A stretch of DNA of 64,000 nucleotides from Myxococcales bacterium (GTDB lineage: Bacteria; Myxococcota_A; Polyangia; Polyangiales; Houyiibacteriaceae). Where the stretch lies: NCBI GenBank assembly GCA_029861865.1, contig JAOTYL010000016.1, positions 1 to 64,000 on the forward strand, given 5' to 3'. The notes under the pieces are model-generated. The model did not search any database and had not been told where the DNA came from. It saw nothing but the letters and a program-made list of their open reading frames with translations. Shown here piece after piece: positions 1 to 64,000 of the stretch (its first letter is position 1; each line of letters opens with the position of its first letter). The position numbers and the translations under genes are program-made.

Positions 1-9
1 GCCATTGCG

Positions 10-175
10 AGTGCCAGTGCCAGTGCCAGTGCCAGTGCCAGTGCCAGTGCCAGTGCCAGTGCCAGTGCCAGTGCCAGTGCCAGTGCCAGTGCCAGTGCCA
101 GTGCCAGTGCCAGTGTCAGTGTCAGTGTCAGTGTCAGTGTCAGTGTCAGTGTCTGTGTCAGTGTCTGGGGAATGG
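10..175. repeat. Hexamer tandem array 1 (CAGTGC/CAGTGT units)
   Basis: Tandem six-base units, mainly CAGTGC and then CAGTGT, run almost without interruption from near the left window edge. The stop codon of the minus-strand glycosyltransferase gene (TGA, complement of 158-160) lies inside the array, so the repeat supplies the end of that protein. The open frame on the plus strand (Val-Pro and Val-Ser repeats) is a by-product of the array and not a gene. Confidence 0.95.
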
Positions 176-1300
176 CTGGGGGCGTTTGAGGATGTCCACG
201 TAGCGCTGTGTGGTGGTGTTCCACCTGAACGTCGACGATACGTATTCGGCTGTTCGCTTGCTCGTCCTTCGTAGGTCCTCTGGCGCGTCGAGTAAACTTT
301 CGATTCGGTCGACGAAGGCATTGGCGTTGCCACTTGGCGCGAACCATCCGTTTACGCCTTCTTCGATGACGTCGCGGATGCCTTCCAGATCGGCCGCCAG
401 GGTCGGAAGGCCGCAGACTCCAGCTTCGAGCATCACGATTCCAAAGCCTTCCATATCGCCGGGGACGTTGATGTTGGGCATCACCAAGAGGTGGCCCATT
501 CGGTAGAGCGCGATCAGCTCCTCCTCACTGATTTTGCCCAGGCAACGAACGCGTCGCTCGAGCGCGTTACGCTCGATCGCATCTTCGATGGCTTGATGTT
601 CTGGTCCGTCACCTGCCAGCCACAATACGACGCGGTCGGGAAGCTTGGGCATGACGTTTGCGATGAACCATGCGAATCCCTTGCGGGGCACCTGGCGCCC
701 CACCGCGACGAGGAGGAACGCGTCGTCGGGTAACGCAGGAGCGCTTTGAATGTGTGTCGGCGCTCCTCCCAAGCCGTCGGACACAACCTGTGTGAATCGA
801 TCGATGTCGACTGCGTTTGGGACTACGTGCATTCGCGCGCGCGGCAATCCGCGAGCGATGAGCTCTTTCCCCGTCGCGCGGCTGACCGGCATGACCACAT
901 CCAGCACTCGGCAGAGTTTTCGGACTGCCATTTGGTACGCGGGGTTGGGGTCGGTCACATCGAGCCCGTGCGCGATCGCGGCAAGACGAATACCTCGAGA
1001 TTTGAGTCGCGGTGCTGCCAACAAGAGCGGAAGCGACGTCGTCATGCTGGTGAACAAGATCGTATCGGCCTCGTGCTTGCTCGCCTCGCGCCCCAACCGG
1101 ACCGCCAGCGAAGCCAGAAATAGCCCGGCCTTCAAGTGCACCCACTTCCAGCTCGATCGAAGCACGAGCGTGCCCATCGGGACATCGTCACGCGTCTCGA
1201 GCGCAGCGTGAAGCTCCGTCGCCACCCGCTGCATCCCCCCCACGTTGCTCATCGGAGCGTCAGGCGGAGGGAAGGAGTGGGAAACGAACAGTAGGCGCAT
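158..1300 (-). CDS. Glycosyltransferase family 4 (GT-B) protein
   Basis: Predicted retaining glycosyltransferase of 380 residues, likely building a surface polysaccharide or glycolipid from a nucleotide sugar in the cytoplasm. The N-terminal half begins MRLLFVSHSFPPP and contains NVGGMQRVATEL, typical of the GT4 acceptor domain. The C-terminal domain has VAVGRQVPRKGF followed near residue 280 by EGFGIVMLEAGVCGLP, the E-x7-E type nucleotide-sugar motif. I chose the ATG at 1300 because the frame upstream of it lacks family similarity. The stop codon lies inside a hexamer array and a second array in opposite orientation lies upstream of the start, so the gene is bracketed by repeats. The substrate cannot be read from sequence. 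Confidence 0.85.
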   Translation of the reverse strand: MRLLFVSHSFPPPDAPMSNVGGMQRVATELHAALETRDDVPMGTLVLRSSWKWVHLKAGLFLASLAVRLGREASKHEADTILFTSMTTSLPLLLAAPRLKSRGIRLAAIAHGLDVTDPNPAYQMAVRKLCRVLDVVMPVSRATGKELIARGLPRARMHVVPNAVDIDRFTQVVSDGLGGAPTHIQSAPALPDDAFLLVAVGRQVPRKGFAWFIANVMPKLPDRVVLWLAGDGPEHQAIEDAIERNALERRVRCLGKISEEELIALYRMGHLLVMPNINVPGDMEGFGIVMLEAGVCGLPTLAADLEGIRDVIEEGVNGWFAPSGNANAFVDRIESLLDAPEDLRRTSKRTAEYVSSTFRWNTTTQRYVDILKRPQPFPRH

Positions 1301-1370
1301 CGAAGGCCTACGTACGTCAGAGACGCAGCAGGCGCCAGCCCGTAGGACGCAGTCACCCCCCACATCGCTG

Positions 1371-1495
1371 TCCCAGACGCTGCCACCGACGCAGGCATTG
1401 GCACGGACACTGCCACGGACACTGGCACTGCCACTGGCGCTGACACTGGCACTGACGCTGGCACTGGCACTGGCGCTGACACTGGCCCTGCCCCT
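1371..1495. repeat. Hexamer tandem array 2, inverted orientation
   Basis: Units of the form CACTGN/CGCTGN, the reverse complement of array 1, fill most of the 237-base gap between the divergent glycosyltransferase and PEBP genes. The left end is degenerate and the right end fades into CCCTGCCCCTCCC. Any promoter for either gene must lie in or beside the array. Confidence 0.9.
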
Positions 1496-1537
1496 CCCGT
1501 TTGACAGCCCTCCCGCTCGGTGCTGACATCCCTTGCC

Positions 1538-2167
1538 ATGAAGGTACGGAGTGATAGTTTCAACGACGGCGATTTCATTCGCTCGCGATACGCACTAGGC
1601 AAGACCAGCGCTGATGGTAAGATCGACTTCGCGGCGAACAAGAATCCGCACCTCGAGTGGTCGCACGTCCCAGAGGGGACCAAATCGATCGCCATCGTGT
1701 GCATCGACGTAGACGCGCCGACCAAACCCGATGACGTCAATAAGGAGGGCAGGGTCGTTCCGGCGGATTTGCCCCGCGCCGATTTCGCCCATTGGGTCTT
1801 AGTCGACCTAGCCCCGGACCGCGCGATCGAAGAGGGCGCGTTCAGCGATGGCGTGACCGCGCGTGGCAAAGATGGGCCCACGGGGCCCGAGGACACGCGC
1901 CAGGGGATCAACGACTACACCGGCTGGTTTGCTGGCGATCCCGACATGAAAGGCGACTACTACGGTTACGATGGGCCGTGTCCTCCGTTCAACGACAGCA
2001 TCGTGCATCGTTATCGCTTCACGGTGTACGCGCTCGACATCGGTACGGTTCCGGTCGACGGGAAGTTCACCAGCCAAGACGTATTGGCCGCCATCGATGG
2101 GCACGTCCTCGCCGATGCGAGCATCGTCTGTAAGTACAAGATCAATCCGGACGCCCGAGAGCTCTAA
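1538..2167 (+). CDS. YbhB/YbcL-type PEBP (Raf-kinase-inhibitor-like) protein
   Basis: A 209-residue phosphatidylethanolamine-binding-protein fold. The bacterial family is soluble, binds anionic ligands and has no settled physiological role. Diagnostic stretches are the N-terminal NPHLEWSHVPEGTKSIAIVCIDVD, given here only as landmarks around residues 35-60 (PHLEWSHVPEGTKS), then FAHWVLVDLAP, and the central YYGYDGPCPPF followed by HRYRFTVYALD, which form the ligand pocket with conserved Asp, His and the DGPCPP loop. The ATG at 1538 precedes the first conserved strand; the in-frame GTG at 1520 is less likely. The stop is 10 bases before the endonuclease III start, so the two genes are probably co-transcribed. 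Confidence 0.9.
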   Translation: MKVRSDSFNDGDFIRSRYALGKTSADGKIDFAANKNPHLEWSHVPEGTKSIAIVCIDVDAPTKPDDVNKEGRVVPADLPRADFAHWVLVDLAPDRAIEEGAFSDGVTARGKDGPTGPEDTRQGINDYTGWFAGDPDMKGDYYGYDGPCPPFNDSIVHRYRFTVYALDIGTVPVDGKFTSQDVLAAIDGHVLADASIVCKYKINPDAREL

Positions 2168-2177
2168 AGCTCCGCTG

Positions 2178-2831
2178 ATGAACCGCCAGGACAAAGCGGA
2201 CCGCATCGGGAGAATTCTCGACGAGCTCTATCCGCAGCCACCGATCCCTCTCGACCACCAGGACCCCTTCACGCTCCTCGTGTCGGTCATGCTGAGCGCG
2301 CAGACAACCGACAAGAAAGTCAATGAGGTGACTCCAGCGCTCTTCGCCAAGGCGCCAAATCCCCAAATGATGGCGGAGCTTTCAGTCGACGAGATTCTGA
2401 GCCTGATCCGGACCGTGGGTCTTGCTCCGACGAAGGCAAAGAACCTTCAAGCCATGGCCGTGCTCCTCTTGGAGCGGCACGGCGGCGAAGTTCCCGCCGA
2501 CATCGACGCCCTCGAGGCTCTTCCCGGTGTTGGGCACAAGACAGCCTCCGTGGTCATGTGCCAGGCTTTTCACCAACCAGCGTTTCCCGTCGACACCCAC
2601 ATCCATCGGCTTGCTGCACGCTGGGGCCTCTCCGATGGCAAGAACGTCGCGAAGACCGAGGCCGATCTAAAAAAGGTGTTTCCCGAGGACACGTGGATCC
2701 GACGCCACCTTCAGATCATCTATTTCGGCAGGGAGCATTGTCCGGCCCGAAGTCACGATCTGAGCAGTTGCAGGATCTGCAGTTGGGCGGCTACGAGGAA
2801 GCGAATTGTCGAAGAATCGCGAGGTCGCTGA
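2178..2831 (+). CDS. nth: Endonuclease III-like DNA glycosylase/AP lyase with incomplete Fe-S ligands
   Basis: Base-excision-repair glycosylase/lyase of 217 residues, slightly longer than E. coli Nth. The helix-hairpin-helix LPGVGHKTASVV carries the catalytic Lys (about K121), and VDTHIHRL carries the catalytic Asp (D139). The usual 4Fe-4S loop C-x6-C-x2-C-x5-C is altered: I see C188, C198 and C201, but the second and fourth ligand positions align to Leu and Ala. The spacing is C-x9-C-x2-C. The protein either holds the cluster differently or lacks it. The start ATG follows the PEBP stop by 10 bases. Assignment to the HhH-GPD family is secure; substrate range is inferred. Confidence 0.92.
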   Translation: MNRQDKADRIGRILDELYPQPPIPLDHQDPFTLLVSVMLSAQTTDKKVNEVTPALFAKAPNPQMMAELSVDEILSLIRTVGLAPTKAKNLQAMAVLLLERHGGEVPADIDALEALPGVGHKTASVVMCQAFHQPAFPVDTHIHRLAARWGLSDGKNVAKTEADLKKVFPEDTWIRRHLQIIYFGREHCPARSHDLSSCRICSWAATRKRIVEESRGR

Positions 2832-2876
2832 GGAGACGGACTGGTCGATCGCCCCGGGCGACCCATATTGCGCATC

Positions 2877-4046
2877 ATGAGCATCGAGTTTCGCCTTCTG
2901 GGAATCCCGATCCGGATCCATTTGTGGTTCTGGCTGATGGCCCTTTGGTTGTGGACGCTCAATATGGCCGAAGGCTGGGCGGGGCTTCTCGTTTGGGTGG
3001 CCGTTGTGCTTCAGGGGATTCTCATGCACGAGCTCGGCCACGCGCTCGCGGGGCGGGCGTTCGGCCGCTCTCCTCGGATCGAGCTGGTCGCCCTCGGCGG
3101 GATTACTTGGTGGGAGCAACGAGAGCCGATGAGCCCATGGCGGAACCTTGTCGTAAGCGCAGCGGGGCCGGCGGTCGGTATCTTCGTAGGTTCGCTTTCA
3201 CTCGTGATGATGGATGTGCTTCGGATTCCAGACCCGTCGCTTGGACGTTACCTATTTCGGTCGCTGGTTTGGGTCAACCTCGGATGGGGGCTCTTGAACT
3301 TGTTGCCGATCATGCCGCTCGACGGTGGCAATATCGTGGCTGCGCTCTTCGATTTCGCGGTTCCGTCGCGTGGTCGTCTCTTTGCATCGTATGTGTCGTT
3401 CGCCGTCATCGGCATGCTTTTCGTCGTGACCGTAGCGACTCGCATGTACCCAGCGACGATTCTTCTCTTGCTGCTCGGATTCAGCACCTACCAGGTCTTT
3501 CGCATGGAGCGACAGCGGTCCACGATCCCTCCGCGCGGGCTCGTCGAACAGGCGTTCATGGCCCTCGAACGTGGCGATGGCCCGGGGTTGGTGGAGGCGG
3601 CCTCACGACTCGTTGCCGAGGGTGGTTCCACCGAGGAGCTCGATGAAGCCTTTCATCTTCTCGCGTGGGGGCGGCTTCTCGCGGGCGAGCCTCGAGAAGC
3701 CGATGCGGCGCTTCGCTCGATGTCGGGCGAGCGTACCGCCGACCCCGCGCTCGAAGGCGCAGTGCTCGTCGAGCTTGGCCGGCCGGACGACGCGATCCCG
3801 CTTCTCGAGGAGGCGTGTGAAAGGGGCGGGACGTTTGCGGAGGGCTATTACGTCACGGCGGTCCGGGATCTTGGGGCATTCTCGCGGGCCGCGCAGTTTC
3901 TTTCCCGGCCTGGCGCGCCGCGGCTTTCGGCCAAGGCTGTCGACGCCCTTCAGCAGCTCGCGCTGACCGCCCACGCGTTCGATGCCGCAAGAAAGCTCGC
4001 TTCGTTGCCTGCGCCTCAGCCGGCCCATGACCAAGAAAACGCTTGA
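2877..4046 (+). CDS. Site-2-protease-like M50 membrane metallopeptidase with C-terminal helical repeat domain
   Basis: Membrane zinc peptidase of 389 residues. The motif MHELGHAL (H51, E52, H55) lies in the first hydrophobic block, and NLLPIMPLDGGN (about residue 145) is the second M50 motif supplying the Asp ligand. Four or so hydrophobic segments fill residues 10-210. Residues 220-389 form a soluble Ala/Leu/Glu-rich tail with TPR-like helical pairs. Such tails are seen in rhomboid- and S2P-like proteases with adaptor functions, which is inference here. The start is ATG 2877, preferred to the TTG nine bases earlier. The 3' end lies 67 bases before the next gene. Confidence 0.88.
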   Translation: MSIEFRLLGIPIRIHLWFWLMALWLWTLNMAEGWAGLLVWVAVVLQGILMHELGHALAGRAFGRSPRIELVALGGITWWEQREPMSPWRNLVVSAAGPAVGIFVGSLSLVMMDVLRIPDPSLGRYLFRSLVWVNLGWGLLNLLPIMPLDGGNIVAALFDFAVPSRGRLFASYVSFAVIGMLFVVTVATRMYPATILLLLLGFSTYQVFRMERQRSTIPPRGLVEQAFMALERGDGPGLVEAASRLVAEGGSTEELDEAFHLLAWGRLLAGEPREADAALRSMSGERTADPALEGAVLVELGRPDDAIPLLEEACERGGTFAEGYYVTAVRDLGAFSRAAQFLSRPGAPRLSAKAVDALQQLALTAHAFDAARKLASLPAPQPAHDQENA

Positions 4047-4092
4047 ATTTGTGCCATATGGCCGAGAAACACCTCTTTTTGCATCTATGCGA

Positions 4093-4104
4093 ATATTGGA
4101 ATAT
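4093..4104. promoter_or_regulatory. Candidate SahR operator (ATATT-GG-AATAT)
   Basis: A perfect 5-bp inverted repeat with a 2-bp centre lies 10 bases before the regulator start in an AT-rich patch of otherwise GC-rich DNA. ArsR-family regulators usually bind such short palindromes over their own promoter. The link to the adjacent SahR-like gene is inference from position. Confidence 0.5.
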
Positions 4105-4113
4105 AGATCTTCC

Positions 4114-5106
4114 ATGCGGTCTGCATTAGCCGAATCTCCGAGGTGGCAGCTCTATCGGTTGCTCGGCGAGCCGAGCCGACTGCGTTTGATCGGACTCACC
4201 TCCGAAGACGAGCTCTCGATCGGAGAGCTCGCAGAGCTGACCGGTGAGGCCCAACCGAATGTGTCGAAACATCTCAAACAGTTGCGCGAAGCGGGGCTGG
4301 TAATCGTTCGCCGTCAGGGAACCCGTGCCCTCGCGCAGTTGACCCCCGATTTGAACGGCGACCCGCTATTGACCGATGCCGTGCAAGCAGGGCGCAAGCT
4401 CTGCATCGAGGATGGAAGTCTTGTGCGGGTCGCGCAGGTCATTCGAGCGCGCGACGAACAAACCCGGGCGTTCTTTTCGCAGCCTGCCGATGAAGACGCC
4501 ACGCCCCCGCTGGCGGAATGGTCCGCCTACCTCACGGCATTGCGCACCTTGATTCCGCGGCGCAGTCTTGCCGTGGACATGGGCACCGGGGATGGTGCGC
4601 TCGTCGAGTTGCTGGCGCCGATATTCGACCGTGTCATCGCCGTGGATCGTTCTGAAGAGCAACTCAAGACCGCGGCCCGGAGGCTTTCGGACCGGCGATA
4701 CGAACACGTGGAGCTGCTTCGGGCAGATTATGAAGATCCATGTGTGCTTTCTCGGGTGCAGGAGCTCGGCGGTGCCGACGCGGTTCTGGCTGTACGGCTG
4801 CTGCATCATGCGCCTCGCCCCCAGCAAGTGATCTCCCTCCTCAGCTCTCTCGCGCGGCCCGGCGGGCACGTGTTGGTGGTCGATTATCGCACCCATGAAG
4901 ACGAAGGCATGCGTCATCGCCAGGCCGACCTATGGCTCGGCTTCGAGCCCGAAGAGCTCATCGGGTTCGCCACGACGGCCGGGTTGATCGATCCCAAAGT
5001 TTTTGTAATTCCCGCAGCAAGGTATGGGCCAGGCCCCGACTCTCACTTGCAGTGGCAGGTGCTCGCTGCGCAACGCGATTCGAACGAGGAGACAAGACCA
5101 TCATGA
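4114..5106 (+). CDS. sahR: SahR-type regulator: ArsR HTH fused to SAM-dependent methyltransferase domain
   Basis: A 330-residue protein with an ArsR winged helix at residues 1-90 ([20 protein letters not shown] is the recognition region). A class I methyltransferase fold follows from about residue 145 ([18 protein letters not shown] is the SAM-binding glycine motif, with [13 protein letters not shown] next). The same architecture is known for SahR, the regulator of S-adenosylhomocysteine recycling in delta- and other proteobacteria, in which the methyltransferase domain is proposed to sense SAH or SAM. Its stop overlaps the ahcY start as ATGA, so the pair is translationally coupled. I chose ATG 4114 because the ATG at 4087 would place the palindromic operator inside the coding region. 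Confidence 0.82.
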
Positions 5107-6431
5107 GCCCGAATCCAGATCTGAAGCACAAAGTTGCCGACCTCGCGTTGGCGGAGTGGGGGCGCAAAGAAATCGCCATCGCCGAGCACGAGATGCCCGG
5201 GTTGATGGCACTTCGACGTGAATACGGCCCGCAGAAACCTTTGAAGGGCGCGCGCATCGCAGGCTGCCTTCACATGACCATTCAAACCGCTGTATTGATC
5301 GAGACGCTGACCGAGCTCGGCGCCGAGGTGACGTGGACCAGCTGCAACATCTTTTCGACTCAAGATCACGCGGCCGCAGCCATCGCTGTCTCCGGGGTGC
5401 CGGTGTTCGCGTGGAAAGGTGAGACCGAGGAGGAATACGACTGGTGCATCCACCAACAGCTTCGCGCATTTGAGGGTGGCAAAGCGCCGAACTTGTTGCT
5501 CGACGACGGCGGAGACCTAACCGCCATTGCACATCAGCAGTATCCCGAGCTTTTCACGGGGCCCGATCGGATCGTCGGCCTTTCCGAAGAGACGACAACC
5601 GGGGTTCATCGACTTTACGATATGGAGCGCGAGGGTACCCTCAAGTGCGCGGCGATCAATGTGAACGACTCGGTGACGAAGTCGAAGTTCGACAATCTCT
5701 ACGGTTGCCGTGAGTCATTGGTCGACGGCATCAAGCGGGCGACCGACGTGATGATCGCAGGCAAAGTGGTCGTCATCGCTGGCTATGGCGATGTTGGCAA
5801 GGGCTGCGTCCAAGCGATGGCACGTGCGGGTGCGCGTGTGTTGATCACCGAGGTGGATCCCATCTGCGCGCTTCAGGCATCGATGGAGGGCCATCAAGTC
5901 GTCACCATGGAAGAGGCGGCGCCGATCGCGGACATCTTCGTCACGGCCACCGGATGCTGCGATGTCGTGACCGGCGAGCACATGAAGCAGATGAAGAACG
6001 AAGCGATTGTCTGCAACATCGGTCACTTCGATTCAGAGATTCAAATGGCGTGGCTCACCGATCCCGCCAACAAAGTCGTCGAAGAAGAGATCAAGCCGCA
6101 GGTGGACCACTTCATTTTCCCAGACGGCAAGCGAATCATCGTGCTTGCCCGAGGCCGGCTCGTGAATCTTGGATGCGCCACAGGCCATCCGAGCTTCGTG
6201 ATGAGCAACTCGTTTACAAATCAGGTGCTGGCGCAGCTCTCGCTCTGGACCGAACGCGACCGTTACGAGACGGGCAAGGTATATGTTCTATCGAAGGAGC
6301 TCGACGAGAAGGTCGCCCGGCTCCATCTTGGCCAGCTTGGGGTGAAGCTCACGACGCTCACCAAGGCACAAGCCGACTACCTCGGAATTTCTCCCGAGGG
6401 CCCGTTCAAGCCTAGTTACTATCGGTACTGA
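5103..6431 (+). CDS. ahcY: Adenosylhomocysteinase (S-adenosyl-L-homocysteine hydrolase)
   Basis: Hydrolyses S-adenosylhomocysteine to adenosine and homocysteine with a bound NAD, relieving product inhibition of methyltransferases in the cytoplasm. The 442-residue length is normal for the bacterial enzyme. Landmarks are the substrate region [16 protein letters not shown], the [15 protein letters not shown] stretch, the NAD-binding [13 protein letters not shown], and the C-terminal [10 protein letters not shown] ending, where the Lys and Tyr close over NAD. The start ATG overlaps the sahR stop. The context fits feedback control of methionine-cycle recycling by the upstream SahR-like protein. 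Nothing is unusual in the active-site motifs. Confidence 0.97.
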
Positions 6432-6437
6432 GGGGAT

Positions 6438-7337
6438 ATGGTCTCGCTGCTGACCGAGACTTGGCGCTACTTCCATTCTCATGATGGGCGACTGCTCTCC
6501 GGGGCGATCGCCTTCTACGCGTCATTGGCACTCGCGCCGCTTGGCGTGCTGATGATCTTGATCGCGTCTTTGGTTCTACCAGCTAGCGAAGCTCGGCTGG
6601 AATTGGCGGGACAGCTGGAGATGTTCCTTGGCCCGGACCTGGCCGCCTTCCTGTTCAACGCGATGGTCGACATGCGGTCCGAGGCGCAGAGCTGGGCCGC
6701 CCCGGCCATCGGAGCGGTGATCATGTTGTACATGTCGGCTCGCCTTTTCTCGATGCTTCGCCGAGCTCTCAATCACATGTGGGGCATTCGTCCGAAGCTC
6801 TTGGTGCATGCCCGGCCCGATTGGCTCCATCTCTTCGAAAGACGAATGCTGGCCTTTGCCCTGCTTTTCGTCTTCGGCGGGTCGCTGGTCATACTCGTCC
6901 TGCTCCACGCCATCGCCACGGCGGCAGCACGCTTCCTCGGAGATGCCGACTATTTGTTCACCTTGGGCCAGTTCGGAAGCGCTTTTGTCGTCCTTTGGCT
7001 CTTGATCTCTCTGGTCTATCGATGGCTGCCGGACGCGACCATCGCCTGGAAAGACGTATGGGTTGGTTCCGCGTCGACGGCTCTATTCCTCGTTGGGGGC
7101 TCTTTCGTGATCGGGCTCTACCTGGGATACGCGAGCCCCGCGTCCTGGTACGGCGCTGCCGGCTCGCTGATCGTGCTGCTTCTGTGGATCTACTACACGG
7201 CCCAGATCTTCCTCCTCGGCGCGGTGTTCACCCGCGCGTGGGCTGAGCGTCGCGGTCGCGCCATCGAACCCCTTCCGTACGCCGTGACAGTAGAAACTCC
7301 GAGCTACTCCGCAAACGCTTCCACCAGCGAAACATAG
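6438..7337 (+). CDS. YihY/BrkB-family inner-membrane protein
   Basis: A 299-residue membrane protein of the YihY (formerly ribonuclease BN/BrkB-like) family, whose molecular function is not established. It starts with the family-typical SGAIAFYASLALAPLGVLM. I count about six hydrophobic segments, with the conserved YRWLPDATIAWKDVWVGS and the late SWYGAAGSLIVLLLWIYYTAQIFLLGA block. It begins six bases after ahcY and may be read from the same transcript. Its last 34 bases overlap the convergent lipase gene. Confidence 0.88.
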   Translation: MVSLLTETWRYFHSHDGRLLSGAIAFYASLALAPLGVLMILIASLVLPASEARLELAGQLEMFLGPDLAAFLFNAMVDMRSEAQSWAAPAIGAVIMLYMSARLFSMLRRALNHMWGIRPKLLVHARPDWLHLFERRMLAFALLFVFGGSLVILVLLHAIATAAARFLGDADYLFTLGQFGSAFVVLWLLISLVYRWLPDATIAWKDVWVGSASTALFLVGGSFVIGLYLGYASPASWYGAAGSLIVLLLWIYYTAQIFLLGAVFTRAWAERRGRAIEPLPYAVTVETPSYSANASTSET

Positions 7338-8350
7338 GGGTGGGGGGCTTCCTCAAGAGCCTCTACCTCGGTGTCGCCAATGTGCTTATTCAAGAAACTG
7401 AAGAGCGCGCCCCACTGCGTGCGAGCGGCTTCTCGCCAAAGGAGCACGTTGAATCCATGGATCTCACCTCGATACACGTGGAGCTCGCAGTTCGCTCCCG
7501 ATGCCTCGAGCGCTTCGCGGAGCCGAATGGTGTCTGGGAGCAACGGGTCCGCGGTGCCCACGGTGGCGAAGAATGGGGGCAACGGCCGGCTTCCTGGAGG
7601 CGCGGGGCGTTCGAATAGCCGAAGCGGACTTGCGAGCGGGAATTCGAGCGCACGCCGTACGCGCGGACCGAGATAAGAATGTGCGGTTCCCCGAATCTCT
7701 GCTTTGATCCAACTCGCTAGTCGGCGACTCTTGCTCGGGTCACGCCAAAAGCGCTCCACATCGTGCAGATCGAGCACGCCGTACAAGGGTGCGACGCAAC
7801 CGATCTCGGGCGCACGTTCGAAGATGGGCCGGGCGAAGGGCTCGAGCCGCGGGTGGGTTGCGCAATAGGTGAGCGCCGCGGTTAGATTGGCGCCCGCCGA
7901 CTCGCCGACAATTGCAAGTCGGCTCGCATCGGCGCCGTATCTTGCGCCGTTGTCGAGGATCCACTCGAGAGCGGCCATGACGTCTTTGAGCGGCTTGGGG
8001 TAGGGATTCACTGGACCGAGCCGGTAGTTGATGTTGAAGACCTGATAGCCTTGTGCAGCTAAAACGTAAGCCATGAGACGATGGGTGTCCTTAGACATCA
8101 TGGAGAACGCCCCGCCATGGATATAGAGGACGGCCGGCTGCGCGCCGGTCGCATCACGGCTTCGATAGATGTCGAGAAGGTGAGCGCGCTTTCTGGTGGG
8201 GAGATACGGCACGTTGTGCTCGACCTCGACCCGCCGCCAACTCTTGATCAGCCACGGGAGAACCCCGTAGCCGACATTTGATGCCCGATGAAGGACCTGA
8301 TCAACCCCGCGATGCACTACCGGCAACACGGAGTCACGAGGGTGCGCCAT
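7304..8350 (-). CDS. Alpha/beta-hydrolase of the hormone-sensitive-lipase type
   Basis: Predicted carboxylesterase/lipase of 348 residues. The oxyanion motif is HGGAF, the nucleophile elbow is GESAGAN, and the acid and His are in DPLLPD and GEIHGFN. This order is that of bacterial family IV (HSL) esterases. I chose ATG 8350, which leaves 23 bases after the upstream aldehyde dehydrogenase stop; the longer frame would run deep into that gene. The two genes are therefore probably an operon. The N-terminal 50 residues are basic and poorly conserved. The substrate is unknown. Confidence 0.85.
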   Translation of the reverse strand: MAHPRDSVLPVVHRGVDQVLHRASNVGYGVLPWLIKSWRRVEVEHNVPYLPTRKRAHLLDIYRSRDATGAQPAVLYIHGGAFSMMSKDTHRLMAYVLAAQGYQVFNINYRLGPVNPYPKPLKDVMAALEWILDNGARYGADASRLAIVGESAGANLTAALTYCATHPRLEPFARPIFERAPEIGCVAPLYGVLDLHDVERFWRDPSKSRRLASWIKAEIRGTAHSYLGPRVRRALEFPLASPLRLFERPAPPGSRPLPPFFATVGTADPLLPDTIRLREALEASGANCELHVYRGEIHGFNVLLWREAARTQWGALFSFLNKHIGDTEVEALEEAPHPYVSLVEAFAE

Positions 8351-8373
8351 CGGGAGCAAAGTATACAACCACG

Positions 8374-9915
8374 CTAGGAAAAGAAGCCAAGCTTTTTCAA
8401 CGCGGTACCGTAAATGATCCGAATCAGACCATCGATCTCTTCGATCGTTTTCGGCGTGTGCGGGTACCATACACGCTCCCGCTTTTGCGCCCACCGGTGG
8501 ATCAAGATCGGCTGCTGATGGGTGTAGCTGCGAAGCGCTCCCAATCCGTTGACGTGGCCTACGCCGCTGTCCTTCATTCCACCAAAAGGCGCCTCGGGCG
8601 CCCCGTACGCCATGGACGCATCATTGATGATCACCGAACCGGTCTCCATTCGTTTCGCGATCTCGATCCCTTTCTGAATGTCGCGAGTCCACACACTTCC
8701 ACTCAGACCGTAATGTGAATCGTTTGCAAGGCGGATCGCCTCCTCTTCGTCCTCTACCCGCATGACGGAAACGATCGGCCCAAACGTCTCCTCCCGCATG
8801 AGCTCCATGCTGTGGTCGACATTGCGAACGAAAGTCGGTTTGTAAAACAGTCCGCTGGTGGTGTCCGCCTCGCCGCCGACCACGATCTCGGCGCCCTTGG
8901 TTTTGGCATCTTCGATGTGGCGCTCGATGATCGGAAGTTGACGATCCCAGAATACCGCTCCGACATCGACGTCATCTCCAGTGCCGTAGCGGAGCTCTTT
9001 AACGATGTTGGCAACGCGTTCTTCGAACTCGTCCGCCACGCTTTTTACCACGTAAACCCGCTCTACCCCCATGCAGACGTGGCCGGAATTCAACATCGAA
9101 TTGAAGACCGCTCCACCAGCTGCGCGTTCGAGGTCGGCGTCGGCACAGACGATCATGGCGTCCTTTCCCCCGAGCTCGAGCGAGTAGGGAATCAGTTGCT
9201 CTGCACATGCAGCCGCGATCTTCTTGCCGGTGCTCACGCTTCCGGTGAACGAGATCTTCTGAACGCCGCCATTGACCAGCGCAGCACCCGTCTCGCCGTC
9301 CCCGTGCACGGTCTGCACGACACCCTCAGGCACCCCAGCCTCGCGCAGTAACTCGATCGCCCAGTTACCCGAGTAGGGTGCGACTTCGGAGGGCTTGAGG
9401 ATCACTGCATTTCCTGCGAGGACCGCTTGAATAGTTGGGTTGATCGCAAGGGAAAAGGGTCCGTTCCACGGCGTGATCACACCGATCACACCCAAGGGTC
9501 GATAGTGCATGATCAGCTTCTTCACGGGTCGCAAGTAGCCATGCAGCTTACGCCTCTCGTCGGAGAGCTCCTCGACGGCTCGTCCCGACCAGAAGTTGAG
9601 GTAGTCACAGCCCGGGACGATCTCCATCATCAGGGCTTCGAGCCGCGTCTTCCCGGTCTCGTCGATGATGGTCTCGACGACTTCATCGCGCCTTTCGACC
9701 AGGATGTCGATGGTGCTTCGGACGATCCGTGCTCGTTCGGCGATTGGAACGTGTGACCATTCGCGTTGCGCGTCGCGCGCCTTGGCGATCGCGGCCTCTA
9801 CGTCTTCGCGACGGCTGACGACGATCTCTCCCACCGGCTCGCGCGTCGCGGGGCTTCGAATCCCGAGCCGGCGCCGCCCATCGGACGTCTCAGCGAGTGG
9901 TTCGACGATGGCCAT
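8374..9915 (-). CDS. NAD(P)-dependent aldehyde dehydrogenase
   Basis: A 513-residue enzyme of the ALDH superfamily that oxidises an aldehyde to the acid. Visible motifs in order are TPWNGPFSLAINP (Asn of the oxyanion hole), LKPSEVAPYSG (cofactor binding), FTGSVSTGKK, LELGGKDAMIV (general-base Glu), NSGHVCMGVERV (catalytic Cys) and EETFGPIVSVM. The C-terminal tail continues some 40 residues past the usual end (RWAQKRERVWYPHTPKTI) with a hydrophobic finish, suggestive of membrane association as in fatty-aldehyde dehydrogenases; that is inference. It precedes the lipase on the same strand. Confidence 0.92.
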   Translation of the reverse strand: MAIVEPLAETSDGRRRLGIRSPATREPVGEIVVSRREDVEAAIAKARDAQREWSHVPIAERARIVRSTIDILVERRDEVVETIIDETGKTRLEALMMEIVPGCDYLNFWSGRAVEELSDERRKLHGYLRPVKKLIMHYRPLGVIGVITPWNGPFSLAINPTIQAVLAGNAVILKPSEVAPYSGNWAIELLREAGVPEGVVQTVHGDGETGAALVNGGVQKISFTGSVSTGKKIAAACAEQLIPYSLELGGKDAMIVCADADLERAAGGAVFNSMLNSGHVCMGVERVYVVKSVADEFEERVANIVKELRYGTGDDVDVGAVFWDRQLPIIERHIEDAKTKGAEIVVGGEADTTSGLFYKPTFVRNVDHSMELMREETFGPIVSVMRVEDEEEAIRLANDSHYGLSGSVWTRDIQKGIEIAKRMETGSVIINDASMAYGAPEAPFGGMKDSGVGHVNGLGALRSYTHQQPILIHRWAQKRERVWYPHTPKTIEEIDGLIRIIYGTALKKLGFFS

Positions 9916-9999
9916 GGTCTTGCTCCTATCTTCACCGGGCCGCTTCGGGGTGGTGAAACAAGTTCTACTTTCCCAAGCGCAGAGCGCAAGCAGCCTGCC

Positions 10000-10040
10000 G
10001 GAGCTAGCTATAGTATAATTTTACACTTATATTATAAGAC
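10000..10040 (+). promoter_or_regulatory. AT-rich promoter region of the FG-GAP lipoprotein
   Basis: About 40 bases of strongly AT-rich sequence (TATAGTATAAT and TTATATTATAAG patches) lie directly before the lipoprotein ATG, in sharp contrast to flanking DNA. TATAGT or TATAAT could serve as a -10 box. No clear -35 was found. Confidence 0.4.
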
Positions 10041-12722
10041 ATGCGTGATTCGCTCCGTCTGATGGTGGTCTTGGTCTTGCTCGCCGGATGTGGCGACTCC
10101 GGGTCCGCCGGTCCTCGTGTGGGGACTGGGGGCACGGGCGGGTGCGACTGCGCCTTCGGAGAAGAATGTTCGGACGATGGCCTTTGTGTTTCGATCTGTG
10201 GCGAAGTCCCCGCCTGCGTGTTCGGAGGGACGGCGCAATGTTGCGGCGCCGATCGCGTCTGCTTGGATGGCAGCTGCGTAACCGATTGTGGCGGCCGGGT
10301 AGAATGCGATGGCCTTTGCTGCGGCGGCTTCGAGATGTGCTTCGAGGGAGCCTGCGTGACCGAGTGTTCAGATCCATCCCGTCTCTGTGGCGAGGACAAC
10401 GAGCTCTGCTGTGACACTGCCGAGGCTTGCATCGGCGGAGGCTGCGTGCCGCTTGGGGGGAGTTGTACCTTTGGCGAAGACTGCGACCTCGACGAGCTCT
10501 GCGAACCAAGCCTCGGTCGTTGCATCCCGAGGGATGCAGTGGAGGTATGCGAATTCCGTCCCCCGATCGGTGAGTTCGAACCGACCATCGGGTGTCGCTG
10601 GACCCCGCCACCCGCGCCCGTCGGCGCCAGCGTGGAAGAGATCGAGATCGCCGCCATGAGCGAAGTCGTCATGACGCCCTCGGTCGCCAATCTCACCGAT
10701 GACAACGCTGACGGGCTCACCGACGTATTCGACACGCCCGATATCGCATTCGTGAGCTTCAACCGTCAGGTCGATGGCTGTTGTACAGGCCGCGGCGTGC
10801 TCCGTGTGGTGTCGGGCGGATGTAACGAAGACGGCACGATGAACACGTTGGCGACGCTCAAAGGGCTGGCCACCGACGATTGGATCGGGAATTCGACCGG
10901 CGTTGCGCTTGGCAACCTTCATCCCGATGACGTTCCGAGCGAACGCGTTCCCGAGATCGTAGCGACCTTCAAGAACGGTGGCACGGTCGCTTGGCGCCGC
11001 ACCTCCGACGACGGCTCAACTTGGGAGGTCATGTGGCAAAACGACGGGCTTCCCAACAGTCAACACACGCGAGGTGGTGCGCAACCATCGATCGCGGATC
11101 TCGACGGCAATGGCAGGCCTGAGGTGATCGTCGGGAATGTCGTTCTCGATGGTGTGACCGGGAAGGGTCCCGGTGACGTCGATCTGCCGATCGAAGCGCT
11201 TGCCTGGGACGGTCGAGATCTCGAAGCGACGCTGCCCGGCGCAAACTTGGGGATCGGAAACAACGCGTTTCTCGGTCCCGCCTCGACAGTCGCGGATCTC
11301 GACAGGGACGGCTTCCAAGAGGTCATCGCGGGAAACACGGTCTACAACTACGATGGTACCGAGAGGTGGACCTACGCGTACACCACCACGAACTCGAGCT
11401 GCGGTGGCTCGCTCGACTGCGACGGTTACAACGCCGTCGGCAACTTCGATATGGACGATGACGGCGAGGTCGTAATCATTCGGCTCGGCGAGCTTTTCCT
11501 CCTCGATGACGACGGAACATCGGTCGAGGGGATTCCACTTCCGATTCGGATTCCCGGGGCGCCAGGGGACGTCGCGGCGCCTACCTACACACCGGCCGCC
11601 TATGTTCCCACCGAGCCTCTCTACGATGAAGACGGGGATCTGCTTCCGCCCGAGCGCATCCTGTGCGGAGGCGCGCTTCAACTGGCTGCCTACGATGCCG
11701 ACGGGAATCCCATTCTGAGCGCGGGCGAACAAGTCGTGGTGAGCACGGCGGGAGCGAACGAAAGTGGTCCGCCGACCGTGGCCGACTTCGACGGCGACGG
11801 GTTCGCCGAGATCGGCACCGCGAGCTCGACCGCGTATGTGGTCTTCGATTTCCAGTGCACGGGTGATCCACTGCCGCCGGAATGCGAGCGTGAGTGGGTT
11901 CGCTGGATGGTCGAGAACGACGACTGTTCAAGCCGTGCCACGGGGTCGAGCGTGTTCGACTTCGAAGGCGACGGCTCGGCGGAGGTGGTCTACGCGGACG
12001 AGACAAGATTCCGCATTTTTAGCGGAAGCGACGGGCAAATCCTCTACGAAGACACCTCGCACAGCAGCAATACACGCATCGAGATGCCCATCGTCGTCGA
12101 TGTCGACAACGACGGAAAGTCCGAGGTGGTGATTCCCGAGCCCAACACCGACCCCAATCTCGGCGGAATCGAGATCTGGGAAGATGCCGAAAACAACTGG
12201 GTACGCACCCGTCGAATTTGGAACCAGCACGGCTACAGCGTCACCAACGTGACCGAAGACGGGCAGATTCCACGGCAGCCCGAGCCGAACTGGACGCTCT
12301 CTCGGCTCAACAACTTCCGCCAGAACGTGCAGCCTGGCGGCCTGTTCGATGCCCCAGACTTCGTGGTGCGGCAGATCTTCCGGACCGACTGCGACGACAC
12401 CCAGTACACGTTGGCAGTCGTCGTAGGGAACGATGGCTCGCTCAGCGTTCCGCCGGGGATTCTCACTCATGTGGCGGTCGAGACCATCGACGGCGCCGAG
12501 CAGTTTGACCTGGGCACGTTCCCGACGACCGACTGGCTCTTGCCAGGTCAGTCCGAGCTGTTGGAGGTCGTGTTTGCGATTCCTGAGGGGTCTGCGGTGA
12601 CCCAGATTCGGGTCGTGGCCACGATCGACGACGACGGCCTGAGCGGGCAGCAGTACAACGAGTGCGACGAAGACAACAACGAGGCCACCTCCAACCCGAT
12701 CTCGTGCGCGACGGTCGAGTAG
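10041..12722 (+). CDS. Large Cys-rich FG-GAP/VCBS-repeat lipoprotein
   Basis: An 893-residue exported lipoprotein. The lipobox is LVLLAGC (Cys about residue 16). Residues 30-160 are a Cys-rich stretch with repeated CxxGxC units (CCGADRVCLDGSCV, CCGGFEMCFEGACV), probably disulfide-bonded. The middle holds several Asp-rich calcium-binding blades of the integrin beta-propeller type (DLDGNGRPEVIVGN, DLDRDGFQEVIAGN, DFDGDGFAEIG, DVDNDGKSEVVIPE). The last 130 residues resemble a CARDB-like beta-sandwich. Such proteins are abundant in Myxococcota, usually with unknown roles at the cell surface. The gene stands alone with its own AT-rich promoter region. Confidence 0.85.
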   Translation: MRDSLRLMVVLVLLAGCGDSGSAGPRVGTGGTGGCDCAFGEECSDDGLCVSICGEVPACVFGGTAQCCGADRVCLDGSCVTDCGGRVECDGLCCGGFEMCFEGACVTECSDPSRLCGEDNELCCDTAEACIGGGCVPLGGSCTFGEDCDLDELCEPSLGRCIPRDAVEVCEFRPPIGEFEPTIGCRWTPPPAPVGASVEEIEIAAMSEVVMTPSVANLTDDNADGLTDVFDTPDIAFVSFNRQVDGCCTGRGVLRVVSGGCNEDGTMNTLATLKGLATDDWIGNSTGVALGNLHPDDVPSERVPEIVATFKNGGTVAWRRTSDDGSTWEVMWQNDGLPNSQHTRGGAQPSIADLDGNGRPEVIVGNVVLDGVTGKGPGDVDLPIEALAWDGRDLEATLPGANLGIGNNAFLGPASTVADLDRDGFQEVIAGNTVYNYDGTERWTYAYTTTNSSCGGSLDCDGYNAVGNFDMDDDGEVVIIRLGELFLLDDDGTSVEGIPLPIRIPGAPGDVAAPTYTPAAYVPTEPLYDEDGDLLPPERILCGGALQLAAYDADGNPILSAGEQVVVSTAGANESGPPTVADFDGDGFAEIGTASSTAYVVFDFQCTGDPLPPECEREWVRWMVENDDCSSRATGSSVFDFEGDGSAEVVYADETRFRIFSGSDGQILYEDTSHSSNTRIEMPIVVDVDNDGKSEVVIPEPNTDPNLGGIEIWEDAENNWVRTRRIWNQHGYSVTNVTEDGQIPRQPEPNWTLSRLNNFRQNVQPGGLFDAPDFVVRQIFRTDCDDTQYTLAVVVGNDGSLSVPPGILTHVAVETIDGAEQFDLGTFPTTDWLLPGQSELLEVVFAIPEGSAVTQIRVVATIDDDGLSGQQYNECDEDNNEATSNPISCATVE

Positions 12723-12723
12723 A

Positions 12724-12746
12724 GACCAACCGCCTTTTGGGTGGTC
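12724..12746 (+). terminator. Possible terminator hairpin after the lipoprotein gene
   Basis: GACCAACC and GGGTGGTC form an eight-base stem with one mismatch around a GCCTTTT loop, two bases after the stop codon. No T-tract follows, so intrinsic termination is uncertain. Confidence 0.35.
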
Positions 12747-12799
12747 CCCAATGAGGGGACTGCCCACTGCTCAGATTCGGCGATATAGATATCGATCCG

Positions 12800-13321
12800 A
12801 TGATGCGCACTTCGATAGCGCCCGCGAATAGGATCCTCATCCGGCAGGGTGGAGTCACCGACCTCGAAGGTGTGCTGCGGGTTTGCGAGAAGCATTCGGA
12901 GTACTGGGACGGCCGGCTGCCGAGTGAGATGCGGCTGAGCGACTACTTCAGACGCGCGCTTTCGTCGCAGGACGAAGTGTTTCAGTTTTGGATCGCCGAG
13001 GACGGGCATGGCTTAGTACTCGGCTGGGAAATGCTCGCCGCCCGTAGCGCCGACCCGGCTCAACGGCGGCTCACCGGGGAGGCGACCACCTGCCTCGGCA
13101 AGCAAAGCGGTCCGCTCGGGCGCACCTTGGCGACCCACGCGATTCGCCACGCGGTTCGAACGCCGCTTCAGTATCTTTTCACCCAAGTGCCCGCGCGAGA
13201 CACGCTCATGGTGAGCGTTCTCGAGGCGGTGGGCTATCAGGAAGTCGGGGTGATTCCCCGGGCAGCCAAGGCGCCAGCGCAGCCCGAGCGCCTCGAGTTC
13301 GTGTACGTCGTCGATCACTGA
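12800..13321 (+). CDS. GNAT-fold acetyltransferase-like protein
   Basis: A 173-residue protein whose pattern resembles the GNAT N-acetyltransferase fold: an N-terminal strand ILIRQGGVTDLEGVLRVCEKH, a central strand FQFWIAEDGHGLVLGWEML, and a late helix-strand LMVSVLEAVGYQEVGVIPR. The acetyl-CoA-binding Q/R-x-x-G-x-G/A signature is not clear, so activity is uncertain. Genes on both sides are on the same strand but separated by more than 50 bases. Assignment is by overall pattern. Confidence 0.55.
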   Translation: MMRTSIAPANRILIRQGGVTDLEGVLRVCEKHSEYWDGRLPSEMRLSDYFRRALSSQDEVFQFWIAEDGHGLVLGWEMLAARSADPAQRRLTGEATTCLGKQSGPLGRTLATHAIRHAVRTPLQYLFTQVPARDTLMVSVLEAVGYQEVGVIPRAAKAPAQPERLEFVYVVDH

Positions 13322-13379
13322 GCCAGGCGTACTTGCCCTCCCCTTGGTTTCGGATAAGGTGCTTCGCTCCGGAGGCGTC

Positions 13380-13922
13380 ATGACGACGAAGCGAAGCACC
13401 ACCAAGACGCGGGCAGCCAGGAAGACAACCAAGAAGCGATCGTCGAAGCGGCCGAGTAAGGCTCCGCCGAAGCGGAGCGCTAAATCTCATAAGGCCGGCG
13501 CATCAAAGCGACCGAGCAAGAGTCCGCCCAAAGCTGCGAAAGCCGCAACCAATGGCGCCCCGACCAATGGCGCGGGACGAAAGGCGAAGCCGACCCGGAA
13601 GCGGCCGAGCAAAGCGCCCCGCAAGTCAGGAACAAAGCGGACCACGCGATCGTCGAAGATTGGGGCGATACCGAGCTCGGGAGCGGTCGCACCACGCCCA
13701 GCACCGACTCCCGATGTGGTTCCGGGGACCGCCCACCGACCAGGGAGCCCGGGCTCTCGACCTCGGCACCCCGAGTCCTATCTCGACGACATGCCCCGTG
13801 ATCACGCGGAAGTCTTGGCCGGGTTTCTCAGGGTCGTGAAGACGGCCGCTGGAGATCTCCGCAAGCTGATCTTGCAAGCGATCGCACTGAGCAATCAGAG
13901 GCGCGACCGCTTCGATCGATGA
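13380..13922 (+). CDS. Histone-H1-like, Lys/Pro/Ser-repeat basic protein
   Basis: A 180-residue protein. Residues 1-100 are extremely basic and made of imperfect repeats of the type KRPSKAPxKxxxK, separated by Ala/Gly/Asn spacers, resembling H1-like or AlgP-type nucleoid proteins. Residues 125-180 are different: a compact predicted helical segment (DHAEVLAGFLRVVKTAAGDLRKL). The basic tail suggests DNA or polyphosphate binding, by inference. The ATG at 13380 follows a GGAGG-like sequence. The stop overlaps the next start as ATGA, so it is coupled to the FAD reductase. Confidence 0.75.
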   Translation: MTTKRSTTKTRAARKTTKKRSSKRPSKAPPKRSAKSHKAGASKRPSKSPPKAAKAATNGAPTNGAGRKAKPTRKRPSKAPRKSGTKRTTRSSKIGAIPSSGAVAPRPAPTPDVVPGTAHRPGSPGSRPRHPESYLDDMPRDHAEVLAGFLRVVKTAAGDLRKLILQAIALSNQRRDRFDR

Positions 13923-15124
13923 GCGAGCTGCGTGTGATCGCCATCGTGGGGGCCTCCCTCGCGGGGCTTCGCACGGCCGAGTTTCTCAGGCGTGGAGGCT
14001 TCGAGGGTAGGCTCGTTTTGATCGGTGACGAGGAGCACCTGCCTTACGACCGTCCCCCGCTCTCCAAAGAACTGCTGCGCGGTGAGTGGGAGCCCGAGCG
14101 GTTGGCGCTCCGACGCAAGAGCTACGACGAGCTAGCGATCGATCTCGAGCTCGGCCGACGCGCGATCGGGCTCGATATCGACGCACGTGAAGTTCATCTC
14201 GCCGGTGGCGAGTCGGTGGCCTTCGACGGTCTCGTGGTCGCAACGGGCGGACAGGTCCGGAGGCTACCAGATCAACCCGACCTCTCGGGGCTTTTCACCC
14301 TCCGAACCCTGGACGACGCGCTGGCGATTCGCGACGCGCTAAAGAGGGCTTCGCGCGTGGCGGTGATCGGCGCCGGCTTCATCGGGGCCGAAGTGGCAGC
14401 TTCTGCGCGCCAGCTGGGGCTCGAAGTCACCATGATCGAAGCCCTCGATGCACCCCTGGCGCAGAGCCTCGGGCCGCGGCTCGGTCACATCCTTCAGCAA
14501 GCCCATGAGCGTCGCGGCGTCAAGGTGCACTGCGGCCGGCGCGTCGCGGCATTCATCGGAGAAGATCGCGTAGAAGGTCTAGCAATCGACGATGGGACCG
14601 ACGTTGCATGTGACTTGGTGGTGGTTGGCATCGGGGTAGAGCCCGCGGTGTCGTGGCTGCAAGGCAGCGGGATCGCGCTCAGTGACGGGGTTCGCTGCGA
14701 TGCGACCTGCATGTCGAACGTTCCTCGCATCTTTGCGGCCGGTGATGTCGCGAACTGGTACAACCCCCTTTTCGAAGAACGGATGCGCGTCGAGCACTGG
14801 ACCAATGCGGTAGAGCAGGCGCGTCACGTCGCCGCTTCGCTTCTGGCCCCACCGGGCGAGGTCAAGCCTTTCGAGTCGGTCCCGATGTTCTGGTCCGACC
14901 AATTCGACCTCAAGATTCAAGGAGTCGGTCACCCGCGTCCGACCGACGAGGTCATGATTAGGGGTGGTGCGGCCGAGGGAGACAACCTGGTCGCTCTCTA
15001 CGGCCGGGCGGGCCGTCTCGCCGGTGCGGTGACCTTCAATCACCCCCCCAAGATCATCAAGCTCCGAAGGCTGATCGGCGAACGCGGACAACTCGAAGAT
15101 GCAATGAAAATCGCCGAGTCTTAG
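13919..15124 (+). CDS. FAD-dependent NAD(P)H ferredoxin/rubredoxin-reductase-like oxidoreductase
   Basis: A 401-residue flavoprotein of the ferredoxin/putidaredoxin reductase group. The FAD-binding motif is IVGASLAGLRTAEFL at the N-terminus, LPYDRPPLSKELL is the family signature near residue 45, the NAD(P) motif is VAVIGAGFIGAEVAA near residue 150, and IFAAGDVANW is the second FAD contact. The C-terminal dimerisation domain (FWSDQFDLKIQGVG) is intact. It would pass electrons from NAD(P)H to a ferredoxin that is not encoded nearby. Its start overlaps the preceding basic-protein gene. Confidence 0.92.
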   Translation: MSELRVIAIVGASLAGLRTAEFLRRGGFEGRLVLIGDEEHLPYDRPPLSKELLRGEWEPERLALRRKSYDELAIDLELGRRAIGLDIDAREVHLAGGESVAFDGLVVATGGQVRRLPDQPDLSGLFTLRTLDDALAIRDALKRASRVAVIGAGFIGAEVAASARQLGLEVTMIEALDAPLAQSLGPRLGHILQQAHERRGVKVHCGRRVAAFIGEDRVEGLAIDDGTDVACDLVVVGIGVEPAVSWLQGSGIALSDGVRCDATCMSNVPRIFAAGDVANWYNPLFEERMRVEHWTNAVEQARHVAASLLAPPGEVKPFESVPMFWSDQFDLKIQGVGHPRPTDEVMIRGGAAEGDNLVALYGRAGRLAGAVTFNHPPKIIKLRRLIGERGQLEDAMKIAES

Positions 15125-15136
15125 CGTCGAGATGCG

Positions 15137-15862
15137 CTAGGCCAAATCGAGCAGCCAGAAGCGATCGAGCTCGGGCCGATGCCGCTCGACGGCGACGCGT
15201 GCGAGATTCACCCATGGGCCGCAGGCATCTAGGATCGCACTGTCGGCCGTCGCGACCACTCCCGACGACGTCTTGAGTAGCTCGTCTACGCGGTTGGACA
15301 CGACGGCTTCGACATTCGTGGAGCGTTTCGTTGCGGCTGTTCGTATCGTGTTCGCCAAGCGACCCGAGTTGGAGACCGGCCGGTCGATGTAGATCCGTGC
15401 TTCGCTCGGACGCATCCAATCGAGGACACCGAGCACGATCTCTACCGCGCGCTCGGTCTCGCGGACCAGGCGATAGTTGCCGTGAAAGCTAGCCATGTCC
15501 CGCATGCACCCGTCACGGCCCAGCAGCAGGACGCCACCCGCCAAAGCTACTTCTACAGTCGTCAGTACGTTCAAGCCATCGAGCTCGAGCACCATGCCTT
15601 CGAGTGCCTGCGGTTTCGTTCGGCGCGACTCGCGCTGAGCCATCGCCTGATCTGCACAGGCGCACCTGCCAACGGCAACCCTCTGCCTCGCGCGCAGTTG
15701 ATAACGGTCCCCTACGAGCTTTAGAGCGGATGGCTCGGCATAGCCATGGGTTCGGAGCCAGCTCAAGTCACGAACGGCGTGCCGAAGTGTCGCGTGCATT
15801 TCCTCAGAGAACAGGGCTGCGTCTTGCGGGTGGGGACCGCGATGGCGTCGAGTGTCCGGCAC
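15137..15862 (-). CDS. DUF434-family protein
   Basis: A 241-residue protein of unknown function. Recognisable family stretches are LRHAVRDLSWLRTHGY, SALKLVGDRYQLRARQR and LELDGLNVLTTVEVALAGG, followed by LLGRDGCMRDMASFHGNYRL, all in the first two thirds. The conserved acidic residues (Asp in LDGLN, GRDG and RDM) recall PIN-like nuclease sites, but that is only a thought. The start could also be the ATG at 15799. It converges on the FAD reductase with a 12-base gap and is divergent from the USP gene. Confidence 0.75.
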   Translation of the reverse strand: MPDTRRHRGPHPQDAALFSEEMHATLRHAVRDLSWLRTHGYAEPSALKLVGDRYQLRARQRVAVGRCACADQAMAQRESRRTKPQALEGMVLELDGLNVLTTVEVALAGGVLLLGRDGCMRDMASFHGNYRLVRETERAVEIVLGVLDWMRPSEARIYIDRPVSNSGRLANTIRTAATKRSTNVEAVVSNRVDELLKTSSGVVATADSAILDACGPWVNLARVAVERHRPELDRFWLLDLA

Positions 15863-15892
15863 CCGCCTAGCTTGGTCGTGTCCCAGTGGTCA

Positions 15893-15905
15893 CGCAAAAC
15901 CTGCG
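15893..15905. promoter_or_regulatory. UAS palindrome CGCA-N5-TGCG (upstream of USP gene)
   Basis: A perfect copy of the palindrome shared by the island promoters, centred about 105 bp before the predicted start of transcription at 16004. A half-matching copy (CGCA-ACCAT-TTCC) lies 29 bp downstream at 15922-15934. Confidence 0.65.
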
Positions 15906-15977
15906 CAATCCGCCTTCGCCTCGCAACCATTTCCGCAACCATGACCCATCCATGCGTTGTTGGGCGGGTTTCGTCGA

Positions 15978-15993
15978 TGGCACAACCCTTGCT
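15978..15993 (+). promoter_or_regulatory. Sigma-54 -24/-12 promoter (TGGCACAACCCTTGCT)
   Basis: Matches the consensus TGGCACG-N4-TTGCW with one change and has the required GG-N10-GC spacing. Predicted transcription start is about 16004, nine bases before the first candidate ATG of the USP gene. Confidence 0.8.
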
Positions 15994-16012
15994 GCGATTG
16001 GTTCAAGTCTTG

Positions 16013-16519
16013 ATGAAACAAGTGATGTCGACCATCCTCACCGTAACTGACCTCACAACCGCGAGTTACAAATTGGTGGGATTCGCCGCTCTCGTGGCCG
16101 GGGCTCCCGACGGTGAGGTAATTTTGGTCTCGACCTATGGAGGGGGAGGGGGTCGGCGGACACAGCCTCCCTCCGATCGCCCGAGCGGGGGTGGATGGAA
16201 GCGGCACGTCGAAGCTCGGCTACGTCGCGAGGGACAGCTCCTCGAGCGTCAACGCCAGTGGTGTGCGGACCAGGGTGTTCTGTGCCGTGCCGAGCTCTAC
16301 GAAGATGGGCTTTGGCCAGAATTCGTGGTTCAGAGCGCAGAGCGTTGTCGCGCGGATCTGATCATGGTTGGGGTCCCGCTGCTCACCGAGACCACTGAGA
16401 TACCGCCCGGCGAGATCCGGATTCTCACCCAAGACGCCCCCTGTCCGGTGAGCCTGGTTCGCCTACCCCAGCGGACGCCCTTCTCAACGGGCACCTTTGC
16501 CGTCACTGCGGGCGCTTGA
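16013..16519 (+). CDS. Universal-stress-protein-like protein (single domain)
   Basis: A 168-residue protein with the USP outline: strand-loop STILTVTDLTTASY at the start, a later DLIMVGVPLLTE strand, and the terminal APCPVSLVRLP strand. The Walker-like G-x2-G-x9-G-S/T motif of ATP-binding USPs is not recognisable, so it may not bind ATP. The ATG at 16025 is an equally possible start. It has its own sigma-54 promoter and upstream palindrome, and it sits 32 bases before the globin-coupled kinase, which it may help express by read-through. Confidence 0.7.
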   Translation: MKQVMSTILTVTDLTTASYKLVGFAALVAGAPDGEVILVSTYGGGGGRRTQPPSDRPSGGGWKRHVEARLRREGQLLERQRQWCADQGVLCRAELYEDGLWPEFVVQSAERCRADLIMVGVPLLTETTEIPPGEIRILTQDAPCPVSLVRLPQRTPFSTGTFAVTAGA

Positions 16520-16551
16520 CACGAAGGGCGTAGTTTTCTAGCCCAAACCCA

Positions 16552-17742
16552 GTGACGGATGTCTCCATACTTTGGCACCTACGCGGCTATGTAGGCTTCG
16601 ATGCCGAGTCTGCTCAAACGCTCCAGAGCTTGGGCCCAATGCTCCGTCCTCATTTCGCACGGATTGTTCAAGAGTTCTACGATGCCGTCCTCGCCGACCC
16701 TGGGGCAAAAGCCGTTTTGCGGGACGAAGCTCAGGTCGCCCGGCTGCGGGTGTCTTTGCACGATTGGCTCGATCGGTTGGTGACCGGACCCTACGACGAG
16801 GCGTACTTTGAAAAACGGGCGCGGATCGGCCGGATGCATGTCAAGGTCGGCCTCGACCAGCGTTACATGCTGGCGGCGATGAACTTGATTCGGACCGGGT
16901 TGCATCGGGCTGTCTCCGAAACGTCCGGGGGTACTCGAGCCTTCTTCGAACGGCACCAAGCCATCGATCAGATCTGCGATATCGAGCTCGCGATCATGCT
17001 CGAGACGTATCGCGAAGACTACATCCTCAAGAAGACCGCCGAGGTCGAGTCGTTGGCGGTCATGGGCAGGTTGACTGCGGGTTTGGCTCACGAAATTCGC
17101 AACCCACTCAATGCCGCAATGCTTCAACTCAATGTACTTGAACGCAACGCCAAGAGTGTCGGTGATGCTACGACTCGACGCAGAATCGAGCGACGTACCA
17201 ACATCGTCCAAGACGAGCTCAAGCGTCTGTCCATGCTGCTCGATGACTTCCTCAATCTAGCGAGAGCGCGGCGTTTTGAGCCGGTCCACTGTGATGCGAG
17301 CGAGCTCGTGAAAGAAGTGATCGAGCTTCGCGGTCCGGAGATCCAATCCCAGGGCATCGACATTACTTCGGATATCGACCGGAGTCCGGGCCTCCTCTTC
17401 GCGGAGCCTGACCGGCTCAAACAGGTCGTGAACAACTTGATCACCAACGCGGTCGAAGCCGTGATCGATTGCGAGTCACCCACGATTCGTGTGACGAGCC
17501 GTCGGTTGGATCGCGACCGTTGGGAGGTTGCAGTCATCGACAACGGCCCTGGCGTCGCGTTAGAGATCGCCGATAGCGCCTTCGAATCGTTTGTGACCAC
17601 CAAAGAGGCGGGCACCGGCTTGGGCCTCGCGATCGTGAAGCGCATCGTCGAGCTCCACGGGGGCGCTTCCCAGCTCACGCGAGCGTCCGGAGGCGGCACC
17701 CAAGCTTCCTTCTGGATTCCGTTGCGGCGGCGGTCGCGTTAG
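16552..17742 (+). CDS. Globin-coupled sensor histidine kinase
   Basis: A 396-residue soluble kinase. Residues 1-150 are a protoglobin-type sensor: the segment RARIGRMHVKVGLDQRYM contains the expected proximal heme ligand, about His96. Residues 160-396 are the kinase core: H-box AGLAHEIRNPLNAA (phospho-acceptor about His180), N-box NNLITNAVEA, G1 DNGPGV and G2 GTGLGLAI. No membrane segments are visible, so it senses a cytoplasmic gas, probably O2, possibly NO or CO. GTG start. It converges with the NtrC-type response regulator, their ends overlapping by four bases, and the two very probably form a pair. Confidence 0.93.
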   Translation: MTDVSILWHLRGYVGFDAESAQTLQSLGPMLRPHFARIVQEFYDAVLADPGAKAVLRDEAQVARLRVSLHDWLDRLVTGPYDEAYFEKRARIGRMHVKVGLDQRYMLAAMNLIRTGLHRAVSETSGGTRAFFERHQAIDQICDIELAIMLETYREDYILKKTAEVESLAVMGRLTAGLAHEIRNPLNAAMLQLNVLERNAKSVGDATTRRRIERRTNIVQDELKRLSMLLDDFLNLARARRFEPVHCDASELVKEVIELRGPEIQSQGIDITSDIDRSPGLLFAEPDRLKQVVNNLITNAVEAVIDCESPTIRVTSRRLDRDRWEVAVIDNGPGVALEIADSAFESFVTTKEAGTGLGLAIVKRIVELHGGASQLTRASGGGTQASFWIPLRRRSR

Positions 17743-19187
17743 TCGCCATCGGCTCGAGTCGGTGGTTGATAGCCCCACTCCTTGACGCGGTATTGGATCT
17801 TACGCTGACTGATCCCGAGAATTTCGGCCGCGCGAGATGTCGAGCCATCGACCGCATCCAAGGTCCGGAGGATCGCCATCCGCTCGAGCTCCGACATCGT
17901 GATACCGGGAATCAAGGCCAGCACCGAGCCGTTGTCCAACGTCGCGTGTGCCGAAGTCGGTAGGTCGTCGATGTCGATCAGTTCTCCCTCGCACATCACG
18001 ACGGCGCGCTCGATCGCGTTTTCGAGCTCTCGCACATTTCCCGGCCATGGATAGATCATGAGGTGTTGAAGCGCACGCTGCGTGAACCCGTTCACCTCAC
18101 GTTCGTTTTCTCGCGCGTACTTCCGAACGAATGTTTGGGCGAGTAGGGGAATGTCGCTTCGTCGAACGCGTAGCGGCGGCACGTCCAATTGGACGACCTT
18201 CAACCGGTAGTAGAGGTCCTCCCGGAAACGGCCCTCTTCGACGCCTTGCTTGAGATCGCGGTTGGTCGCTGCGACGACCCGAACGTCTACCTTGAGGGTC
18301 TCGTTGCCTCCAACTCGCTCGAACTCTCGTTCTTGGAGAAATCGAAGCAGCTTGATTTGCACACCTGCGGGAATCTCGCTGACTTCGTCGAGAAAGAGGG
18401 TGCCGCCATCGGCTTGGGTGAACCGTCCGTCGCGGCGGCCTACCGCACCGGTGAACGAGCCACGCTCGTGACCGAACAGCTCGGATTCGAGAAGGGTCTC
18501 ACTCAACGATGCGCAGTTCAAACGGACGAAAGGCTTGTCCTTACGTTGCGAGTTTTGGTGGATCGCGGAGGCAATGAGCTCCTTGCCGGTGCCGGTTTCA
18601 CCATGGATGAGGACCGTTGCTCGGCTGCGCGCTACCTGAGCGACATTCTTCATGAGCCGCTGCATCGATGGATGCTCGCCTAGAATGCTGTCGAACTGGA
18701 ATAGCTCGTCGACTCTCTCTCGAAGCTGCGCCGCCTCGCGGGAGAGACGCGCCCTCTCGAGACCGCGCCCGACGATCGCCGTGACCGCACTGAGCTCGAG
18801 AGGCTTGGTCAGATAGCTGTCCGCGCCGAGCTTGATCGCCTTGACCGCGGTATCGATGGTGGCAAAGGCGGTCATCACAATGAATGTCGCGTGGGGCGCG
18901 AGCGGGCGACCGTGCTCGATCAGCGCAAGACCGTCCATGCCTGGCATCTTCAGATCGGTCAGCACGACATCGGGATCGAACTGTTCGAGCTGAACGAGCC
19001 CAGTCCGGCCGTCCGCTGCCGTGCTCACCATGTAGCCGGCGTCTTCGAGCAACTCCGCGAGAGCGGTTCGGGCGTTCGCCTCGTCGTCGATCACCAATAT
19101 GCGCCCAGTCGAATCTGCCACAGTCAGTCTATGGTCTGGCAGACGCTGGCCCGTGGGCAACTCGGATGCGATGTTTGCGCTTGTCAT
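17739..19187 (-). CDS. NtrC-family sigma-54-dependent response regulator
   Basis: A 482-residue activator with three domains: a receiver at about 28-145 (acidic pocket VIDDE, phospho-Asp in [10 protein letters not shown] about D78, Lys in YLTKPLE), an AAA+ domain (Walker A GETGTGKE, loop GSFTGA in place of GAFTGA, Walker [10 protein letters not shown]), and a C-terminal Fis-type helix-turn-helix ([18 protein letters not shown]). It contacts sigma-54 RNA polymerase and drives open-complex formation. I chose ATG 19187, which has AGGAG just upstream; the longer frame would run through a near-perfect sigma-54 promoter. The partner kinase is the convergent globin-coupled gene. The regulator's own promoter has the regulon palindrome, suggesting autoactivation. 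Confidence 0.95.
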
Positions 19188-19200
19188 GCTTCTCCTACCA

Positions 19201-19216
19201 TGCAGGCTACGTGCCA
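19201..19216 (-). promoter_or_regulatory. Sigma-54 promoter of the regulator gene (TGGCACGTAGCCTGCA)
   Basis: Read on the minus strand, the -24 half is perfect and the -12 half (CTGCA) is a standard variant. Predicted start of transcription is 19190, three bases before the ATG. An AGGAG sequence lies between promoter and ATG and would be lost from such a transcript, so the exact start needs mapping. Confidence 0.75.
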
Positions 19217-19287
19217 AGGGATTCGGCGGTCGCCCCAGTTTTTCTTAGCTTTCAGACCTGGTGCGCGGCGCGGACATGAAAAAGATG

Positions 19288-19300
19288 CGCATCAGGTGCG
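19288..19300. promoter_or_regulatory. UAS palindrome CGCA-N5-TGCG (upstream of regulator gene)
   Basis: Perfect copy centred about 104 bp before the predicted regulator transcription start. It overlaps the 3' end of the convergently placed acyltransferase gene. A weaker TGCG half-site lies 35 bp closer to the promoter. Confidence 0.6.
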
Positions 19301-20737
19301 CGCCGAGGGCTCTTGGCCATCGGCGGCGCTCCGAGCTTCTAGGGTCCGCGCCTTGGCGAGCGTCTTGAGCTCATCGAACGAGGCCTCCAGATCCTCGACG
19401 AACTCGTGGACATCAGGGAAAGACTCCCAGTCCGCGTTGAACCCCCAGTAAAGCCCACCGCAGTAGCTGAACAGCGCGATCCCCAGGTTTTGGTTCTGCA
19501 TCAATGGGACCATGGGGTAGATCGCTTTGAGTGGCGCTCCGAGCATATACAGCGGAAAAGGTGGCCCCGGCACATTCGTGATGATCAAATTGTAAGTACG
19601 GATCCGCATCGCCGTTTTGAACAACTCCGATACGATTCGCTTGGTCGTGAGGTCGGCGACCTCTTCGATGAGCTCCGCCCCTCCCGTTTGATTCGATTCG
19701 TGCTTCAGCGCGGTGGTGACACGGACCACTTTCTCGAGCCGACGAAGTGGATCGGGCTCGGACACGGGCAGATCGGCGAGGAGCATCGCAACATGGTTTC
19801 CGCCCGACAGGCCCCCCGCTTTTCGAATGTTGACCGGAAGCACGCTTCGGAAGCGCTCGATGCCGTCGACATCCGTCTTTCGCCGCTGAAGAAACCGACG
19901 CACCGCGCCGGTCGTAGCGGTGACCACCACGTCGTTGATGGTGCCGCCTAGTGCTTTCTTGATCGATTTGACGTCGGCGAGATCGAAGCTCGTCCAGTCA
20001 AAGCGCCGGTAGGGGCTGATGTCCTGCTCGGTAAAAGGGGTGCGCGGGGTGGGCTTGAGCCCGGAACGAAGCACGCTTTCGAGGCCTCTCAGATTCTCCC
20101 GAACGCGCGGCGCGTAACCCGCGAGCTTGCGCATACCATCGATGCGGTGCCTCACCTCGTCGCGCAGGAGCGCAACTCGGCTTGGAGCCGGGCGCGCCTG
20201 CCAACCTGCGGGCTCGCGAACGGTGGCATCGGGAGTGGGCTGGAGGAGCGCTTGGAGCAGCTGCACCCCCGCGACGCCGTCCACCATGCAATGGTGTGTC
20301 TTCACGATGAGGGCGAACATTTCGTTTTCGACGCCCTCGACAGCCCAGAACTCCCAAAGTGGCCGGCTTCGGTCCAGATGTTGGGAAAAGAGGCGCCCGA
20401 CCAATCGCTTGAGGGTGCGCTCATCTCCTGGGAGCGGCAGGCGAGTGTGGCGCAAGTGAAACCGCATGTTGAAGCGGTCGTCGTCGATCCAAACCGGGTG
20501 CTCGAGCCCCGGGACCCATTCCAGGCGCTGCCGGTAGCGCGGAATGCTGTCGAGGGCGGCCTCGGTGTATAGGGTCAGGCGCTCGAAATCGAGTCCGCCA
20601 TGCTCGAGCTGCAGCGGCTTGGCATCGAACAGAAGGGCAGCCCCCACGTGCATGGGCGCGGCTCTACTCTCGATATCGAGAAAGGTAGCGTCGAGCGCAC
20701 TCAAGCGCTCAAAAAATGGCGTTCGCTTGGCTGTCAC
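19292..20737 (-). CDS. Wax ester synthase/diacylglycerol acyltransferase (WS/DGAT)
   Basis: Makes storage lipid by transferring acyl groups from acyl-CoA to fatty alcohol or diacylglycerol. The 481-residue length is typical. The catalytic motif is THHCMVDG (His about 148-149, Asp about 152). The N-terminal RLSALDATFLDIE and the late PGPPFPLYMLGAP with NADWESFPDVHEF are family landmarks. GTG start at 20737, because the conserved N-terminus begins soon after and no closer ATG exists. A sigma-54-like element ends 14 bases before the GTG. The divergent neighbour is a CBS protein. Storage lipid synthesis fits a dormancy-type regulon, as Tgs1 does in mycobacteria. Confidence 0.92.
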   Translation of the reverse strand: MTAKRTPFFERLSALDATFLDIESRAAPMHVGAALLFDAKPLQLEHGGLDFERLTLYTEAALDSIPRYRQRLEWVPGLEHPVWIDDDRFNMRFHLRHTRLPLPGDERTLKRLVGRLFSQHLDRSRPLWEFWAVEGVENEMFALIVKTHHCMVDGVAGVQLLQALLQPTPDATVREPAGWQARPAPSRVALLRDEVRHRIDGMRKLAGYAPRVRENLRGLESVLRSGLKPTPRTPFTEQDISPYRRFDWTSFDLADVKSIKKALGGTINDVVVTATTGAVRRFLQRRKTDVDGIERFRSVLPVNIRKAGGLSGGNHVAMLLADLPVSEPDPLRRLEKVVRVTTALKHESNQTGGAELIEEVADLTTKRIVSELFKTAMRIRTYNLIITNVPGPPFPLYMLGAPLKAIYPMVPLMQNQNLGIALFSYCGGLYWGFNADWESFPDVHEFVEDLEASFDELKTLAKARTLEARSAADGQEPSART

Positions 20738-20750
20738 GCATGGTTTTCGT

Positions 20751-20766
20751 AGCAAGATGCGCGCCC
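20751..20766 (-). promoter_or_regulatory. Probable sigma-54 promoter of WS/DGAT (GGGCGCGCATCTTGCT)
   Basis: The -12 half TTGCT is perfect and GG-N10-GC spacing holds; the -24 half has two mismatches. Predicted transcription start is about 20740, giving a three-base leader to the GTG. Confidence 0.55.
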
Positions 20767-20808
20767 GCCCCGATGGCAGTATTGTCCGGTTTGCCCCAAG
20801 CCCGCTGG

Positions 20809-20821
20809 CGCACAATATGCG
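20809..20821. promoter_or_regulatory. UAS palindrome CGCA-N5-TGCG between WS/DGAT and CBS genes
   Basis: Perfect copy lying midway between two divergent sigma-54-like promoters, about 75 bp from one start and 80 bp from the other. A two-mismatch copy (CGAA-GAGAA-TGCA) lies exactly 30 bp away at 20839-20851. Confidence 0.65.
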
Positions 20822-20868
20822 TCAAGTCGCGGGGTTAACGAAGAGAATGCATAATCGCTGGAAAACCC

Positions 20869-20884
20869 TGGCATGGAACGTGCC
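20869..20884 (+). promoter_or_regulatory. Sigma-54 promoter of CBS gene (TGGCATGGAACGTGCC)
   Basis: GG-N10-GC spacing and a good -24 half; the -12 half GTGCC is weaker. Predicted transcription start 20895 leaves a 28-base leader that contains GAGGAGG. Confidence 0.65.
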
Positions 20885-20922
20885 TTGTCTCATAGGCGTA
20901 GAGTAGAGGAGGTGAGCAACCC

Positions 20923-21354
20923 ATGACCCAGCTCTTGGTCCGGGATTTGATGAGCGAGCCGGTGAAGACAGTGGGGCCGACGCGCCCGCTTCGGGAAGTG
21001 ATTCGGTTGATGGAAGAGGGCCACATCCGGCACGTCCCGGTCGTCGACGAAAATCACCGACTGCTCGGGATCGTGTCACATCGAGATGTGCTGCGAAGTC
21101 AGGAAGGCTCGTTGTCGGGCGCGCCAACCGTCGAGCAGTCCCACATGAACCGGTGGATCGAGGCTCGCTGGCTGATGACAAAGGAAGTCCGGACAGTCAA
21201 TCCCGATACATCGGCCCTCGAAGCGGCATTGACTATGCGTTCCCACGGGTATGGCTGTGTTCCGGTAGTCGAGCGTGGGGTCCTGGTCGGGATGGTCACC
21301 GAGGCGGATTTCGTCGAGTACGCGATCCAGTCGCTTTCGGACCCTGGCGCCTAA
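20923..21354 (+). CDS. CBS-pair protein
   Basis: A 143-residue protein consisting of two CBS motifs (residues about 8-62 and 83-138): VRDLMSEPVKTVGPTRPL with HVPVVDENHRLLGIVSHRDVL, then WLMTKEVRTVNPDTSALEAA with CVPVVERGVLVGMVTEADFV. Such stand-alone pairs bind adenine nucleotides and are typical dormancy-regulon proteins, for example Hrp1 in mycobacteria. A strong ribosome-binding site (GAGGAGG) precedes the ATG. It lies 48 bases before the tandem USP gene, with both divergent from WS/DGAT. Confidence 0.93.
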   Translation: MTQLLVRDLMSEPVKTVGPTRPLREVIRLMEEGHIRHVPVVDENHRLLGIVSHRDVLRSQEGSLSGAPTVEQSHMNRWIEARWLMTKEVRTVNPDTSALEAALTMRSHGYGCVPVVERGVLVGMVTEADFVEYAIQSLSDPGA

Positions 21355-21373
21355 GCGATGCAGATCCGGGGTC

Positions 21374-21389
21374 TGGCACGGGGTTTGCT
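21374..21389 (+). promoter_or_regulatory. Near-perfect sigma-54 promoter of tandem USP gene (TGGCACGGGGTTTGCT)
   Basis: Matches TGGCACG-N4-TTGCW at every consensus position. Predicted start of transcription is about 21400, three bases before the ATG, giving an essentially leaderless transcript. I found no CGCA-N5-TGCG palindrome in the preceding 200 bases; the nearest is at 20809. Confidence 0.85.
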
Positions 21390-21402
21390 GCGAATTTGAG
21401 CC

Positions 21403-22311
21403 ATGGCGATCAGAACGGCGATTAAGACGATTGTGGTGGGCACCGACCTCGGCGAGTCAGGCCGACGCGCCCTACAACTGGCGGTTCCGACGGCATTAGC
21501 CACCGAGGCAACGCTTTGGCTGGTGCACGCCAACGAAATCGGTTTGGACCATGCGTGGCCGGATCTTCCTTTCGGCGCGAGGTCCGCCGCCCACGCGCTT
21601 CGAGAGCGTTTCAAAGGTCGGTTCGAAAACTGCATGCAGATGTTAGAGGACGAGCGTCGTCGCTGTGAGGAAGCAGGCGTTGCTTGTCACACCTCGTGCG
21701 AGGAAGGGCAGCCGTGGGAAACGATCCTTCGTACTGCGGTGGCGGTGAACGCCGATCTGATCGCAGTGGGTGACCCCGCCGGCGCCGTGGGTCTGCCTGA
21801 GCGGCTTCTCGGCACTACCGCTGAGCGGGTCGTCCGACAGGCGCCGTGCTCGGTCGTCGTCGCATGCGGCCGCGTTCAAAAGAGCTACCAGGGCGCGCGA
21901 ATCGCCGTCGGTGTGGATTTCTCGGTACACGGCATCGAAGCGGTTCGTTGGGCCCGAGATGTTGCGGCAGCTGTCGAGGGCGAGGTGGTGCTTCTTCACG
22001 TGGTTCCGCATCCGATCATGGAAAGCGTCCTACCGCGCGAGTGGCCAAGCGTTCTCGAGGGGCTTGCTTCGGCTGCGCGGTCGCGACTCGAGCAGCTTAT
22101 CGTGAGCGAAGGCTTGCACCCCGACACCAAGGTGCAGGTGCTCGATGGGTCGATCGGAAAGAAGGTGTGCAATGCAGCCGCCGATCACCAGGCGGATCTG
22201 TTGTTCGTGGGGTCGCGTGGTCAGGGAAGGCTCCGGGGTATGATGTTGGGCAGCACGCCTCAATACTGTCTCCGCTATTCTCCCGTCCCAGTGCTGGCAG
22301 TCCGGCCGTAA
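21403..22311 (+). CDS. Tandem-domain universal stress protein
   Basis: A 302-residue protein with two USP domains: residues about 5-155 begin TIVVGTDLGESGRRAL, and residues 165-302 begin IAVGVDFSVHGIEAVRWA. The second domain ends with LLFVGSRGQGRLRGMMLGSTPQYCL, a G-x2-G-x9-G-S-like nucleotide-binding loop. The first has DPAGAVGLPERLLGTTAERV in that place, which is less canonical. It probably senses or binds ATP. No Shine-Dalgarno sequence is visible, in keeping with the leaderless promoter geometry. Confidence 0.92.
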   Translation: MAIRTAIKTIVVGTDLGESGRRALQLAVPTALATEATLWLVHANEIGLDHAWPDLPFGARSAAHALRERFKGRFENCMQMLEDERRRCEEAGVACHTSCEEGQPWETILRTAVAVNADLIAVGDPAGAVGLPERLLGTTAERVVRQAPCSVVVACGRVQKSYQGARIAVGVDFSVHGIEAVRWARDVAAAVEGEVVLLHVVPHPIMESVLPREWPSVLEGLASAARSRLEQLIVSEGLHPDTKVQVLDGSIGKKVCNAAADHQADLLFVGSRGQGRLRGMMLGSTPQYCLRYSPVPVLAVRP

Positions 22312-22318
22312 CCCGATC

Positions 22319-23857
22319 TCAGGAAAAGAGCTGCTCGATACGCCTCTGAGTTTCGAGGGGGGTTCGAGACGTGTCGAGACGCTCGTGCTCGGCTCCGGGG
22401 AGCTCGACTACAGGCTCGTATTTCTTCGCGAACTCATCGAATAGGGCAGAGCGCGCATCGCTTTCGTGCGGTCCACCACGTTCGCGTTGCTTCAAGCGGG
22501 CGAGGCAAACTTGGCGCGGGGAAACGCACTCCACGAACGTGAATGGAACACCACGCTGTGACGCGAGTTCGTGAATCGACTGCCGCATGGCGCGCGTTCG
22601 AAACGACGCGTCGACGACGACGGGACGCCCCGAGTCGACGACGACTCCAGCCCGGCGTAGGAGCTCATCATACACTTCGTGGGTGGACTTTTCCGAATAA
22701 GGCCCCGACCAGACGTCGCTCTTCATCGTTTCGGTAGGGCTCGTGCCCCTCAGGCGCTTTCGCGTTCGATCGGAGCTGATGACCGGCGCCGCCAAAAGCT
22801 CTCCGATCGCGTCCGCCGCGGTGCTCTTGCCGCTCGCGATCATCCCGCCGACGGCGACTACTCGCGGGCTCACGAGCGGAGGTCTTTCGAAGGCTAGCGA
22901 CAACACGAAGTAGCGCCGGGCCTCCCGCCCTGCGCGGTCTCGCGCCTTTAGAGAGGCTTCTGCGTCCGCGGCAAAGATCGCCGAGACCTTTCCACGGACG
23001 AAGGCTCGATAGCTCTCATAGAAATTGACCACCGAGTAAAGATCGTAGTCATCGGACTGCCGCGCGTAACCGGCAAGAAGCCTTTCCGCGAGGTCGACGT
23101 GCCCGTGCCAGGCGAAGTCCATCGAAAGAAACGCGATGTCTGCGCAGACATCGGCGTAACGAAAGCGTTCGTTGAACTCGATGCAGTCGATGATCGCAAT
23201 AGAGTCGTCACCTCCGAAGTACACGTGTTCGAGCCGCAGGTCGCCGTGCCCGTCCCGAACACGGCCTGCGGCCACGCGCGCTGCAAAGCGGGCTTCGTCC
23301 TCCAGGGTGGCGAGCTGCCAAGCCTCCACTTCACGGGCCTCGTCCGCACTGAGGTATTCGTGAATCACTCCGCGCGTCTGTTCGAAATTTTCACGAACGT
23401 TGCGACGGATCACCTCTACCTGTCCGTACCGCGAAGTCTCTGCGTCACAGCGAGCGCCTGCATGGAAAGTGACGATATGCGAAGCGAGCCGGTCCACGTC
23501 TTTTGGCTGGAGCTCACCCGCTTGAAGCAATACATCGGCCCGCTGGTCGTCAGGGAGTCGTCTCATGTGAACGGCCCAATCGACTATTTCGCCGTCTCCG
23601 GACAAGCGGTGGACCCCGGATGCACTTCGCGTAACCGGTACGACGCCCAGATAGACATCGGTCGCCAGTCTCGCGTTGAGTTGAACTTCCGCGTGACACG
23701 CATGGCGTCGCTTTTCGATCGTCGTGAAGTCGAGAAAGCCGAGGTTCACGGGGCGCTTGATCTTGAAGACCTCAGTATCGCCCAAGAACACCCACGAAAT
23801 GTGAGTTTCGATCAACTCGAGGCCGGTGGCTTCGAGGTCGGCTTTCAGCTTTTCCAT
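22319..23857 (-). CDS. Bifunctional aminoglycoside-phosphotransferase-like / P-loop kinase protein
   Basis: A 512-residue two-domain protein. Residues 1-320 resemble an aminoglycoside phosphotransferase-type kinase: HISWVFLGDTEVFKIKRPVNLGF at the start (landmark KIKRPVNLGFLDF), catalytic HGDLRLEHVYF and metal-binding IAIIDCIEFNERF. Residues 335-512 are a P-loop kinase: VAVGGMIASGKSTAADAIG (Walker A). This fusion is widespread and its substrates are unknown; it is not evidence for antibiotic resistance. It converges with the USP gene (7-base gap) and is divergent from the host-attachment-like gene. Confidence 0.88.
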   Translation of the reverse strand: MEKLKADLEATGLELIETHISWVFLGDTEVFKIKRPVNLGFLDFTTIEKRRHACHAEVQLNARLATDVYLGVVPVTRSASGVHRLSGDGEIVDWAVHMRRLPDDQRADVLLQAGELQPKDVDRLASHIVTFHAGARCDAETSRYGQVEVIRRNVRENFEQTRGVIHEYLSADEAREVEAWQLATLEDEARFAARVAAGRVRDGHGDLRLEHVYFGGDDSIAIIDCIEFNERFRYADVCADIAFLSMDFAWHGHVDLAERLLAGYARQSDDYDLYSVVNFYESYRAFVRGKVSAIFAADAEASLKARDRAGREARRYFVLSLAFERPPLVSPRVVAVGGMIASGKSTAADAIGELLAAPVISSDRTRKRLRGTSPTETMKSDVWSGPYSEKSTHEVYDELLRRAGVVVDSGRPVVVDASFRTRAMRQSIHELASQRGVPFTFVECVSPRQVCLARLKQRERGGPHESDARSALFDEFAKKYEPVVELPGAEHERLDTSRTPLETQRRIEQLFS

Positions 23858-23942
23858 GGCGTCCGTATGCTGGACGACACCATACCAGTCGAACGCAAAT
23901 CACGTCGACGCGACGCATTTCTCGCGCAGCTCGTACTGTCGA

Positions 23943-23955
23943 CGCAGCGCTTGCG
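23943..23955. promoter_or_regulatory. UAS palindrome CGCA-N5-TGCG upstream of host-attachment-like gene
   Basis: Perfect copy centred about 93 bp before predicted start 24042. A one-mismatch copy (CGCA-TTTCT-CGCG) lies 29 bp further upstream at 23914-23926. Confidence 0.65.
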
Positions 23956-24015
23956 CTACGATCATCCCCGCGACCTCCAAGGACGGGTTCCTGTGGCGCG
24001 AAGGCCGACTTCAAT

Positions 24016-24031
24016 GGGCACGGCCTTTGCT
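24016..24031 (+). promoter_or_regulatory. Sigma-54 promoter (GGGCACGGCCTTTGCT)
   Basis: Only the first base differs from TGGCACG-N4-TTGCW. Predicted transcription start about 24042 leaves a 13-base leader containing GAAGGG. Confidence 0.8.
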
Positions 24032-24054
24032 TAGGTAGGATCGAAGGGTTCGAC

Positions 24055-24504
24055 ATGGCAACGACATGGGTATTGGTTGCACACGGGGCAGGTGCTCGTG
24101 TGTTTGAGAATTTGGGGCCCGGGAAGGGGTTACGGCTGTTGGAGGGGATCGACCACCCAGAAGGGCGCCTCCAGGACGGTGATTTCGACGCAGATCGGCC
24201 TGGGCGATCGTTTCGGCGGGATGCGGGGGACGCTCGGCGGGCCGCCATGAGCCGTTCCGAGGGGCCTCACGAGCGCGCGGTTTCCGATTTTGCGCGGGAA
24301 TTGGCCAGCAGGTTGCGGCAGGCTCGCACCACGGGTCAGTACGACCGTCTGGTGCTCGTCGCTCCTCCAAAGTTCCTGGGGCTGCTGCGGTCTTCACTCG
24401 ATGCGCCGACTGAGCGGTGCGTCGTCGGAACGCTCGACAAGGATCTCGCTGCGAGCGACGAAGAAGAGCTCACCAGGCAGCTTGGTGAGGTGCTCGCGGT
24501 CTGA
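24055..24504 (+). CDS. Host-attachment-protein family (baeRF-like) protein
   Basis: A 149-residue protein of the family named after a plant-attachment phenotype, now viewed as release-factor-like (baeRF) or stress-associated. It begins TTWVLVAHGAGARVFEN, the family signature, and has a mid-protein RLVLVAPPKFLGLLRSSLD strand-loop and a C-terminal VVGTLDKDLAASDEEEL. It is followed after 43 bases by a CBS protein and probably shares its transcript. The actual function is not known. Confidence 0.85.
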   Translation: MATTWVLVAHGAGARVFENLGPGKGLRLLEGIDHPEGRLQDGDFDADRPGRSFRRDAGDARRAAMSRSEGPHERAVSDFARELASRLRQARTTGQYDRLVLVAPPKFLGLLRSSLDAPTERCVVGTLDKDLAASDEEELTRQLGEVLAV

Positions 24505-24547
24505 TTTTCAATCGTCTGCGAACAAATGACATAGGTGAGGTAAAGAG

Positions 24548-25312
24548 ATGGCCAACTTCGAAATGCCCGTAACCGAGTACATGAGCAGCCCCGTGGAGAC
24601 AATTCGCATCGGCGAAAGCTTGATCGCAGCCAATGAGTCGTTCTCGAAACAAGGGGTATCCGCCCTCGGCGTCGTCAACGATGAAGGGAAGCTCAAGGGT
24701 GTCGTTTCGCGAACCGACATCTTGCATGCAGCCGTTTTCACCGAGGGACAGACGTTCCGAGTGCCAGACCGGCCCGTCGAGGAAATCATGCAATCGCCGG
24801 CGATCCAGCTGACTCCCGACGATCCGCTCTCGGCCGCCGCCAAGGCAATGCTCAAACATCGTGTCCATAGAGTGTTCGTCACGCGCTCGGGGAAGCTGGA
24901 GGGCGTGGTGTCGACTCGTGACCTGATGCGTGCGGTTCGTGAGAAGCGCATCAAGACACCGATCGCCGAGATCGCGTCAAGCTCCGTGGTCAAAGTGAAG
25001 GCCGAGGACCCGATTGCACTGGCCGTCGACCGCCTCGATCTATCGAACAAGCACGGCCTCGTGGTGGTTGAGGGCGACTTCCCGGTGGGTATTTTCGATC
25101 AGGTGTGCGCGTTGGAGTCGCGCCGCCTGCCCCCACAGACCGCCGTCGAGCACGCCATGAACGTCCGCATTCTAATTCTACCTGCCGGCATCGGAATGGG
25201 TCGAGCCGCGGCGCAGGCCCTTGGGATGAACGTGCGCCGAATCCTGATCGAAAACCAACGGGGAGTGACTGGGATCGTAGGTGGATTAGACTTCGCAAGA
25301 GTCATGACGTAG
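24548..25312 (+). CDS. Multi-CBS-domain protein
   Basis: A 254-residue protein. Two clear CBS motifs lie at residues 5-60 (VTEYMSSPVETIRIGESL, GVVNDEGKLKGVVSRTDIL) and 78-132 (VEEIMQSPAIQLTPDDPL, FVTRSGKLEGVVSTRDLM). A third and fourth weaker pair fill 140-254 (ASSSVVKVKAEDPI; RRILIENQRGVTGIVGGLDF). It is likely a soluble adenylate sensor. AGGTGAGG-type ribosome-binding sequence precedes the ATG. It is probably transcribed from the sigma-54 promoter at 24016. A hexamer array and four-helix-bundle module follow. Confidence 0.9.
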   Translation: MANFEMPVTEYMSSPVETIRIGESLIAANESFSKQGVSALGVVNDEGKLKGVVSRTDILHAAVFTEGQTFRVPDRPVEEIMQSPAIQLTPDDPLSAAAKAMLKHRVHRVFVTRSGKLEGVVSTRDLMRAVREKRIKTPIAEIASSSVVKVKAEDPIALAVDRLDLSNKHGLVVVEGDFPVGIFDQVCALESRRLPPQTAVEHAMNVRILILPAGIGMGRAAAQALGMNVRRILIENQRGVTGIVGGLDFARVMT

Positions 25313-25319
25313 CTGGCTC

Positions 25320-25383
25320 TGCGTCGACCGGTAACTCGGACCCCGGCGCGGGACGGGCGTGCTCGCAATGGGGCCCCTCGGAA
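25320..25383 (+). repeat. Conserved flank of hexamer array (copy A)
   Basis: The sequence CGTCGACCGGT, then CTCGG, CGCGG, GGGACGGGCG and GAACAGTG, in order and with gaps, also occurs before the array at 46891, and its first part occurs again near 48870. It marks these arrays as copies of one dispersed element. Confidence 0.6.
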
Positions 25384-25490
25384 CAGTGTCAGTGCCAGTG
25401 ACAGTGCCAGCGACAGTGTCAGCGACAGTGCCAGTGTCAGCGGCAGTGCCAGCGCCAGTGTCCGTGATGCTGTCAGCACCAGTGCCAGTG
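25384..25490. repeat. Hexamer tandem array 3 (CAG[T/C]GN)
   Basis: About 17 units of CAGTGN or CAGCGN with a variable sixth base. It has the same orientation as the array at 26334. The two flank the convergent four-helix-bundle gene pair. Confidence 0.95.
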
Positions 25491-25510
25491 TGATCTATCT
25501 TGGATCATCG

Positions 25511-25586
25511 TGATTTCCTTTCCGAGGGCCTTGGACCCCGGGCTTCGCCCTTCTGCGAGGGCCCAAGGCCCTCGGAAAGGAAATCA
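25511..25586 (+). promoter_or_regulatory. Long RNA hairpin sequestering the ribosome-binding site of four-helix-bundle gene 1
   Basis: Two perfect 24-base inverted arms (25511-25534 and 25563-25586) enclose a 28-base loop. The right arm contains GGAAAGG, the Shine-Dalgarno candidate, and ends four bases before the ATG at 25590. If transcribed from upstream, the message would hide its ribosome-binding site. No promoter is evident inside the hairpin. Confidence 0.85.
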
Positions 25587-25589
25587 CTC

Positions 25590-25916
25590 ATGGGACTCAT
25601 CGTTCAGCAAAAGGCACTCGAGGCCGCGGCGGGGCTTCAGCCTCTTCTTCCGGTCATCAGAAAGGCCGATAGGGATCTGTTCGACCAGGTGCGACGGGCT
25701 ATGAATAGCGTGGTGCTCAACATCGCCGAGGCCGAGGGGAATGACCCGGGAACGGCGAGGGCTCGATTCGCGAGCGCGTGTGGGTCGGCGAAAGAGGTGC
25801 GTGCGGGGCTCCAGCTCGCAGCGGCCTACGGCTACGTCGGCCCGAACCAATGCGCAGAGCTCGACATCGCGCTCGATGAGGTCTGCGCGATGTCGTGGAG
25901 ACTCTCCGGGCGTTAG
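25590..25916 (+). CDS. Four-helix-bundle protein (23S rRNA IVS-protein/S23 family), copy 1
   Basis: A 108-residue all-helical protein. The stretch NSVVLNIAEAEGNDPGTARARF with CGSAKEVRAGLQLA (landmarks NIAEAEG and SAKEVRAGL) is the signature of the four-helix-bundle family found in 23S rRNA intervening sequences and as Avd-like proteins. Its function in free-standing form is unknown; the family is basic and binds nucleic acid. ATG 25590 directly follows the hairpin. The 3' end overlaps the convergent paralogue by four bases. No rRNA and no reverse transcriptase are nearby. Confidence 0.88.
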   Translation: MGLIVQQKALEAAAGLQPLLPVIRKADRDLFDQVRRAMNSVVLNIAEAEGNDPGTARARFASACGSAKEVRAGLQLAAAYGYVGPNQCAELDIALDEVCAMSWRLSGR

Positions 25917-26242
25917 CGTTTGGCCAAACACCACGTGATGGCACACACCTCGTCGAGCCTCCGGTCGAGGTGGGTCGCCGTCTCAGACCCGATGTACCCC
26001 CAGTCACTCGCGATATGAAGCGCGGCGCGGACCTCTTTGGCCGACCCGCAAGCGGTGGAAAACCGGGCCCGCGCATTCCCCGCATCACTCCCCCGAGCCT
26101 CCGCAATATTGAGCACCACACTCTGCGCGGCTCTCTTGAGCTGATCCGCCAGCGCCTTGTCCTGCCTCCGCACCACCCGGAGGAGCGGAGCGACTTCCTG
26201 CACCACCTTGCGGGCTCGAATGTAAACGTTCTCTGATCCCAT
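25913..26242 (-). CDS. Four-helix-bundle protein (23S rRNA IVS-protein/S23 family), copy 2
   Basis: A 109-residue paralogue of the convergent gene; the shared core VVLNIAEA, G-D-G-ARARF, ACGSAKEVRA and LDEVCA aligns without gaps. The start ATG 26242 has AAGGAG seven bases upstream, buried in a hairpin unrelated in sequence to that of copy 1. Tail-to-tail pairing of two paralogues, each with a closed ribosome-binding site, looks like an engineered-by-selection module rather than a chance duplication. Function unknown. Confidence 0.88.
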   Translation of the reverse strand: MGSENVYIRARKVVQEVAPLLRVVRRQDKALADQLKRAAQSVVLNIAEARGSDAGNARARFSTACGSAKEVRAALHIASDWGYIGSETATHLDRRLDEVCAITWCLAKR

Positions 26243-26246
26243 GATT

Positions 26247-26327
26247 GAACTCCTTGTGTTGGGTTTGGGCCCTGTTGGCCTCACCCCGCTGTGGTCAACA
26301 GGGCGCAAACCCAAAAACAAGGAGTCC
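26247..26327 (-). promoter_or_regulatory. Long RNA hairpin sequestering the ribosome-binding site of four-helix-bundle gene 2
   Basis: Imperfect arms of 32 and 33 bases (26247-26278 and 26295-26327) pair with a few mismatches and one bulge around a 16-base loop. AAGGAG lies in the arm proximal to the ATG. The arm sequence (CTCCTTGT, GGGTTTG, CCCTGTTG blocks) is unlike hairpin 1, so structure is conserved and sequence is not. Confidence 0.85.
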
Positions 26328-26333
26328 CTAGGA

Positions 26334-26528
26334 CAGTGCCAGTGACAGCGACAGTGACAGTGACAGCGACAGCGACAGTGACAGCGACAGCGACAGTGAC
26401 AGTGACAGTGACAGTGACAGTGACAGTGCCAGCGCCAGTGCCAGTACCAGTGCCAGCGACAGTGCCAGTGCCAGTGCCAGTGCCAGCGACAGCGACAGTG
26501 CCAGTGTCAGTGCCAGTGCTCGTGCCAG
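26334..26528. repeat. Hexamer tandem array 4 (CAG[T/C]GN)
   Basis: The longest array in the window, about 32 units of CAGTGA, CAGCGA, CAGTGC and variants. It begins right after the hairpin of four-helix-bundle copy 2 and ends 10 bases before the stop of the glycogen synthase-phosphorylase gene. Confidence 0.95.
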
Positions 26529-26537
26529 GTCAGTGGC

Positions 26538-29500
26538 TCATAGCCACTTTTGGATGTGCATGCCTAGTGTTCCTGCGCGCATCTTCGTTCGTTGTCTGGG
26601 TCGCACTCGGAACCTCAGCTCGTGTCCACCGCTCGCTTCGACCGTGAAGGCTCCACGCCAGGTGCTTCGGTCTTCTTTCCCCTTAGCCTCGAACGGCACC
26701 AGGATTCGCGATGGCCTGTCGTGCGTCCGTGCTCCGAAAGCAACCACCGCTTCCACGTCGAGTTCCCGCGCGTCGAGGCCCGGGTGGTGGAGGGAGAGCT
26801 CGGCTGAAACCGTGGTGCCGACGATGAGCTCGTCTGCGCCGAGGCCTCCGAACCGCACGCTTTCCATTGCGATCTCGCCCCAATGCGCGCGCAGCCTCTC
26901 GGCGAGATCGGCCAGCGCAAAGAGTGGCCGGTAGTTCGATTCGCGGAGCGCCACCGCGTCTTTCATGGCCGGTTCGTAGAACATATCGGCATAGTCGGTC
27001 ACCATTCGGCGAGATGAAAAGCGAGGAATGATACTTGCCATACTGGCCTTCATTCGCTCGACCCATTCGAGCGGTATGCCGGCATCGTTGCGCCGCTTGT
27101 AGGTGGGAAGAATTTCCGACTCAAGTAAGGCCATCGTGACGGCGCGATCGTATGCGCTCGGGTCGTGGATGGTCGTTGCCGGCAAGTCGATGACCCAGCC
27201 ATTGTCACCCTCGTACCCCTCGATCCACCAGCCGTCGTCGACGCTGAGGTTCAAGCAGCCGTTCATCGCGGCCTTCATGCCCGAAGTACCGCTTGCTTCG
27301 AGCGGGCGGGTTGGAGTGTTGAGCCAAACGTCGCACCCGGCGACCATTCGGCGGGCTTCGTCGATCGAATAGTTCTCGATGAAGATGACTTTTCCGACCA
27401 AATCGGGGTGTTTGGTGGCTTGATAGACCCTCTGCAGTAGCGCCCTCCCTTGCCCGTCGGCGGGATGTGCCTTGCCGGCGTAGATCAGCGTGGCCCCGGG
27501 GTTTCCATCGACGAGCTTGGCCAGCCGTTCGGGCTCGCTGAGCAGAAGGTCTGCACGTTTGTAGGGTGCAAACCTGCGCGCGAAGCCGATGAAGAGTCGA
27601 TCCTCGTCGAGTTGGGCGAGAATGTCCTGAAGCACCGAAAGGTTTTCGCGACGACGAGTCCACGTCTTGGTGAGGTGGTCCTTGAGCCAGCCGACGAAGT
27701 CCTGCCGAAGCTCCTGATGCACGCTCCATACCTCGGCGGGGTCATGGTGACGCAGCCACTCCCACCGGTCGGCGTCTTCGATCGAATCGCGCCAGTTTGG
27801 GCCCATCTCCCGCTCGGCCAATCGCTGCCATCGAGGAGCAAGCCAGCTTGGGACGTGGACACCGTTTGTGATGCTGGTGGACGGGACGTCGTCGGCGCTG
27901 TCCATATCGGGGTAGAACTGGAGAAACATCTGGCGGGCGACCTCGCCATGCTTCGCACTTACTCCGTTGATGCGCCCGGAGCTCCTGACCGCCAACGCAG
28001 TGGTGCCGAACTCGTTGGGCTTCCCTTGGGGGGTGTGGCCCATCGCCATGAGGCGGGGCCAGTCTAGTCGCAGGACGTGCTCGAAACGTGACAAAAAAGG
28101 CCGCACCATCTCCTCGGGGAAATGGTCGTGCCCGGCCGGCACGGGTGTATGGGTCGTGAACACGGTCGTGTTGCGAATGTACTCGAACGCTTCCTGCGAG
28201 CGCAGGCCGTGCCGTTGAATCAGGTGCGCGGCACGCGCGATGAGCAGAAAGGCGCTGTGTCCCTCATTCATGTGAAACACGTCCGGATCGATGTCGAGTT
28301 CGGTGAGGAGCTGGTAACCTCCGAGGCCGAGGATCATCTCCTGCCGCAGCCGATGTTCCGGGTCACCGCCGTAGAGTCGATTGGTGATCGCGCGGTCCTC
28401 TGGCTTGTTGTCCGAGATGTCCGTATCGAGCAAGAAGAGCGGGATCCGCCCGACCTTGAGCTGCCAGGCTTGCGCGTGCACGGGGCCTGTCGGCAGGGGG
28501 ACGGTCACCTTGAGGGGCGCATAGGCGCCTGCCATGACTTGCTCGAAAGGTGGGTTCTGAAAGTCGTTGTTGTCTCCCCAAGCTTCCTGTTGACCGTCAC
28601 GATCGATGAACTGGTGGAAGTAGCCCTCGTGGTAGGCAAGCCCAACAGCACACAATGGCAGGTTCAAATCGCTGGCGGCCTTCAGATGGTCGCCTGCGAG
28701 GATCCCGAGGCCACCGGAGTACAGCTTGAGAAAGCCTGCAATCCCAAACTCCATGCAGAAGTAGGCGATGCGAGGCTCCGGCATCTCGGTCGAGCTCGGC
28801 AAGCGCTGATGAACTTCTTCGACACTGCGCACGTACTCCGCGTCCATCGCGAGGTTCATGAGCCTGTCTGGCTTTACCTGGTCGAGAAGCGCGTGCGGGT
28901 TCTCCTCGAGCTCGAACCAGAGGGTCGGGTCGAGACGCTTGAAGAGCGCGGCCGCCTCGGGATGCCAGCGCCACCATAGGTTCGCCGCGATGTCTTCTAG
29001 AGGTTGCAGCTCGTCCGGGAGGGCGTTGGCGACGTTGAAAGTCCGAGTGTACGGCGGTGCCTCCTCTCCTTCGGCGCGGGGTAATCGTTCGACCAGGCCG
29101 AAAACGCCCGAGGTGTCAGTCGCGGCCGGCATCGACGGCACGCTGAGTCGCTCCATGGGGAGCTCTTTTCGCCTGGCCGCGCCTGCCGCTAATGCCCGGT
29201 GATGCGCGTCTTCGTAGTGGTCCATGAAGTTGGACCACGCGGTCAACGCAGCCGTCGCGAGGGATGCCCGCCGCAGGGACTCCCGATCCTCTGGAGAGAG
29301 ATCGATGAATTCGACCAGAGCCGCAGTCAGGGTGTCGCTCACTTCATCGAAGGGAACCCCCTCTCGTTTGAGCACACGAACCCCGGTTCGATCACCGTCT
29401 CCCTGGCGGGCGACCCACCGACCAAAACCCGCGCGATCCGTCGTGATGGCTGGGACGCCAAAGGCTACAGCCTCAAGCGGGGTGTATCCCCAGGGCTCGT

Positions 29501-30791
29501 AGAACGAGGGAAAGACACCGAGGTCTGCACCGGGCAGGAGGTCCCAGTACCTCTGGCGGATCAGCGGGTCGGTGCCGTCGAGGTAGATCGGCACGTGAAC
29601 GACGTGTACGCGGGCGCCCGGATTATTGTCGAAGCTGAGCGCGTTCAACTTATTGGTGATCGGGTCGTTGGCCTCATCGACGAGGTCGTGTGTGCATCGA
29701 AGCGGCGGCCCCGCAGAACCGCCATGGGCCCTGTCCCAGAGTTGTCGCTTTGGCTCGGCATGTCCGGCAGGCAGCATCGCGTACAGGATGATGCGCTTCC
29801 CATCTCGGGACTCGAGCTCGGTCCGTAACTTTGCAGACGCATTCAGATAAACGTCCACGCCCTTGTTGATGTATTCGTAGCGTCCGGCCAGCGCGAAGAT
29901 CAGCGTCCCGTCTCGATCGTAGGTGTCCCCGGTGGTCAACTCCGCGAGCTTGAAAAGCTCGTCTCGCGCCCGTGTACGCTGCTCGGGCATAACCGGACGA
30001 GCGCCAAAACCATTGGGCAAGATCACATCCGGTTTGCGCTTGAGAAGATGGTCGCATTCGAGGGCAGTGATCTCACTCACCGTCGTGAACACGTCTGCCG
30101 CATGTGCGGCAACCTTTTCCATCGAGTGCTTCGACGAAACCTGGAGCTCCTTGGCCGCGGCTTCCACGTCTACGCTCGGCAGAGACTGGTAGAAGTTTGG
30201 GTCGGCCTTTCGCCCCGCGAGGGAGCGTCCGAGCATTGTGGCGTGCGTGGTGAACACAGTGCCGATCTCGGGCGCTGCGGTCTTCAGGTGAAGGATGGCA
30301 GCGGCAGACATCCACTCGTGAGCTTGGACGATCGCTGCTTGGCGAGCTGGAAGAAGAAATCGATCACGAATGTGCTCGATCACCATCCCCGTACCGTGTG
30401 CGAACAACACCGGGTCGTAGTAGTCCCAGGCGCCAAAGAGCGAATCGAGCCCGAACTCTTCCCAGTAGCGGCCGAGGATTTCGTCTTTGCGCTGGTAGAG
30501 ACGCGACTGGTTGATCAGAAGGCAGCGAGGCTCGCCTGGTACCAGCCAACGCCCCATCACGACTCCGACCTCATGGTCTTTGAGAGAGTCGAGTAGCTCG
30601 GGGTCCCACACGTCCGCGCGGAACTCTGGAACAACCCCTTCGGCTCTCGGAATGTCCGGACCAAAAGTGATATATCCGTCTTCGCCGTGTCTCTCCTGAA
30701 CCTCGCGAACCCGGCTGGCCAAGACGGTGTGAATCCCGCCGACCATGTTGCAGACCTCCCACGAGATCTCGAAGAACGCGGGCTTGCTCAT
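26538..30791 (-). CDS. Glycogen synthase - alpha-glucan phosphorylase fusion
   Basis: A 1417-residue bifunctional enzyme. Residues 1-560 resemble eukaryotic-type (GT3-like) glycogen synthase: ISWEVCNMVGGIHTVLASR at the start, HEWMSAAAIL, HATMLGR and PSFYEPWGYTPLEA. Residues 590-1417 are alpha-glucan phosphorylase (GT35): AYFCMEFGIAG, YSGGLGILAGDHLKAA, FTTHTPVPAGHD, SITNGVHVPSW and the PLP-binding EASGTSGMKAAMNG (Lys about 1173). One chain would thus both extend and phosphorolyse glucan. Similar fusions are known in Bacteroidetes and some deltaproteobacteria. Its start overlaps the GH57 stop by four bases; it is last in the glycogen operon. Confidence 0.93.
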   Translation of the reverse strand: MSKPAFFEISWEVCNMVGGIHTVLASRVREVQERHGEDGYITFGPDIPRAEGVVPEFRADVWDPELLDSLKDHEVGVVMGRWLVPGEPRCLLINQSRLYQRKDEILGRYWEEFGLDSLFGAWDYYDPVLFAHGTGMVIEHIRDRFLLPARQAAIVQAHEWMSAAAILHLKTAAPEIGTVFTTHATMLGRSLAGRKADPNFYQSLPSVDVEAAAKELQVSSKHSMEKVAAHAADVFTTVSEITALECDHLLKRKPDVILPNGFGARPVMPEQRTRARDELFKLAELTTGDTYDRDGTLIFALAGRYEYINKGVDVYLNASAKLRTELESRDGKRIILYAMLPAGHAEPKRQLWDRAHGGSAGPPLRCTHDLVDEANDPITNKLNALSFDNNPGARVHVVHVPIYLDGTDPLIRQRYWDLLPGADLGVFPSFYEPWGYTPLEAVAFGVPAITTDRAGFGRWVARQGDGDRTGVRVLKREGVPFDEVSDTLTAALVEFIDLSPEDRESLRRASLATAALTAWSNFMDHYEDAHHRALAAGAARRKELPMERLSVPSMPAATDTSGVFGLVERLPRAEGEEAPPYTRTFNVANALPDELQPLEDIAANLWWRWHPEAAALFKRLDPTLWFELEENPHALLDQVKPDRLMNLAMDAEYVRSVEEVHQRLPSSTEMPEPRIAYFCMEFGIAGFLKLYSGGLGILAGDHLKAASDLNLPLCAVGLAYHEGYFHQFIDRDGQQEAWGDNNDFQNPPFEQVMAGAYAPLKVTVPLPTGPVHAQAWQLKVGRIPLFLLDTDISDNKPEDRAITNRLYGGDPEHRLRQEMILGLGGYQLLTELDIDPDVFHMNEGHSAFLLIARAAHLIQRHGLRSQEAFEYIRNTTVFTTHTPVPAGHDHFPEEMVRPFLSRFEHVLRLDWPRLMAMGHTPQGKPNEFGTTALAVRSSGRINGVSAKHGEVARQMFLQFYPDMDSADDVPSTSITNGVHVPSWLAPRWQRLAEREMGPNWRDSIEDADRWEWLRHHDPAEVWSVHQELRQDFVGWLKDHLTKTWTRRRENLSVLQDILAQLDEDRLFIGFARRFAPYKRADLLLSEPERLAKLVDGNPGATLIYAGKAHPADGQGRALLQRVYQATKHPDLVGKVIFIENYSIDEARRMVAGCDVWLNTPTRPLEASGTSGMKAAMNGCLNLSVDDGWWIEGYEGDNGWVIDLPATTIHDPSAYDRAVTMALLESEILPTYKRRNDAGIPLEWVERMKASMASIIPRFSSRRMVTDYADMFYEPAMKDAVALRESNYRPLFALADLAERLRAHWGEIAMESVRFGGLGADELIVGTTVSAELSLHHPGLDARELDVEAVVAFGARTHDRPSRILVPFEAKGKEDRSTWRGAFTVEASGGHELRFRVRPRQRTKMRAGTLGMHIQKWL

Positions 30792-31990
30792 GCTGGTATC
30801 CGCTTCTCCAGTGGGCCCAGCACCGAGAGATTCAAATCCTTCAGCACGTTCATGTAGTGGATGAACGCGTCGTAGGGCCCCTCGTATGGACTGAAGTAGT
30901 CGTGCACCTCAGCGTCGGAGGCGGACTTGGTCGCCATGTAATAGAAATGGTCTGACGTCTGTAAGCGCCGCCAAAGCGCCAACAAGTGCGAATTGTTTCG
31001 GCGCTTCACGTCCGTGCCGAGGGCGTAGATTTCGGCAAGGGCACGCTGCTGCATCGCGTTCCCGCGCCACGCGCTGATATCGCGGGCTTCGTCTGCCCAC
31101 GAGACGGTTCTGTGAAACGAAAGGTCACCAAGCGCGGGGTAGCGTTCGATGACCTGGCCTGGCGTGAGAATGTCCCAGTGCGGGTGGGTGAATAGCAGGT
31201 CGGGAAGGTGCTCGAGGAAGTCGAAGATGCCGGTTTCCCTCCATTGGTGCTCGCCAAAGGTCTCGTAGTCCATGAAGAGGTTGATCACGTCACCGGCACC
31301 GCTGTGTTGATGGACCCATTTGGCAAACTTGTCTGCCGTGAGCGGGAACTCGGCCCATGCTCGATTCGAAAACCTGAATGCGATGTCGTCGGAGAGACGG
31401 TAGTTCTTCGTCAATAGGCGCGTTTCTCTTCCGGGAACGCGATAAACGAAGTTCGGGCTTCGCCAGTCGAGAATGTCATCGGCGCCTTCGATCAGAATCG
31501 CATCGAAGCCGAGATCCGAAATAAACTGACCGATCTCGTCGTCGTAGATGAGCTCGGTATTGCGGAACACGCGCGGCGTCTGTCCAAACTCGGACCGAAT
31601 GAGGTCGACCTCGAGATCGATCTGCGCCTTGTATTCATCCTTGTCGTAGAGCGCGGCAAGGCTGTGATAGTAGGTCTCGGCAATGAACTCGACGGCACCC
31701 GTCTTGGCGAGCCTCACGAAGCTGTTCATGACCTCCGGCGCGTACTGCTTCATCTGTTCGATCGCTACACCGGTGACGGCATACGAAATCCGAAAGCGAC
31801 CGTCGGTGCGTTCGATCAGCCGCAGCATCGATTCATTCGCCGGCAAGTAACATTTGTCCGCCACCTTGCGGAACACTTGTCCGTTTAGCTTGGAGTCGAA
31901 GTACTCGTGGTCTTGGCCGACTTGAAGCGCCCCGTACGGCTTCAAACGGTAAGGCTGGTGCACCTCGAAATAGAAACAAACAGACGGCAT
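30788..31990 (-). CDS. Glycoside hydrolase family 57 alpha-amylase/glucanotransferase
   Basis: A 400-residue GH57 enzyme, acting on alpha-1,4-glucan in the cytoplasm. It begins PSVCFYFEVHQPYRLKPY (conserved HQP), has RISYAVTGVAIEQ, VEFIAETYYHSLA (landmark AETYYHSL), the nucleophile-region FRNTELIYDDEIG, and LFMDYETFGEHQW with the acid Asp. It is shorter than branching enzymes of the family, so amylase or 4-alpha-glucanotransferase activity is more likely. It starts eight bases after the GT5-like gene and overlaps the next by four. Confidence 0.92.
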   Translation of the reverse strand: MPSVCFYFEVHQPYRLKPYGALQVGQDHEYFDSKLNGQVFRKVADKCYLPANESMLRLIERTDGRFRISYAVTGVAIEQMKQYAPEVMNSFVRLAKTGAVEFIAETYYHSLAALYDKDEYKAQIDLEVDLIRSEFGQTPRVFRNTELIYDDEIGQFISDLGFDAILIEGADDILDWRSPNFVYRVPGRETRLLTKNYRLSDDIAFRFSNRAWAEFPLTADKFAKWVHQHSGAGDVINLFMDYETFGEHQWRETGIFDFLEHLPDLLFTHPHWDILTPGQVIERYPALGDLSFHRTVSWADEARDISAWRGNAMQQRALAEIYALGTDVKRRNNSHLLALWRRLQTSDHFYYMATKSASDAEVHDYFSPYEGPYDAFIHYMNVLKDLNLSVLGPLEKRIPA

Positions 31991-31998
31991 GGTTTCTC

Positions 31999-33453
31999 CT
32001 AGGCAGCGCTCACCGATTGATAGATCGGAATGAGTTTTTCTGCAGCAGCATCCCAATGGATATGACGAATTTCTTCTCGCGCGAGGTCGACGATGACGCG
32101 CCGAAGCTCGGGCAGCTCGAGCAAGGCCACGATCTGACTGGCCATCTTGTCGACATCCCAGAAGTCGACCTTCAAGGCGTTCCTAAGGACCTCGGAGACA
32201 CCCGACTGCTTCGAGACGATGACGGGCCGGTCGTAGCTCATCGCCTCGAGCGGAGCGATCCCGAACGGTTCGGATACCGAGGGCATGACGTATACGTCGG
32301 CGGTGGAGAAGGTTCGCTCGAGATCGGCGCCTCGAACGAATCCGGGGAACCGAAACGCGTCCTCGATGCCGAGACTCTCCACCATCGCCTTCATGCGAGG
32401 CAGCATGTCTCCAGACCCGGCCATGACGAACTTCGCGTTGGGGACGTGCTGTAGCACTCGGGCGGCCGCCTGGACGAAATACTCCGGCCCTTTTTGAAAA
32501 GTGACTCGGCCAAGGAAAAGGACCACGGGCCCCGTCGATTTGCGCTGCTGTGTGTATGCCTCGACCGTTGCGCGCGTGTACACCCCGTTGTGCACTACCG
32601 AAATCTTGTCGAGGGAGGTGCCATGGACTCGGTTGATGAGGCTTCGGGTGTAGTAGCTGACCGCGATGACTCGCTTCGCGCGCTCGAGCCCCTGGCGTTC
32701 GACCGCCACGATTTCGCGATCTGCGCCCTCAGCAGCTCGATCGTACTCGAGGCTGTGGACGTGGGTGATCAGGGGAGCATTGGCGCGGGCAGCGATCTCG
32801 ATGCTTGCCGGAAACGTCATCCAGTCGTGGGCATGGACGATGTCATACTTACGTCCCCGCACCCTCCGGGTGGCCGCGGCAGCATAGCGTGCGACTTCCG
32901 CAAACAAGTCGTGACCGTAGTGAGCCTCGGTCGTTGGCTCAGTGCTCCATTCCCAGAGATCGTCTCCCAGAAGGTGTGCGTGCTCGGGCTGCCGGTGGGG
33001 GGGGCCTGGTAGCTCATGTGCTAGCCGCGCTACGGCGGCTTCGTCGAACCCGCCGGCTGCGAGCAGCTCGAGATACGCGGATGGATCGAGATACGGCTTC
33101 AACATTGCTGGCACCTGGATCGTGCGTATCCTCGCGGAGGCGGCTCCTTCGCTTGCCTGGGCTGCCGCCGTCAGAATCGGGTCCGTCGAAAGAGACGGCT
33201 CATTCGCGATCGCCTCTTGCAGCGGACTCTCCTGGCTCTGCCAGGTCTTGACGGGGACTCGTTCGATCGCTTCGGATCCAGAAGCCCCGAGGAGGTGCAT
33301 GTGTGGCGCGTCCTCTTCACCGTAGAGGCGCGGTAGCAGGAAGTCGATTTCGATGCCTCGACTCGCGAGCGCCGTCGTCAGCCCTTGGCATGCGGTCCCG
33401 AGCCCGCCGCTGATGTGCGGTGGGTACTCCCATCCCAACATCAGCACCTTCAT
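31999..33453 (-). CDS. GT-B glycogen/starch synthase-like glycosyltransferase
   Basis: A 484-residue glycosyltransferase beginning MKVLMLGWEYPPHISGGLGT, the glycogen-synthase N-terminal signature. Further landmarks are VHAHDWMTFPASIEIA, VHNGVYTRATVEAY, VLFLGRVTFQKGPEYF and the C-terminal SVSEPFGIAPLEAMSYDRP. It probably elongates alpha-1,4-glucan or makes maltose-1-phosphate; GlgA and GlgM types cannot be separated by eye. ATG 33453 overlaps the stop of the debranching enzyme by four bases (ATGA). The operon thus has two synthase-like enzymes, this one and the fusion. Confidence 0.9.
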   Translation of the reverse strand: MKVLMLGWEYPPHISGGLGTACQGLTTALASRGIEIDFLLPRLYGEEDAPHMHLLGASGSEAIERVPVKTWQSQESPLQEAIANEPSLSTDPILTAAAQASEGAASARIRTIQVPAMLKPYLDPSAYLELLAAGGFDEAAVARLAHELPGPPHRQPEHAHLLGDDLWEWSTEPTTEAHYGHDLFAEVARYAAAATRRVRGRKYDIVHAHDWMTFPASIEIAARANAPLITHVHSLEYDRAAEGADREIVAVERQGLERAKRVIAVSYYTRSLINRVHGTSLDKISVVHNGVYTRATVEAYTQQRKSTGPVVLFLGRVTFQKGPEYFVQAAARVLQHVPNAKFVMAGSGDMLPRMKAMVESLGIEDAFRFPGFVRGADLERTFSTADVYVMPSVSEPFGIAPLEAMSYDRPVIVSKQSGVSEVLRNALKVDFWDVDKMASQIVALLELPELRRVIVDLAREEIRHIHWDAAAEKLIPIYQSVSAA

Positions 33454-35441
33454 GGGACGGCCGTCTTGGCGATTCGAAGCACCTCGGCGACGCTCCACGC
33501 CTGTGCGGGGGCGCCGCCCGGGCGGTGCGGAGGGTCGCCATCGAACACCTCGCCGATCTGACCGATACAGCCTTCTGTGCGGAAGTGGGCGCAGAGGCTC
33601 GCGAGGACCGGCAGAAGCTCGGCGTTCACCGACTTTGGCCCGTCGATCGCGCGAACCGCATCGGCATAGAGGCCTAGCAACCATGGCCATACGGTCCCCT
33701 GGTGGTACGCCAGGTCTCGATCGGCTTGTCCCCCCTCGTAGACCGGTCGATAGTCGGGGTCATCGGGAGACAGGGTGCGAAGGCCAACTGGCGTGAGCAG
33801 CTTGGTACGCACGGCGTGCAATGCTCGGCGCTTGTACGATTTGTCGAGCGGGACTCCAGGCAAGACGAGTGCCCAAAGCTGATTGGGTCGCAGCTTGCGA
33901 TCGGGGTTTCGGCCGTCGTGTGTGTCGGTCAAGAAGCCCAGATCTTGAAGCCAGAATTTTTCCTCGAAGTGATCCGAGAGTTTCTTCGCGGTTTCTTCGA
34001 GTGTCTTGCCGAGCTTGGGGCGGAGCTTTTTGGCCCACCGGCCCGCGGTGATCAGGCTGGACAGCCAAAGCGCATTGAGGTCGACGGCATAGCCCCACCG
34101 TGGCGTGACTGGGCGCTGATCGACGATGGCGTCCATCCAGGTGAGCGCCCAGGGTCCTTGGTCGACAAATAGAAACCCCTGGCGGTCCAGATGCACTCGG
34201 GCATCCGCCCCGGCGATGATGCACTCGATCAGGTCGAGGCACGCTTCTTGAAGAGCCACCACTCGCCGGCTCCGGGTCCGTCTGGAGGTGAGTGCGGTCG
34301 CCCGGATGAACAAGAGCGAGGCGTCGATCGCGTTCTTGTTTGCGGGCACGTCGCCGCTCTTTGGAATGTTTGGAATCAACCCGCCTTCCAGGCGCTCAGC
34401 CAGCGATTCGAGTATCGCCAAGGCGTCGTCGACCTTGTCCCGGGCGAGGCACAGTCCTGGAAGTGAAATGAGCGAATCACGAGACCACTCGCCAAACCAC
34501 GGAAACCCGGCGATCACGCCGGTCCGATTTCCGTGGAGCTTCACCAGATAAGCGTCGGCAGCATCGTCGAGCTCCTCGAGGAACGAACGGCCTTCGCGCG
34601 AAAGAGAGACCAGTACCTGCGGTTCGGGGCTCTCCGTGGGTGTCGTCCCGAGGCGCATGCTCAACGAAGTGTCACCGTCCAACGTGATGCAAAACTCTCC
34701 GGGCGTGAAGAGGTCCTCGGCGTCGTCGTAGCCGCGGGTGTTCTCCCATTCGTAGTGGACGCCTTCGTACCAATGGCCGTCCCTCCCGAATGTGCCCTGG
34801 GCACCGTGAAGACTGACCACGAGTGGAGGAACGTCTTTGTAGGGTCGCAGCGTAGCCTGTAGGAAGCTCCTGTCGTCGACGTCGACCTCTCCGTTCAGGA
34901 AAGGATTCGCGAACGTGAGTTTGTGGATTGGGCGGCATCGGATCAAGGGCCGCAACCTGAGCTGGACGGGTTCGGTGAGGCCTTCGATCGAGTAGCGAAG
35001 CCAGACCGCGTCGGTGCCGTCCTCCAGCCAAAGCTCGCGGATCACATCGAGGCCGGCGAACCGGTAGGTCCATCGCGGTTGGGGATCGAACTCGACCAAG
35101 TACTGAACCCCGTTGGGCTCCACGGCGTTTCCCCAGTCGTAGCTGTGAAGCGCGAACGTCTCGCCACCCACTTCAAACCATTCCTCGAGCTCCGCGGCGA
35201 TGTTGAGTGGCCCACCAATGCCGGGCTCGCGCACCGTGAGAAGGCTGTGGTACTTGCGGCGTGGGCGTCGATCGATTGTACCCATCGCGAAGGAGCCGCC
35301 GGCGTTCGTGCACAACCACTCTGCGTCGGGCCCAGCCTGCAAAACCGGCATCTCATCCGCGGCGTCGCTCGATGCGCGCGTGAGAAGACGGAGCCCTGCC
35401 GGGCTGTCAGATCGACTTGGAAACCAACTCGGGAGAATCAC
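33450..35441 (-). CDS. Glycogen debranching enzyme (amylo-alpha-1,6-glucosidase, GH133-type)
   Basis: A 663-residue enzyme. The N-terminal domain (EWLCTNAGGSFAMGTIDRRP, RKYHSLLTV) and the catalytic (alpha/alpha)6 barrel (AGFPWFGEWSRDSLISLPG, AYHQGTVWPWLLGLYADAV) fit the archaeal/bacterial GDE family that removes alpha-1,6 branches. First gene of the glycogen operon. The longest frame starts at GTG 35483, but a sigma-54 promoter predicts transcription from about 35479, so I chose GTG 35441; ATG 35351 is also possible. Its stop overlaps the next start. Confidence 0.9.
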   Translation of the reverse strand: MILPSWFPSRSDSPAGLRLLTRASSDAADEMPVLQAGPDAEWLCTNAGGSFAMGTIDRRPRRKYHSLLTVREPGIGGPLNIAAELEEWFEVGGETFALHSYDWGNAVEPNGVQYLVEFDPQPRWTYRFAGLDVIRELWLEDGTDAVWLRYSIEGLTEPVQLRLRPLIRCRPIHKLTFANPFLNGEVDVDDRSFLQATLRPYKDVPPLVVSLHGAQGTFGRDGHWYEGVHYEWENTRGYDDAEDLFTPGEFCITLDGDTSLSMRLGTTPTESPEPQVLVSLSREGRSFLEELDDAADAYLVKLHGNRTGVIAGFPWFGEWSRDSLISLPGLCLARDKVDDALAILESLAERLEGGLIPNIPKSGDVPANKNAIDASLLFIRATALTSRRTRSRRVVALQEACLDLIECIIAGADARVHLDRQGFLFVDQGPWALTWMDAIVDQRPVTPRWGYAVDLNALWLSSLITAGRWAKKLRPKLGKTLEETAKKLSDHFEEKFWLQDLGFLTDTHDGRNPDRKLRPNQLWALVLPGVPLDKSYKRRALHAVRTKLLTPVGLRTLSPDDPDYRPVYEGGQADRDLAYHQGTVWPWLLGLYADAVRAIDGPKSVNAELLPVLASLCAHFRTEGCIGQIGEVFDGDPPHRPGGAPAQAWSVAEVLRIAKTAVP

Positions 35442-35489
35442 GTTAGAACCCTGGGCCCAATGAATGGCCCGGACCAGGCACACCGCCTA

Positions 35490-35505
35490 AGCAGAAGGTA
35501 TGCCA
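35490..35505 (-). promoter_or_regulatory. Sigma-54 promoter of the glycogen operon (TGGCATACCTTCTGCT)
   Basis: On the minus strand, good matches in both halves with GG-N10-GC spacing. Predicted start about 35479. It places a 9-kb, four-gene glycogen operon under sigma-54. Confidence 0.75.
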
Positions 35506-35566
35506 AAGCCTGACGCGAACCATCGCGTCATTCCGTCACAACTCGCCAACAATATCACTGTCGACG

Positions 35567-35579
35567 CGCATTGCATGCG
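35567..35579. promoter_or_regulatory. UAS palindrome CGCA-N5-TGCG, glycogen operon, proximal
   Basis: Perfect copy centred about 94 bp before the predicted glycogen-operon transcription start. Confidence 0.7.
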
Positions 35580-35597
35580 GCTCGTAGCATTTTCTGG

Positions 35598-35610
35598 CGC
35601 AACTTGTGCG
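35598..35610. promoter_or_regulatory. UAS palindrome CGCA-N5-TGCG, glycogen operon, distal
   Basis: Second perfect copy, 31 bp from the first, centred about 125 bp before the predicted start. Paired sites three helical turns apart fit cooperative binding of NtrC-type dimers. Confidence 0.7.
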
Positions 35611-35617
35611 GATCGCC

Positions 35618-36436
35618 TCACGGTGACGGCTCCCGGGGGCCTTTGCTCGTCAGCGCCGGTGTGACATCGACCAATGTGTGGCACTGGCTGCACGCCGATA
35701 GGAGCTGCCCGAAAATTTCAGCCTGACCGCGAGTCGTTGGCTTCGCCTCGCGAGGCTCCCCAGGGCCCGGGACATAATCGTCTTCCGCGGTACTTCCCTC
35801 GATTGCGGCCGAGAAGGCGAGATCATGGACCTCGTAGGCAAGACGAGTCGCTCCCGGAGGACTTTCGGCGTCCGGTTTTTCCGGCCCATGAAGAGGTGCC
35901 TCGGCCAACACACGCGCGGCCCTTTGAAAGGTCTTCGGAGAGTCGCTCAATAATGCCTCCCACATTCTCTCGACCGCCCAGTAGTGCCGTCTCATGTGCA
36001 TCGTGAGGTCGTGTCCACCCGGAGCAGGGTCGAGCTTGATCGGGGGTCCACGGTCGAGGGCGTGATGGCACTGCCCGCATGCATACGACAATCGGGCAAA
36101 TGCCATGCAAGCCTCCTCGAGATCGCTACCCTCGCGCACCTGTTCGGCGAGTTCTTTCGTGATGCGTGCGTATTCCTTGCCCTGATCGGGGAACGGCACG
36201 TGTTCCATGAAGAATGCGAGCTTTCGCATCGATTGCCGGGCCATCGCGAGGTCGCCTCGAATCAGTGCATTCCTCGCCACAATCGAAAGTCCTGCGTGAT
36301 CGGCCATGACTTGATCGAAATTTGCTGGGAGCTTCGTCGCGGAAAGGTCTTCGACCTCGGTCTCGTCCTTCGAGCCGCATTCGCAACCGCTGAGCGCCGC
36401 AAGCCAGAGACTCAGTAAGACGATTCGCCCGACCAT
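35618..36436 (-). CDS. Di-heme c-type cytochrome lipoprotein
   Basis: A 272-residue exported lipoprotein with lipobox AALSGC (Cys about 18). Two heme-binding CxxCH motifs are visible: SYACGQCHHAL near the middle and SACSQCHTLVD near the C-terminus. The segment between is helical and resembles the cytochrome c' or c-556 fold with paired hemes. It would act in the periplasm in electron transfer or heme ligand binding. It follows the tandem USP gene by 47 bases and may belong to the hemerythrin-USP transcript. Confidence 0.85.
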   Translation of the reverse strand: MVGRIVLLSLWLAALSGCECGSKDETEVEDLSATKLPANFDQVMADHAGLSIVARNALIRGDLAMARQSMRKLAFFMEHVPFPDQGKEYARITKELAEQVREGSDLEEACMAFARLSYACGQCHHALDRGPPIKLDPAPGGHDLTMHMRRHYWAVERMWEALLSDSPKTFQRAARVLAEAPLHGPEKPDAESPPGATRLAYEVHDLAFSAAIEGSTAEDDYVPGPGEPREAKPTTRGQAEIFGQLLSACSQCHTLVDVTPALTSKGPREPSP

Positions 36437-36483
36437 GATGCGCGTATGATGCCCTCTAGGGACGCATATTCAAGTTGGGTCTT

Positions 36484-37377
36484 TCAGCCCTCCTGGTGGG
36501 TCAGCAGTAGCGGAATCTCGCTGTCGTGGAGGAGCCGCCTGGCAACGCTGCCGATCAGGAGGCGCTCGATGCCGCTCTTTCCGGTGGTGCCCGCGCATAT
36601 CAGGTTTGCCCCTACGTCGTTGGCCACTTTGAGGATCCCCGCAGTGGGATCCCCCGTCACCAAGTGCGTCTGAATGGCTTGCGCGTCGATCGAAAAAAGC
36701 TCGTTGGCATCGTCTTTCAGCATCCCTTCGAGCCCCCGGTGCAGGGCCTGGCGACGCTTTTCGGCGGCCTCACCGACGACGGCTCCTCGATCCGTGTATT
36801 CGCCCCAAACGTCGAGGTAGCTGTGCACGAGGTGAAGAGACCCGTGGCAGACGCCATGAATAGCTCGCGCAACCTCGGCCGCGTGTTTGGCCGGCGCAGA
36901 AAAGTCGTAGGCGATGACTATCGAGCTCGGGACTCCATCGCCCTTTGGGGGAACGACGATGATCGGTGTGTGCACGGTCTTGAGAACCCGCTCGGTAATG
37001 CTCCCGTACATGAACTTCGAAACGCCGCTCCGACCATGCGTCCCTACGACCACCAAGTCGACATCGTGCTCTTTGGCATAGTCACGAATGACCTCGTGGA
37101 CCGTGCCTTCGCGGATCACCGTGAAGTGCTCCAACCCTGCTGTGTCGATCGTTTGAGACTGCTGATCGAGAGCCTCTTGCGCGTCGTTGAGGATGCGGGT
37201 GACGGCCTCCGGGCCCGGGCTGTACGAGAGATCCATCAGCAGATAGTTGGGGATGACCGGCGTGTGCAACAGATGGAGCTTCGCAGAGCATTGTTTCGCG
37301 AGCGCGATTGCGTAATCGAGCGCGAGGTATGCATTCTGGGAGAAATCGGTGGGGACGAGGATTTGATTGATCTGCAT
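36484..37377 (-). CDS. Tandem-domain universal stress protein
   Basis: A 297-residue protein with two USP domains. The first starts INQILVPTDFSQNAYLALDYA and contains DLVVVGTHGRSGVSKFMYGSITERVL, a canonical G-x2-G-x9-G-S ATP-binding loop. The second (about 153-297) starts SSIVIAYDFSAPAKHAAEVA and has NLICAGTTGKSGIERLLIGSVARRLL, also canonical. Both domains therefore probably bind ATP. It follows the hemerythrin gene by 36 bases on the same strand. Confidence 0.94.
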   Translation of the reverse strand: MQINQILVPTDFSQNAYLALDYAIALAKQCSAKLHLLHTPVIPNYLLMDLSYSPGPEAVTRILNDAQEALDQQSQTIDTAGLEHFTVIREGTVHEVIRDYAKEHDVDLVVVGTHGRSGVSKFMYGSITERVLKTVHTPIIVVPPKGDGVPSSIVIAYDFSAPAKHAAEVARAIHGVCHGSLHLVHSYLDVWGEYTDRGAVVGEAAEKRRQALHRGLEGMLKDDANELFSIDAQAIQTHLVTGDPTAGILKVANDVGANLICAGTTGKSGIERLLIGSVARRLLHDSEIPLLLTHQEG

Positions 37378-37413
37378 CTCGGGCCTTCGGTTAGATACTC
37401 TGGAGCTTACCCT

Positions 37414-37875
37414 TCAGCCGCCAAAAGTGTCCGTTGGCATGAGGCTATCGCGGAGAAGTTTCTCATTGACATAGTGTTTCTCTTCTTCCTCGATGTCCTT
37501 GCGCAGCATCTCCGCAAGGTCGGCGATCCCCTTTTCGATTTCGGCAGGAGACTTCGCGTCGAGGATGGCGTGCAACAAACGGTCGAGGTGCGCTCGTTGC
37601 TCGGCGTGTTCGGCGTGGAGGTGGCGTGCGCGTTCGGGTCCAAAGCCGTCCGCTTCGCTTATCGCCGGCACCATGTGGGTTTCCTCGAAGGTCATGTGAA
37701 GCTCGAGGATTCCTCGTAGGGCATATGCGGCGCGCTTAACCCGATCCTCCTCTTCTTCTCCCTCTCGGAGTTGTCGCGCGCCAACCTCCAGCTCCGCTAG
37801 CATCTTTTCGATCTCCCGGTGCTGGGTCAAAACCTTCTGACGAACTTCGGAAGGCATCAACGGATCGTCGCTCAT
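37414..37875 (-). CDS. Hemerythrin-like HHE-domain protein
   Basis: A 153-residue four-helix-bundle di-iron protein. The ligand pattern is TQHREIEKML, ELHMTFEETHM (His and Glu), HLHAEHAEQRAHLDRLL and EEEEKHYVNEKLL. It may store or sense O2 or NO, or protect against oxidative stress. ATG 37875 has AGGGAGG at the right spacing; the longer frame runs through the promoter. It is divergent from a USP gene, and both share two regulon palindromes. Confidence 0.9.
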   Translation of the reverse strand: MSDDPLMPSEVRQKVLTQHREIEKMLAELEVGARQLREGEEEEDRVKRAAYALRGILELHMTFEETHMVPAISEADGFGPERARHLHAEHAEQRAHLDRLLHAILDAKSPAEIEKGIADLAEMLRKDIEEEEKHYVNEKLLRDSLMPTDTFGG

Positions 37876-37905
37876 GTCATCCTCCCTTTTGACCGATCGA
37901 AGTCG

Positions 37906-37921
37906 TGCAAAGACTGAGCCA
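37906..37921 (-). promoter_or_regulatory. Sigma-54 promoter of hemerythrin operon (TGGCTCAGTCTTTGCA)
   Basis: The -12 half TTGCA is perfect, the -24 half has two substitutions outside the invariant GG. Predicted start 37895 leaves a 19- to 20-base leader that retains AGGGAGG, the cleanest geometry among the promoters found. Confidence 0.8.
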
Positions 37922-37954
37922 GAAGCCTTTAGCAGGATTTGCCCCGACCCGGCA

Positions 37955-37967
37955 CGCAACTTCTGCG
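37955..37967. promoter_or_regulatory. UAS palindrome CGCA-N5-TGCG, hemerythrin/USP divergent region, site 1
   Basis: Perfect copy, here extended to CACGCA-N5-TGCGTG. Centred about 66 bp from the hemerythrin start and 103 bp from the USP start. Confidence 0.7.
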
Positions 37968-37983
37968 TGGCCTCGGAATCTTT

Positions 37984-37996
37984 CGCAGAACATGCG
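37984..37996. promoter_or_regulatory. UAS palindrome CGCA-N5-TGCG, hemerythrin/USP divergent region, site 2
   Basis: Perfect copy 29 bp from site 1. Centred about 95 bp from the hemerythrin start and 74 bp from the USP start. Confidence 0.7.
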
Positions 37997-38037
37997 TGTT
38001 CTTGGATACGCTTTCGGCTTGATTCCGCTGCCCTGAT

Positions 38038-38053
38038 TGGCACGGAGCTTGAT
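38038..38053 (+). promoter_or_regulatory. Sigma-54-like promoter of USP pair (TGGCACGGAGCTTGAT)
   Basis: The -24 half is perfect; the -12 half reads TTGAT where TTGCW is expected, so the C of GC is missing. The site lies at the right distance from two regulon palindromes. Predicted start 38064 gives a seven-base leader. Confidence 0.5.
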
Positions 38054-38070
38054 ATAGAAAGGGTGAGCTC

Positions 38071-38547
38071 ATGGATCAGCCCAAGACGATTCTCGTCGGC
38101 ACGGACTTCTCGGACATCTCCGACGAAGCGCTTCGTACGGCGGCACTTTTTGCCAAGACGTTTGGCTCGCGAGTATTGGTGGCTCATGTGTTCGATCCGA
38201 CTCCGAACGTGCCGCCCGTCGTTTGGTCTCGGCCCGACCTTCTAGAACGCAGCATCAGAGTCGAGATCGAACAGGCGATTCGAGAAACACTCAGCGGAAA
38301 GACCGCGTCGCTCCTCAAGGACGTCCCCGAGGTGGAGCTGAGCGTGTGTCAGCATCCTTCGGCCGGTCGCGCTCTGTGCGAAATCGCGGAGGACGAAGGC
38401 GCGGATCTTCTCATCTTGGGATCTCACGGTCGAAGCGGGTTATCCCGCGCTTTTCTGGGAAGTGTTGCCGAAAAGGTCGTGCGTCACGCCCCATGCCCTG
38501 TGTTAGTCGTGCGCGAACGGCGAAAAGAAAAGAAGGGTGGTGGATAA
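38071..38547 (+). CDS. Universal stress protein (single domain)
   Basis: A 158-residue single-domain USP. It begins KTILVGTDFSDISDEALRTA and ends with DLLILGSHGRSGLSRAFLGSVAEKVV and HAPCPVLVVRERR, the canonical ATP-binding loop and final strand. A basic tail (RRKEKKGGG) follows. Three bases separate it from the next USP gene, so the two form an operon divergent from the hemerythrin operon. Confidence 0.95.
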   Translation: MDQPKTILVGTDFSDISDEALRTAALFAKTFGSRVLVAHVFDPTPNVPPVVWSRPDLLERSIRVEIEQAIRETLSGKTASLLKDVPEVELSVCQHPSAGRALCEIAEDEGADLLILGSHGRSGLSRAFLGSVAEKVVRHAPCPVLVVRERRKEKKGGG

Positions 38548-38550
38548 CCG

Positions 38551-38964
38551 ATGGCGCTCATTCCGCGATTAGTCGTTGCTTACGATTTTTCGGATCCCGC
38601 ACGGCGTGCCTTCGAGCTCGGTGTGTTCATGGGTCGACAGCTCGATGCGGAGGTCCACGTGATCACCGTGCTCGACTCCGGCGACGAGAAAGACGCGTCG
38701 AAAACCAAGCGAGAGCTCGAGGATCTCAGAAAACTTCTCGAAATGCAGACCTGTGGTGCCGTCAAGAGCGATGACCTCCGAATCGAGTGTCATGCTTTGG
38801 CCGGCGACCCTGCCGAGGCGATCGTGGCCAGGGCTCGAGAGATCGACGCGCCACTGATCGTGTGCGGGACCACCGGCAAAGGAGCTGTCGCGCGCACTCT
38901 CTTAGGGAGCGTTTCTCACGAGCTGGTCCACCGAAGCGGGGCAATCGTCATGTCGGTGCCTTAG
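38551..38964 (+). CDS. Universal stress protein (single domain, short)
   Basis: A 137-residue USP beginning PRLVVAYDFSDPARRAFELG and ending LIVCGTTGKGAVARTLLGSVSHELV and SGAIVMSVP. The ATP loop is canonical in spacing. It is shorter than its neighbour in the helix 2 region. It is second in a two-gene operon. The 155 bases downstream contain the YwiC promoter region and palindromes. Confidence 0.93.
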   Translation: MALIPRLVVAYDFSDPARRAFELGVFMGRQLDAEVHVITVLDSGDEKDASKTKRELEDLRKLLEMQTCGAVKSDDLRIECHALAGDPAEAIVARAREIDAPLIVCGTTGKGAVARTLLGSVSHELVHRSGAIVMSVP

Positions 38965-39003
38965 GCGCTACCCAAGCGTCACAAGCCCGTTTATGACCAA
39001 ATA

Positions 39004-39016
39004 CGCAGTGCTTGCG
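39004..39016. promoter_or_regulatory. UAS palindrome CGCA-N5-TGCG, YwiC operon, distal
   Basis: Perfect copy centred about 103 bp before predicted start 39113. Confidence 0.7.
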
Positions 39017-39033
39017 CGACACGCTTCGGTAAA

Positions 39034-39046
39034 CGCACAAAATGCA
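39034..39046. promoter_or_regulatory. UAS palindrome variant CGCA-N5-TGCA, YwiC operon, proximal
   Basis: One-mismatch copy exactly 30 bp from the distal site, centred about 73 bp before the predicted start. Confidence 0.55.
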
Positions 39047-39086
39047 GGGATTCGTGTAGAACGAGGCAGGATATGCTCCTGATCGC

Positions 39087-39102
39087 TGGTACGCTCCTTG
39101 CT
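39087..39102 (+). promoter_or_regulatory. Sigma-54 promoter of YwiC-CBS-DHH operon (TGGTACGCTCCTTGCT)
   Basis: One change from TGGCACG-N4-TTGCW. Predicted start about 39113, seven bases before the first ATG. Confidence 0.8.
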
Positions 39103-39119
39103 CGTCCTCCCGAGCGCAT

Positions 39120-40034
39120 ATGTCTCTGGAACACACCGACGCGCTTTCGGATTCCGTCGGGCCGTCGATGCGACCGGTCGCGCCGCGAAATCGAGCTCGA
39201 AAGATGATTCCGCGAGAGCACGGCGCTTATGCAGAGCTGTTGTTTCCGATGACGGCTGTCTTCTTGGGGGGCTCACCGACCACCTCTTCGTTGTTGCTAG
39301 CCATCGCCGCGATCGCCTGCTTCATCATGAACGAGCCGCTTCTCGTGCTGTTCGGCCAGCGGGGCGCGCGCATGCAGCGTGAACAGGGTGGTCGAGCACG
39401 GCGCGCACTGGTCCTCTCGATGTTGGTCGCGATCGGTGCGGGCATCTCGGGGCTGTGGCTCGCTCCGCAGCACGCTCAATACGCGGTTGTCCTACCGTTA
39501 CTGCTCGGGGTCGGCGTCATGATGATGGCCATTGAAGGGCTCGAGCGCAGCGGGATGGGCGAGACGATGGCTGCCGCGGCCCTGTCTTCGGTGGCACTGC
39601 CGCTTGGGCTCGCGTCAGGGTTGGGCGTGCTTGCTTCGTCGGCCGTTGTGGGGATTTGGCTGGTGGCCTCGCTCTTGGGAACGTCCGTGGTACGGCTTAC
39701 CGTCGCGCGGACTCGGGCCAAAACCGACGAAGAGTTTCGCCGCGTTCGCGCCGCTAGGGCACTGGTCATCCTCGCATGCATCGCCGTGATCGGGGTCGGG
39801 GCCGCAGCGCCTCTCACGCCGCGCGGTCCGTTGTGGATCCTGACCGCGGCGGTCCCCGTTGCATTCGTCGTCGCGATTATCGCGATAGCTCGTCCCACCG
39901 CACGGAGTCTACGATCGATCGGGTGGGGGCTCGTGCTCGCCAATGTCTGCACCCTGGTGGCGGTCGTAGCCGCCCTGAAGCTGGTTCAGGATTTCCAGGC
40001 AGTAAAATCGACCCTACCATTTCCCATGTTTTAG
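39120..40034 (+). CDS. YwiC-like integral membrane protein
   Basis: Up to 304 residues with about nine hydrophobic segments. The family signature is IPREHGAYAELLFPM near residue 30, followed by EPLLVLFGQRG and a loop with ARARRALVL. YwiC lies beside the nitrate/anaerobic genes in Bacillus, and its function is unknown. Translation could start at ATG 39120, 39168 or 39204; the last lies two codons before the signature. It heads the operon with the CBS and DHH-CBS genes and has a strong sigma-54 promoter. Confidence 0.82.
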   Translation: MSLEHTDALSDSVGPSMRPVAPRNRARKMIPREHGAYAELLFPMTAVFLGGSPTTSSLLLAIAAIACFIMNEPLLVLFGQRGARMQREQGGRARRALVLSMLVAIGAGISGLWLAPQHAQYAVVLPLLLGVGVMMMAIEGLERSGMGETMAAAALSSVALPLGLASGLGVLASSAVVGIWLVASLLGTSVVRLTVARTRAKTDEEFRRVRAARALVILACIAVIGVGAAAPLTPRGPLWILTAAVPVAFVVAIIAIARPTARSLRSIGWGLVLANVCTLVAVVAALKLVQDFQAVKSTLPFPMF

Positions 40035-40063
40035 CTTGGCGACGTTCAAGAGAGGAGAGTTTC

Positions 40064-40477
40064 GTGCTCGCAAAAGACATCATGACCGAAAACCCTGTGA
40101 CCGCGACCGAGCTCATGTCGGTTGCCGAAGCGCTTACGCTACTCTACGAGCTCGATGTTCGGCACCTGCCTGTCGTTCGCGGTAGCGAGCTGGTCGGGAT
40201 CATCAGCGATCGAGATCTCCGAAGCTTCTCTGGTACAGACGAAGAAGGAGAGATCGACAGCGTGGAAAACGCGCGCACCGCGACCGTAAGCAGCTTCATG
40301 AACACGAGCCCCATCAAAGCCAGTCCCGAAACCTCCGCCCGCGAACTCGTGGAGCTCATGTTGTTGCATCGCGTGGGCGCCATTCCCGTGGCGGATGTCG
40401 ACACCGGCGATTTACTCGGCATCGTGAGCTACGTCGATCTGTTGCGCGTGCTCCAGGAGACGTTGGAACCTGCGTGA
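40064..40477 (+). CDS. CBS-pair protein
   Basis: A 137-residue two-CBS protein with a GTG start preceded by AGAGGAGAG. Motifs are AKDIMTENPVTATELMSV with HLPVVRGSELVGIISDRDL, and VSSFMNTSPIKASPETSA with AIPVADVDTGDLLGIVSYVDLL. It is 29 bases after the YwiC gene, and its stop overlaps the next start (GTGA). It is probably an adenylate-sensing accessory of the operon. Confidence 0.93.
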   Translation: MLAKDIMTENPVTATELMSVAEALTLLYELDVRHLPVVRGSELVGIISDRDLRSFSGTDEEGEIDSVENARTATVSSFMNTSPIKASPETSARELVELMLLHRVGAIPVADVDTGDLLGIVSYVDLLRVLQETLEPA

Positions 40478-41778
40478 AGCTGATCACCACACACGAGACC
40501 GCCGATTTCGACGCCCTGGCATCTTGTGTGGCTCTTCAAAAGCTTCATCTAGGTGCGGAGATTGGCGTTGGCGGTGGGTTCGCGCCCAACGTGCACCAGT
40601 ACTTGACCCTGCACGGCAACCGCTTCCTCACCCAACGGTGCCAGGATGTCACTCTTTCCGACGTGGATCTGTTGGTCGTGACCGACGTCCGACGAAGAAG
40701 CAGGCTCCGTCACGTCGAACAAGTGCTCGAGCGTGCGATCCGGAAGCCGAGCAGTGTCCGCATCGTCGTCTGGGACCACCATCCGAGCGCGCCTGATGAC
40801 TTGATATCGGACGAGGAGCACGTCCAGCCCGTGGGCGCTGTGACCACACTCGTCGTCGAGGAGCTCGTTGCGCGAGGTGCAGACATCGACCGGGAAGAGG
40901 CGACGCTCTTCTCGCTCGGCATTCACGAAGACACCGGCTCCCTCGCGTACTCTAGAACCAACTCACGAGACGCCAAGGCGCTCGCGTGGCTCCTCGGTCA
41001 CGGGGCCCGGCCGGGACTGCTACAGCGATTTCTCAGACCCCCGCTCGACGCCATAGAACGTTCGCTGCTCATTTCGATCCTCGACCGAATGGAGGAAGTT
41101 CCCACGTTCGGCACTCGGATCGGGGTTTCTGCACACGAGATCGACGAGGCGCCGGCTGGGCTTGCGCGCGTGACCACCGAAGCGTTTCGCATGGTCCCTC
41201 ATGACGCCCTCTTTTGCGTCTACCGACTTCGAAACGGCAAAACGCACATCATTGGGCGTTCGCAATCCGATGCTGTCATGATCGGTGACGTCCTCGGCGA
41301 GCTCGGTGGGGGCGGCCATCCAGGCGCTGGATCGGCGATCGTTCGGGAGGGTTCGCTCGCAGACGTGGTATCTCGCCTTCACTCTGCGATCGAGAAGACC
41401 TGCCGCCGTCCCGAAATCGTTCGCGATCTCATGTCGAGTCCCGTCCGGACCGTGACCCCGAAAATGCCTTTACGCGAGCTCGCCCACTCCCTTCACGAAT
41501 GGGGCCACGCCGGCGCGCCAGTCATCGAAGCCGGAAAGCTCGTCGGTATGGTCTCTCGACGCGACGTCGAACGGGCGAAACGCGACGGCCGTGATTCACT
41601 GACGGTTGCGAGCTGCATGGCGCATCCCGTCCATACCGTAGGCCCGGACAGCCCGCTGAGCGATGCGCTCGAGCAAATGAAGGCTCACAATATCGGAAGG
41701 CTGCCTGTGCTGGACGGGACGAGAATCGTCGGAATCCTGTCTCGGGACGACGTGCTCGACTACCTCTACGAGGGATGA
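40474..41778 (+). CDS. DHH/DHHA1 phosphoesterase fused to a CBS pair
   Basis: A 434-residue protein. Residues 1-300 are a DHH phosphoesterase: THETADFDALAS (metal Asp residues), DHHPS (D101-H103) and the DHHA1 motif GGGGHPGAGS near 280. Residues 315-434 are two CBS motifs (IVRDLMSSPVRTVTPKMPL; VASCMAHPVHTVGPDSPL). The same order occurs at the N-terminus of long bacterial poly(A)/CCA polymerases, but here the nucleotidyltransferase is absent. It could be a CBS-regulated oligoribonuclease or cyclic dinucleotide phosphodiesterase, by inference. GTG start overlapping the previous stop. Confidence 0.88.
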   Translation: MKLITTHETADFDALASCVALQKLHLGAEIGVGGGFAPNVHQYLTLHGNRFLTQRCQDVTLSDVDLLVVTDVRRRSRLRHVEQVLERAIRKPSSVRIVVWDHHPSAPDDLISDEEHVQPVGAVTTLVVEELVARGADIDREEATLFSLGIHEDTGSLAYSRTNSRDAKALAWLLGHGARPGLLQRFLRPPLDAIERSLLISILDRMEEVPTFGTRIGVSAHEIDEAPAGLARVTTEAFRMVPHDALFCVYRLRNGKTHIIGRSQSDAVMIGDVLGELGGGGHPGAGSAIVREGSLADVVSRLHSAIEKTCRRPEIVRDLMSSPVRTVTPKMPLRELAHSLHEWGHAGAPVIEAGKLVGMVSRRDVERAKRDGRDSLTVASCMAHPVHTVGPDSPLSDALEQMKAHNIGRLPVLDGTRIVGILSRDDVLDYLYEG

Positions 41779-41829
41779 GAGCTTTCCGGACCTCTCAATC
41801 GGATCTATAGGATTCTCAAAGGAGAGCCT

Positions 41830-42276
41830 ATGCGTGAAGAAGGAATTTGCGTCGCCGCGCTGGTCGTGTGCCTGGCAACCTTTGGGTGCACCTCCAAGGA
41901 GGCGGCTCCCGCCGAACCCGAACCCGCCGCAGAGCCTACACCCACGCCGGAGGCAGCCCCCTCCGAGCCGGTTGCTGCCAAAGATCCTGCGGTCGAAGCC
42001 GAAGAAATCTTCAAAGCGCGCTGCGTCACCTGTCACGGAGAGAAAGGCAAAGGAGATGGACCCGGCTCCGCAGCCCTCAACCCGAAGCCGCGCGACTACA
42101 CATCTGCCGAGTGGCAGAAATCCGTCACCGACGAGCACATCGAGAAGATCATCATCGGCGGTGGGACTGCGGTGGGTCTGAGCGCGCTGATGCCTCCAAA
42201 TCCTGATCTCACCGACAAGCCAGAAGTGGTGGCCGCCCTCGTCGCCGTCGTCCGGAACCTCGGCAACGATCAGTAG
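41830..42276 (+). CDS. Mono-heme cytochrome c lipoprotein
   Basis: A 148-residue lipoprotein: signal peptide and lipobox ATFGC, a Pro/Glu/Ala-rich linker at 20-55, then a class I cytochrome c domain with FKARCVTCHGEKGKGDGPGS (heme-binding CxxCH) and late ALMPPNPDLTDK, whose Met may be the axial ligand. It resembles the cytochromes fused to or accompanying oxidases and nitrous-oxide systems. AAAGGAGAG precedes the ATG. It follows the DHH-CBS gene by 51 bases and may be in the same operon. Confidence 0.92.
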   Translation: MREEGICVAALVVCLATFGCTSKEAAPAEPEPAAEPTPTPEAAPSEPVAAKDPAVEAEEIFKARCVTCHGEKGKGDGPGSAALNPKPRDYTSAEWQKSVTDEHIEKIIIGGGTAVGLSALMPPNPDLTDKPEVVAALVAVVRNLGNDQ

Positions 42277-42296
42277 TCCCATGGTAGTCTCGGCGC

Positions 42297-42569
42297 ATGC
42301 CGATGCTGGTAGGGTGTCTTGCGCTCGTAACCCCACGGTTTGCGATCGTGTTGGTCTTTCTCTTGAGTGATTACCTCGGGCGCGCCTACGAAACGACTTT
42401 GTGGCCGCTCCTCGGCTTTTTCTTCATGCCCCTGACGACGCTGGGGTACGCGTTTGCGATGAATAGCCACGGCTCGGTCGATGGGATGTACCTCGTGATC
42501 GTCGTCGTTGCCGTGCTCCTCGACCTCGGGCTGGTCGGTGCGGGCTCCAGGACGCGCTGGCGAGATTGA
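42297..42569 (+). CDS. Small hydrophobic membrane protein, unknown function
   Basis: Ninety residues with three predicted membrane segments: FAIVLVFLLSDYLG, LWPLLGFFFMPLTTLGYAF and YLVIVVVAVLLDLGLVG. The order of a short amphipathic loop (GRAYETTLW) between them is seen in small uncharacterised proteins of Myxococcota. It starts 20 bases after the cytochrome gene. No recognised domain. Confidence 0.65.
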   Translation: MPMLVGCLALVTPRFAIVLVFLLSDYLGRAYETTLWPLLGFFFMPLTTLGYAFAMNSHGSVDGMYLVIVVVAVLLDLGLVGAGSRTRWRD

Positions 42570-42698
42570 GTTCGGGTATTCACCCTGGCGAGTCGTGTGC
42601 CGCCCAAAGGGTTAGGGCCTCAAGATCGTGAGCGACGGGATCGGGCTTCCTGAAGGGTCGGTCGATCAGGTAGGCTCTGAGATCAACCGGAGGCACGT

Positions 42699-44525
42699 AT
42701 GACCCTTCAAGGAACGATGCTCTCGAACATCGAGCGCTGGGCGAAGACTAAAGGTAACGCGAATGCGCTTTACGACCTGAACGCCGACGGCACGTGGAAG
42801 AGCACGACGTGGGCAGAGGTTTGGGCGGACGTTCGGCGAGTCGGCAAGGGACTGATTTCTCTCGGCTTCGAGCCCGGGGGCTGCGTCGCGATCGTCGGCA
42901 AGAACCGACCTGACTGGGTGATCTGCCAACACGGCATCAATGCGGCCCAAGGGATCCCAGCACCGCTCTATACCACGCTCCTCCCCGATCAAATGGCCTA
43001 CATCATCGACAACGCGCAAGCAAAAATCGTCATCTGCGACGAGCAAGACCAGCTCGACAAGTACCTGACCATCGCAAATCGCGACAGCACGATCGAGCAC
43101 ATCATCACGATGGACGACCTCGGATCAAACGATCCGCGTGTCCATACGCTAGCGGAGTTGATGAAGCTCGGGGATGCCGTGGACGATTCGGCGCTCGACA
43201 CACGGCTTGCTGCGGTCGACCAAGACGACGTCGCATTGCTCATCTATACCTCTGGAACCACTGGGCTTCCCAAAGGGGCCATGCTGACCCATCGCGGGAT
43301 CGAGCTCATCGGCAACGCGGTCAAGGCCGTGTTTCCGACACTCGTCGAGCGCGAAACGCGCTACGTGAGCTATCTCCCGTTGTGCCATGCCGCCGAGCAA
43401 GGGATGCTCAATTTTTCCGGGCTTACAATCGGTTGTGAGGCCTATTTCTGCCGCGACCTCACGCAGATCAAGGACTACCTGGTCAAGGTACACCCCACGA
43501 TGTTCCTCGCCGTGCCGCGGGTGTGGGAGAAGTTCGAAGCTGCGCTTCGCGGGAAGATGGCAGAGGCCACCGGCATCAAAGCGAAGCTGGCCAGCTGGGC
43601 CAGGGAAACCGAGCTGGCCGCGTTCAAGCGAGAGTCGGCCACGGGACGTCCGGTTTCGACCTTTTCGCGTCGGCTCGCCAACAAGCTCGTCATTTCCAAG
43701 ATCAAAGAGGCGCTTGGACTGGACGCCTTGGACATCGCGGTGAGTGGCGCGGCGCCGATTTCGACGTCGACGCTCGAGTTCTTTGCGTCGATCGGCATTC
43801 CGATTCACGAGGGATACGGCATGACGGAGACGACGGCGTTCGCCTCGGTGCAGCCGTACCTCGAACCCAGGTTTGGCACGATCGGCAGGCCCCTCCCGGG
43901 CGTCGAGGTGAAGATCGCGGATGATGGTGAAATCCTGCTCAGGGGTGAGAACATGGTGAAGGGCTACTTCCGGCTTCCCGACAAGACCGCGGAGCTTTAC
44001 ACGCAAGACGGTTGGCTGCAGACCGGGGATCTCGGCCGCATCGACGATCAGGGCTTCATTTCGATCACGGGTCGAAAGAAGGATCTGATCATCACGGCGG
44101 GGGGAAAGAATGTCGCCCCAGCCGAGATGGAAGGGTACCTGCAGGCGATTCCCGGTATTGGCCAGGCGGTGGTCGTGGGTGACCGGCAGCCATTTCTCTC
44201 AGCGCTCATCGTGCTCGACCCTGAGGCATTGCCAGCGCTCGAAGAGGCATCGGGCATTTCGGGCCTCGCCGACGTCGCGATCGCTGCGAAAAGCTCCGAG
44301 GTCAAGAGCTTCATCGAGGAACACATGCAAAAGGCTTGCAACGCCAAGGTAGCCCGGTATCAGACCATCAAGAAGATTCACATCTTGCCCACGGTCTTCA
44401 GCGTCGACGGCGGCGAGCTCACCCCCACGCTGAAGGTCAAGCGCAATGTCGTGAACGAGAAGTACGCAAAGGAAATCGCCTCGTTTTACGCGGGGGGAAC
44501 TGTGCAGCAGCAGGCGAGGGCGTAG
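42699..44525 (+). CDS. Long-chain acyl-CoA synthetase (AMP-dependent)
   Basis: A 608-residue ligase of the long-chain FadD15-like group activating fatty acids to acyl-CoA. Motifs in order: ALLIYTSGTTGLPKGAMLTH (P-loop, landmark YTSGTTGLPKG), YLPLCHAAEQG, EGYGMTETTAF, GWLQTGDLGRID and GRKKDLIITAGGKNVAP. The FAA-type insertion (residues 240-320) is present. GGAGGCACGT precedes the ATG. A hexamer array begins two bases after the stop. It could supply acyl-CoA to the WS/DGAT, but no shared promoter motif was found. Confidence 0.95.
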   Translation: MTLQGTMLSNIERWAKTKGNANALYDLNADGTWKSTTWAEVWADVRRVGKGLISLGFEPGGCVAIVGKNRPDWVICQHGINAAQGIPAPLYTTLLPDQMAYIIDNAQAKIVICDEQDQLDKYLTIANRDSTIEHIITMDDLGSNDPRVHTLAELMKLGDAVDDSALDTRLAAVDQDDVALLIYTSGTTGLPKGAMLTHRGIELIGNAVKAVFPTLVERETRYVSYLPLCHAAEQGMLNFSGLTIGCEAYFCRDLTQIKDYLVKVHPTMFLAVPRVWEKFEAALRGKMAEATGIKAKLASWARETELAAFKRESATGRPVSTFSRRLANKLVISKIKEALGLDALDIAVSGAAPISTSTLEFFASIGIPIHEGYGMTETTAFASVQPYLEPRFGTIGRPLPGVEVKIADDGEILLRGENMVKGYFRLPDKTAELYTQDGWLQTGDLGRIDDQGFISITGRKKDLIITAGGKNVAPAEMEGYLQAIPGIGQAVVVGDRQPFLSALIVLDPEALPALEEASGISGLADVAIAAKSSEVKSFIEEHMQKACNAKVARYQTIKKIHILPTVFSVDGGELTPTLKVKRNVVNEKYAKEIASFYAGGTVQQQARA

Positions 44526-44528
44526 GGA

Positions 44529-44660
44529 CAGTGACAGCGACGGTGTCAGCGACAGTGTCAGTGTCAGTGACAGCGACAGTGCCAGTGTCAGCGACAGTGT
44601 CAGCGACAGTGTCAGCGACAGTGTCAGTGTCAGCGTCGGTGTCAGTGTCAGTGCCAGTGA
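44529..44660. repeat. Hexamer tandem array 5
   Basis: About 22 units of CAGTGA, CAGCGA and CAGTGT between the acyl-CoA synthetase stop and the short-chain dehydrogenase start, in the same orientation as arrays 3 and 4. It ends 15 bases before the next ATG and so lies in the leader of that gene. Confidence 0.95.
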
Positions 44661-44674
44661 GGGAGTAAGGCGTT

Positions 44675-45358
44675 ATGGCGAAGCCGGTTTGTGTGGTCAT
44701 TGGAATCGGGCCGAAGAATGGACAGGCGTTTGCTTCTCGGTTTGCCAAAGAGGGGTACGCGGTCGCGCTTTTCTCCCGTTCGACCGATTACTCGAGCGGT
44801 CTCGCCAAGGAGCTTGGCGGCAAGGCCTACGCGTGCGACGTCACCGACCCAGCAGCGATCAAGAACGCCTTCGCCCAAGTGCGCAACGACCTCGGCGATG
44901 TCGATGTGCTGCTCTACAACGCGGGCTCCGGGCAGTTTGGCACGTTCGAAAACGTTCCGGATGAAGAATTCGAAAAAGGTTGGCAGATCAATGTGCGCGG
45001 GCTCCTGCAGAGCACCCGCGAGGTCGTCGGGTCGATGCGAGAGCGGGGAAAAGGCACCATCATCGTCACTGGCGCCACCGCGTCCCTTCGCGGAAAACCG
45101 TTTACCGCAGCCTTCGCATCGGCCAAAGCCGCCCAACGCAGCTTGGCTCAATCGTTTGCCCGCCAGCTAGGGCCCGAAGGGATCCACGTCGCGTTGGTGA
45201 TCGTCGATGGCGGCATTGGCACCGACGAGCAGACCGGCGACGAAGGCACTCACCTGCGACCAAGCGATATCGCCGAAACCGTGTACCACTTGGCAACGCA
45301 GCCCAAGTCGGCATGGTCCTTCGAGGTGGACGTTCGGCCCTTCAAAGAAACCTGGTAG
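44675..45358 (+). CDS. Short-chain dehydrogenase/reductase lacking the catalytic Tyr
   Basis: A 227-residue Rossmann protein. The cofactor motif is CVVIGIGPKNGQAFA (variant of G-x3-G-x-G), and YNAGSGQFG is the NAG region. Where Y-x3-K is expected, the sequence reads FASAK (Phe147, Lys151), so the proton-donating Tyr is missing. The overall length and C-terminal part are intact, so it is likely a stable member of a Tyr-less subfamily, a reductase with another mechanism or a binding protein. GAGGGAG precedes the ATG. Its stop is immediately followed by the CCA end of the tRNA gene. Confidence 0.88.
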   Translation: MAKPVCVVIGIGPKNGQAFASRFAKEGYAVALFSRSTDYSSGLAKELGGKAYACDVTDPAAIKNAFAQVRNDLGDVDVLLYNAGSGQFGTFENVPDEEFEKGWQINVRGLLQSTREVVGSMRERGKGTIIVTGATASLRGKPFTAAFASAKAAQRSLAQSFARQLGPEGIHVALVIVDGGIGTDEQTGDEGTHLRPSDIAETVYHLATQPKSAWSFEVDVRPFKETW

Positions 45359-45433
45359 TGGAGCGGGTGAAGGGATTCGAACCCTCGGCCTCGACCTTGG
45401 GAAGGTCGCACTCTACCACTGAGTTACACCCGC
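45359..45433 (-). tRNA. tRNA-Gly (anticodon CCC)
   Basis: On the minus strand the sequence folds into a complete cloverleaf: acceptor GCGGGTG paired with CACCCGC, D arm around CTCAGTGGTAGAG, anticodon arm CGACC-TTCCCAA-GGTCG with CCC at positions 34-36, short variable loop, and T arm around GGTTCGAATCC. The CCA end is encoded. It abuts the stop codon of the convergent dehydrogenase gene with no spacer. Confidence 0.95.
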
Positions 45434-45483
45434 AAGTGGAAGCAAGAGGTAGCTTTGCCGGGTCCACCCGTCAAGCGAGGCCG

Positions 45484-45592
45484 TGCCAGCGCCGCTGGCA
45501 CTGACACTGACACTGACACTGACGCTGACGCTGACGCTGGCACTGACACTGACACTGACGCTGACACTGACGCTGACACTGTCCCTGACTCT
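45484..45592. repeat. Hexamer tandem array 6, inverted orientation
   Basis: Units CACTGA, CGCTGA and CGCTGG, the reverse complement of arrays 3-5, between the tRNA gene and the stop of the SPFH gene (TAG, complement of 45598-45600). The first eight bases are degenerate. Confidence 0.93.
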
Positions 45593-45597
45593 GCCCC

Positions 45598-46416
45598 CTA
45601 GCGTGTGTGGACGAGCGGCAAGCCGTTCGGGCCCACAGGAATGTACACCGTCGTGTGGTTCGGAGAGTTTGCCATCGTCCGCTGCGCCTCGATCGCTTCG
45701 TGTTGCAGGTAGTTCGCGGTCAGCGTTTCGTTGATGATCTTCTGCGCCGATGCGATTCCTTTGGCCTCCTCGATTCGAATCTCTGCATCGCGCTGGGCGA
45801 TCTCTTTTTGGGTTGCCTTCTCCTCGAGCAACTGCTTTGCCGCGAGCTTCTTTTCGACTGCCTGCGAAACGACCGGCGGATAATCGATGTTTCCAACGGC
45901 CAACCGGACCACCTCGAAGGGGGTCTTCTCGAGGTACGTATTGAGCGCAGTCTCTATCTTCTTAGCGATGGTTTCACGCTCCGCCTTGAGCTCTCGGCTC
46001 GCATACTCCTGAACGGATTCGCGAACGATCGTTCGAAACGGCTCTTTCAAGAAACGCAGGTACCAATTTCCGGCGCCAAACTGCTCGACGACAGCTTGGA
46101 CCTGGCCTTGCTCGACCAGAAGGACGGCGTGGACTCGGAAGGCCACGTTGAGATCGTCTTTAACGAGGATGCTGAACTCCTCGGTGTAGGTCGTCGGTCG
46201 TGTGTCGATGTTGATGATGCGGTTTCGAAAAGCGCTGATGCCGTAGTTGCCGGGTCCTTTGACTGCGCCACGAAACCCACCTTCACCGATCATCCGGGGG
46301 TCTTCGAAGACATAGCCTTCGTGTCCGGCTGGGGCGTGGGGATTGGTGCAGCCGGCTACTCCTAAGCCGGTTGAGATCAAAACCAGGGTAAAAAGGGCGA
46401 TGATTGGGCCGCGCAT
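45598..46416 (-). CDS. SPFH/prohibitin-domain lipoprotein
   Basis: A 272-residue protein with a lipobox (LGVAGC, Cys about 23). It has an SPFH domain at 50-220 (IINIDTRPTTYTEEFSILVKDD with VVEQFGAGNWYLRF) and an Ala/Glu/Lys-rich coiled coil (KQLLEEKATQKEIAQRDAEI) before a short C-terminus. SPFH proteins scaffold membrane assemblies, and lipid anchoring instead of a transmembrane helix is unusual. ATG 46416 has GGAGGCC upstream. It is divergent from an RHH gene across a strongly AT-rich region with palindromes. Confidence 0.88.
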   Translation of the reverse strand: MRGPIIALFTLVLISTGLGVAGCTNPHAPAGHEGYVFEDPRMIGEGGFRGAVKGPGNYGISAFRNRIINIDTRPTTYTEEFSILVKDDLNVAFRVHAVLLVEQGQVQAVVEQFGAGNWYLRFLKEPFRTIVRESVQEYASRELKAERETIAKKIETALNTYLEKTPFEVVRLAVGNIDYPPVVSQAVEKKLAAKQLLEEKATQKEIAQRDAEIRIEEAKGIASAQKIINETLTANYLQHEAIEAQRTMANSPNHTTVYIPVGPNGLPLVHTR

Positions 46417-46542
46417 GATGGCCTCCTTTATGGTATTCGTGTGATGTTTATATATAAGTATATACTCATATGTCGTCAATAATAATTCGCCATATTCATA
46501 TACTTTTGTATATACTCGCACACTAACCCGAGAGGAGGGGCG
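46417..46542. promoter_or_regulatory. AT-rich divergent promoter with AGTATATACT-type operators
   Basis: This 126-base region is very AT-rich. It has the perfect palindrome AGTATATACT near 46457 (AAGTATATACTC) and a near copy TTGTATATACTC near 46508, plus CATATTCATATAC between. It lies between the SPFH gene and the RHH gene and probably contains both promoters and an RHH operator. Confidence 0.65.
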
Positions 46543-46836
46543 ATGACCGAGGCTTTTCGGCGAATCAGCTTGATGATTCGCGAAGACCAGCACGAGCAGC
46601 TCGCAGAGCTGGGCGTCAATATGAGCGGCCTGGTTCGAAGCCTGATCGACGATCATCTGAGCGAGTCGAAGATCACCCTTGCTGTCTCTTCGGAGACCGC
46701 CGACCTCTACCGGGAGATCGTTTCAAACACAGGTAGCACCGACGCAGACATCGAGCCTCATCTGCGAGCAGCGCTCAAGAGCATGCTGAAGGATCGCATC
46801 GCGCGCATGGAGAAGCTCCACCGAACGATCAAGTAG
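46543..46836 (+). CDS. Small ribbon-helix-helix-like DNA-binding protein
   Basis: Ninety-seven residues. The N-terminus FRRISLMIREDQHEQLAEL is the beta-strand and first helix of an RHH fold (cf. Arc/CopG), followed by NMSGLVRSLIDDHL as the second helix. The second half is a helical tail (DIEPHLRAALKSMLKDRI). GAGGAGGGG precedes the ATG. Divergence from the SPFH lipoprotein over shared palindromes suggests that it represses that gene and itself. Assignment is by short motif only. Confidence 0.75.
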   Translation: MTEAFRRISLMIREDQHEQLAELGVNMSGLVRSLIDDHLSESKITLAVSSETADLYREIVSNTGSTDADIEPHLRAALKSMLKDRIARMEKLHRTIK

Positions 46837-46854
46837 AAACGTCAACCGGTGGCT

Positions 46855-46890
46855 CGGGGCGCGGCGCGGCACGGGACGGGCGCTCGAGAA
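46855..46890 (+). repeat. Conserved flank of hexamer array (copy B)
   Basis: Preceded by CGTCAACCGGT at about 46841 and continuing CTCGG, CGCGG, GGGACGGGCG and GAACAGTG, matching copy A at 25320 in order. Confidence 0.6.
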
Positions 46891-47010
46891 CAGTGACAGT
46901 GACAGTGCCAGCGTCAGTGCCAGTGCCAGTGTCAGCGCCAGTGCCAGTGCCAGTGCCAGTGCCAGTGACAGCGCCAGTGTCAGTGACAGCGTCGGTGTCA
47001 GCGGCAGTGA
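46891..47010. repeat. Hexamer tandem array 7
   Basis: About 20 units of CAGTGA, CAGTGC and CAGCGC, ending two bases before the stop of the carboxyltransferase gene. Same orientation as arrays 3-5. Confidence 0.95.
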
Positions 47011-47011
47011 G

Positions 47012-48835
47012 TCACCAGGGATCTATGCAGGGTCGCTTTTTGCCTTTGCGTCGCTCTGGCCTTGGCGCTGCTTGAAGGGCGCTCATGATCCACTTCCTCG
47101 AGTCGACGGGGTCGATCACTGCGTCGATTTCAAACTGTGCGGCCATGTTGATGGCCTTGCCCATGTCGTAGGCCATCGCGACCATGTTTTGGTAGGCCTG
47201 CTCGCGTTGCTTGGGGTCTTCGATCGCTTCGAGCTCCTTTCGATAGCCGAGCTTCACGGCCCCCTCGAGCCCCATTCCACCGAATTCGCCCGTGGGCCAA
47301 GCGACGGTGAAACGCGGCGCCTTGAAGCTGCCGCCGGCCATCGATTGAGCGCCTAGGCCATAGCCTTTCCGTACGACGATTGTGAAGAACGGGACATCGA
47401 GGCTCGCCCCGACGACGAACATACGGGCCGCGCGGCGAACCATCGCGGTGGCCTCGACCTCGGGGCCGACCATGAAACCCGGGGTGTCGCATAGAAACAA
47501 AAGAGGAATGTCGAACGCGTCGCAGAGCTGCATGAAGCGGCTTGCTTTGTCGGCCGCGTCTCCGTCGATCGCACCGCCAAGATGGGTCGGGTCGTTGGCG
47601 ATGATCCCGAGAGGCCGGCCCTCGACCCGCGTGAGCGCAACGACCATTGCAAGGCCAGAGCCTGAGCGAAGCTCCAGAACCGACCCGGTGTCGGCAAGGG
47701 TGTCGATCACGGTGCGGATGTCGTAGACGCGCAGCCGATTCTCGGGGATGAGCGTGCGCAAACGACGTTGGTCCGCGTGCTCCCAACTTTCGAGTGGGCC
47801 TTGAAAATACGAGAGGTACTTCTTTGCGGTGGCGACCGCTTCGGCCTCGTCTTCGGCGAGGATGTCGATGACTCCGTTTTCGAATTGGACGTCGGAGGGT
47901 CCAATCTCCTCGGGCTCGAATACGCCAAGACCGCCGCCTTCGATCATTGCGGGTCCGCCCATCCCGATGTTGGAGTCTTTCGTTGCGATCACGACATCGC
48001 AGCAGCCGAGCAGGGCGGCGTTTCCGGCAAAGCACCGGCCCGAGTTGATGCCCACCAGTGGTACCAAACCCGAGAGCTCCGCGAAATACTGAAAAGCCCG
48101 GCAGTCTAGACCGGCAACCTGAGTGCTATCCGTGTCTCCCGGCCTGCCACCACCACCTTCGGAAAAGAGCACGACCGGCAGTCGAAGCGTCTCTGCGAGC
48201 TCGAACATTCGATCTTTCTTGTAGTGGTTCATCACGCCCTGCGTACCCGCCAACACGGTGTAGTCATACGACATCACGACGCAGCGGGTCTCGGCGTCTC
48301 CGAATAGGTTGCCGTTGACAGCACCGAGGCCTGCAACGAGCCCGTCCGCCGGGGTTCGAGCGATGAGATCTTGAACCGACCGACGCTGACGTTGTGCAGC
48401 GATGACCAGCGCCCCGTACTCGACGAATGTGCCCGCGTCGACCAAGTCCGTCACGTTTTCGCGCGCCGTGCGCTGGCCGGTCTTGCGTCGCCGCGCGACG
48501 GCTTCAGGACGGTTTGCGTCGAGCCCGATGTCATGACGTGCCCTAACCGCGGCGAGGTCTTCTCGAATCTCGTCGAGGTCGATCTGGATATCCGCCGTAT
48601 CCGCCTCGTCGATTGCTTCGCGTTCCTCCAATTGGAGCAACACCTCTCCTTTGGCCACGGTCGCCCCTTCCTCGGTGGAAATCGACGAAACGACTCCCGC
48701 GCGGTCAGCAGCGACCACGTGTTCCATCTTCATCGCTTCGAGGATCACCAACGACTGACCCTTTTTCACGACTTCCCCCTCAGAAACAGCGAACCGAACG
48801 ACTACACTCTGCATGGGGGCGGTAACTCTGCGCAT
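47012..48835 (-). CDS. Biotinyl-domain / acyl-CoA carboxyltransferase fusion
   Basis: A 607-residue protein. Residues 1-75 are a biotinyl domain with VILEAMKMEHVV (biotin Lys about 36); residues 90-607 are an acyl-CoA carboxylase beta-type carboxyltransferase (RKTGQRTARENVTDLVDAG, GGGGRPGD, FAGNAALLGCCDVVIA, GIIANDPTHLGGAIDGDAADKA, DTPGFMVGPEVE). Fusion of biotin carrier to the carboxyltransferase is less common than to biotin carboxylase, and no carboxylase subunit is adjacent; AccC at 59453 is the nearest. I chose ATG 48835 because the 37 residues before it in the longer frame (from 48946) are Pro/Ala-rich and cover DNA related to the array flank. An EAMKM biotin site is clear. Confidence 0.9.
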   Translation of the reverse strand: MRRVTAPMQSVVVRFAVSEGEVVKKGQSLVILEAMKMEHVVAADRAGVVSSISTEEGATVAKGEVLLQLEEREAIDEADTADIQIDLDEIREDLAAVRARHDIGLDANRPEAVARRRKTGQRTARENVTDLVDAGTFVEYGALVIAAQRQRRSVQDLIARTPADGLVAGLGAVNGNLFGDAETRCVVMSYDYTVLAGTQGVMNHYKKDRMFELAETLRLPVVLFSEGGGGRPGDTDSTQVAGLDCRAFQYFAELSGLVPLVGINSGRCFAGNAALLGCCDVVIATKDSNIGMGGPAMIEGGGLGVFEPEEIGPSDVQFENGVIDILAEDEAEAVATAKKYLSYFQGPLESWEHADQRRLRTLIPENRLRVYDIRTVIDTLADTGSVLELRSGSGLAMVVALTRVEGRPLGIIANDPTHLGGAIDGDAADKASRFMQLCDAFDIPLLFLCDTPGFMVGPEVEATAMVRRAARMFVVGASLDVPFFTIVVRKGYGLGAQSMAGGSFKAPRFTVAWPTGEFGGMGLEGAVKLGYRKELEAIEDPKQREQAYQNMVAMAYDMGKAINMAAQFEIDAVIDPVDSRKWIMSALQAAPRPERRKGKKRPCIDPW

Positions 48836-48867
48836 CGACGAAGGTTTGACCGAAGCTGGGCGAAGCG

Positions 48868-48971
48868 CCACGTCAACCGGTGAGCCAGGCCGGTTTGCCA
48901 CCGATGGGGGCTTTTGTGCTGAGGCTACCGCTGGCTCCGCACGCATAGGGTGTCAGCGCCAGTGCCAGTGT
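48868..48971. repeat. Array flank (copy C, partial) and short hexamer array 8
   Basis: ACGTCAACCGGTGAGCC at 48869-48885 matches the start of copies A and B. A short remnant array (GTCAGC GCCAGT GCCAGT) occupies 48951-48971 and supplies the last bases before the TAA of the substrate-binding-protein gene. Confidence 0.55.
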
Positions 48972-49927
48972 TACTCGGCGGTGGGTCTCTGGCCGTAGAC
49001 TTTGGTCCGGACTGCTCTGGCGGCTTCGACGATCCCTAGACCTCCACTGCTCAGCAGCTTGCCGTCGATCTCGATGATCCCCTCCCGCCCCTGCGCGCAT
49101 GCGCTCAATTGATTCAGCGCAGACATGGCGCAGAGCTGCTCTCCTGTCCCAGTTCCTGTCACGATGAGCGGAGGGTTGAGCTTCAGCAGTTGCTCGAAAC
49201 TGTAGTTGGGCCATCGGTCGTACTCGTCGGCCGCGATGTCTATGATACCGGCGTACGTCAAGACGTCGTGGTAGCTCGAGCCCATCGTGCCGCCATAGAT
49301 GCGGTTGCCGACTACGGTCGCATAGATTCCGTGCTTTCGTTCCGTGGGAGGGATATCGCTGGCGATCACATCGAGGTCCTCTTCGAGTTGCAAGGCGAGC
49401 GCAGTGCCACGTGCGGGGTGGCCCACCAAGGTCGCGAGAGTCTCGATGTCGTCGAAGAGGCTGCTGAGCCCGTCGATCGAGCCAAAGTCGAACACGTGGA
49501 TGCCGGCCTCTCGGAGTCGCTCGACGTGTCGCGGATCGGTGAGGTTGTGGGCGAGCACGAGGTCAGGATCGAGGGTCAAGATCTGCTCGATGTCGGTGAC
49601 TAGCTCGATCGTGCCTTTGCCATGATACCGGTAGCTTCGGACGCCTTCGCGCTGGCTGTAGCCCGTGAAGGCGACGATGCGATCGGGCTCGCAAAGCTCG
49701 AGAAGAAGCTCGTCTGCGACGGGGCTCGCCGAGGCGATTCTTCGGTAGTCTTGGGGTCTGAAAACGACCCCGGAAGCATCTCGAACCGAAGGCCTGGCCG
49801 AATCCTCCGTTTCCTCGATGGTCGTGGACGCCTCCCCCCAGGGCACGATCCCGATCGCGAGGGCAAGCGCGCCGATCAGCGCGCCGAGGTTGATCAAGGC
49901 CGTCCGCACTATCCTGCGATATCGCAC
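48971..49927 (-). CDS. FepB/BtuF-type substrate-binding protein of an ABC importer
   Basis: A 318-residue exported protein. The N-terminal hydrophobic segment (ALINLGALIGALALAIGIV) is a signal or anchor. The periplasmic-binding-protein type III fold is shown by YRRIASASPVADELLLELC, RIVAFTGYSQ, LTLDPDLVLAHNLTDP and a late NYSFEQLLKLNPPLIV. Ligand is a siderophore, heme or cobalamin; the sequence does not say which. It is not contiguous with the permease and ATPase, which lie 830 bases away beyond an opposite-strand gene. The stop lies at the end of a short hexamer array. Confidence 0.85.
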   Translation of the reverse strand: MRYRRIVRTALINLGALIGALALAIGIVPWGEASTTIEETEDSARPSVRDASGVVFRPQDYRRIASASPVADELLLELCEPDRIVAFTGYSQREGVRSYRYHGKGTIELVTDIEQILTLDPDLVLAHNLTDPRHVERLREAGIHVFDFGSIDGLSSLFDDIETLATLVGHPARGTALALQLEEDLDVIASDIPPTERKHGIYATVVGNRIYGGTMGSSYHDVLTYAGIIDIAADEYDRWPNYSFEQLLKLNPPLIVTGTGTGEQLCAMSALNQLSACAQGREGIIEIDGKLLSSGGLGIVEAARAVRTKVYGQRPTAE

Positions 49928-49995
49928 GGGACGGCGGGATCAAGGCGGCGCCCAGCCACCTCTGCCAGTGATAGAATGTGCCCCCCGGAGGTCAC

Positions 49996-50661
49996 ATGGC
50001 GCATTGGAAGCATCGAGACGAAGCGAAGTGGAAGAACTTCGAGTTCAATCAGCCTTATGCGAAGGGCCTCAAGCGACTCAAGGAAGAGGTGCTCGCCAAG
50101 ACCGACTTCGACCCGGCGACCCTGTGGCAGTGGGGGACTATGCAGGCGATGGCGCTCATCGAGATGCTCAAAGAGAACGAGCGTACGTTTGGCGAGGCTG
50201 GCCAGAAGGCGGCGTATCGAGCTCTTCGCAAGACGGGCTACGACGTAGGGCGGCAGATCCTCGACGGCACGACCATTCCCGAGGACATGACCGACACGGA
50301 GTTCACGTCGTTCTACGCAACCGTGATCAACCGCATCGCGTACGCATCGCTCGAGGACCCGAAGATCGACCGCGAAGGCCAAGCAAGCTTTCACATCCTT
50401 TGGTGCCCACATCAGGATCATTACGAGGCGTTTGACTGCCGAGTACAACGGTATTTCGTGCAAGGCATGATCGATGCGGCCCAAGACCATGCCGACCGAT
50501 TTGGATTCCAGGTTCGGTTCGATTCCACCATCCCTGCCGGTGCGGAGACCTGCCACTTCACGATGTGGGACGCGGATGATCAAGAGCGTGAGCAATGGGA
50601 GCTATTGACCGAGAAGCTGGAAAAGAAAGCACTCCAAATCGTGCGAGACGAGCCTAGGTGA
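49996..50661 (+). CDS. L-2-amino-thiazoline-4-carboxylate-hydrolase-like protein
   Basis: A 221-residue protein. The C-terminal half has SFHILWCPHQDHYEAFD and VQRYFVQGMIDAAQDHADRF (landmarks WCPHQDHY and GMIDAA), then STIPAGAETCHFTMW, a Cys-centred pattern typical of the ATC hydrolase family. The two conserved Cys residues could be catalytic or metal-binding. Many members are not true hydrolases, and the substrate is unknown. GGAGGT lies at the right distance from ATG 49996. The stop codon is inside a 53-bp tandem repeat. Confidence 0.7.
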   Translation: MAHWKHRDEAKWKNFEFNQPYAKGLKRLKEEVLAKTDFDPATLWQWGTMQAMALIEMLKENERTFGEAGQKAAYRALRKTGYDVGRQILDGTTIPEDMTDTEFTSFYATVINRIAYASLEDPKIDREGQASFHILWCPHQDHYEAFDCRVQRYFVQGMIDAAQDHADRFGFQVRFDSTIPAGAETCHFTMWDADDQEREQWELLTEKLEKKALQIVRDEPR

Positions 50662-50759
50662 TAGCGCGGGGGCGGTGGGGCGGGACCAACTGAGGCCGCA
50701 GGCCGTCTAGGTGATAGCGCGGGGGCGGTGGGGCGGGACCAACTGAGGCTGCAGGCCGT
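50654..50759. repeat. Tandem 53-bp direct duplication
   Basis: Two copies (50654-50706 and 50707-50759) of a 53-base unit beginning CTAGGTGATAGCGCGGGGG and ending GCAGGCCGT; they differ at one position (GGCCGC versus GGCTGC). The first copy contains the stop of the plus-strand gene, and the second ends at the stop of the minus-strand ABC gene. The unit may act as a bidirectional terminator. Confidence 0.9.
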
Positions 50760-51509
50760 CTAGCCGGGCAGCCGAAAACTCAAAACGGTCTCTTCGTCCA
50801 TTTCGACTCCGTACACGTCGCGGATCGGTTCGGCCGAGATCACGTCTGCCGTCACGCCTTGATGGGTCAGGCGGCCGTCTTTGAGCAAGATCGCTCGATC
50901 GGTGAATCGGGCTGCGTCGTCGAGCCGGTGGAGCACGGCGACGATGCAGTATCCGTTTGCTGCGAGCTCTCGCAGCAATTCATAGAACGAAAGCGCGTGA
51001 CGGATGTCGAGCGATGCGGTGGGTTCGTCGAGCAGGATCAGCCTGGCTTCCGTGGCCAGCGCGCGAGCGAGCAAGACGCGACGTCGTTCGCCCCCGGAAA
51101 GCTGGGTGAACGACCGTTTTCGCAGGTGCGCGATGTCAACCACTTCCATGGCGTGCTCGACTGCTGCATGGTGAGTGTGCCGGTCCGTGTGGAGGCTATA
51201 CCGGGCTTGCTGCACGACGTGCTCGACCCTGAATGGGCTAGCGAGCAACGATACCTGGGGCACGTACGCGATGAGTCGCACCCGATCGGATCGGTGCAGC
51301 TTGCGGAGATCCCGGCTTGCCACCTCGATTCGGCCCGCATGCGGAAGAAGTCCTGCGACCGCCTTGAGCAATGTCGTCTTGCCGGCGCCATTCGGACCCA
51401 GCACCGCAGTGATCATGCCGTACTGCGCCTGGAACGAAATATCGCGTAGCACTTGTCGCGCGCCGAGTGTCACTTGAACGTGCTCGGTTCGTACCGCGGA
51501 CTCACCCAT
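50760..51509 (-). CDS. FecE/HmuV-type ABC transporter ATPase
   Basis: A 249-residue ATPase of an iron-siderophore, heme or cobalamin importer. Walker A is GPNGAGKTTLLKA, the signature LSGGERRRVLLARAL, Walker B LILLDEPTASLD, and the switch His is in VLHRLDDA (the usual H-D-L replaced by H-R-L). It binds the FecCD-type permease, whose gene overlaps it by eight bases upstream. A C-terminal extension (EMDEETVLSFRLPG) is ordinary. Confidence 0.95.
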   Translation of the reverse strand: MGESAVRTEHVQVTLGARQVLRDISFQAQYGMITAVLGPNGAGKTTLLKAVAGLLPHAGRIEVASRDLRKLHRSDRVRLIAYVPQVSLLASPFRVEHVVQQARYSLHTDRHTHHAAVEHAMEVVDIAHLRKRSFTQLSGGERRRVLLARALATEARLILLDEPTASLDIRHALSFYELLRELAANGYCIVAVLHRLDDAARFTDRAILLKDGRLTHQGVTADVISAEPIRDVYGVEMDEETVLSFRLPG

Positions 51510-52485
51510 CGTAGGCCTCCCGTTGCATCCGGAGGAGTAGCCAGAGAAACAAAGGCGCCCCGATCAGACCGGTCACGATGCCGAGAGGGATTTCAGAGCG
51601 GCCCGGCATCGCGCGGCCGAGCGCATCGCATGCGATCAGAAACGCCCCACCAAGCAGGGCAGCGCTCGGCACAAGGCGGCGGTGCTCCGCCCCGACGATC
51701 GGTCGAAGCGCGTGTGGCACGATCAGCCCAACGAACGCGACCCCGCCGCCAACCGACACTGCGGCGCCGGTGAGAACTGCCACCCAGACCACGACCCATC
51801 TCCGAGTTGCTTTGACGTCGACACCGAGGCTTGCCGCCTCTTCCTCCCCGGAAAGCATCACGTCGAGCGCATGCCCCCAACCCCAAATCGCGACCGTGCC
51901 CGCGATGATCAACGGGAGCGCAAACAGAACGTGCCGCACACCCGCTCCGCTGACGCTTCCGAGCGACCAGGCTACCATCGTGCGCCCGAGCTCCCAGGAA
52001 TCTTGCGCCATGCTCGTCAGGAAGCTTCCGATGCTGAGAAACAGTGATGACAAGATGAAGCCGGTGAGAAGTAAGGTAAGCAGGTCGGCGCCTGCGCGGA
52101 GAAACATCACCAAGATCCCGAGCGCCACGAGTGCCCCGAGCAGGCTGCCAATGGGCAGCACCATTTCGATCGTGAGGGCAGCGGTGGCCCCGGAGAATGC
52201 GCTTGCCGTGAGGAGCGCAATTTGACCGCCCAGGTTGGCGCCGGCGGTCGTGCCTAGAATCGAAGGGCTCGCGAGCGGATTTCGAAAGAGCCCCTGAACC
52301 GCGACCCCTCCGACGGACAACGCAGCGCCGGCGAGGAATGCCGCAAGCAGACGCGCACCTCGGAGTTGCAAGAGCGTCGCGCGTAGACTCTCGTCACCGA
52401 GCGAGGCAGTGCCGGTAAAGAGGGCCAGCGCTCCAGCAACGACGACCGCGAGCACGAGCGCAACATGTAGGCGGGTGGCGGACAT
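51502..52485 (-). CDS. FecCD-type ABC transporter permease
   Basis: A 327-residue membrane protein of the FecCD/BtuC family. It begins with LALFTGTASLGDESLRATL then RGARLLAAFLAGAALSVGGVAVQG (landmarks RGARLLAAFLAGAAL and FRNPLASPSILG), and ends with VTGLIGAPLFLWLLLRMQ, a typical C-terminus. I count nine to ten hydrophobic segments. It forms the transmembrane pore with the ATPase whose gene it overlaps. It is divergent from the TonB-dependent receptor gene, 94 bases away, suggesting coordinate metal or cofactor control. Confidence 0.95.
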   Translation of the reverse strand: MSATRLHVALVLAVVVAGALALFTGTASLGDESLRATLLQLRGARLLAAFLAGAALSVGGVAVQGLFRNPLASPSILGTTAGANLGGQIALLTASAFSGATAALTIEMVLPIGSLLGALVALGILVMFLRAGADLLTLLLTGFILSSLFLSIGSFLTSMAQDSWELGRTMVAWSLGSVSGAGVRHVLFALPLIIAGTVAIWGWGHALDVMLSGEEEAASLGVDVKATRRWVVVWVAVLTGAAVSVGGGVAFVGLIVPHALRPIVGAEHRRLVPSAALLGGAFLIACDALGRAMPGRSEIPLGIVTGLIGAPLFLWLLLRMQREAYDG

Positions 52486-52579
52486 TCGAGGCTCGCAGAG
52501 GGGTTACGCGTGGTGCGACTTCCCGTCAATCGGCGCCTTTTTCCACAGGCAGAGCTCGATCCCATCTACTATCGAGATC

Positions 52580-54898
52580 ATGCGGTGGCTTGGGCGCTCG
52601 GCGCCTTGCTTAGCTTTGAGCTTGTGTGTGTGGGCTGGCTTGGCCTCCGCACAAGACCTCGTGCCGCCCAGGGTCAAGAGCCTGCCCGTCGTCGAGGTGC
52701 CTCCCGGGCTCGAGGTGCCCGAAAGCGCGACTGTACGATTGCTGGTGCGGATCGAGCCCGAGGGTTCTGCAGTGGTCGAACGGTGCGATGCGGAAAGGGC
52801 TCTATGCGACGTCATCGACCAGGCGATTGCCGATTCGGAGTTCGTGCCCGCAACCCGCGACGGGAATCCCGTTTCATCTCGCGTTCAGGTCGACATTCGC
52901 CTCACCATCGCGCCTGCCGCGGAAGACGCGTCAGACTCGCCTCCCGAGACCGAGCGCGATACCGCCGATGCGTTGGTGTTCTCCGAAACCGCCGAAGTAG
53001 ATGCACGCACCCGCCAAGCGATCGAGCTTGAGCTCGAGGGCATCCGGAACATCCCCGGAACGTTGGGCGATCCCTATCGAACGCTCTTGCTCATGCCGTG
53101 CGTCGTTCCGATCGCGAACGGTCAGCCTTACGGTTACGTGTGCGGAGCCCCCCCATCTGGCACCGCTTACCTCTACGACGACCTCCGAATCCCCCTGCTT
53201 TTTCATTCTGCGGTCGGGGCTGCAACCATCCATCCTGCGATCATTCGAGAGGTCAATCTGTACCCGTCTGCACCGACGGCCCGGTACGGTCGTTTCACGG
53301 GGGGTGTCATGTCTGGAGACCCCCGCACGATTCCGAATGATCGGGTCCATGGCGAGGCCGAGCTTCGCACGATCGACGTGTCCGGGATGCTCAACGTTCC
53401 GCTTCCGAAAGAGGGATCGATGACGTTCTCAGGCGCCTATGGGTTTCCTAACCTCTTGCTGGGAGCTCTCAACGTCGATGCCACCGTGGACTACTGGGAC
53501 TATCAATACAGGGCCGATGTTGCGATGAGCGCGCGGTCGCGCTTCCAGTTGGTGGCCTTTGGTGGGCGCGACAACTCGGTCGTCGACGAAAGCCAGCCGA
53601 GTGAGCGGCTCGCGCTGGGCCTTCAGTTTCATCGCGTCGAGACACGGTTCGTAGGCCAGCTAGACAAGTGGGAAGTCGTCGGAACGATGCTCTACGGCTA
53701 CGATTTTTCGAACGTCGAGGACAGCTCCGCCCAGAATCTTTCGAACGCCAGCGCAAACATCCATCGCTTTGGACCGAGGCTCTGGGCGACTTACACGGCA
53801 CCGAAGTTCCAAGTGCGTCTCGGGGGCGATGTCGCCGGCTTGTTTGGCCCGATTCGCTGCAATGAAGATCCCATCGCGGACATCCCGACCCCATGCGATC
53901 CTGATTTCGCGGCCCAAACACGGAGGGTCATTGGCGGCGTCTATGTCGACGCCAACGTCGCGCCCATCAAGTGGCTGGATCTTTCAGTCGGGGTCCGCGG
54001 TGACGTATGGAACACCGCCGGCGAGCGTGATGCGGGGGTGAGTCCCCGCGCTCGCGCGACGTTTCATGCTTTGGACATTGCCGACGTGTTTGTGGGTTGG
54101 GGGTTTGGAATCCTGCCTGCAGTCTATTCAATTCCGCTTCCGGGACTCGGCGATGTGCCGCTCGAGCCCGGCCTTCAGCGCGCGAATCAAACCGAGGCCG
54201 GGGTGCGCTTCTTTCTTCCCTATGAGCTCACGCTCGAAGCACGCGGCTATATCAATTTGTACCGCGATATTCGCTTCGTCGACATATTCACCAACCCCGA
54301 AATCAACTCGCAGGGTGGGATCCTCGAGGGTTTCATCGACGACGCTGCTGACGGCAAAAGCTATGGAGCGACTCTGTTGCTTCAGCGACCTTTCCAGATC
54401 GGCTTTTCGACGTTCTTTGCCTACACGCTTGGCTTCAGCGATCTGACCGCGACTGCACTCGCGTTGGACGGAATCACGGTGATTCAGGACTTCGACTACA
54501 CGCCGTCGTACGACGTGAGACATGTCTTGAATGCCGTGCTGGCGTGGCAGGCGAAGTTTGGGCTCATCATCAGCGCGCGCATGTCGACACGATCGGGCCG
54601 CACCGAAGGCTGGGTGTGGCTCGACGACAACGGTGTCGTTCAGCAGTATATCCAGCGGGTCCCTTGGTTTACGCGGCTTGACGCTTCAATTGCCTACGAG
54701 TGGGCGAAACCGGGTCGACGCATGCGGATCGCTCTCGAGTGGGTGAACATCACGCAGGCTCGGGATGCCCAGGAGCTTTCCGAGCAGTCGACCGAGGAGG
54801 CGTGTCGGAGCCGCAGCGGTGTCCCTGCCGAGCCCTGCCCCTTGGTCTTCACGACCGCGATCTGGTTTCCCAACCTGTCGTTCCGGACCACCTTTTGA
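52580..54898 (+). CDS. TonB-dependent outer-membrane receptor with N-terminal TonB-C-like domain
   Basis: A 772-residue protein. A signal peptide ends at about residue 26 (GLASAQD). Residues 30-120 resemble a TonB C-terminal domain (VRLLVRIEPEGSAVVERCDA, SSRVQVDIRLTIAPA), an architecture common in myxobacterial receptors. The rest is a plug-like (TLLLMPCVVPIANGQPYGYV, PTARYGRFTGGVMSG) and beta-barrel region ending in LSFRTTF, with the terminal Phe of outer-membrane barrels. Ligand is unknown, but the divergent FecCD/FecE genes suggest siderophore, heme or cobalamin. A TonB box is not obvious. ATG 52580 is chosen for the signal peptide. Confidence 0.85.
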   Translation: MRWLGRSAPCLALSLCVWAGLASAQDLVPPRVKSLPVVEVPPGLEVPESATVRLLVRIEPEGSAVVERCDAERALCDVIDQAIADSEFVPATRDGNPVSSRVQVDIRLTIAPAAEDASDSPPETERDTADALVFSETAEVDARTRQAIELELEGIRNIPGTLGDPYRTLLLMPCVVPIANGQPYGYVCGAPPSGTAYLYDDLRIPLLFHSAVGAATIHPAIIREVNLYPSAPTARYGRFTGGVMSGDPRTIPNDRVHGEAELRTIDVSGMLNVPLPKEGSMTFSGAYGFPNLLLGALNVDATVDYWDYQYRADVAMSARSRFQLVAFGGRDNSVVDESQPSERLALGLQFHRVETRFVGQLDKWEVVGTMLYGYDFSNVEDSSAQNLSNASANIHRFGPRLWATYTAPKFQVRLGGDVAGLFGPIRCNEDPIADIPTPCDPDFAAQTRRVIGGVYVDANVAPIKWLDLSVGVRGDVWNTAGERDAGVSPRARATFHALDIADVFVGWGFGILPAVYSIPLPGLGDVPLEPGLQRANQTEAGVRFFLPYELTLEARGYINLYRDIRFVDIFTNPEINSQGGILEGFIDDAADGKSYGATLLLQRPFQIGFSTFFAYTLGFSDLTATALALDGITVIQDFDYTPSYDVRHVLNAVLAWQAKFGLIISARMSTRSGRTEGWVWLDDNGVVQQYIQRVPWFTRLDASIAYEWAKPGRRMRIALEWVNITQARDAQELSEQSTEEACRSRSGVPAEPCPLVFTTAIWFPNLSFRTTF

Positions 54899-54906
54899 GC
54901 GGTGAG

Positions 54907-57165
54907 CTAGTCTTCGGCTAGCGTGGTCTCCGTCGCGGCCTTGCGATCTGTCGCTTCTCGTCCGATGCCGGACCAGTGATGCGGGTTGAGCGGGCCGGTG
55001 GCCGGCTGCACATCGACCAAGAACCCGGTGAGATGCGCCATGCCGGAGACCTTCTCGAGGCGATCGGGGCCATCGGCGGCCAGCAGGTTGACGTTGACGC
55101 CGGTGGTCTTGCGAGCGACGCCGAGGGCGCTGTCTTGGTGCCCCCAGCCATGCGGGAGCGCTACGGTGCCGGGCATCAGCTCAGCGTGAATCTTCACGGG
55201 TATGCGCACGGTCGCCGTTTCGGTGGACACGTCTGCAAGTCCGCCTTCAACCACGCCGATTCGCCCCGCGTCGTCTGGGTGCACATAGAGGTGGTTGGTC
55301 GTCCGGTCGCCGGTCACGAATTCTTCTATGTTGTGCGTCCACGAGTTGTGGGTGGTGATCGCACGTTTGGTGATCAGCTTGAGCTTGTCGCGGGTGTCGA
55401 GCTCAAGTTGAAAGTCAGCTTCGAGCTTCTTGGCTTGCTCTATGAGCACTGGGGGCGCCAGGTGCACTTTCTTGTCTTCGTGAATGACGCGTTTTCCGAG
55501 AAAGCTACCGGGATTGTGCTGTGGCCTCAGTCGTCCATGCTTCTCTTCGAGAAGCTTCTTGAAGCTTCCTTGCTTGGTCACTCGAAGCAGGCTCGAGAGC
55601 AAGAATTCCTGTGGAATGGAGGGTTGTTCGCCGCGGCGGCGGAACGAATGCAATGCCTTGCCGATCTCCAGCGTGCGCTGTGCGACGGCCGAGCCCCAAA
55701 GGTTGATGCCACTGGCTTTGGCGATGTCGAGGTAGATCGTGGCCTCATCGCGCTGCTCTCCTTGCGGTGGCACAATGGCCCGCGTCGCCTGGAGATAAGG
55801 TTTGCTTTGCAGCCCCAGCATCAACGGAAACACGAAAGGAAGGTCCGGGCGCTGAAAAGAAGAAGTGCACGGAAGAACGTGCGTCGCGACCGACGCAGTT
55901 TCACTTGGTTGGATGTCGAGAACGACCAGCAGCTCGAGCTCCTTGAATGCGTCTCGCAGTCGTTCGGAGTTCGCCATCGTGATGAGGGGATTTCCTCCGG
56001 TTACGAACAACGCCTTGATCTGTCGATCCCCAGGCGTGAGGATCTCGTCAGCGAGAATGCCCCCCGGCATCGCATCGTTTACCGACTTGAAGTCTCCGAT
56101 ACGGCTGTCGTTCTGATGCAGGAGTGTGCCGGTCTTCTTGCCGAAAGCCGCGAAATCGATGACGCCCGTGCTCACCAAGGTCCCCCCGGGACGATCGAGG
56201 TTTCCGGAAATCGCATTGATGCACTCCTGAAGCCAGAACGCGAGCGACCCGTTGGTGCCCATGTTGACGCCGGTCGAGCAGTAGAGTGCAGCACCCTTCG
56301 CCTGGTGATAAGCGCGCACCATCGTGCGCAAGGTGTCTGCGGGGATCCGTGTGACCTCCGCGGTGCGCTCGGGCGGCCATCCTTCGGCGACACGGCAGAT
56401 TTCGTCGAACCCCGTCATGTGCTCGTCGATGCGTGTGCGATCGATCGTTGCGGTCGCGAGCAGCTCGTGAAGGAAGGACAAGTAGAAGAACACGTCCGTA
56501 TTGGGGCGTATGAAGACATGCTCGCCAGCGACTTTGGCCGTCTCCGTCCGTCGGGGATCGACGATGAAGATCTTCGCACCGCGCGCTTCGATCTCTTTTA
56601 GTCGTCGAATTGGGTTAGAGACCTGTAGGAAGCTCCATTTGGAAATCGCCGGGTTTGCGCCAACGATGATCAGACACTCCAAGTTGTCGAGATCGGGGAA
56701 AGGCTGTGTAAACGGAAATCCGTAGACCTGATGCGCGACGGCAAACTTGTTGGCGCAATCCTGGGTGGCGGACGAGAACATGCTGGCCGAGCCGACACCT
56801 TGCATGAACCCCTGAGCAAATACGGGATGAAGGACGCCGAATCCCGCTGCGGTCCCGACGTACATCGCGATGCTGTCGCGGCCATGATTGTCGATGAGCT
56901 CGCGCACTTTGCTGCCGATGCTGCCCAAGGCGTCGTCCCAGCTGACGCGCTGGAGCTCGCCTCCGATTCGCTGCATGGGGTAGAGCAAGCGGTCGGGGGT
57001 GTCGTACATCCGGTGTTGCTTGAGTCCCTTGAGGCATCCGTAGCCTTGCGTCGCCACGTGCTTTGAATCGGGCTTGATGTCGATGATCTGATCGCCATCG
57101 ACTGTGACCTCGAGCCCGCAGAGGGCCTCACAGATTCGGCAGAAGGTGTGCTTCGTTTCGGTCAT
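54907..57165 (-). CDS. Molybdopterin oxidoreductase (formate-dehydrogenase-like family)
   Basis: A 752-residue Mo/W-bis-MGD enzyme of the DMSO-reductase superfamily. An N-terminal 4Fe-4S site is formed by C9, C12, C16 and C44 (FCRICEALCGLEV and QGYGCLKG). Further landmarks: LIIVGANPAISK, STGVNMGTNGSLAF, GNLDRPGG, FVTGGNPL and the C-terminal MGD-binding LMPGTVALPHGWGH with VNVNLLAADGPD. No twin-arginine signal is present, so it is cytoplasmic. No partner electron-transfer subunit is adjacent. Substrate (formate or other) is not decidable from sequence. The gene converges on the TonB receptor gene. Confidence 0.92.
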   Translation of the reverse strand: MTETKHTFCRICEALCGLEVTVDGDQIIDIKPDSKHVATQGYGCLKGLKQHRMYDTPDRLLYPMQRIGGELQRVSWDDALGSIGSKVRELIDNHGRDSIAMYVGTAAGFGVLHPVFAQGFMQGVGSASMFSSATQDCANKFAVAHQVYGFPFTQPFPDLDNLECLIIVGANPAISKWSFLQVSNPIRRLKEIEARGAKIFIVDPRRTETAKVAGEHVFIRPNTDVFFYLSFLHELLATATIDRTRIDEHMTGFDEICRVAEGWPPERTAEVTRIPADTLRTMVRAYHQAKGAALYCSTGVNMGTNGSLAFWLQECINAISGNLDRPGGTLVSTGVIDFAAFGKKTGTLLHQNDSRIGDFKSVNDAMPGGILADEILTPGDRQIKALFVTGGNPLITMANSERLRDAFKELELLVVLDIQPSETASVATHVLPCTSSFQRPDLPFVFPLMLGLQSKPYLQATRAIVPPQGEQRDEATIYLDIAKASGINLWGSAVAQRTLEIGKALHSFRRRGEQPSIPQEFLLSSLLRVTKQGSFKKLLEEKHGRLRPQHNPGSFLGKRVIHEDKKVHLAPPVLIEQAKKLEADFQLELDTRDKLKLITKRAITTHNSWTHNIEEFVTGDRTTNHLYVHPDDAGRIGVVEGGLADVSTETATVRIPVKIHAELMPGTVALPHGWGHQDSALGVARKTTGVNVNLLAADGPDRLEKVSGMAHLTGFLVDVQPATGPLNPHHWSGIGREATDRKAATETTLAED

Positions 57166-57226
57166 TCACGTCTCGACGAGGGCATTGCCCTCCTTTTCTG
57201 GACCAAGTTGACAGACTGTATAGGGC

Positions 57227-59377
57227 TCAGTCCTCGTGGATCAACTCGTCGAAGGCACGATTCACGTCGTCCATCGATTCGAGAAGCAGATCCTCGGACT
57301 CCCCAGAGGGCCCGCCGAGCCGCTGAAGCCGCTGGCCGACCTCGCGAAAGCCAGGCTCCCGCTGGAAAACGAAATCGTAGTGGAGTCGAGCTTGATCGGG
57401 CAGCCCGCCCACCTCGCAGGCGAGGGCCAGCTCGTAGTGGAGCCCGACCGCCTCGGTCTTGGTCTTTTCCGGACTTTCCAGACCAGACTGGAAGGCCTCT
57501 ATCGCATCGTGCGGCTGACCTTCCTCCATGTAGATGAGGCCGATCATCGTCCAGCACAGGCAGCGCCTTCGCGGGTCAACCATCGCCACTTGGAACTCGC
57601 GTCGAGCATCCGGGAACAGGCCCATCTCTTTGTAGGCGATGCCCAGATCGAAATGTGTGTCGCTGTCGTCTTCGGCAACCTGCTCGGCCACACCGCGTTT
57701 GAATTGCTCGAATACGGTCTCGACGTCGATCATCTCGGCGCCTTCGTCGACCGGCGCGATTTCGGCGACCTCGGCAAGCTCTTCGGCGAGCTTCTCGGCG
57801 AAGTCGAAGCCCTCGTCACCAGGCTCGAGCTCCTCGTATTCGAGCTCGTAGTCCGGTCCGTCATCGAATGCTTCGACCGGTGCCGCGACCGGGACAGACG
57901 ACAGAATCGGTTGGGCGACCGCGGACACACCCGATGACGCGTTCGCAAGCTCTTCGATCTCGCGGGCCTTCCCGATCACGAGCGCATGGTCCGGGAGCGT
58001 GAGTTGAAGCTCGCTAATGACTGCGCGAGCCTGATCGAATAGCCCTTCTACGAGGTATGCATCGGCCAACTCGAGCGTGCGTTCCATCAAGCTGGGCGCG
58101 ACCGCGGCTGACATCGGAGTTACTGCCTTGCTAACGAGTGGCAATGCTTGGAACTGCGCGAAGGTCATGGGCTCGAGCGCCGGCAGAGGGATCACGCGGC
58201 CGCCTGAGGACGCTGGTGTTGGAGGCGCCGTGGCGCGCGTGTCCATCGAAGGCTGGGACACTGACGGCAACATTCCGAGAGAGCTTTCATCCTCGAGCTC
58301 TTCCTCGAGATACATGATTCCCGAGGCGCCGCTCAGGCCCGACCCGCTGCTGAGTTGTGACGAAGGGCTCATCCCGGAGGTCGCACCGAGCCCAGACATC
58401 GAAACCGATACCGAGCCGGTCGGCGCGGGCGGCTGGTGAGCCGGGGCCGCTGGCGGCACGAAGTGCTGGCCTGAAGCCGAGGCGGTCTTCTGCAAGGCTC
58501 TTTGCGCTTCCTTGTCGTTCGGATTGATCTCGAGAATGCGGCGGAGCGCGCTCATCCGCTCCTGCGGGCGGTGTGCTTCCCGGTGGATTCGCGCGATTTC
58601 CCGATAGACGCTGGTCGCCTTGTCGGTTTGAGAAAGCATCAAGAAAGCTTCGGCGAGGAGCGAGAGCGTCGACACGTCGCGAGGGTCCGCCTTGAAGCAG
58701 ATCTGCAGTTTTGCGAGAGCACGCTTGGGGTCCCGCCTGGTGATATATGTTTCAGCCAGCTCTTTCGCGACACGAACGTCGTTGCCGCGGTGGTAAAGCA
58801 ATCGCTCGGCGACCTTGATGTAGTCATCGAGGCGGCCTTGATCCCGCAACAGCAATGCCCCTTGTTCGAACTCGTCGGCTGCGGGCTGCGTTCGTCCCGC
58901 TCGCGAGAGCGCCTCGGCATACTTGATCCGTACAGGAATGTGCTCCGGATCGAGATCGACCATCTTCTTGAGCATCTCGAGCGCCATGTCGGTGTCGCCC
59001 GCGCGCATGAAGCCATTGGCGACGTCCTCGAACACGCTCATCGCGTCGCTGATCAACTGAAGCTGCTCGTACATCTCACCGAGCTGCACCTGCGCGTCGA
59101 GCCGCGCGGGGTCGAGCTTCAAGATCTGCTTGTAGACCGCGATCGCCTTCAGGAAAAAGCCTTGTTGGGCGTAGTGGTTGGCAACCCGTTCGTAGGTCTC
59201 GATCGCTTTGCCGCGATCACCCTTGCGCACGTAGAGGTCACCGACTTTCAACAGCGAACGAACGTCACGCTTGTCGGCCGCAACCAGCTTCTGGTACTGC
59301 GCGATCGCCTTGTCGTATTGACCGCGGGCCTGGTACTTCCGGGCCGCGTCCAGAACCTTATTCCGATTGATGCTCAA
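57227..59377 (-). CDS. Tetratricopeptide-repeat protein with disordered linker
   Basis: A 716-residue protein. Residues 10-290 hold about eight TPR units (ARKYQARGQYDKAIAQYQKL, AVYKQILKLDPARLDAQVQLG are landmarks). Residues 300-400 are a Pro/Ser/Gly-rich linker, residues 425-560 an acidic helical part with DDGPDYELEYEELEPGDEGF, and the end more TPRs (HFDLGIAYKEMGLFPDARREFQVA). Such scaffolds are common in Myxococcota; FrzB/Tgl-like roles cannot be assigned. It is the last gene of the roadblock-aroQ-accB-accC set. Confidence 0.85.
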   Translation of the reverse strand: MSINRNKVLDAARKYQARGQYDKAIAQYQKLVAADKRDVRSLLKVGDLYVRKGDRGKAIETYERVANHYAQQGFFLKAIAVYKQILKLDPARLDAQVQLGEMYEQLQLISDAMSVFEDVANGFMRAGDTDMALEMLKKMVDLDPEHIPVRIKYAEALSRAGRTQPAADEFEQGALLLRDQGRLDDYIKVAERLLYHRGNDVRVAKELAETYITRRDPKRALAKLQICFKADPRDVSTLSLLAEAFLMLSQTDKATSVYREIARIHREAHRPQERMSALRRILEINPNDKEAQRALQKTASASGQHFVPPAAPAHQPPAPTGSVSVSMSGLGATSGMSPSSQLSSGSGLSGASGIMYLEEELEDESSLGMLPSVSQPSMDTRATAPPTPASSGGRVIPLPALEPMTFAQFQALPLVSKAVTPMSAAVAPSLMERTLELADAYLVEGLFDQARAVISELQLTLPDHALVIGKAREIEELANASSGVSAVAQPILSSVPVAAPVEAFDDGPDYELEYEELEPGDEGFDFAEKLAEELAEVAEIAPVDEGAEMIDVETVFEQFKRGVAEQVAEDDSDTHFDLGIAYKEMGLFPDARREFQVAMVDPRRRCLCWTMIGLIYMEEGQPHDAIEAFQSGLESPEKTKTEAVGLHYELALACEVGGLPDQARLHYDFVFQREPGFREVGQRLQRLGGPSGESEDLLLESMDDVNRAFDELIHED

Positions 59378-59452
59378 CGCCCTCGCTCAGCCCCCATGCG
59401 TTCAGTACACCCACACAAGTCTACTAATGCCGCACCCACGGGGTCAATACGG

Positions 59453-60787
<1,335 letters not shown>

Positions 60788-60790
60788 GGC

Positions 60791-61216
<426 letters not shown>

Positions 61217-61239
61217 TCCGAGCTCCCCGCCGCGATGAA

Positions 61240-61695
61240 TCAGGCAGCAGGGTTCAGATAGTCGATCAGCGCGCGAAGTCCAAGCGCGTAGCTGGTCTTT
61301 CCAAAGCCGATGACCGAGCCGATACAGACGGCGGCGGTGAGTGACTCGTGACGAAATGGCTCGCGAGCCGCCGTGTTCGAAATATGAACCTCCACTGTCG
61401 GAAGCCCGCACGCAGCGATCCCATCTCGGAGCGAAACCGACGTGTGCGTCAGGCCCCCGGGGTTGATGATGACGCCATCGAACGAGTCGCGCGCGTCGTG
61501 AAGCCAGTCGATGAGCTGACCCTCTTGATTGGATTGTCGGCAGTCGACGGTGGCGCCGAGTTGTTTGGCGAGCGTCCGAAGGGTTTGCTCGATGTCTTGC
61601 AGCGTGGTCGACCCGTAGACATCCGGCTCCCGCGTACCCAACAAGTTGAGGTTGGGGCCATTGAGCACCAATACTCGTTTCGTCGAGCTCGCCAT
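61240..61695 (-). CDS. aroQ: Type II 3-dehydroquinate dehydratase
   Basis: A 151-residue enzyme of the shikimate pathway that converts 3-dehydroquinate to 3-dehydroshikimate. Conserved blocks are VLVLNGPNLNLLGTREPDVYG (landmark LNGPNLNLLGTREP), CRQSNQEGQLIDW, VIINPGGLTHTSVSLRD with the catalytic His, and VEVHISNTAAREPFRHES. It is five bases after the roadblock gene and 23 before accB, which gives the common aroQ-accB-accC order. Confidence 0.97.
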   Translation of the reverse strand: MASSTKRVLVLNGPNLNLLGTREPDVYGSTTLQDIEQTLRTLAKQLGATVDCRQSNQEGQLIDWLHDARDSFDGVIINPGGLTHTSVSLRDGIAACGLPTVEVHISNTAAREPFRHESLTAAVCIGSVIGFGKTSYALGLRALIDYLNPAA

Positions 61696-61700
61696 GACGC

Positions 61701-62060
61701 CTAGAGATTGTCGATCAATTCGGGTGCTTTGACGCGCAGAAGATACCGAGCCTTGCCGACGTTGCCGCCCGGTTCGAGAGTCAGCGCGACGAAATACTCG
61801 TCCGAGAGCAGGCGGACGACGGTCGTGAGGCGTTCTGTCTTGAGCGACACTTCGTTCGTCATGCCCGTGTCGAGCATTTCAGCGGCGCGCTGCAAGCCCT
61901 TGAGCACGACCGTGTACTCCATACCCACCGACTCGATGTCGAACGGACTGTCGCCTTTCGTGTACTGATCGATTGCGATCCCGTCCGAAGCCATCAGCAG
62001 CCCCGCTACTCCGCCGTCCGTTCTCTCGACAAGGTCTTGCAGAATTTCTCTGAACATCAC
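61701..62060 (-). CDS. Roadblock/LC7-domain protein
   Basis: A 119-residue single-domain roadblock protein (MglB-like fold). The pattern is FREILQDLVERTDGGVAGLLMASDGIAIDQY, landmarks LVERTDG and GLLMASDGIAID, then TVVLKGLQRAAEMLD and YFVALTLEPGGNVGKARYLLR. Such proteins act as small-GTPase co-factors in Myxococcota; no Ras-like GTPase gene is adjacent. First gene of the aroQ-accBC-TPR operon; ATG 62060 or 62057. Confidence 0.88.
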   Translation of the reverse strand: MMFREILQDLVERTDGGVAGLLMASDGIAIDQYTKGDSPFDIESVGMEYTVVLKGLQRAAEMLDTGMTNEVSLKTERLTTVVRLLSDEYFVALTLEPGGNVGKARYLLRVKAPELIDNL

Positions 62061-62099
62061 GCCTCCGCTTCGTAATCACCGCATGGACACGGCCCCGGG

Positions 62100-63500
62100 T
62101 CAAGTATCGCGCCGGGCCCCGGCCGCGTGATCAAACGATACTGTCAGCCCGCCGCCTTCGGTCTCGGAGAGAGTCAAAGTCAGGCCGTGACGCTTGGCGA
62201 CGTCGCTTGCGATGTGTAACCCGAGCCCCATGCCATGCGGGTGGCGTGTACGCGCGTCGCCACCCCGAAACGAGGGCGTCAGAACACGTGCCCTGTCGAC
62301 TTCAGGAATGCCCGGTCCGTCGTCCACGATCCGGAGCGACCAAGTTTCGTTGCTTCGGTCTAGGACGACCGCCACGTGCCCGCCCGCGTGGTTGTATCGC
62401 ACGGCGTTTTGCACGACATTGCCGAGCGCCTGCTCCAGCAACGTCAAATCCCCGGGAAAATGGACCGGGTGTTCTGGCACGGCGAGCTCGAGGGCGACCT
62501 GTTTGCGTTTGGCGATTGGACGGTGTCGCTCCACTACGCGCTCCACCAGGCGGTTGAGGTCGATGGGGTCGCGATGCCCGAGGCCCGTATCGGCTTCGAG
62601 ACGCGCTGCGGCATTGAGGTTGTGGAGCAGGGAGCCGAGATACTGGGACTCCTCGATGCTCGGGACGATCGCCTTGGCGTCCAACGCCTCACCGGCTTCG
62701 ATCCGCTGCTGGAGAGAAACGAGATGGCCTTGCAGGACGCTGAGCGGCAACATGACGTCGTGGGTCGTGTTCGCGATGTAGTTCCGTAGCGCGGCTTCAC
62801 GTTCCCGAAGCGTCTCGAGGTGCGTCTGGATCGTCTGCCTGCTCTGTTCGAAGGCCCGGCCGAGGTCGGCGATTTCGTCGTTGCCAGCGACTTGAATCGG
62901 CTGATCGATTCCTTTGTCGATCCTTGCGACCGCTTCCGTCAGCTGACGTACACGGCGAACGATCGGGCCGGCCGCCAGCAACGAGACGATGATCACCATG
63001 ATCGAGATCAAGAACGCTGGCATCAGGACCGCACCCGAGAACCATGAGGGCGGTCCCTTGGCGCGTAAGAGAACGATCGAGCAGGGCCCCTCGTCCCAGG
63101 GCATGCGGACCGCGACTTGGGTCCGCCGTCGATCAAACGACCGAGTGGTGGCCACCCGGTTGCCAGCCTCGAGTTGCTTGGCGAGCGCTTTCGGAAAGGG
63201 TGGGCTGTTCGGGTTGAGGCTCGTGAGATTTGCGTCGTAAGCAAACACACGGGGCTCGGCGAACGGATGGCCGGGCCGGTGCGTTCCCCTGCCGCGGCGC
63301 CGCGGATGGTTTCCGGGCCAACCTCCCGGATCAGCCTCGCACCGCTCGCGCCCCCCCGACTCCATCCGGTGCACAGCGCCCTCGGCAAGGGCCTCGATGC
63401 GCACTTGCGAACGGAATTTCGACTGCGCCCACCCGAGCAATACCAGCATTGAAATGGTCGCAAGGCCCAAGGTTACCGCGAGTCGAGTACGGAGCTTCAT
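62100..63500 (-). CDS. Membrane sensor histidine kinase (HAMP)
   Basis: A 466-residue kinase. A transmembrane segment at about 8-27 and another at about 157-180 (AFLISIMVIIVSLLAAGPIV) bracket a periplasmic sensor with an RRRTQVAVRMPWD strand. A HAMP follows (PIVRRVRQLTEAV), then the H-box NTTHDVMLPLSVLQ (His in a THDVMLPL variant of SHDLRTPL), N-box GNVVQNAVRYN, G1 DDGPGIP and G2 GMGLGLHI. Its start overlaps the response regulator stop by four bases, so the two are a pair. Confidence 0.92.
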   Translation of the reverse strand: MKLRTRLAVTLGLATISMLVLLGWAQSKFRSQVRIEALAEGAVHRMESGGRERCEADPGGWPGNHPRRRGRGTHRPGHPFAEPRVFAYDANLTSLNPNSPPFPKALAKQLEAGNRVATTRSFDRRRTQVAVRMPWDEGPCSIVLLRAKGPPSWFSGAVLMPAFLISIMVIIVSLLAAGPIVRRVRQLTEAVARIDKGIDQPIQVAGNDEIADLGRAFEQSRQTIQTHLETLREREAALRNYIANTTHDVMLPLSVLQGHLVSLQQRIEAGEALDAKAIVPSIEESQYLGSLLHNLNAAARLEADTGLGHRDPIDLNRLVERVVERHRPIAKRKQVALELAVPEHPVHFPGDLTLLEQALGNVVQNAVRYNHAGGHVAVVLDRSNETWSLRIVDDGPGIPEVDRARVLTPSFRGGDARTRHPHGMGLGLHIASDVAKRHGLTLTLSETEGGGLTVSFDHAAGARRDT

Positions 63501-64000
63501 GGTGTGTCCGTGAGGCGGTACCCGATGCCCCAGACGGTTTCGAGTTGAGCCGCTGCGTCTCCCAGCTTGCTCCGGAGTCTAGAGATGTGGACGTCGAGCG
63601 TGCGTCTGCTCCCATGGTGTGCACGGTCGAGGGCAGCGTCTACGATCGCGTCTCGGCTCACGGCTGAGCCTTTCCGGCGGGCCAGCAAAGCGAGGATCTC
63701 GAACTCAACTCGCGTGAGGGAAATCGCACCCGTCTTGGTCCGCGCCTCTCGGCGTTCGAGATCGATCTGAATCGAGCCAACGGCGAGCCGTTGCGTCTCG
63801 AGGAGATTGGGTCGCCGCAAGCAGGCCTGGATGCGCGCGATGAGCTCTTCCGGGAAGAAGGGCTTCGTAACGTAGTCGTCGGCGCCGAGCTTCAACCCGC
63901 GGATTTTGTCCGAAGTGTCGTCACGCGCGCTGAGAATCAACACTGGAACTTCGGACCTCAGACGGTACCGTTTGAGCAAGTCCATGCCATAGGTTCCCGG
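63497..64000 (-). CDS. OmpR/PhoB-family response regulator (5' end outside the window)
   Basis: The open frame continues past the right edge, so the first half of the receiver is missing. Visible are the end of the receiver (VPVLILSARDDTSDKIRGLKLGADDYVTKPF, landmarks SARDD and GADDYVTKPF, with conserved Lys) and a complete winged helix (SLTRVEFEILALLARRKG, VDVHISRLRSKLG-like VHISRLRSKLG and IGYRL). It would act on the partner kinase of the same operon. Target genes are unknown. Confidence 0.93.
   Translation of the reverse strand, partial: PGTYGMDLLKRYRLRSEVPVLILSARDDTSDKIRGLKLGADDYVTKPFFPEELIARIQACLRRPNLLETQRLAVGSIQIDLERREARTKTGAISLTRVEFEILALLARRKGSAVSRDAIVDAALDRAHHGSRRTLDVHISRLRSKLGDAAAQLETVWGIGYRLTDTP

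What the first reader, a model, noticed from the sequence alone, without database searches (positions are those of the whole stretch)
25384..26528. Symmetric module: two convergent four-helix-bundle genes with hairpin-locked ribosome-binding sites inside hexamer arrays
Layout is array, hairpin, gene, gene (convergent, four-base overlap), hairpin, array. Each hairpin hides the Shine-Dalgarno sequence, one with 24 perfect base pairs, the other with 32-33-base imperfect arms, but they share no sequence. The proteins are paralogues of the S23/IVS family, known mainly from rRNA intervening sequences and Avd proteins. Structure conserved without sequence suggests selection, perhaps autoregulation by binding its own RNA hairpin, or a selfish element settled in a repeat array.
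Basis: partly seen in the sequence, partly recalled or inferred. Interest (0 to 1): 0.85.

Follow-up and report, generated by a model that had tools for sequence, protein, structure and literature searches.

The report
Dispersed hairpin-locked S23 gene-pair element
The window holds one copy of a repeated DNA element, apparently mobile and carrying no recognisable transposase, made of two small convergent genes each behind a hairpin that can hide its translation start, and it always sits in the same orientation inside six-base repeat arrays in a little-studied group of Myxococcota.

Summary
Two convergent PF05635/TIGR02436 (S23, four-helix-bundle) genes overlap by 4 nt. Each has a Shine-Dalgarno sequence inside a long leader hairpin, and CAGTGN hexamer arrays flank the pair.

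The module is one of seven complete copies in this genome, plus four damaged ones; all lie in arrays in one orientation. The same pair recurs in most other same-genus genomes that carry it, with stems of almost entirely different sequence that still pair (94% of cells; compensatory changes exceed every arm shuffle).

The window site is empty in the closest relative (G018) and in nine other same-genus genomes with both flanking genes conserved. G018 lacks the element at all nine sites examined; one keeps a relic of its tip. Copies recombine, and both genes are under purifying selection. Neither a Y1 transposase nor a reverse transcriptase consistently accompanies it.

Beyond the genus, related S23 genes also sit next to period-6 arrays of differing hexamers (17/20, against 0/20 control windows), but most lack long hairpins.

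Best reading: a mobile, array-dwelling S23 element whose hairpins damp read-through translation, as in IS200 or ISPpu9. How it moves is not shown. Binding of the proteins to their own RNA is untested.

The parts
25319..25378 (.). Half of a palindromic repeat (CCGGTAACTCGGACC...GGGGCCCC), found next to the gene-A-side array in several copies, with both arms in L040 and L043
   Evidence: Sequence shared with L040, L043, L045, L046 and, shortened, with empty sites in G018
25383..25490 (+). Gene-A-side hexamer array (CAGTGN), CAGTG on the strand of gene A
   Evidence: Tandem repeats; same polarity in 37 of 40 gene A leaders, opposite in none
25488..25509 (+). Left tip of the element (TGTGATCTATCTTGGATCATCG); a relic of this tip remains at one otherwise empty site in G018
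   Evidence: Copy alignment, G018 site of L038
25510..25587 (+). Leader hairpin of gene A: 25 perfect bp then a mismatch and more pairs; Shine-Dalgarno AAGGAA at about 25577-25582 in the inner arm
   Evidence: covariation over 40 distinct leaders
25590..25916 (+). Gene A, 108 aa, S23/23S_rRNA_IVP four-helix-bundle protein
   Evidence: PF05635 3.2e-13, TIGR02436 5.8e-13; dN/dS 0.14 among copies
25913..25916 (.). Four-base overlap of the two stop codons (TTAG), kept in nearly all genus pairs examined
   Evidence: coordinates
25913..26242 (-). Gene B, 109 aa, S23/23S_rRNA_IVP four-helix-bundle protein
   Evidence: PF05635 1.1e-17; AlphaFold2 pLDDT 93.7, four helices, best PDB matches 2rld and 2gsc (S23 proteins), then Avd; dN/dS 0.056
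26249..26325 (-). Leader hairpin of gene B; Shine-Dalgarno AAGGAG at 26255-26250 (minus strand) in the inner arm
   Evidence: covariation over 23 distinct leaders
26332..26528 (+). Gene-B-side hexamer array, same polarity as the other array
   Evidence: 25 of 25 gene B leaders have this polarity
1..163 (+). Array that most likely is the gene-B-side flank of another copy (on contig C10)
   Evidence: G018 contig C51 carries the C10 flank joined directly to the sequence homologous to window position about 160 onward

Best explanation
This is one copy of a dispersed genetic element of about 0.84 kb. Its core is hairpin, gene A, gene B (convergent), hairpin, and it lives inside CAGTGN hexamer arrays in one fixed orientation. 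Shown by comparison: it is multicopy, absent at orthologous sites in close relatives, conserved as a unit over the genus, its copies recombine, both genes are under purifying selection in this genome, and the hairpins are preserved by paired changes. Inferred: it is mobile; transcripts entering from the flanks fold the hairpin and hide the Shine-Dalgarno, so each S23 protein is made rarely, as for IS200 and ISPpu9 transposases; and it spreads or is exchanged between arrays mainly by homologous recombination through the arrays, because no transposase or reverse transcriptase consistently accompanies it. The S23 proteins probably act on the element's own nucleic acid, by analogy with their fold relative Avd, which works in an RNA-protein complex; that step is a guess.
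For: 7 complete and 4 damaged copies. Window site empty in G018 and in nine other same-genus genomes with the CBS and glucan phosphorylase genes both conserved. Eight further G000 copy sites lack the element in G018, one with a tip relic. Fixed polarity: 37/40 gene A leaders and 25/25 gene B leaders, none opposite. Covariation: 94% paired, 235 compensatory cells against at most 122 in 300 arm shuffles (gene A); 66 against at most 37 (gene B). dN/dS 0.14 and 0.056. Four-gamete conflicts in 57% of site pairs, nearby sites more compatible than in 1000 permutations. L037 and L039 share an irregular array stretch although they are not sisters in the gene A tree. A deletion derivative keeps both hairpins. 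No Y1 transposase in G000; no RT in G013 or G003. IS parallel: PMC8450116.
Against: Copies within the genome are old (dS about 0.47) yet mostly intact, which also fits a host function. No movement has been seen. One-sided stem mismatches are A.C (about 19 events) far more than G.U (2), the reverse of what selection on the sense leader RNA alone predicts (my event count, not independent of phylogeny). No native promoter was recognised. A dedicated mobilising enzyme of unknown type could have been missed.
Confidence: 0.6

Rival explanations
1. The S23 proteins are themselves the mobility factor: each hairpin is a recognition site at an element end, and insertion into hexamer arrays is targeted and orientation-specific.
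For: No other protein is shared by all copies; fixed orientation; hairpins at both ends kept even in a gutted copy; no transposase or RT in several element-rich genomes; a weak 12-nt inverted motif ACTTGGTNATCG outside both hairpins in some copies.
Against: S23 and Avd proteins have no known nuclease or recombinase activity (general knowledge); the motif is significant in only about 4 of 12 copies and absent in others; array stretches travel with the element, which fits homologous recombination.
Confidence: 0.15
2. A host-domesticated multigene family: the copies have a cellular role (for example RNA or ribosome related), and arrays and hairpins are regulatory surroundings.
For: Strong purifying selection on copies with dS about 0.47; related S23 genes of other families also sit by arrays.
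Against: The closest relative has no S23 gene at all and other same-genus genomes lack them (G004, G005, G008, G010); varying sites and copy numbers; damaged copies.
Confidence: 0.15
3. The hairpins are not primarily translation locks but 3' structures of the convergent partner's transcript (antisense strand), or palindromes kept perfect by template-switch repair. This concerns the hairpins only and can be true together with a mobile element.
For: A.C mismatches (G.U on the opposite strand) outnumber G.U mismatches about 19 to 2; long perfect palindromes are known targets of template switching (general knowledge).
Against: The Shine-Dalgarno and its complement are the most invariant part of both stems; mutations sit mostly in the outer T/G-rich arm, which yields A.C mismatches if the inner arm is constrained.
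Confidence: 0.3

Closest known systems
S23 / 23S rRNA intervening-sequence (IVS) elements
   Same: S23 four-helix-bundle protein family; selfish element with long complementary arms (28-bp stem in Coxiella; PMC4990558)
   Different: Not in rRNA; two convergent genes; one hairpin per gene leader instead of one stem around the gene; multicopy in intergenic arrays
ISPpu9 (Pseudomonas putida) and IS200
   Same: Several copies, ISPpu9 inserted in repeats; mRNA leader structure buries the ribosome-binding site and lowers expression (PMC8450116)
   Different: Those encode transposases; this element encodes none
Avd of diversity-generating retroelements
   Same: Same fold (4dwl, 8ub7 among the PDB matches)
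   Different: No reverse transcriptase, template or variable repeat alongside; NF033474 far below cut-off
REP/BIME palindromes and MITEs
   Same: Dispersed palindromes; deletion derivative with both hairpins
   Different: The element has intact genes under selection; no Y1/RAYT gene in this genome

Membership tests
S23 / 23S_rRNA_IVP protein family (PF05635, TIGR02436) | Profile score above curated cut-off | tested here: met
   50.3 and 64.7 bits against 33.8; TIGR02436 49.0 and 63.5 against 24
S23 / 23S_rRNA_IVP protein family (PF05635, TIGR02436) | Four-helix bundle fold | tested here: met
   Gene B: pLDDT 93.7, four helices; top PDB matches 2rld and 2gsc
23S rRNA intervening sequence element | Located inside a 23S rRNA gene | tested here: not met
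   Intergenic between a CBS-domain gene and a glucan phosphorylase-like gene; no rRNA match in the stretch
DGR Avd | Avd equivalog score | tested here: not met
   13.2 and 17.1 bits against cut-off 80
DGR Avd | Cognate reverse transcriptase | tested here: not met
   No RT in G003, G013 and most genus genomes with copies; the single RT in G000 is not near an S23 gene
IS200/IS605-like or RAYT/REP elements | Y1 transposase in the genome | tested here: not met
   None in G000 (100% complete) or G002 (80% complete)
Insertion sequence (general) | Encodes a transposase | tested here: not met
   Only two S23 genes between the arrays
Insertion sequence (general) | Empty orthologous sites and several copies | tested here: met
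Insertion sequence (general) | Target-site duplication | tested here: inconclusive
   Ends lie in tandem arrays, so a duplication cannot be read

The most novel reading that the evidence does not exclude
A new class of mobile element, common in part of the Myxococcota, whose only proteins are S23 four-helix bundles that recognise their own hairpins and home to, or build, hexamer arrays; the arrays flank it like long terminal repeats and solo arrays are its scars.
Probability: 0.2. Interest if true: 0.9.

Novelty: new variant of a known kind. Interest (0 to 1): 0.75.

Why it matters
S23 proteins are widespread and without a settled function. A dispersed element built only of them, with covarying hairpins and array flanks, gives a natural system in which to ask what they bind. 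The pairing of such S23 genes with period-6 arrays of differing sequence in other families (17/20 against 0/20 controls) also links a protein family to a kind of bacterial repeat array whose origin is unexplained.

Tried and rejected
Y1 transposase and reverse transcriptase as movers: no consistent co-occurrence. Rfam: only generic hairpin hits below gathering scores. Viral contigs and plasmids: no relatives at the sensitivity used. A terminal inverted repeat: weak, significant in about 4 of 12 copies. Array abundance does not cleanly track presence of the element: G004, G005 and G008 have arrays but no S23 match. Literature searches on four-helix-bundle proteins with repeats or mobility found nothing directly relevant. 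First calls with wrong reading frame (7-10, 12) gave errors only.

Full report
What is there. The finding's layout is correct. Gene A (25590-25916, +) and gene B (25913-26242, -) are convergent, overlap by four bases, and both belong to PF05635/TIGR02436; they are 59% identical over 91 aa. Each has its Shine-Dalgarno inside the inner arm of a long leader hairpin; folds have z -7.2 and -5.1 with none of 200 dinucleotide shuffles as good. CAGTGN arrays flank the pair.

It is one of many copies. In the same genome (4.2 Mb, 23 contigs, 100% complete) gene A and gene B searches find seven complete convergent pairs at 87-94% protein identity and four damaged copies. Damaged copies include one with both genes gutted but both hairpins kept (L047), one with gene A deleted (L045), one with the left half gone (L046) and one without gene B (L044). 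Several copies end at contig ends, so the true number may differ.

It is absent where it should be if inherited in place. The C-terminal part of the glucan phosphorylase-like protein next to the window copy was used to find the orthologous site. In G018, the closest relative by that protein (95% identity), the site has a short array of about four units and no element; nine other same-genus genomes with both flanking genes conserved likewise have no element, although some (G003, G004) carry a few CAGTGN units there. Using flanks of other copies, eight further G000 sites have no element in G018. At the L038 site G018 keeps CAGTGTGATCTAGCTTGGGTC, a relic of the element's left tip, so that copy was lost there; absence can therefore be loss as well as non-arrival. 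G018 has no S23 match at all. The G018 contig also shows that the C10 copy lies just before the window start, so the array at window 1-163 is most likely its flank.

Genus-wide conservation. Same-genus genomes G002, G003, G006, G009, G012-G014, G016 and G017 carry the pair, mostly with the same 4-nt overlap and with hairpins on both genes; some copies are cut by contig ends. Exceptions exist: in L126 (G006) the two genes point away from each other, and L130 gene B lacks the hairpin. A and B form two clades, so one duplication preceded the spread; copies of G000 and of G003 tend to cluster within their genomes (few columns, rough support). Arrays lie on the gene A side with CAGYG polarity in 37 of 40 leaders (3 unclear) and on the gene B side in the matching polarity in 25 of 25; none is reversed. 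Some loci appear twice under different locus ids in that count.

Hairpin covariation. Pairing by position from the stem base, 40 distinct gene A leaders are 94% paired with 235 compensatory cells (arm shuffles: at most 78% paired and 122 cells); 23 gene B leaders are 94% paired with 66 (at most 83% and 37). Cells are not independent events. Among well-paired stems, one-sided mismatches are A.C about 19 times and G.U twice by my count of events. If selection acted only on the sense leader RNA, G.U should be the tolerated kind. The outer arm is T/G-rich and carries most mutations, so a constrained inner arm (it holds the Shine-Dalgarno) can explain this; so could selection on the opposite strand's RNA or palindrome repair. 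The question stays open.

Selection and recombination. Within the genome dN/dS is 0.14 (A) and 0.056 (B) at dS about 0.47 (the genus-wide value for B could not be computed). Biallelic sites along A and B conflict in 57% of pairs, and nearby sites are more compatible than in 1000 permutations, which indicates exchange between copies. L037 and L039 share an irregular stretch of array beyond the element although they are not sisters in the gene A tree.

Beyond the genus. In S23 genes related to gene B from other genomes of the order (L134-L153), 17 of 20 loci have period-6 arrays within 600 bp, with different hexamers; in an independent sample of PF05635 loci across the phylum 6 of 20 do, and in 20 control windows on the same contigs none does. 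Pooled array coverage is 15% within 500 bp, 2% at 0.5-1 kb, 1.2% at 1-2.5 kb and 0.4% in controls. The controls are matched to the second sample only; for the first set the comparison with more distant bins of the same loci is the internal control. The first set was chosen by similarity to gene B, and several loci come from one genome, so loci are not fully independent. Long leader hairpins are present in G021 and G054, moderate ones in G036 and G033, one in L283, and absent in most others (these used simple letter shuffles). So arrays are the broader association and hairpins the narrower one.

What moves it. No Y1 transposase in G000 or G002; RT only in G000 (one, not beside an S23 gene) and G014. 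G013 (100% complete) and G003 have several copies and no RT. No relative was found in viral contigs or plasmids. The common factors are the S23 genes, the hairpins and the arrays.

Structure. The model of gene B is confident (pLDDT 93.7), four helices, closest to solved S23 proteins 2rld and 2gsc and next to Avd.

Comparison with the known. IVS elements share the protein and a long stem but sit in 23S rRNA (PMC4990558). IS200 and ISPpu9 share the buried ribosome-binding site, and ISPpu9 its seven copies within repeats (PMC8450116), but they encode transposases. I found no description of this arrangement in the papers searched; the library lacks most subscription journals.

Verdict. Observation confirmed; the selfish-element reading is supported by comparison, structural selection is supported, autoregulation is untested, and the mechanism of movement is unknown.

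Noticed in passing
window 1376-1490, 44527-44659, 45495-45593, 46891-46989: Hexamer arrays without an S23 gene; G000 has 679 pattern matches for five-unit arrays (overlapping), G018 only 10, G010 none.
   Followed up: partly
window 25319-25378 and 46846-46890; L040, L043, L045, L046: A palindromic REP-like repeat (GGTGACTCGGACCGCGG...) that often abuts the gene-A-side array; both arms in L040 and L043, one arm in the window.
   Followed up: partly
G000:C6:2949-3413 (L190): A reverse-transcriptase open frame of 334 aa beside a relaxase-like open frame; not near any S23 gene (identity of the neighbour is a guess from the sequence).
   Followed up: partly
L134, L136 (G027), L147 (G021), L149 (G026): Other convergent S23 pairs outside the genus, made of different S23 lineages, so convergent pairing may have arisen more than once.
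   Followed up: partly
L044 700-2000: A single gene A copy whose far array is followed by an inverted relic of a left hairpin, suggesting two elements met in one array.
   Followed up: no
window 45359-45433: A tRNA-Gly (CCC) gene just before the array at 45495.
   Followed up: no

Follow-up and report, generated by a model that had tools for sequence, protein, structure and literature searches.

A predicted NmpR-type site pair between divergent sigma-54 promoters of hemerythrin and USP genes in uncultured Myxococcota

The divergent hemerythrin/USP gap

The stretch of DNA analysed here, hereafter the window, spans 64,000 nucleotides of a Myxococcales genome (contig JAOTYL010000016.1), and includes a gap from which two gene sets run in opposite directions. 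To the left, on the minus strand, lies a hemerythrin gene (37414..37875), with the histidine/HxxxE iron-ligand pattern, which is probably cotranscribed with a tandem USP gene (36484..37377); to the right, on the plus strand, lie two further USP genes (38071..38547 and 38551..38964). The 195-bp gap between them holds two palindromes, both perfect matches to CGCA-N5-TGCG and predicted to be NmpR-type sites, namely P1 (CGCAACTTCTGCG, 37955..37967) and P2 (CGCAGAACATGCG, 37984..37996), at a distance of 29 bp. They are flanked by two predicted sigma-54 promoters, one for the hemerythrin operon (37922-37906, minus strand, CTGGCTCAGTCTTTGCA) and one for the USP genes (38037-38053, plus strand, TTGGCACGGAGCTTGAT), with predicted +1 positions, reckoned with the G at -24, of 37895 and 38064, respectively. 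The centre of P1 lies at -66 from the hemerythrin +1 and at -103 from the USP +1, that of P2 at -95 and -74, and 39 bp separate P1 from the left sigma-54 element and 47 bp P2 from the right one. At the rate found in the genome, the probability of two perfect sites in a given gap of this length is ~2.5e-5. The palindromes, their spacing, the opposite sigma-54 elements and the four distances had been described in a first-pass annotation, and proved exact to the base.

An alignment of this gap from 16 genomes of one genus, the window's own included, shows that both palindromes, the 29-bp spacing and both sigma-54 cores (on the USP side TGGCACG and CTTGAT) have been kept, while the bases between the conserved elements are mostly variable. 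Both arms of P1 are invariant, and the only arm substitution in the alignment falls in P2, in a single genome (G025). The -12 half of the USP promoter reads TTGAT, truly without the usual C, from which it had been suggested that this promoter may be weaker; we do not uphold that suggestion, as TTGAT is invariant in the 16 sequences, which makes the -12 look like a selected feature. In Salmonella, sigma-54 binds a promoter that carries TTGATTA, and the operon behind it is induced 11-fold (PMC3844500). The idea of a weak, decaying USP promoter was accordingly ruled out on the invariance of TTGAT. Two other stretches, 37929-37940 (TTAGCAGGATTT, between the hemerythrin -24 and P1) and 38003-38012 (right of P2, TCGCTATGCTT in most relatives), are conserved to a degree almost equal to that of the binding sites. 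Judged by eye, the conserved TTAGCAG-ATTT and TATGCTT stretches gave no convincing match as sigma-70 or IHF sequences, and no further perfect copies of either were found in the window.

The NmpR-type regulator and its globin kinase

The window also encodes an NmpR-type activator (17739..19217, minus strand) with a receiver (REC), a sigma-54 AAA+ domain and a Fis-type HTH, whose closest relatives are in Myxococcota and whose start is likely the ATG at 19187, given the overlap of the listed TTG start with a sigma-54 element. The NmpR of M. xanthus, which is NtrC-like, governs an oxygen-utilisation regulon that includes genes for USP, CBS and hemerythrin proteins. It binds GCGCA-N5-TGCGC, with sites 14-15 nt apart in 5/7 bound promoters; the full arms are preferred, but some bound sites depart from them outside the core (PMC11841059). 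Both sites and sigma-54 are needed at the NmpR enhancer, where expression is lost on mutation of the proximal site and reduced on that of the distal one; low oxygen induces one of the targets (PMC11841059). The GCA-N5-TGC core is perfect in both P1 (ACGCA-N5-TGCGT) and P2 (TCGCA-N5-TGCGT), the outer base of the arms differing on both sides from the M. xanthus GCGCA consensus, and, taken as 15-bp sites (37954-37968 and 37983-37997), the two leave a gap of 14 nt near the sigma-54 promoters. The M. xanthus enhancers likewise have an N5 dyad, a 14-nt gap between 15-bp sites and a close sigma-54 promoter (PMC11841059, PMC6211767). Their target classes (USP, CBS, hemerythrin) are also alike, and the regulator likewise targets its own system, here as judged from the sites alone: candidate NmpR-type sites, by sequence match, occur at the promoters of the kinase operon, the regulator gene and the hemerythrin, USP and CBS genes. 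The window differs, apart from the outer arm base, in the placing of one pair between two promoters that face outward and in that no NmpS was found. Orthology to M. xanthus NmpR would rest on similarity and gene neighbourhood, linked through a locus (L034) at which a regulator 71% identical to the window's adjoins NmpS- and NmpU-type genes. A second regulator, with ~55% identity to the NmpR-type protein of the window, occurs in some members of the genus (G015, G021, G022, G028).

Next to the regulator gene lies a gene for a protoglobin-HisKA-HATPase kinase (16552..17742, plus strand), with a globin like that of AfGcHK and a transmitter of NmpS type, preceded by a small conserved ORF (16013..16519, plus strand) that has no Pfam match. 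We take the Tyr and His of AfGcHK to be its heme ligands. The globin domain of the window kinase aligns with AfGcHK (5ohe), with Y43 and H96 at the heme-ligand positions, and the protein appears to be a protoglobin kinase that has kept its heme ligands. The regulator gene of other families has as neighbours a separate hybrid of NmpS type and a globin kinase of NmpU type. No separate NmpS (receiver-PAS-HisKA) was found in 8 genomes of the genus, in each of which the best NmpS match covered the transmitter part only and adjoined the regulator gene, which is the place of the globin kinase. Moreover, a tree built from transmitter domains places the window kinase within a clade that holds NmpS-type hybrids (96/94) and apart from the NmpU-type kinases (100/96). 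An NmpS-type transmitter on this kinase suggests that it may phosphorylate the regulator directly, and, if so, induction at low oxygen would need an oxygen sign opposite to that of AfGcHK. We see about an even chance that in this genus the three-step NmpU-NmpS-NmpR relay has been shortened to a direct two-component system, with a globin sensor on an NmpS-type transmitter, an oxygen sign opposite to that of AfGcHK/NmpU if it is induced by low oxygen, and an output via phased two-way enhancers that would drive gene pairs in both directions. We found no earlier description of a kinase joining a globin sensor to an NmpS-type transmitter.

Distribution of the sites in the window, the genome and Myxococcota

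Perfect sites are concentrated in the window, where 11 were found with 3.4 expected, a count reached by 0/100 shuffles. A pattern search of the whole genome returned 155 perfect sites vs 156 for the reversed pattern; the excess in the window is therefore local, and a genome-wide excess was ruled out, the local excess being in pairs. Good sigma-54 elements adjoin 9/11 of the perfect window sites and, with one to two mismatches allowed, all site-adjoining promoters in the window except the regulator's own have a pair at 29, 30 or 31 bp. Such pairs precede the kinase operon (perfect at 15893, degenerate at 15922, 29 bp, 15893..15934; sigma-54 at 15977-15993, plus), baeRF (one mismatch at 23914, perfect at 23943, 29 bp, 23914..23955; sigma-54 at 24015, plus), a glycogen debranching operon (perfect at 35567 and 35598, 31 bp, 35567..35610; sigma-54 at 35506, minus) and the YwiC/CBS/DHH genes (perfect at 39004, one mismatch at 39034, 30 bp, 39004..39046; sigma-54 at 39086, plus). 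The regulator gene has a single perfect site (19288..19300) upstream of its sigma-54 element (19217-19201, minus), which is not kept in aligned relatives. Across the genome, pairs with up to two mismatches number 16 at 29 bp vs 4 in the control, and 17 at 30 bp vs 13 in the control, so that some of the 30-bp pairs will be non-functional; elsewhere in the genome, pairs with a sigma-54 element precede e.g. a flavoprotein gene and a NiFe hydrogenase small subunit gene. As a separate observation, a single 1417-aa reading frame at 26538-30791 (minus strand) joins glycogen synthase, DUF3417 and glycogen phosphorylase domains.

The gap between the WS/DGAT and CBS genes (20809..20851), with sigma-54 elements at 20767 (minus, WS/DGAT) and 20868 (plus, CBS), had been reported to have the same arrangement as the hemerythrin/USP gap. 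The two-way layout is indeed there, but only the palindrome at 20809 is perfect, its partner at 20839 (CGAAGAGAATGCA, 30 bp off) being degenerate, and, of 6 aligned sequences, all have kept the WS/DGAT-side promoter core and only about 3 clearly have the CBS-side promoter. As a two-way case it is weaker than the hemerythrin/USP gap. The best sigma-54 match in the window (CTGGCACGGGGTTTGCT, 21373-21389, plus strand) lies ahead of a tandem USP gene at 21403; no good palindrome was found within 130 bp of it, and it is perhaps driven from the distant 20809 or by another activator.

Two-way copies that are symmetric were found in more distant Myxococcota, at L035 (47/77 and 49/79 bp, between CBS and USP genes) and at L175 (48/78 and 50/80 bp). 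Over 78 promoters, some of them related by descent, the distances from the nearest palindrome to the sigma-54 element cluster near 37, 47, 58-59, 68 and 78 bp, with a period of ~10.4 bp (R 0.52), and 0/5000 jittered sets were as strong. Repeated units were also seen: one 7.6-kb contig (L194, contig 41 of G018) carries three promoter units at 2952, 3547 and 5132, each with a palindrome pair at 28 bp and a sigma-54 element ~47/75 bp away. Similar pairs with sigma-54 at 98 bp lie at two contig ends (L200 at 257 and L201 at 719, contigs C23 and C13), one of them preceding a NiFe hydrogenase small subunit, and these may be duplicated operons cut by the contig ends.

In a survey of 282 Myxococcota genomes, the regulator was scored as present in 62 (match at E <= 1e-140). 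Perfect pairs at 28-32 bp occurred in 37/62 genomes with the regulator vs 16/220 without (p ~1e-17, an optimistic value given the kinship among the genomes and the tandem repeats behind a few pairs; some of the counts, as in G186, come from short tandem repeats and are not regulatory). Over the same 282 genomes, neither control pairs at 33-37 bp (p 0.07) nor a reversed-pattern control (p 0.06) showed a clear association with the regulator. Seven perfect pairs were found in 479 kb around closer regulators, and none in 717 kb around less related EBPs (50 loci, L051-L100). Co-loss was seen in G023, a single genome with broad gene loss, in which the regulator and kinase genes are deleted and a CBS gene comes straight after DUF434 on one continuous contig; the window CBS gene that matches this junction lies beyond the regulator and kinase. 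G023 is also without both palindromes, the hemerythrin gene and the USP -24, and has kept the left sigma-54 element.

A probable paired enhancer for two promoters

With high probability, P1 and P2 together form a paired enhancer at which the NmpR-type regulator (17739-19217) acts. Once phosphorylated, the regulator would bind both sites cooperatively as dimers and assemble into an active AAA+ ring, which, via short DNA loops, would remodel sigma-54 polymerase at whichever flanking promoter it contacts. A single pair would thus drive the hemerythrin and tandem USP genes leftward and the two USP genes rightward, as part of an oxygen-linked regulon. This reading is supported by the match of motif and spacing to the published NmpR site with its 14-15 nt gap (PMC11841059), by the presence of the regulator gene, the globin kinase and like promoters in one cluster, and by the 16-genome conservation, the co-occurrence, the helical phasing, the L035/L175 copies and the co-loss in G023. 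Against it stand the outer arm base (ACGCA/TCGCA vs GCGCA) and the persistence in G023 of the left sigma-54 element without a palindrome. From the sequence we infer binding of the window regulator at P1 and P2, a response in both directions and low oxygen as the signal. The first-pass proposal, that one bound hexamer could activate two promoters facing away from each other, is thereby strengthened in its layout, with both promoters and palindromes strictly conserved, a like layout in two distant Myxococcota and the published effect of NmpR at sites of this motif and spacing (PMC11841059). The conserved NmpR-type enhancer between two sigma-54 promoters thus appears real, and two-way activation of the hemerythrin and USP promoters likely.

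The palindromes might instead be divided between the promoters, with P1 mainly serving hemerythrin and P2 mainly the USP genes, and with dimers acting separately and sharing no ring. The 39 bp from P1 to the left element and the 47 bp from P2 to the right one are common proximal distances, as such a division would have it, but two sites at 28-31 bp are likewise present at one-way promoters of the window and the genus, and in M. xanthus the distal site contributes to expression along with the indispensable proximal one (PMC11841059); we regard this division as unlikely. Rather less probable still is an enhancer that governs one direction only, the other sigma-54-like element being a chance match or the target of another activator. 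The CBS-side element at 20809, missing in about half of the relatives, and the hemerythrin-side element that persists in G023 without any palindrome would fit such a case, which is countered by the invariance of both sigma-54 cores of the hemerythrin/USP gap in 16 genomes. That a different NtrC-family activator binds the palindromes is very improbable, for although the genome has many EBPs, about 20 with a strong sigma-54 domain, the core motif is that of the published NmpR site, the sites cluster around the NmpR-type gene, their loss in G023 coincides with the loss of that gene, and no perfect pairs were seen at the 50 loci around less related EBPs.

A paired enhancer shared by two promoters has partial parallels. 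As proposed for the window, one response regulator, ZraR, serves two divergent sigma-54 promoters at zraP / zraSR (PMC4987338), with another regulator, signal and set of target genes. The hycA and hypA operons under FhlA are adjacent sigma-54 operons on opposite strands with one activator (PMC3844500, PMC4987338), but FhlA is no response regulator and its site is CATTTCGTACGAAATG. On two-way sigma-54 enhancers we found little in the literature beyond Salmonella papers, and no earlier description of conserved two-way use of an NmpR-type site pair; the published NmpR site search demanded sites and promoter in one orientation (PMC11841059). In gene content, an analogue is the mycobacterial DosR hypoxia regulon, which includes USPs, a wax ester/DGAT synthase, CBS proteins and heme sensor kinases, DosR itself being a LuxR-type regulator without sigma-54.

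Taken together, these results extend the known NmpR system to uncultured relatives of Myxococcus, in which its control sites may serve two promoters, and whose kinase resembles a shortened relay, with sensor and transmitter fused. What emerges is a defined unit of regulation, widespread in uncultured Myxococcota, in which a regulator of a known, oxygen-linked kind is matched with an enhancer of fixed two-site layout; its NmpR-type sites can be predicted from the spacing within a pair and from helical phase. The two-way copies are suited to the question of how one AAA+ ring is shared between two sigma-54 promoters.
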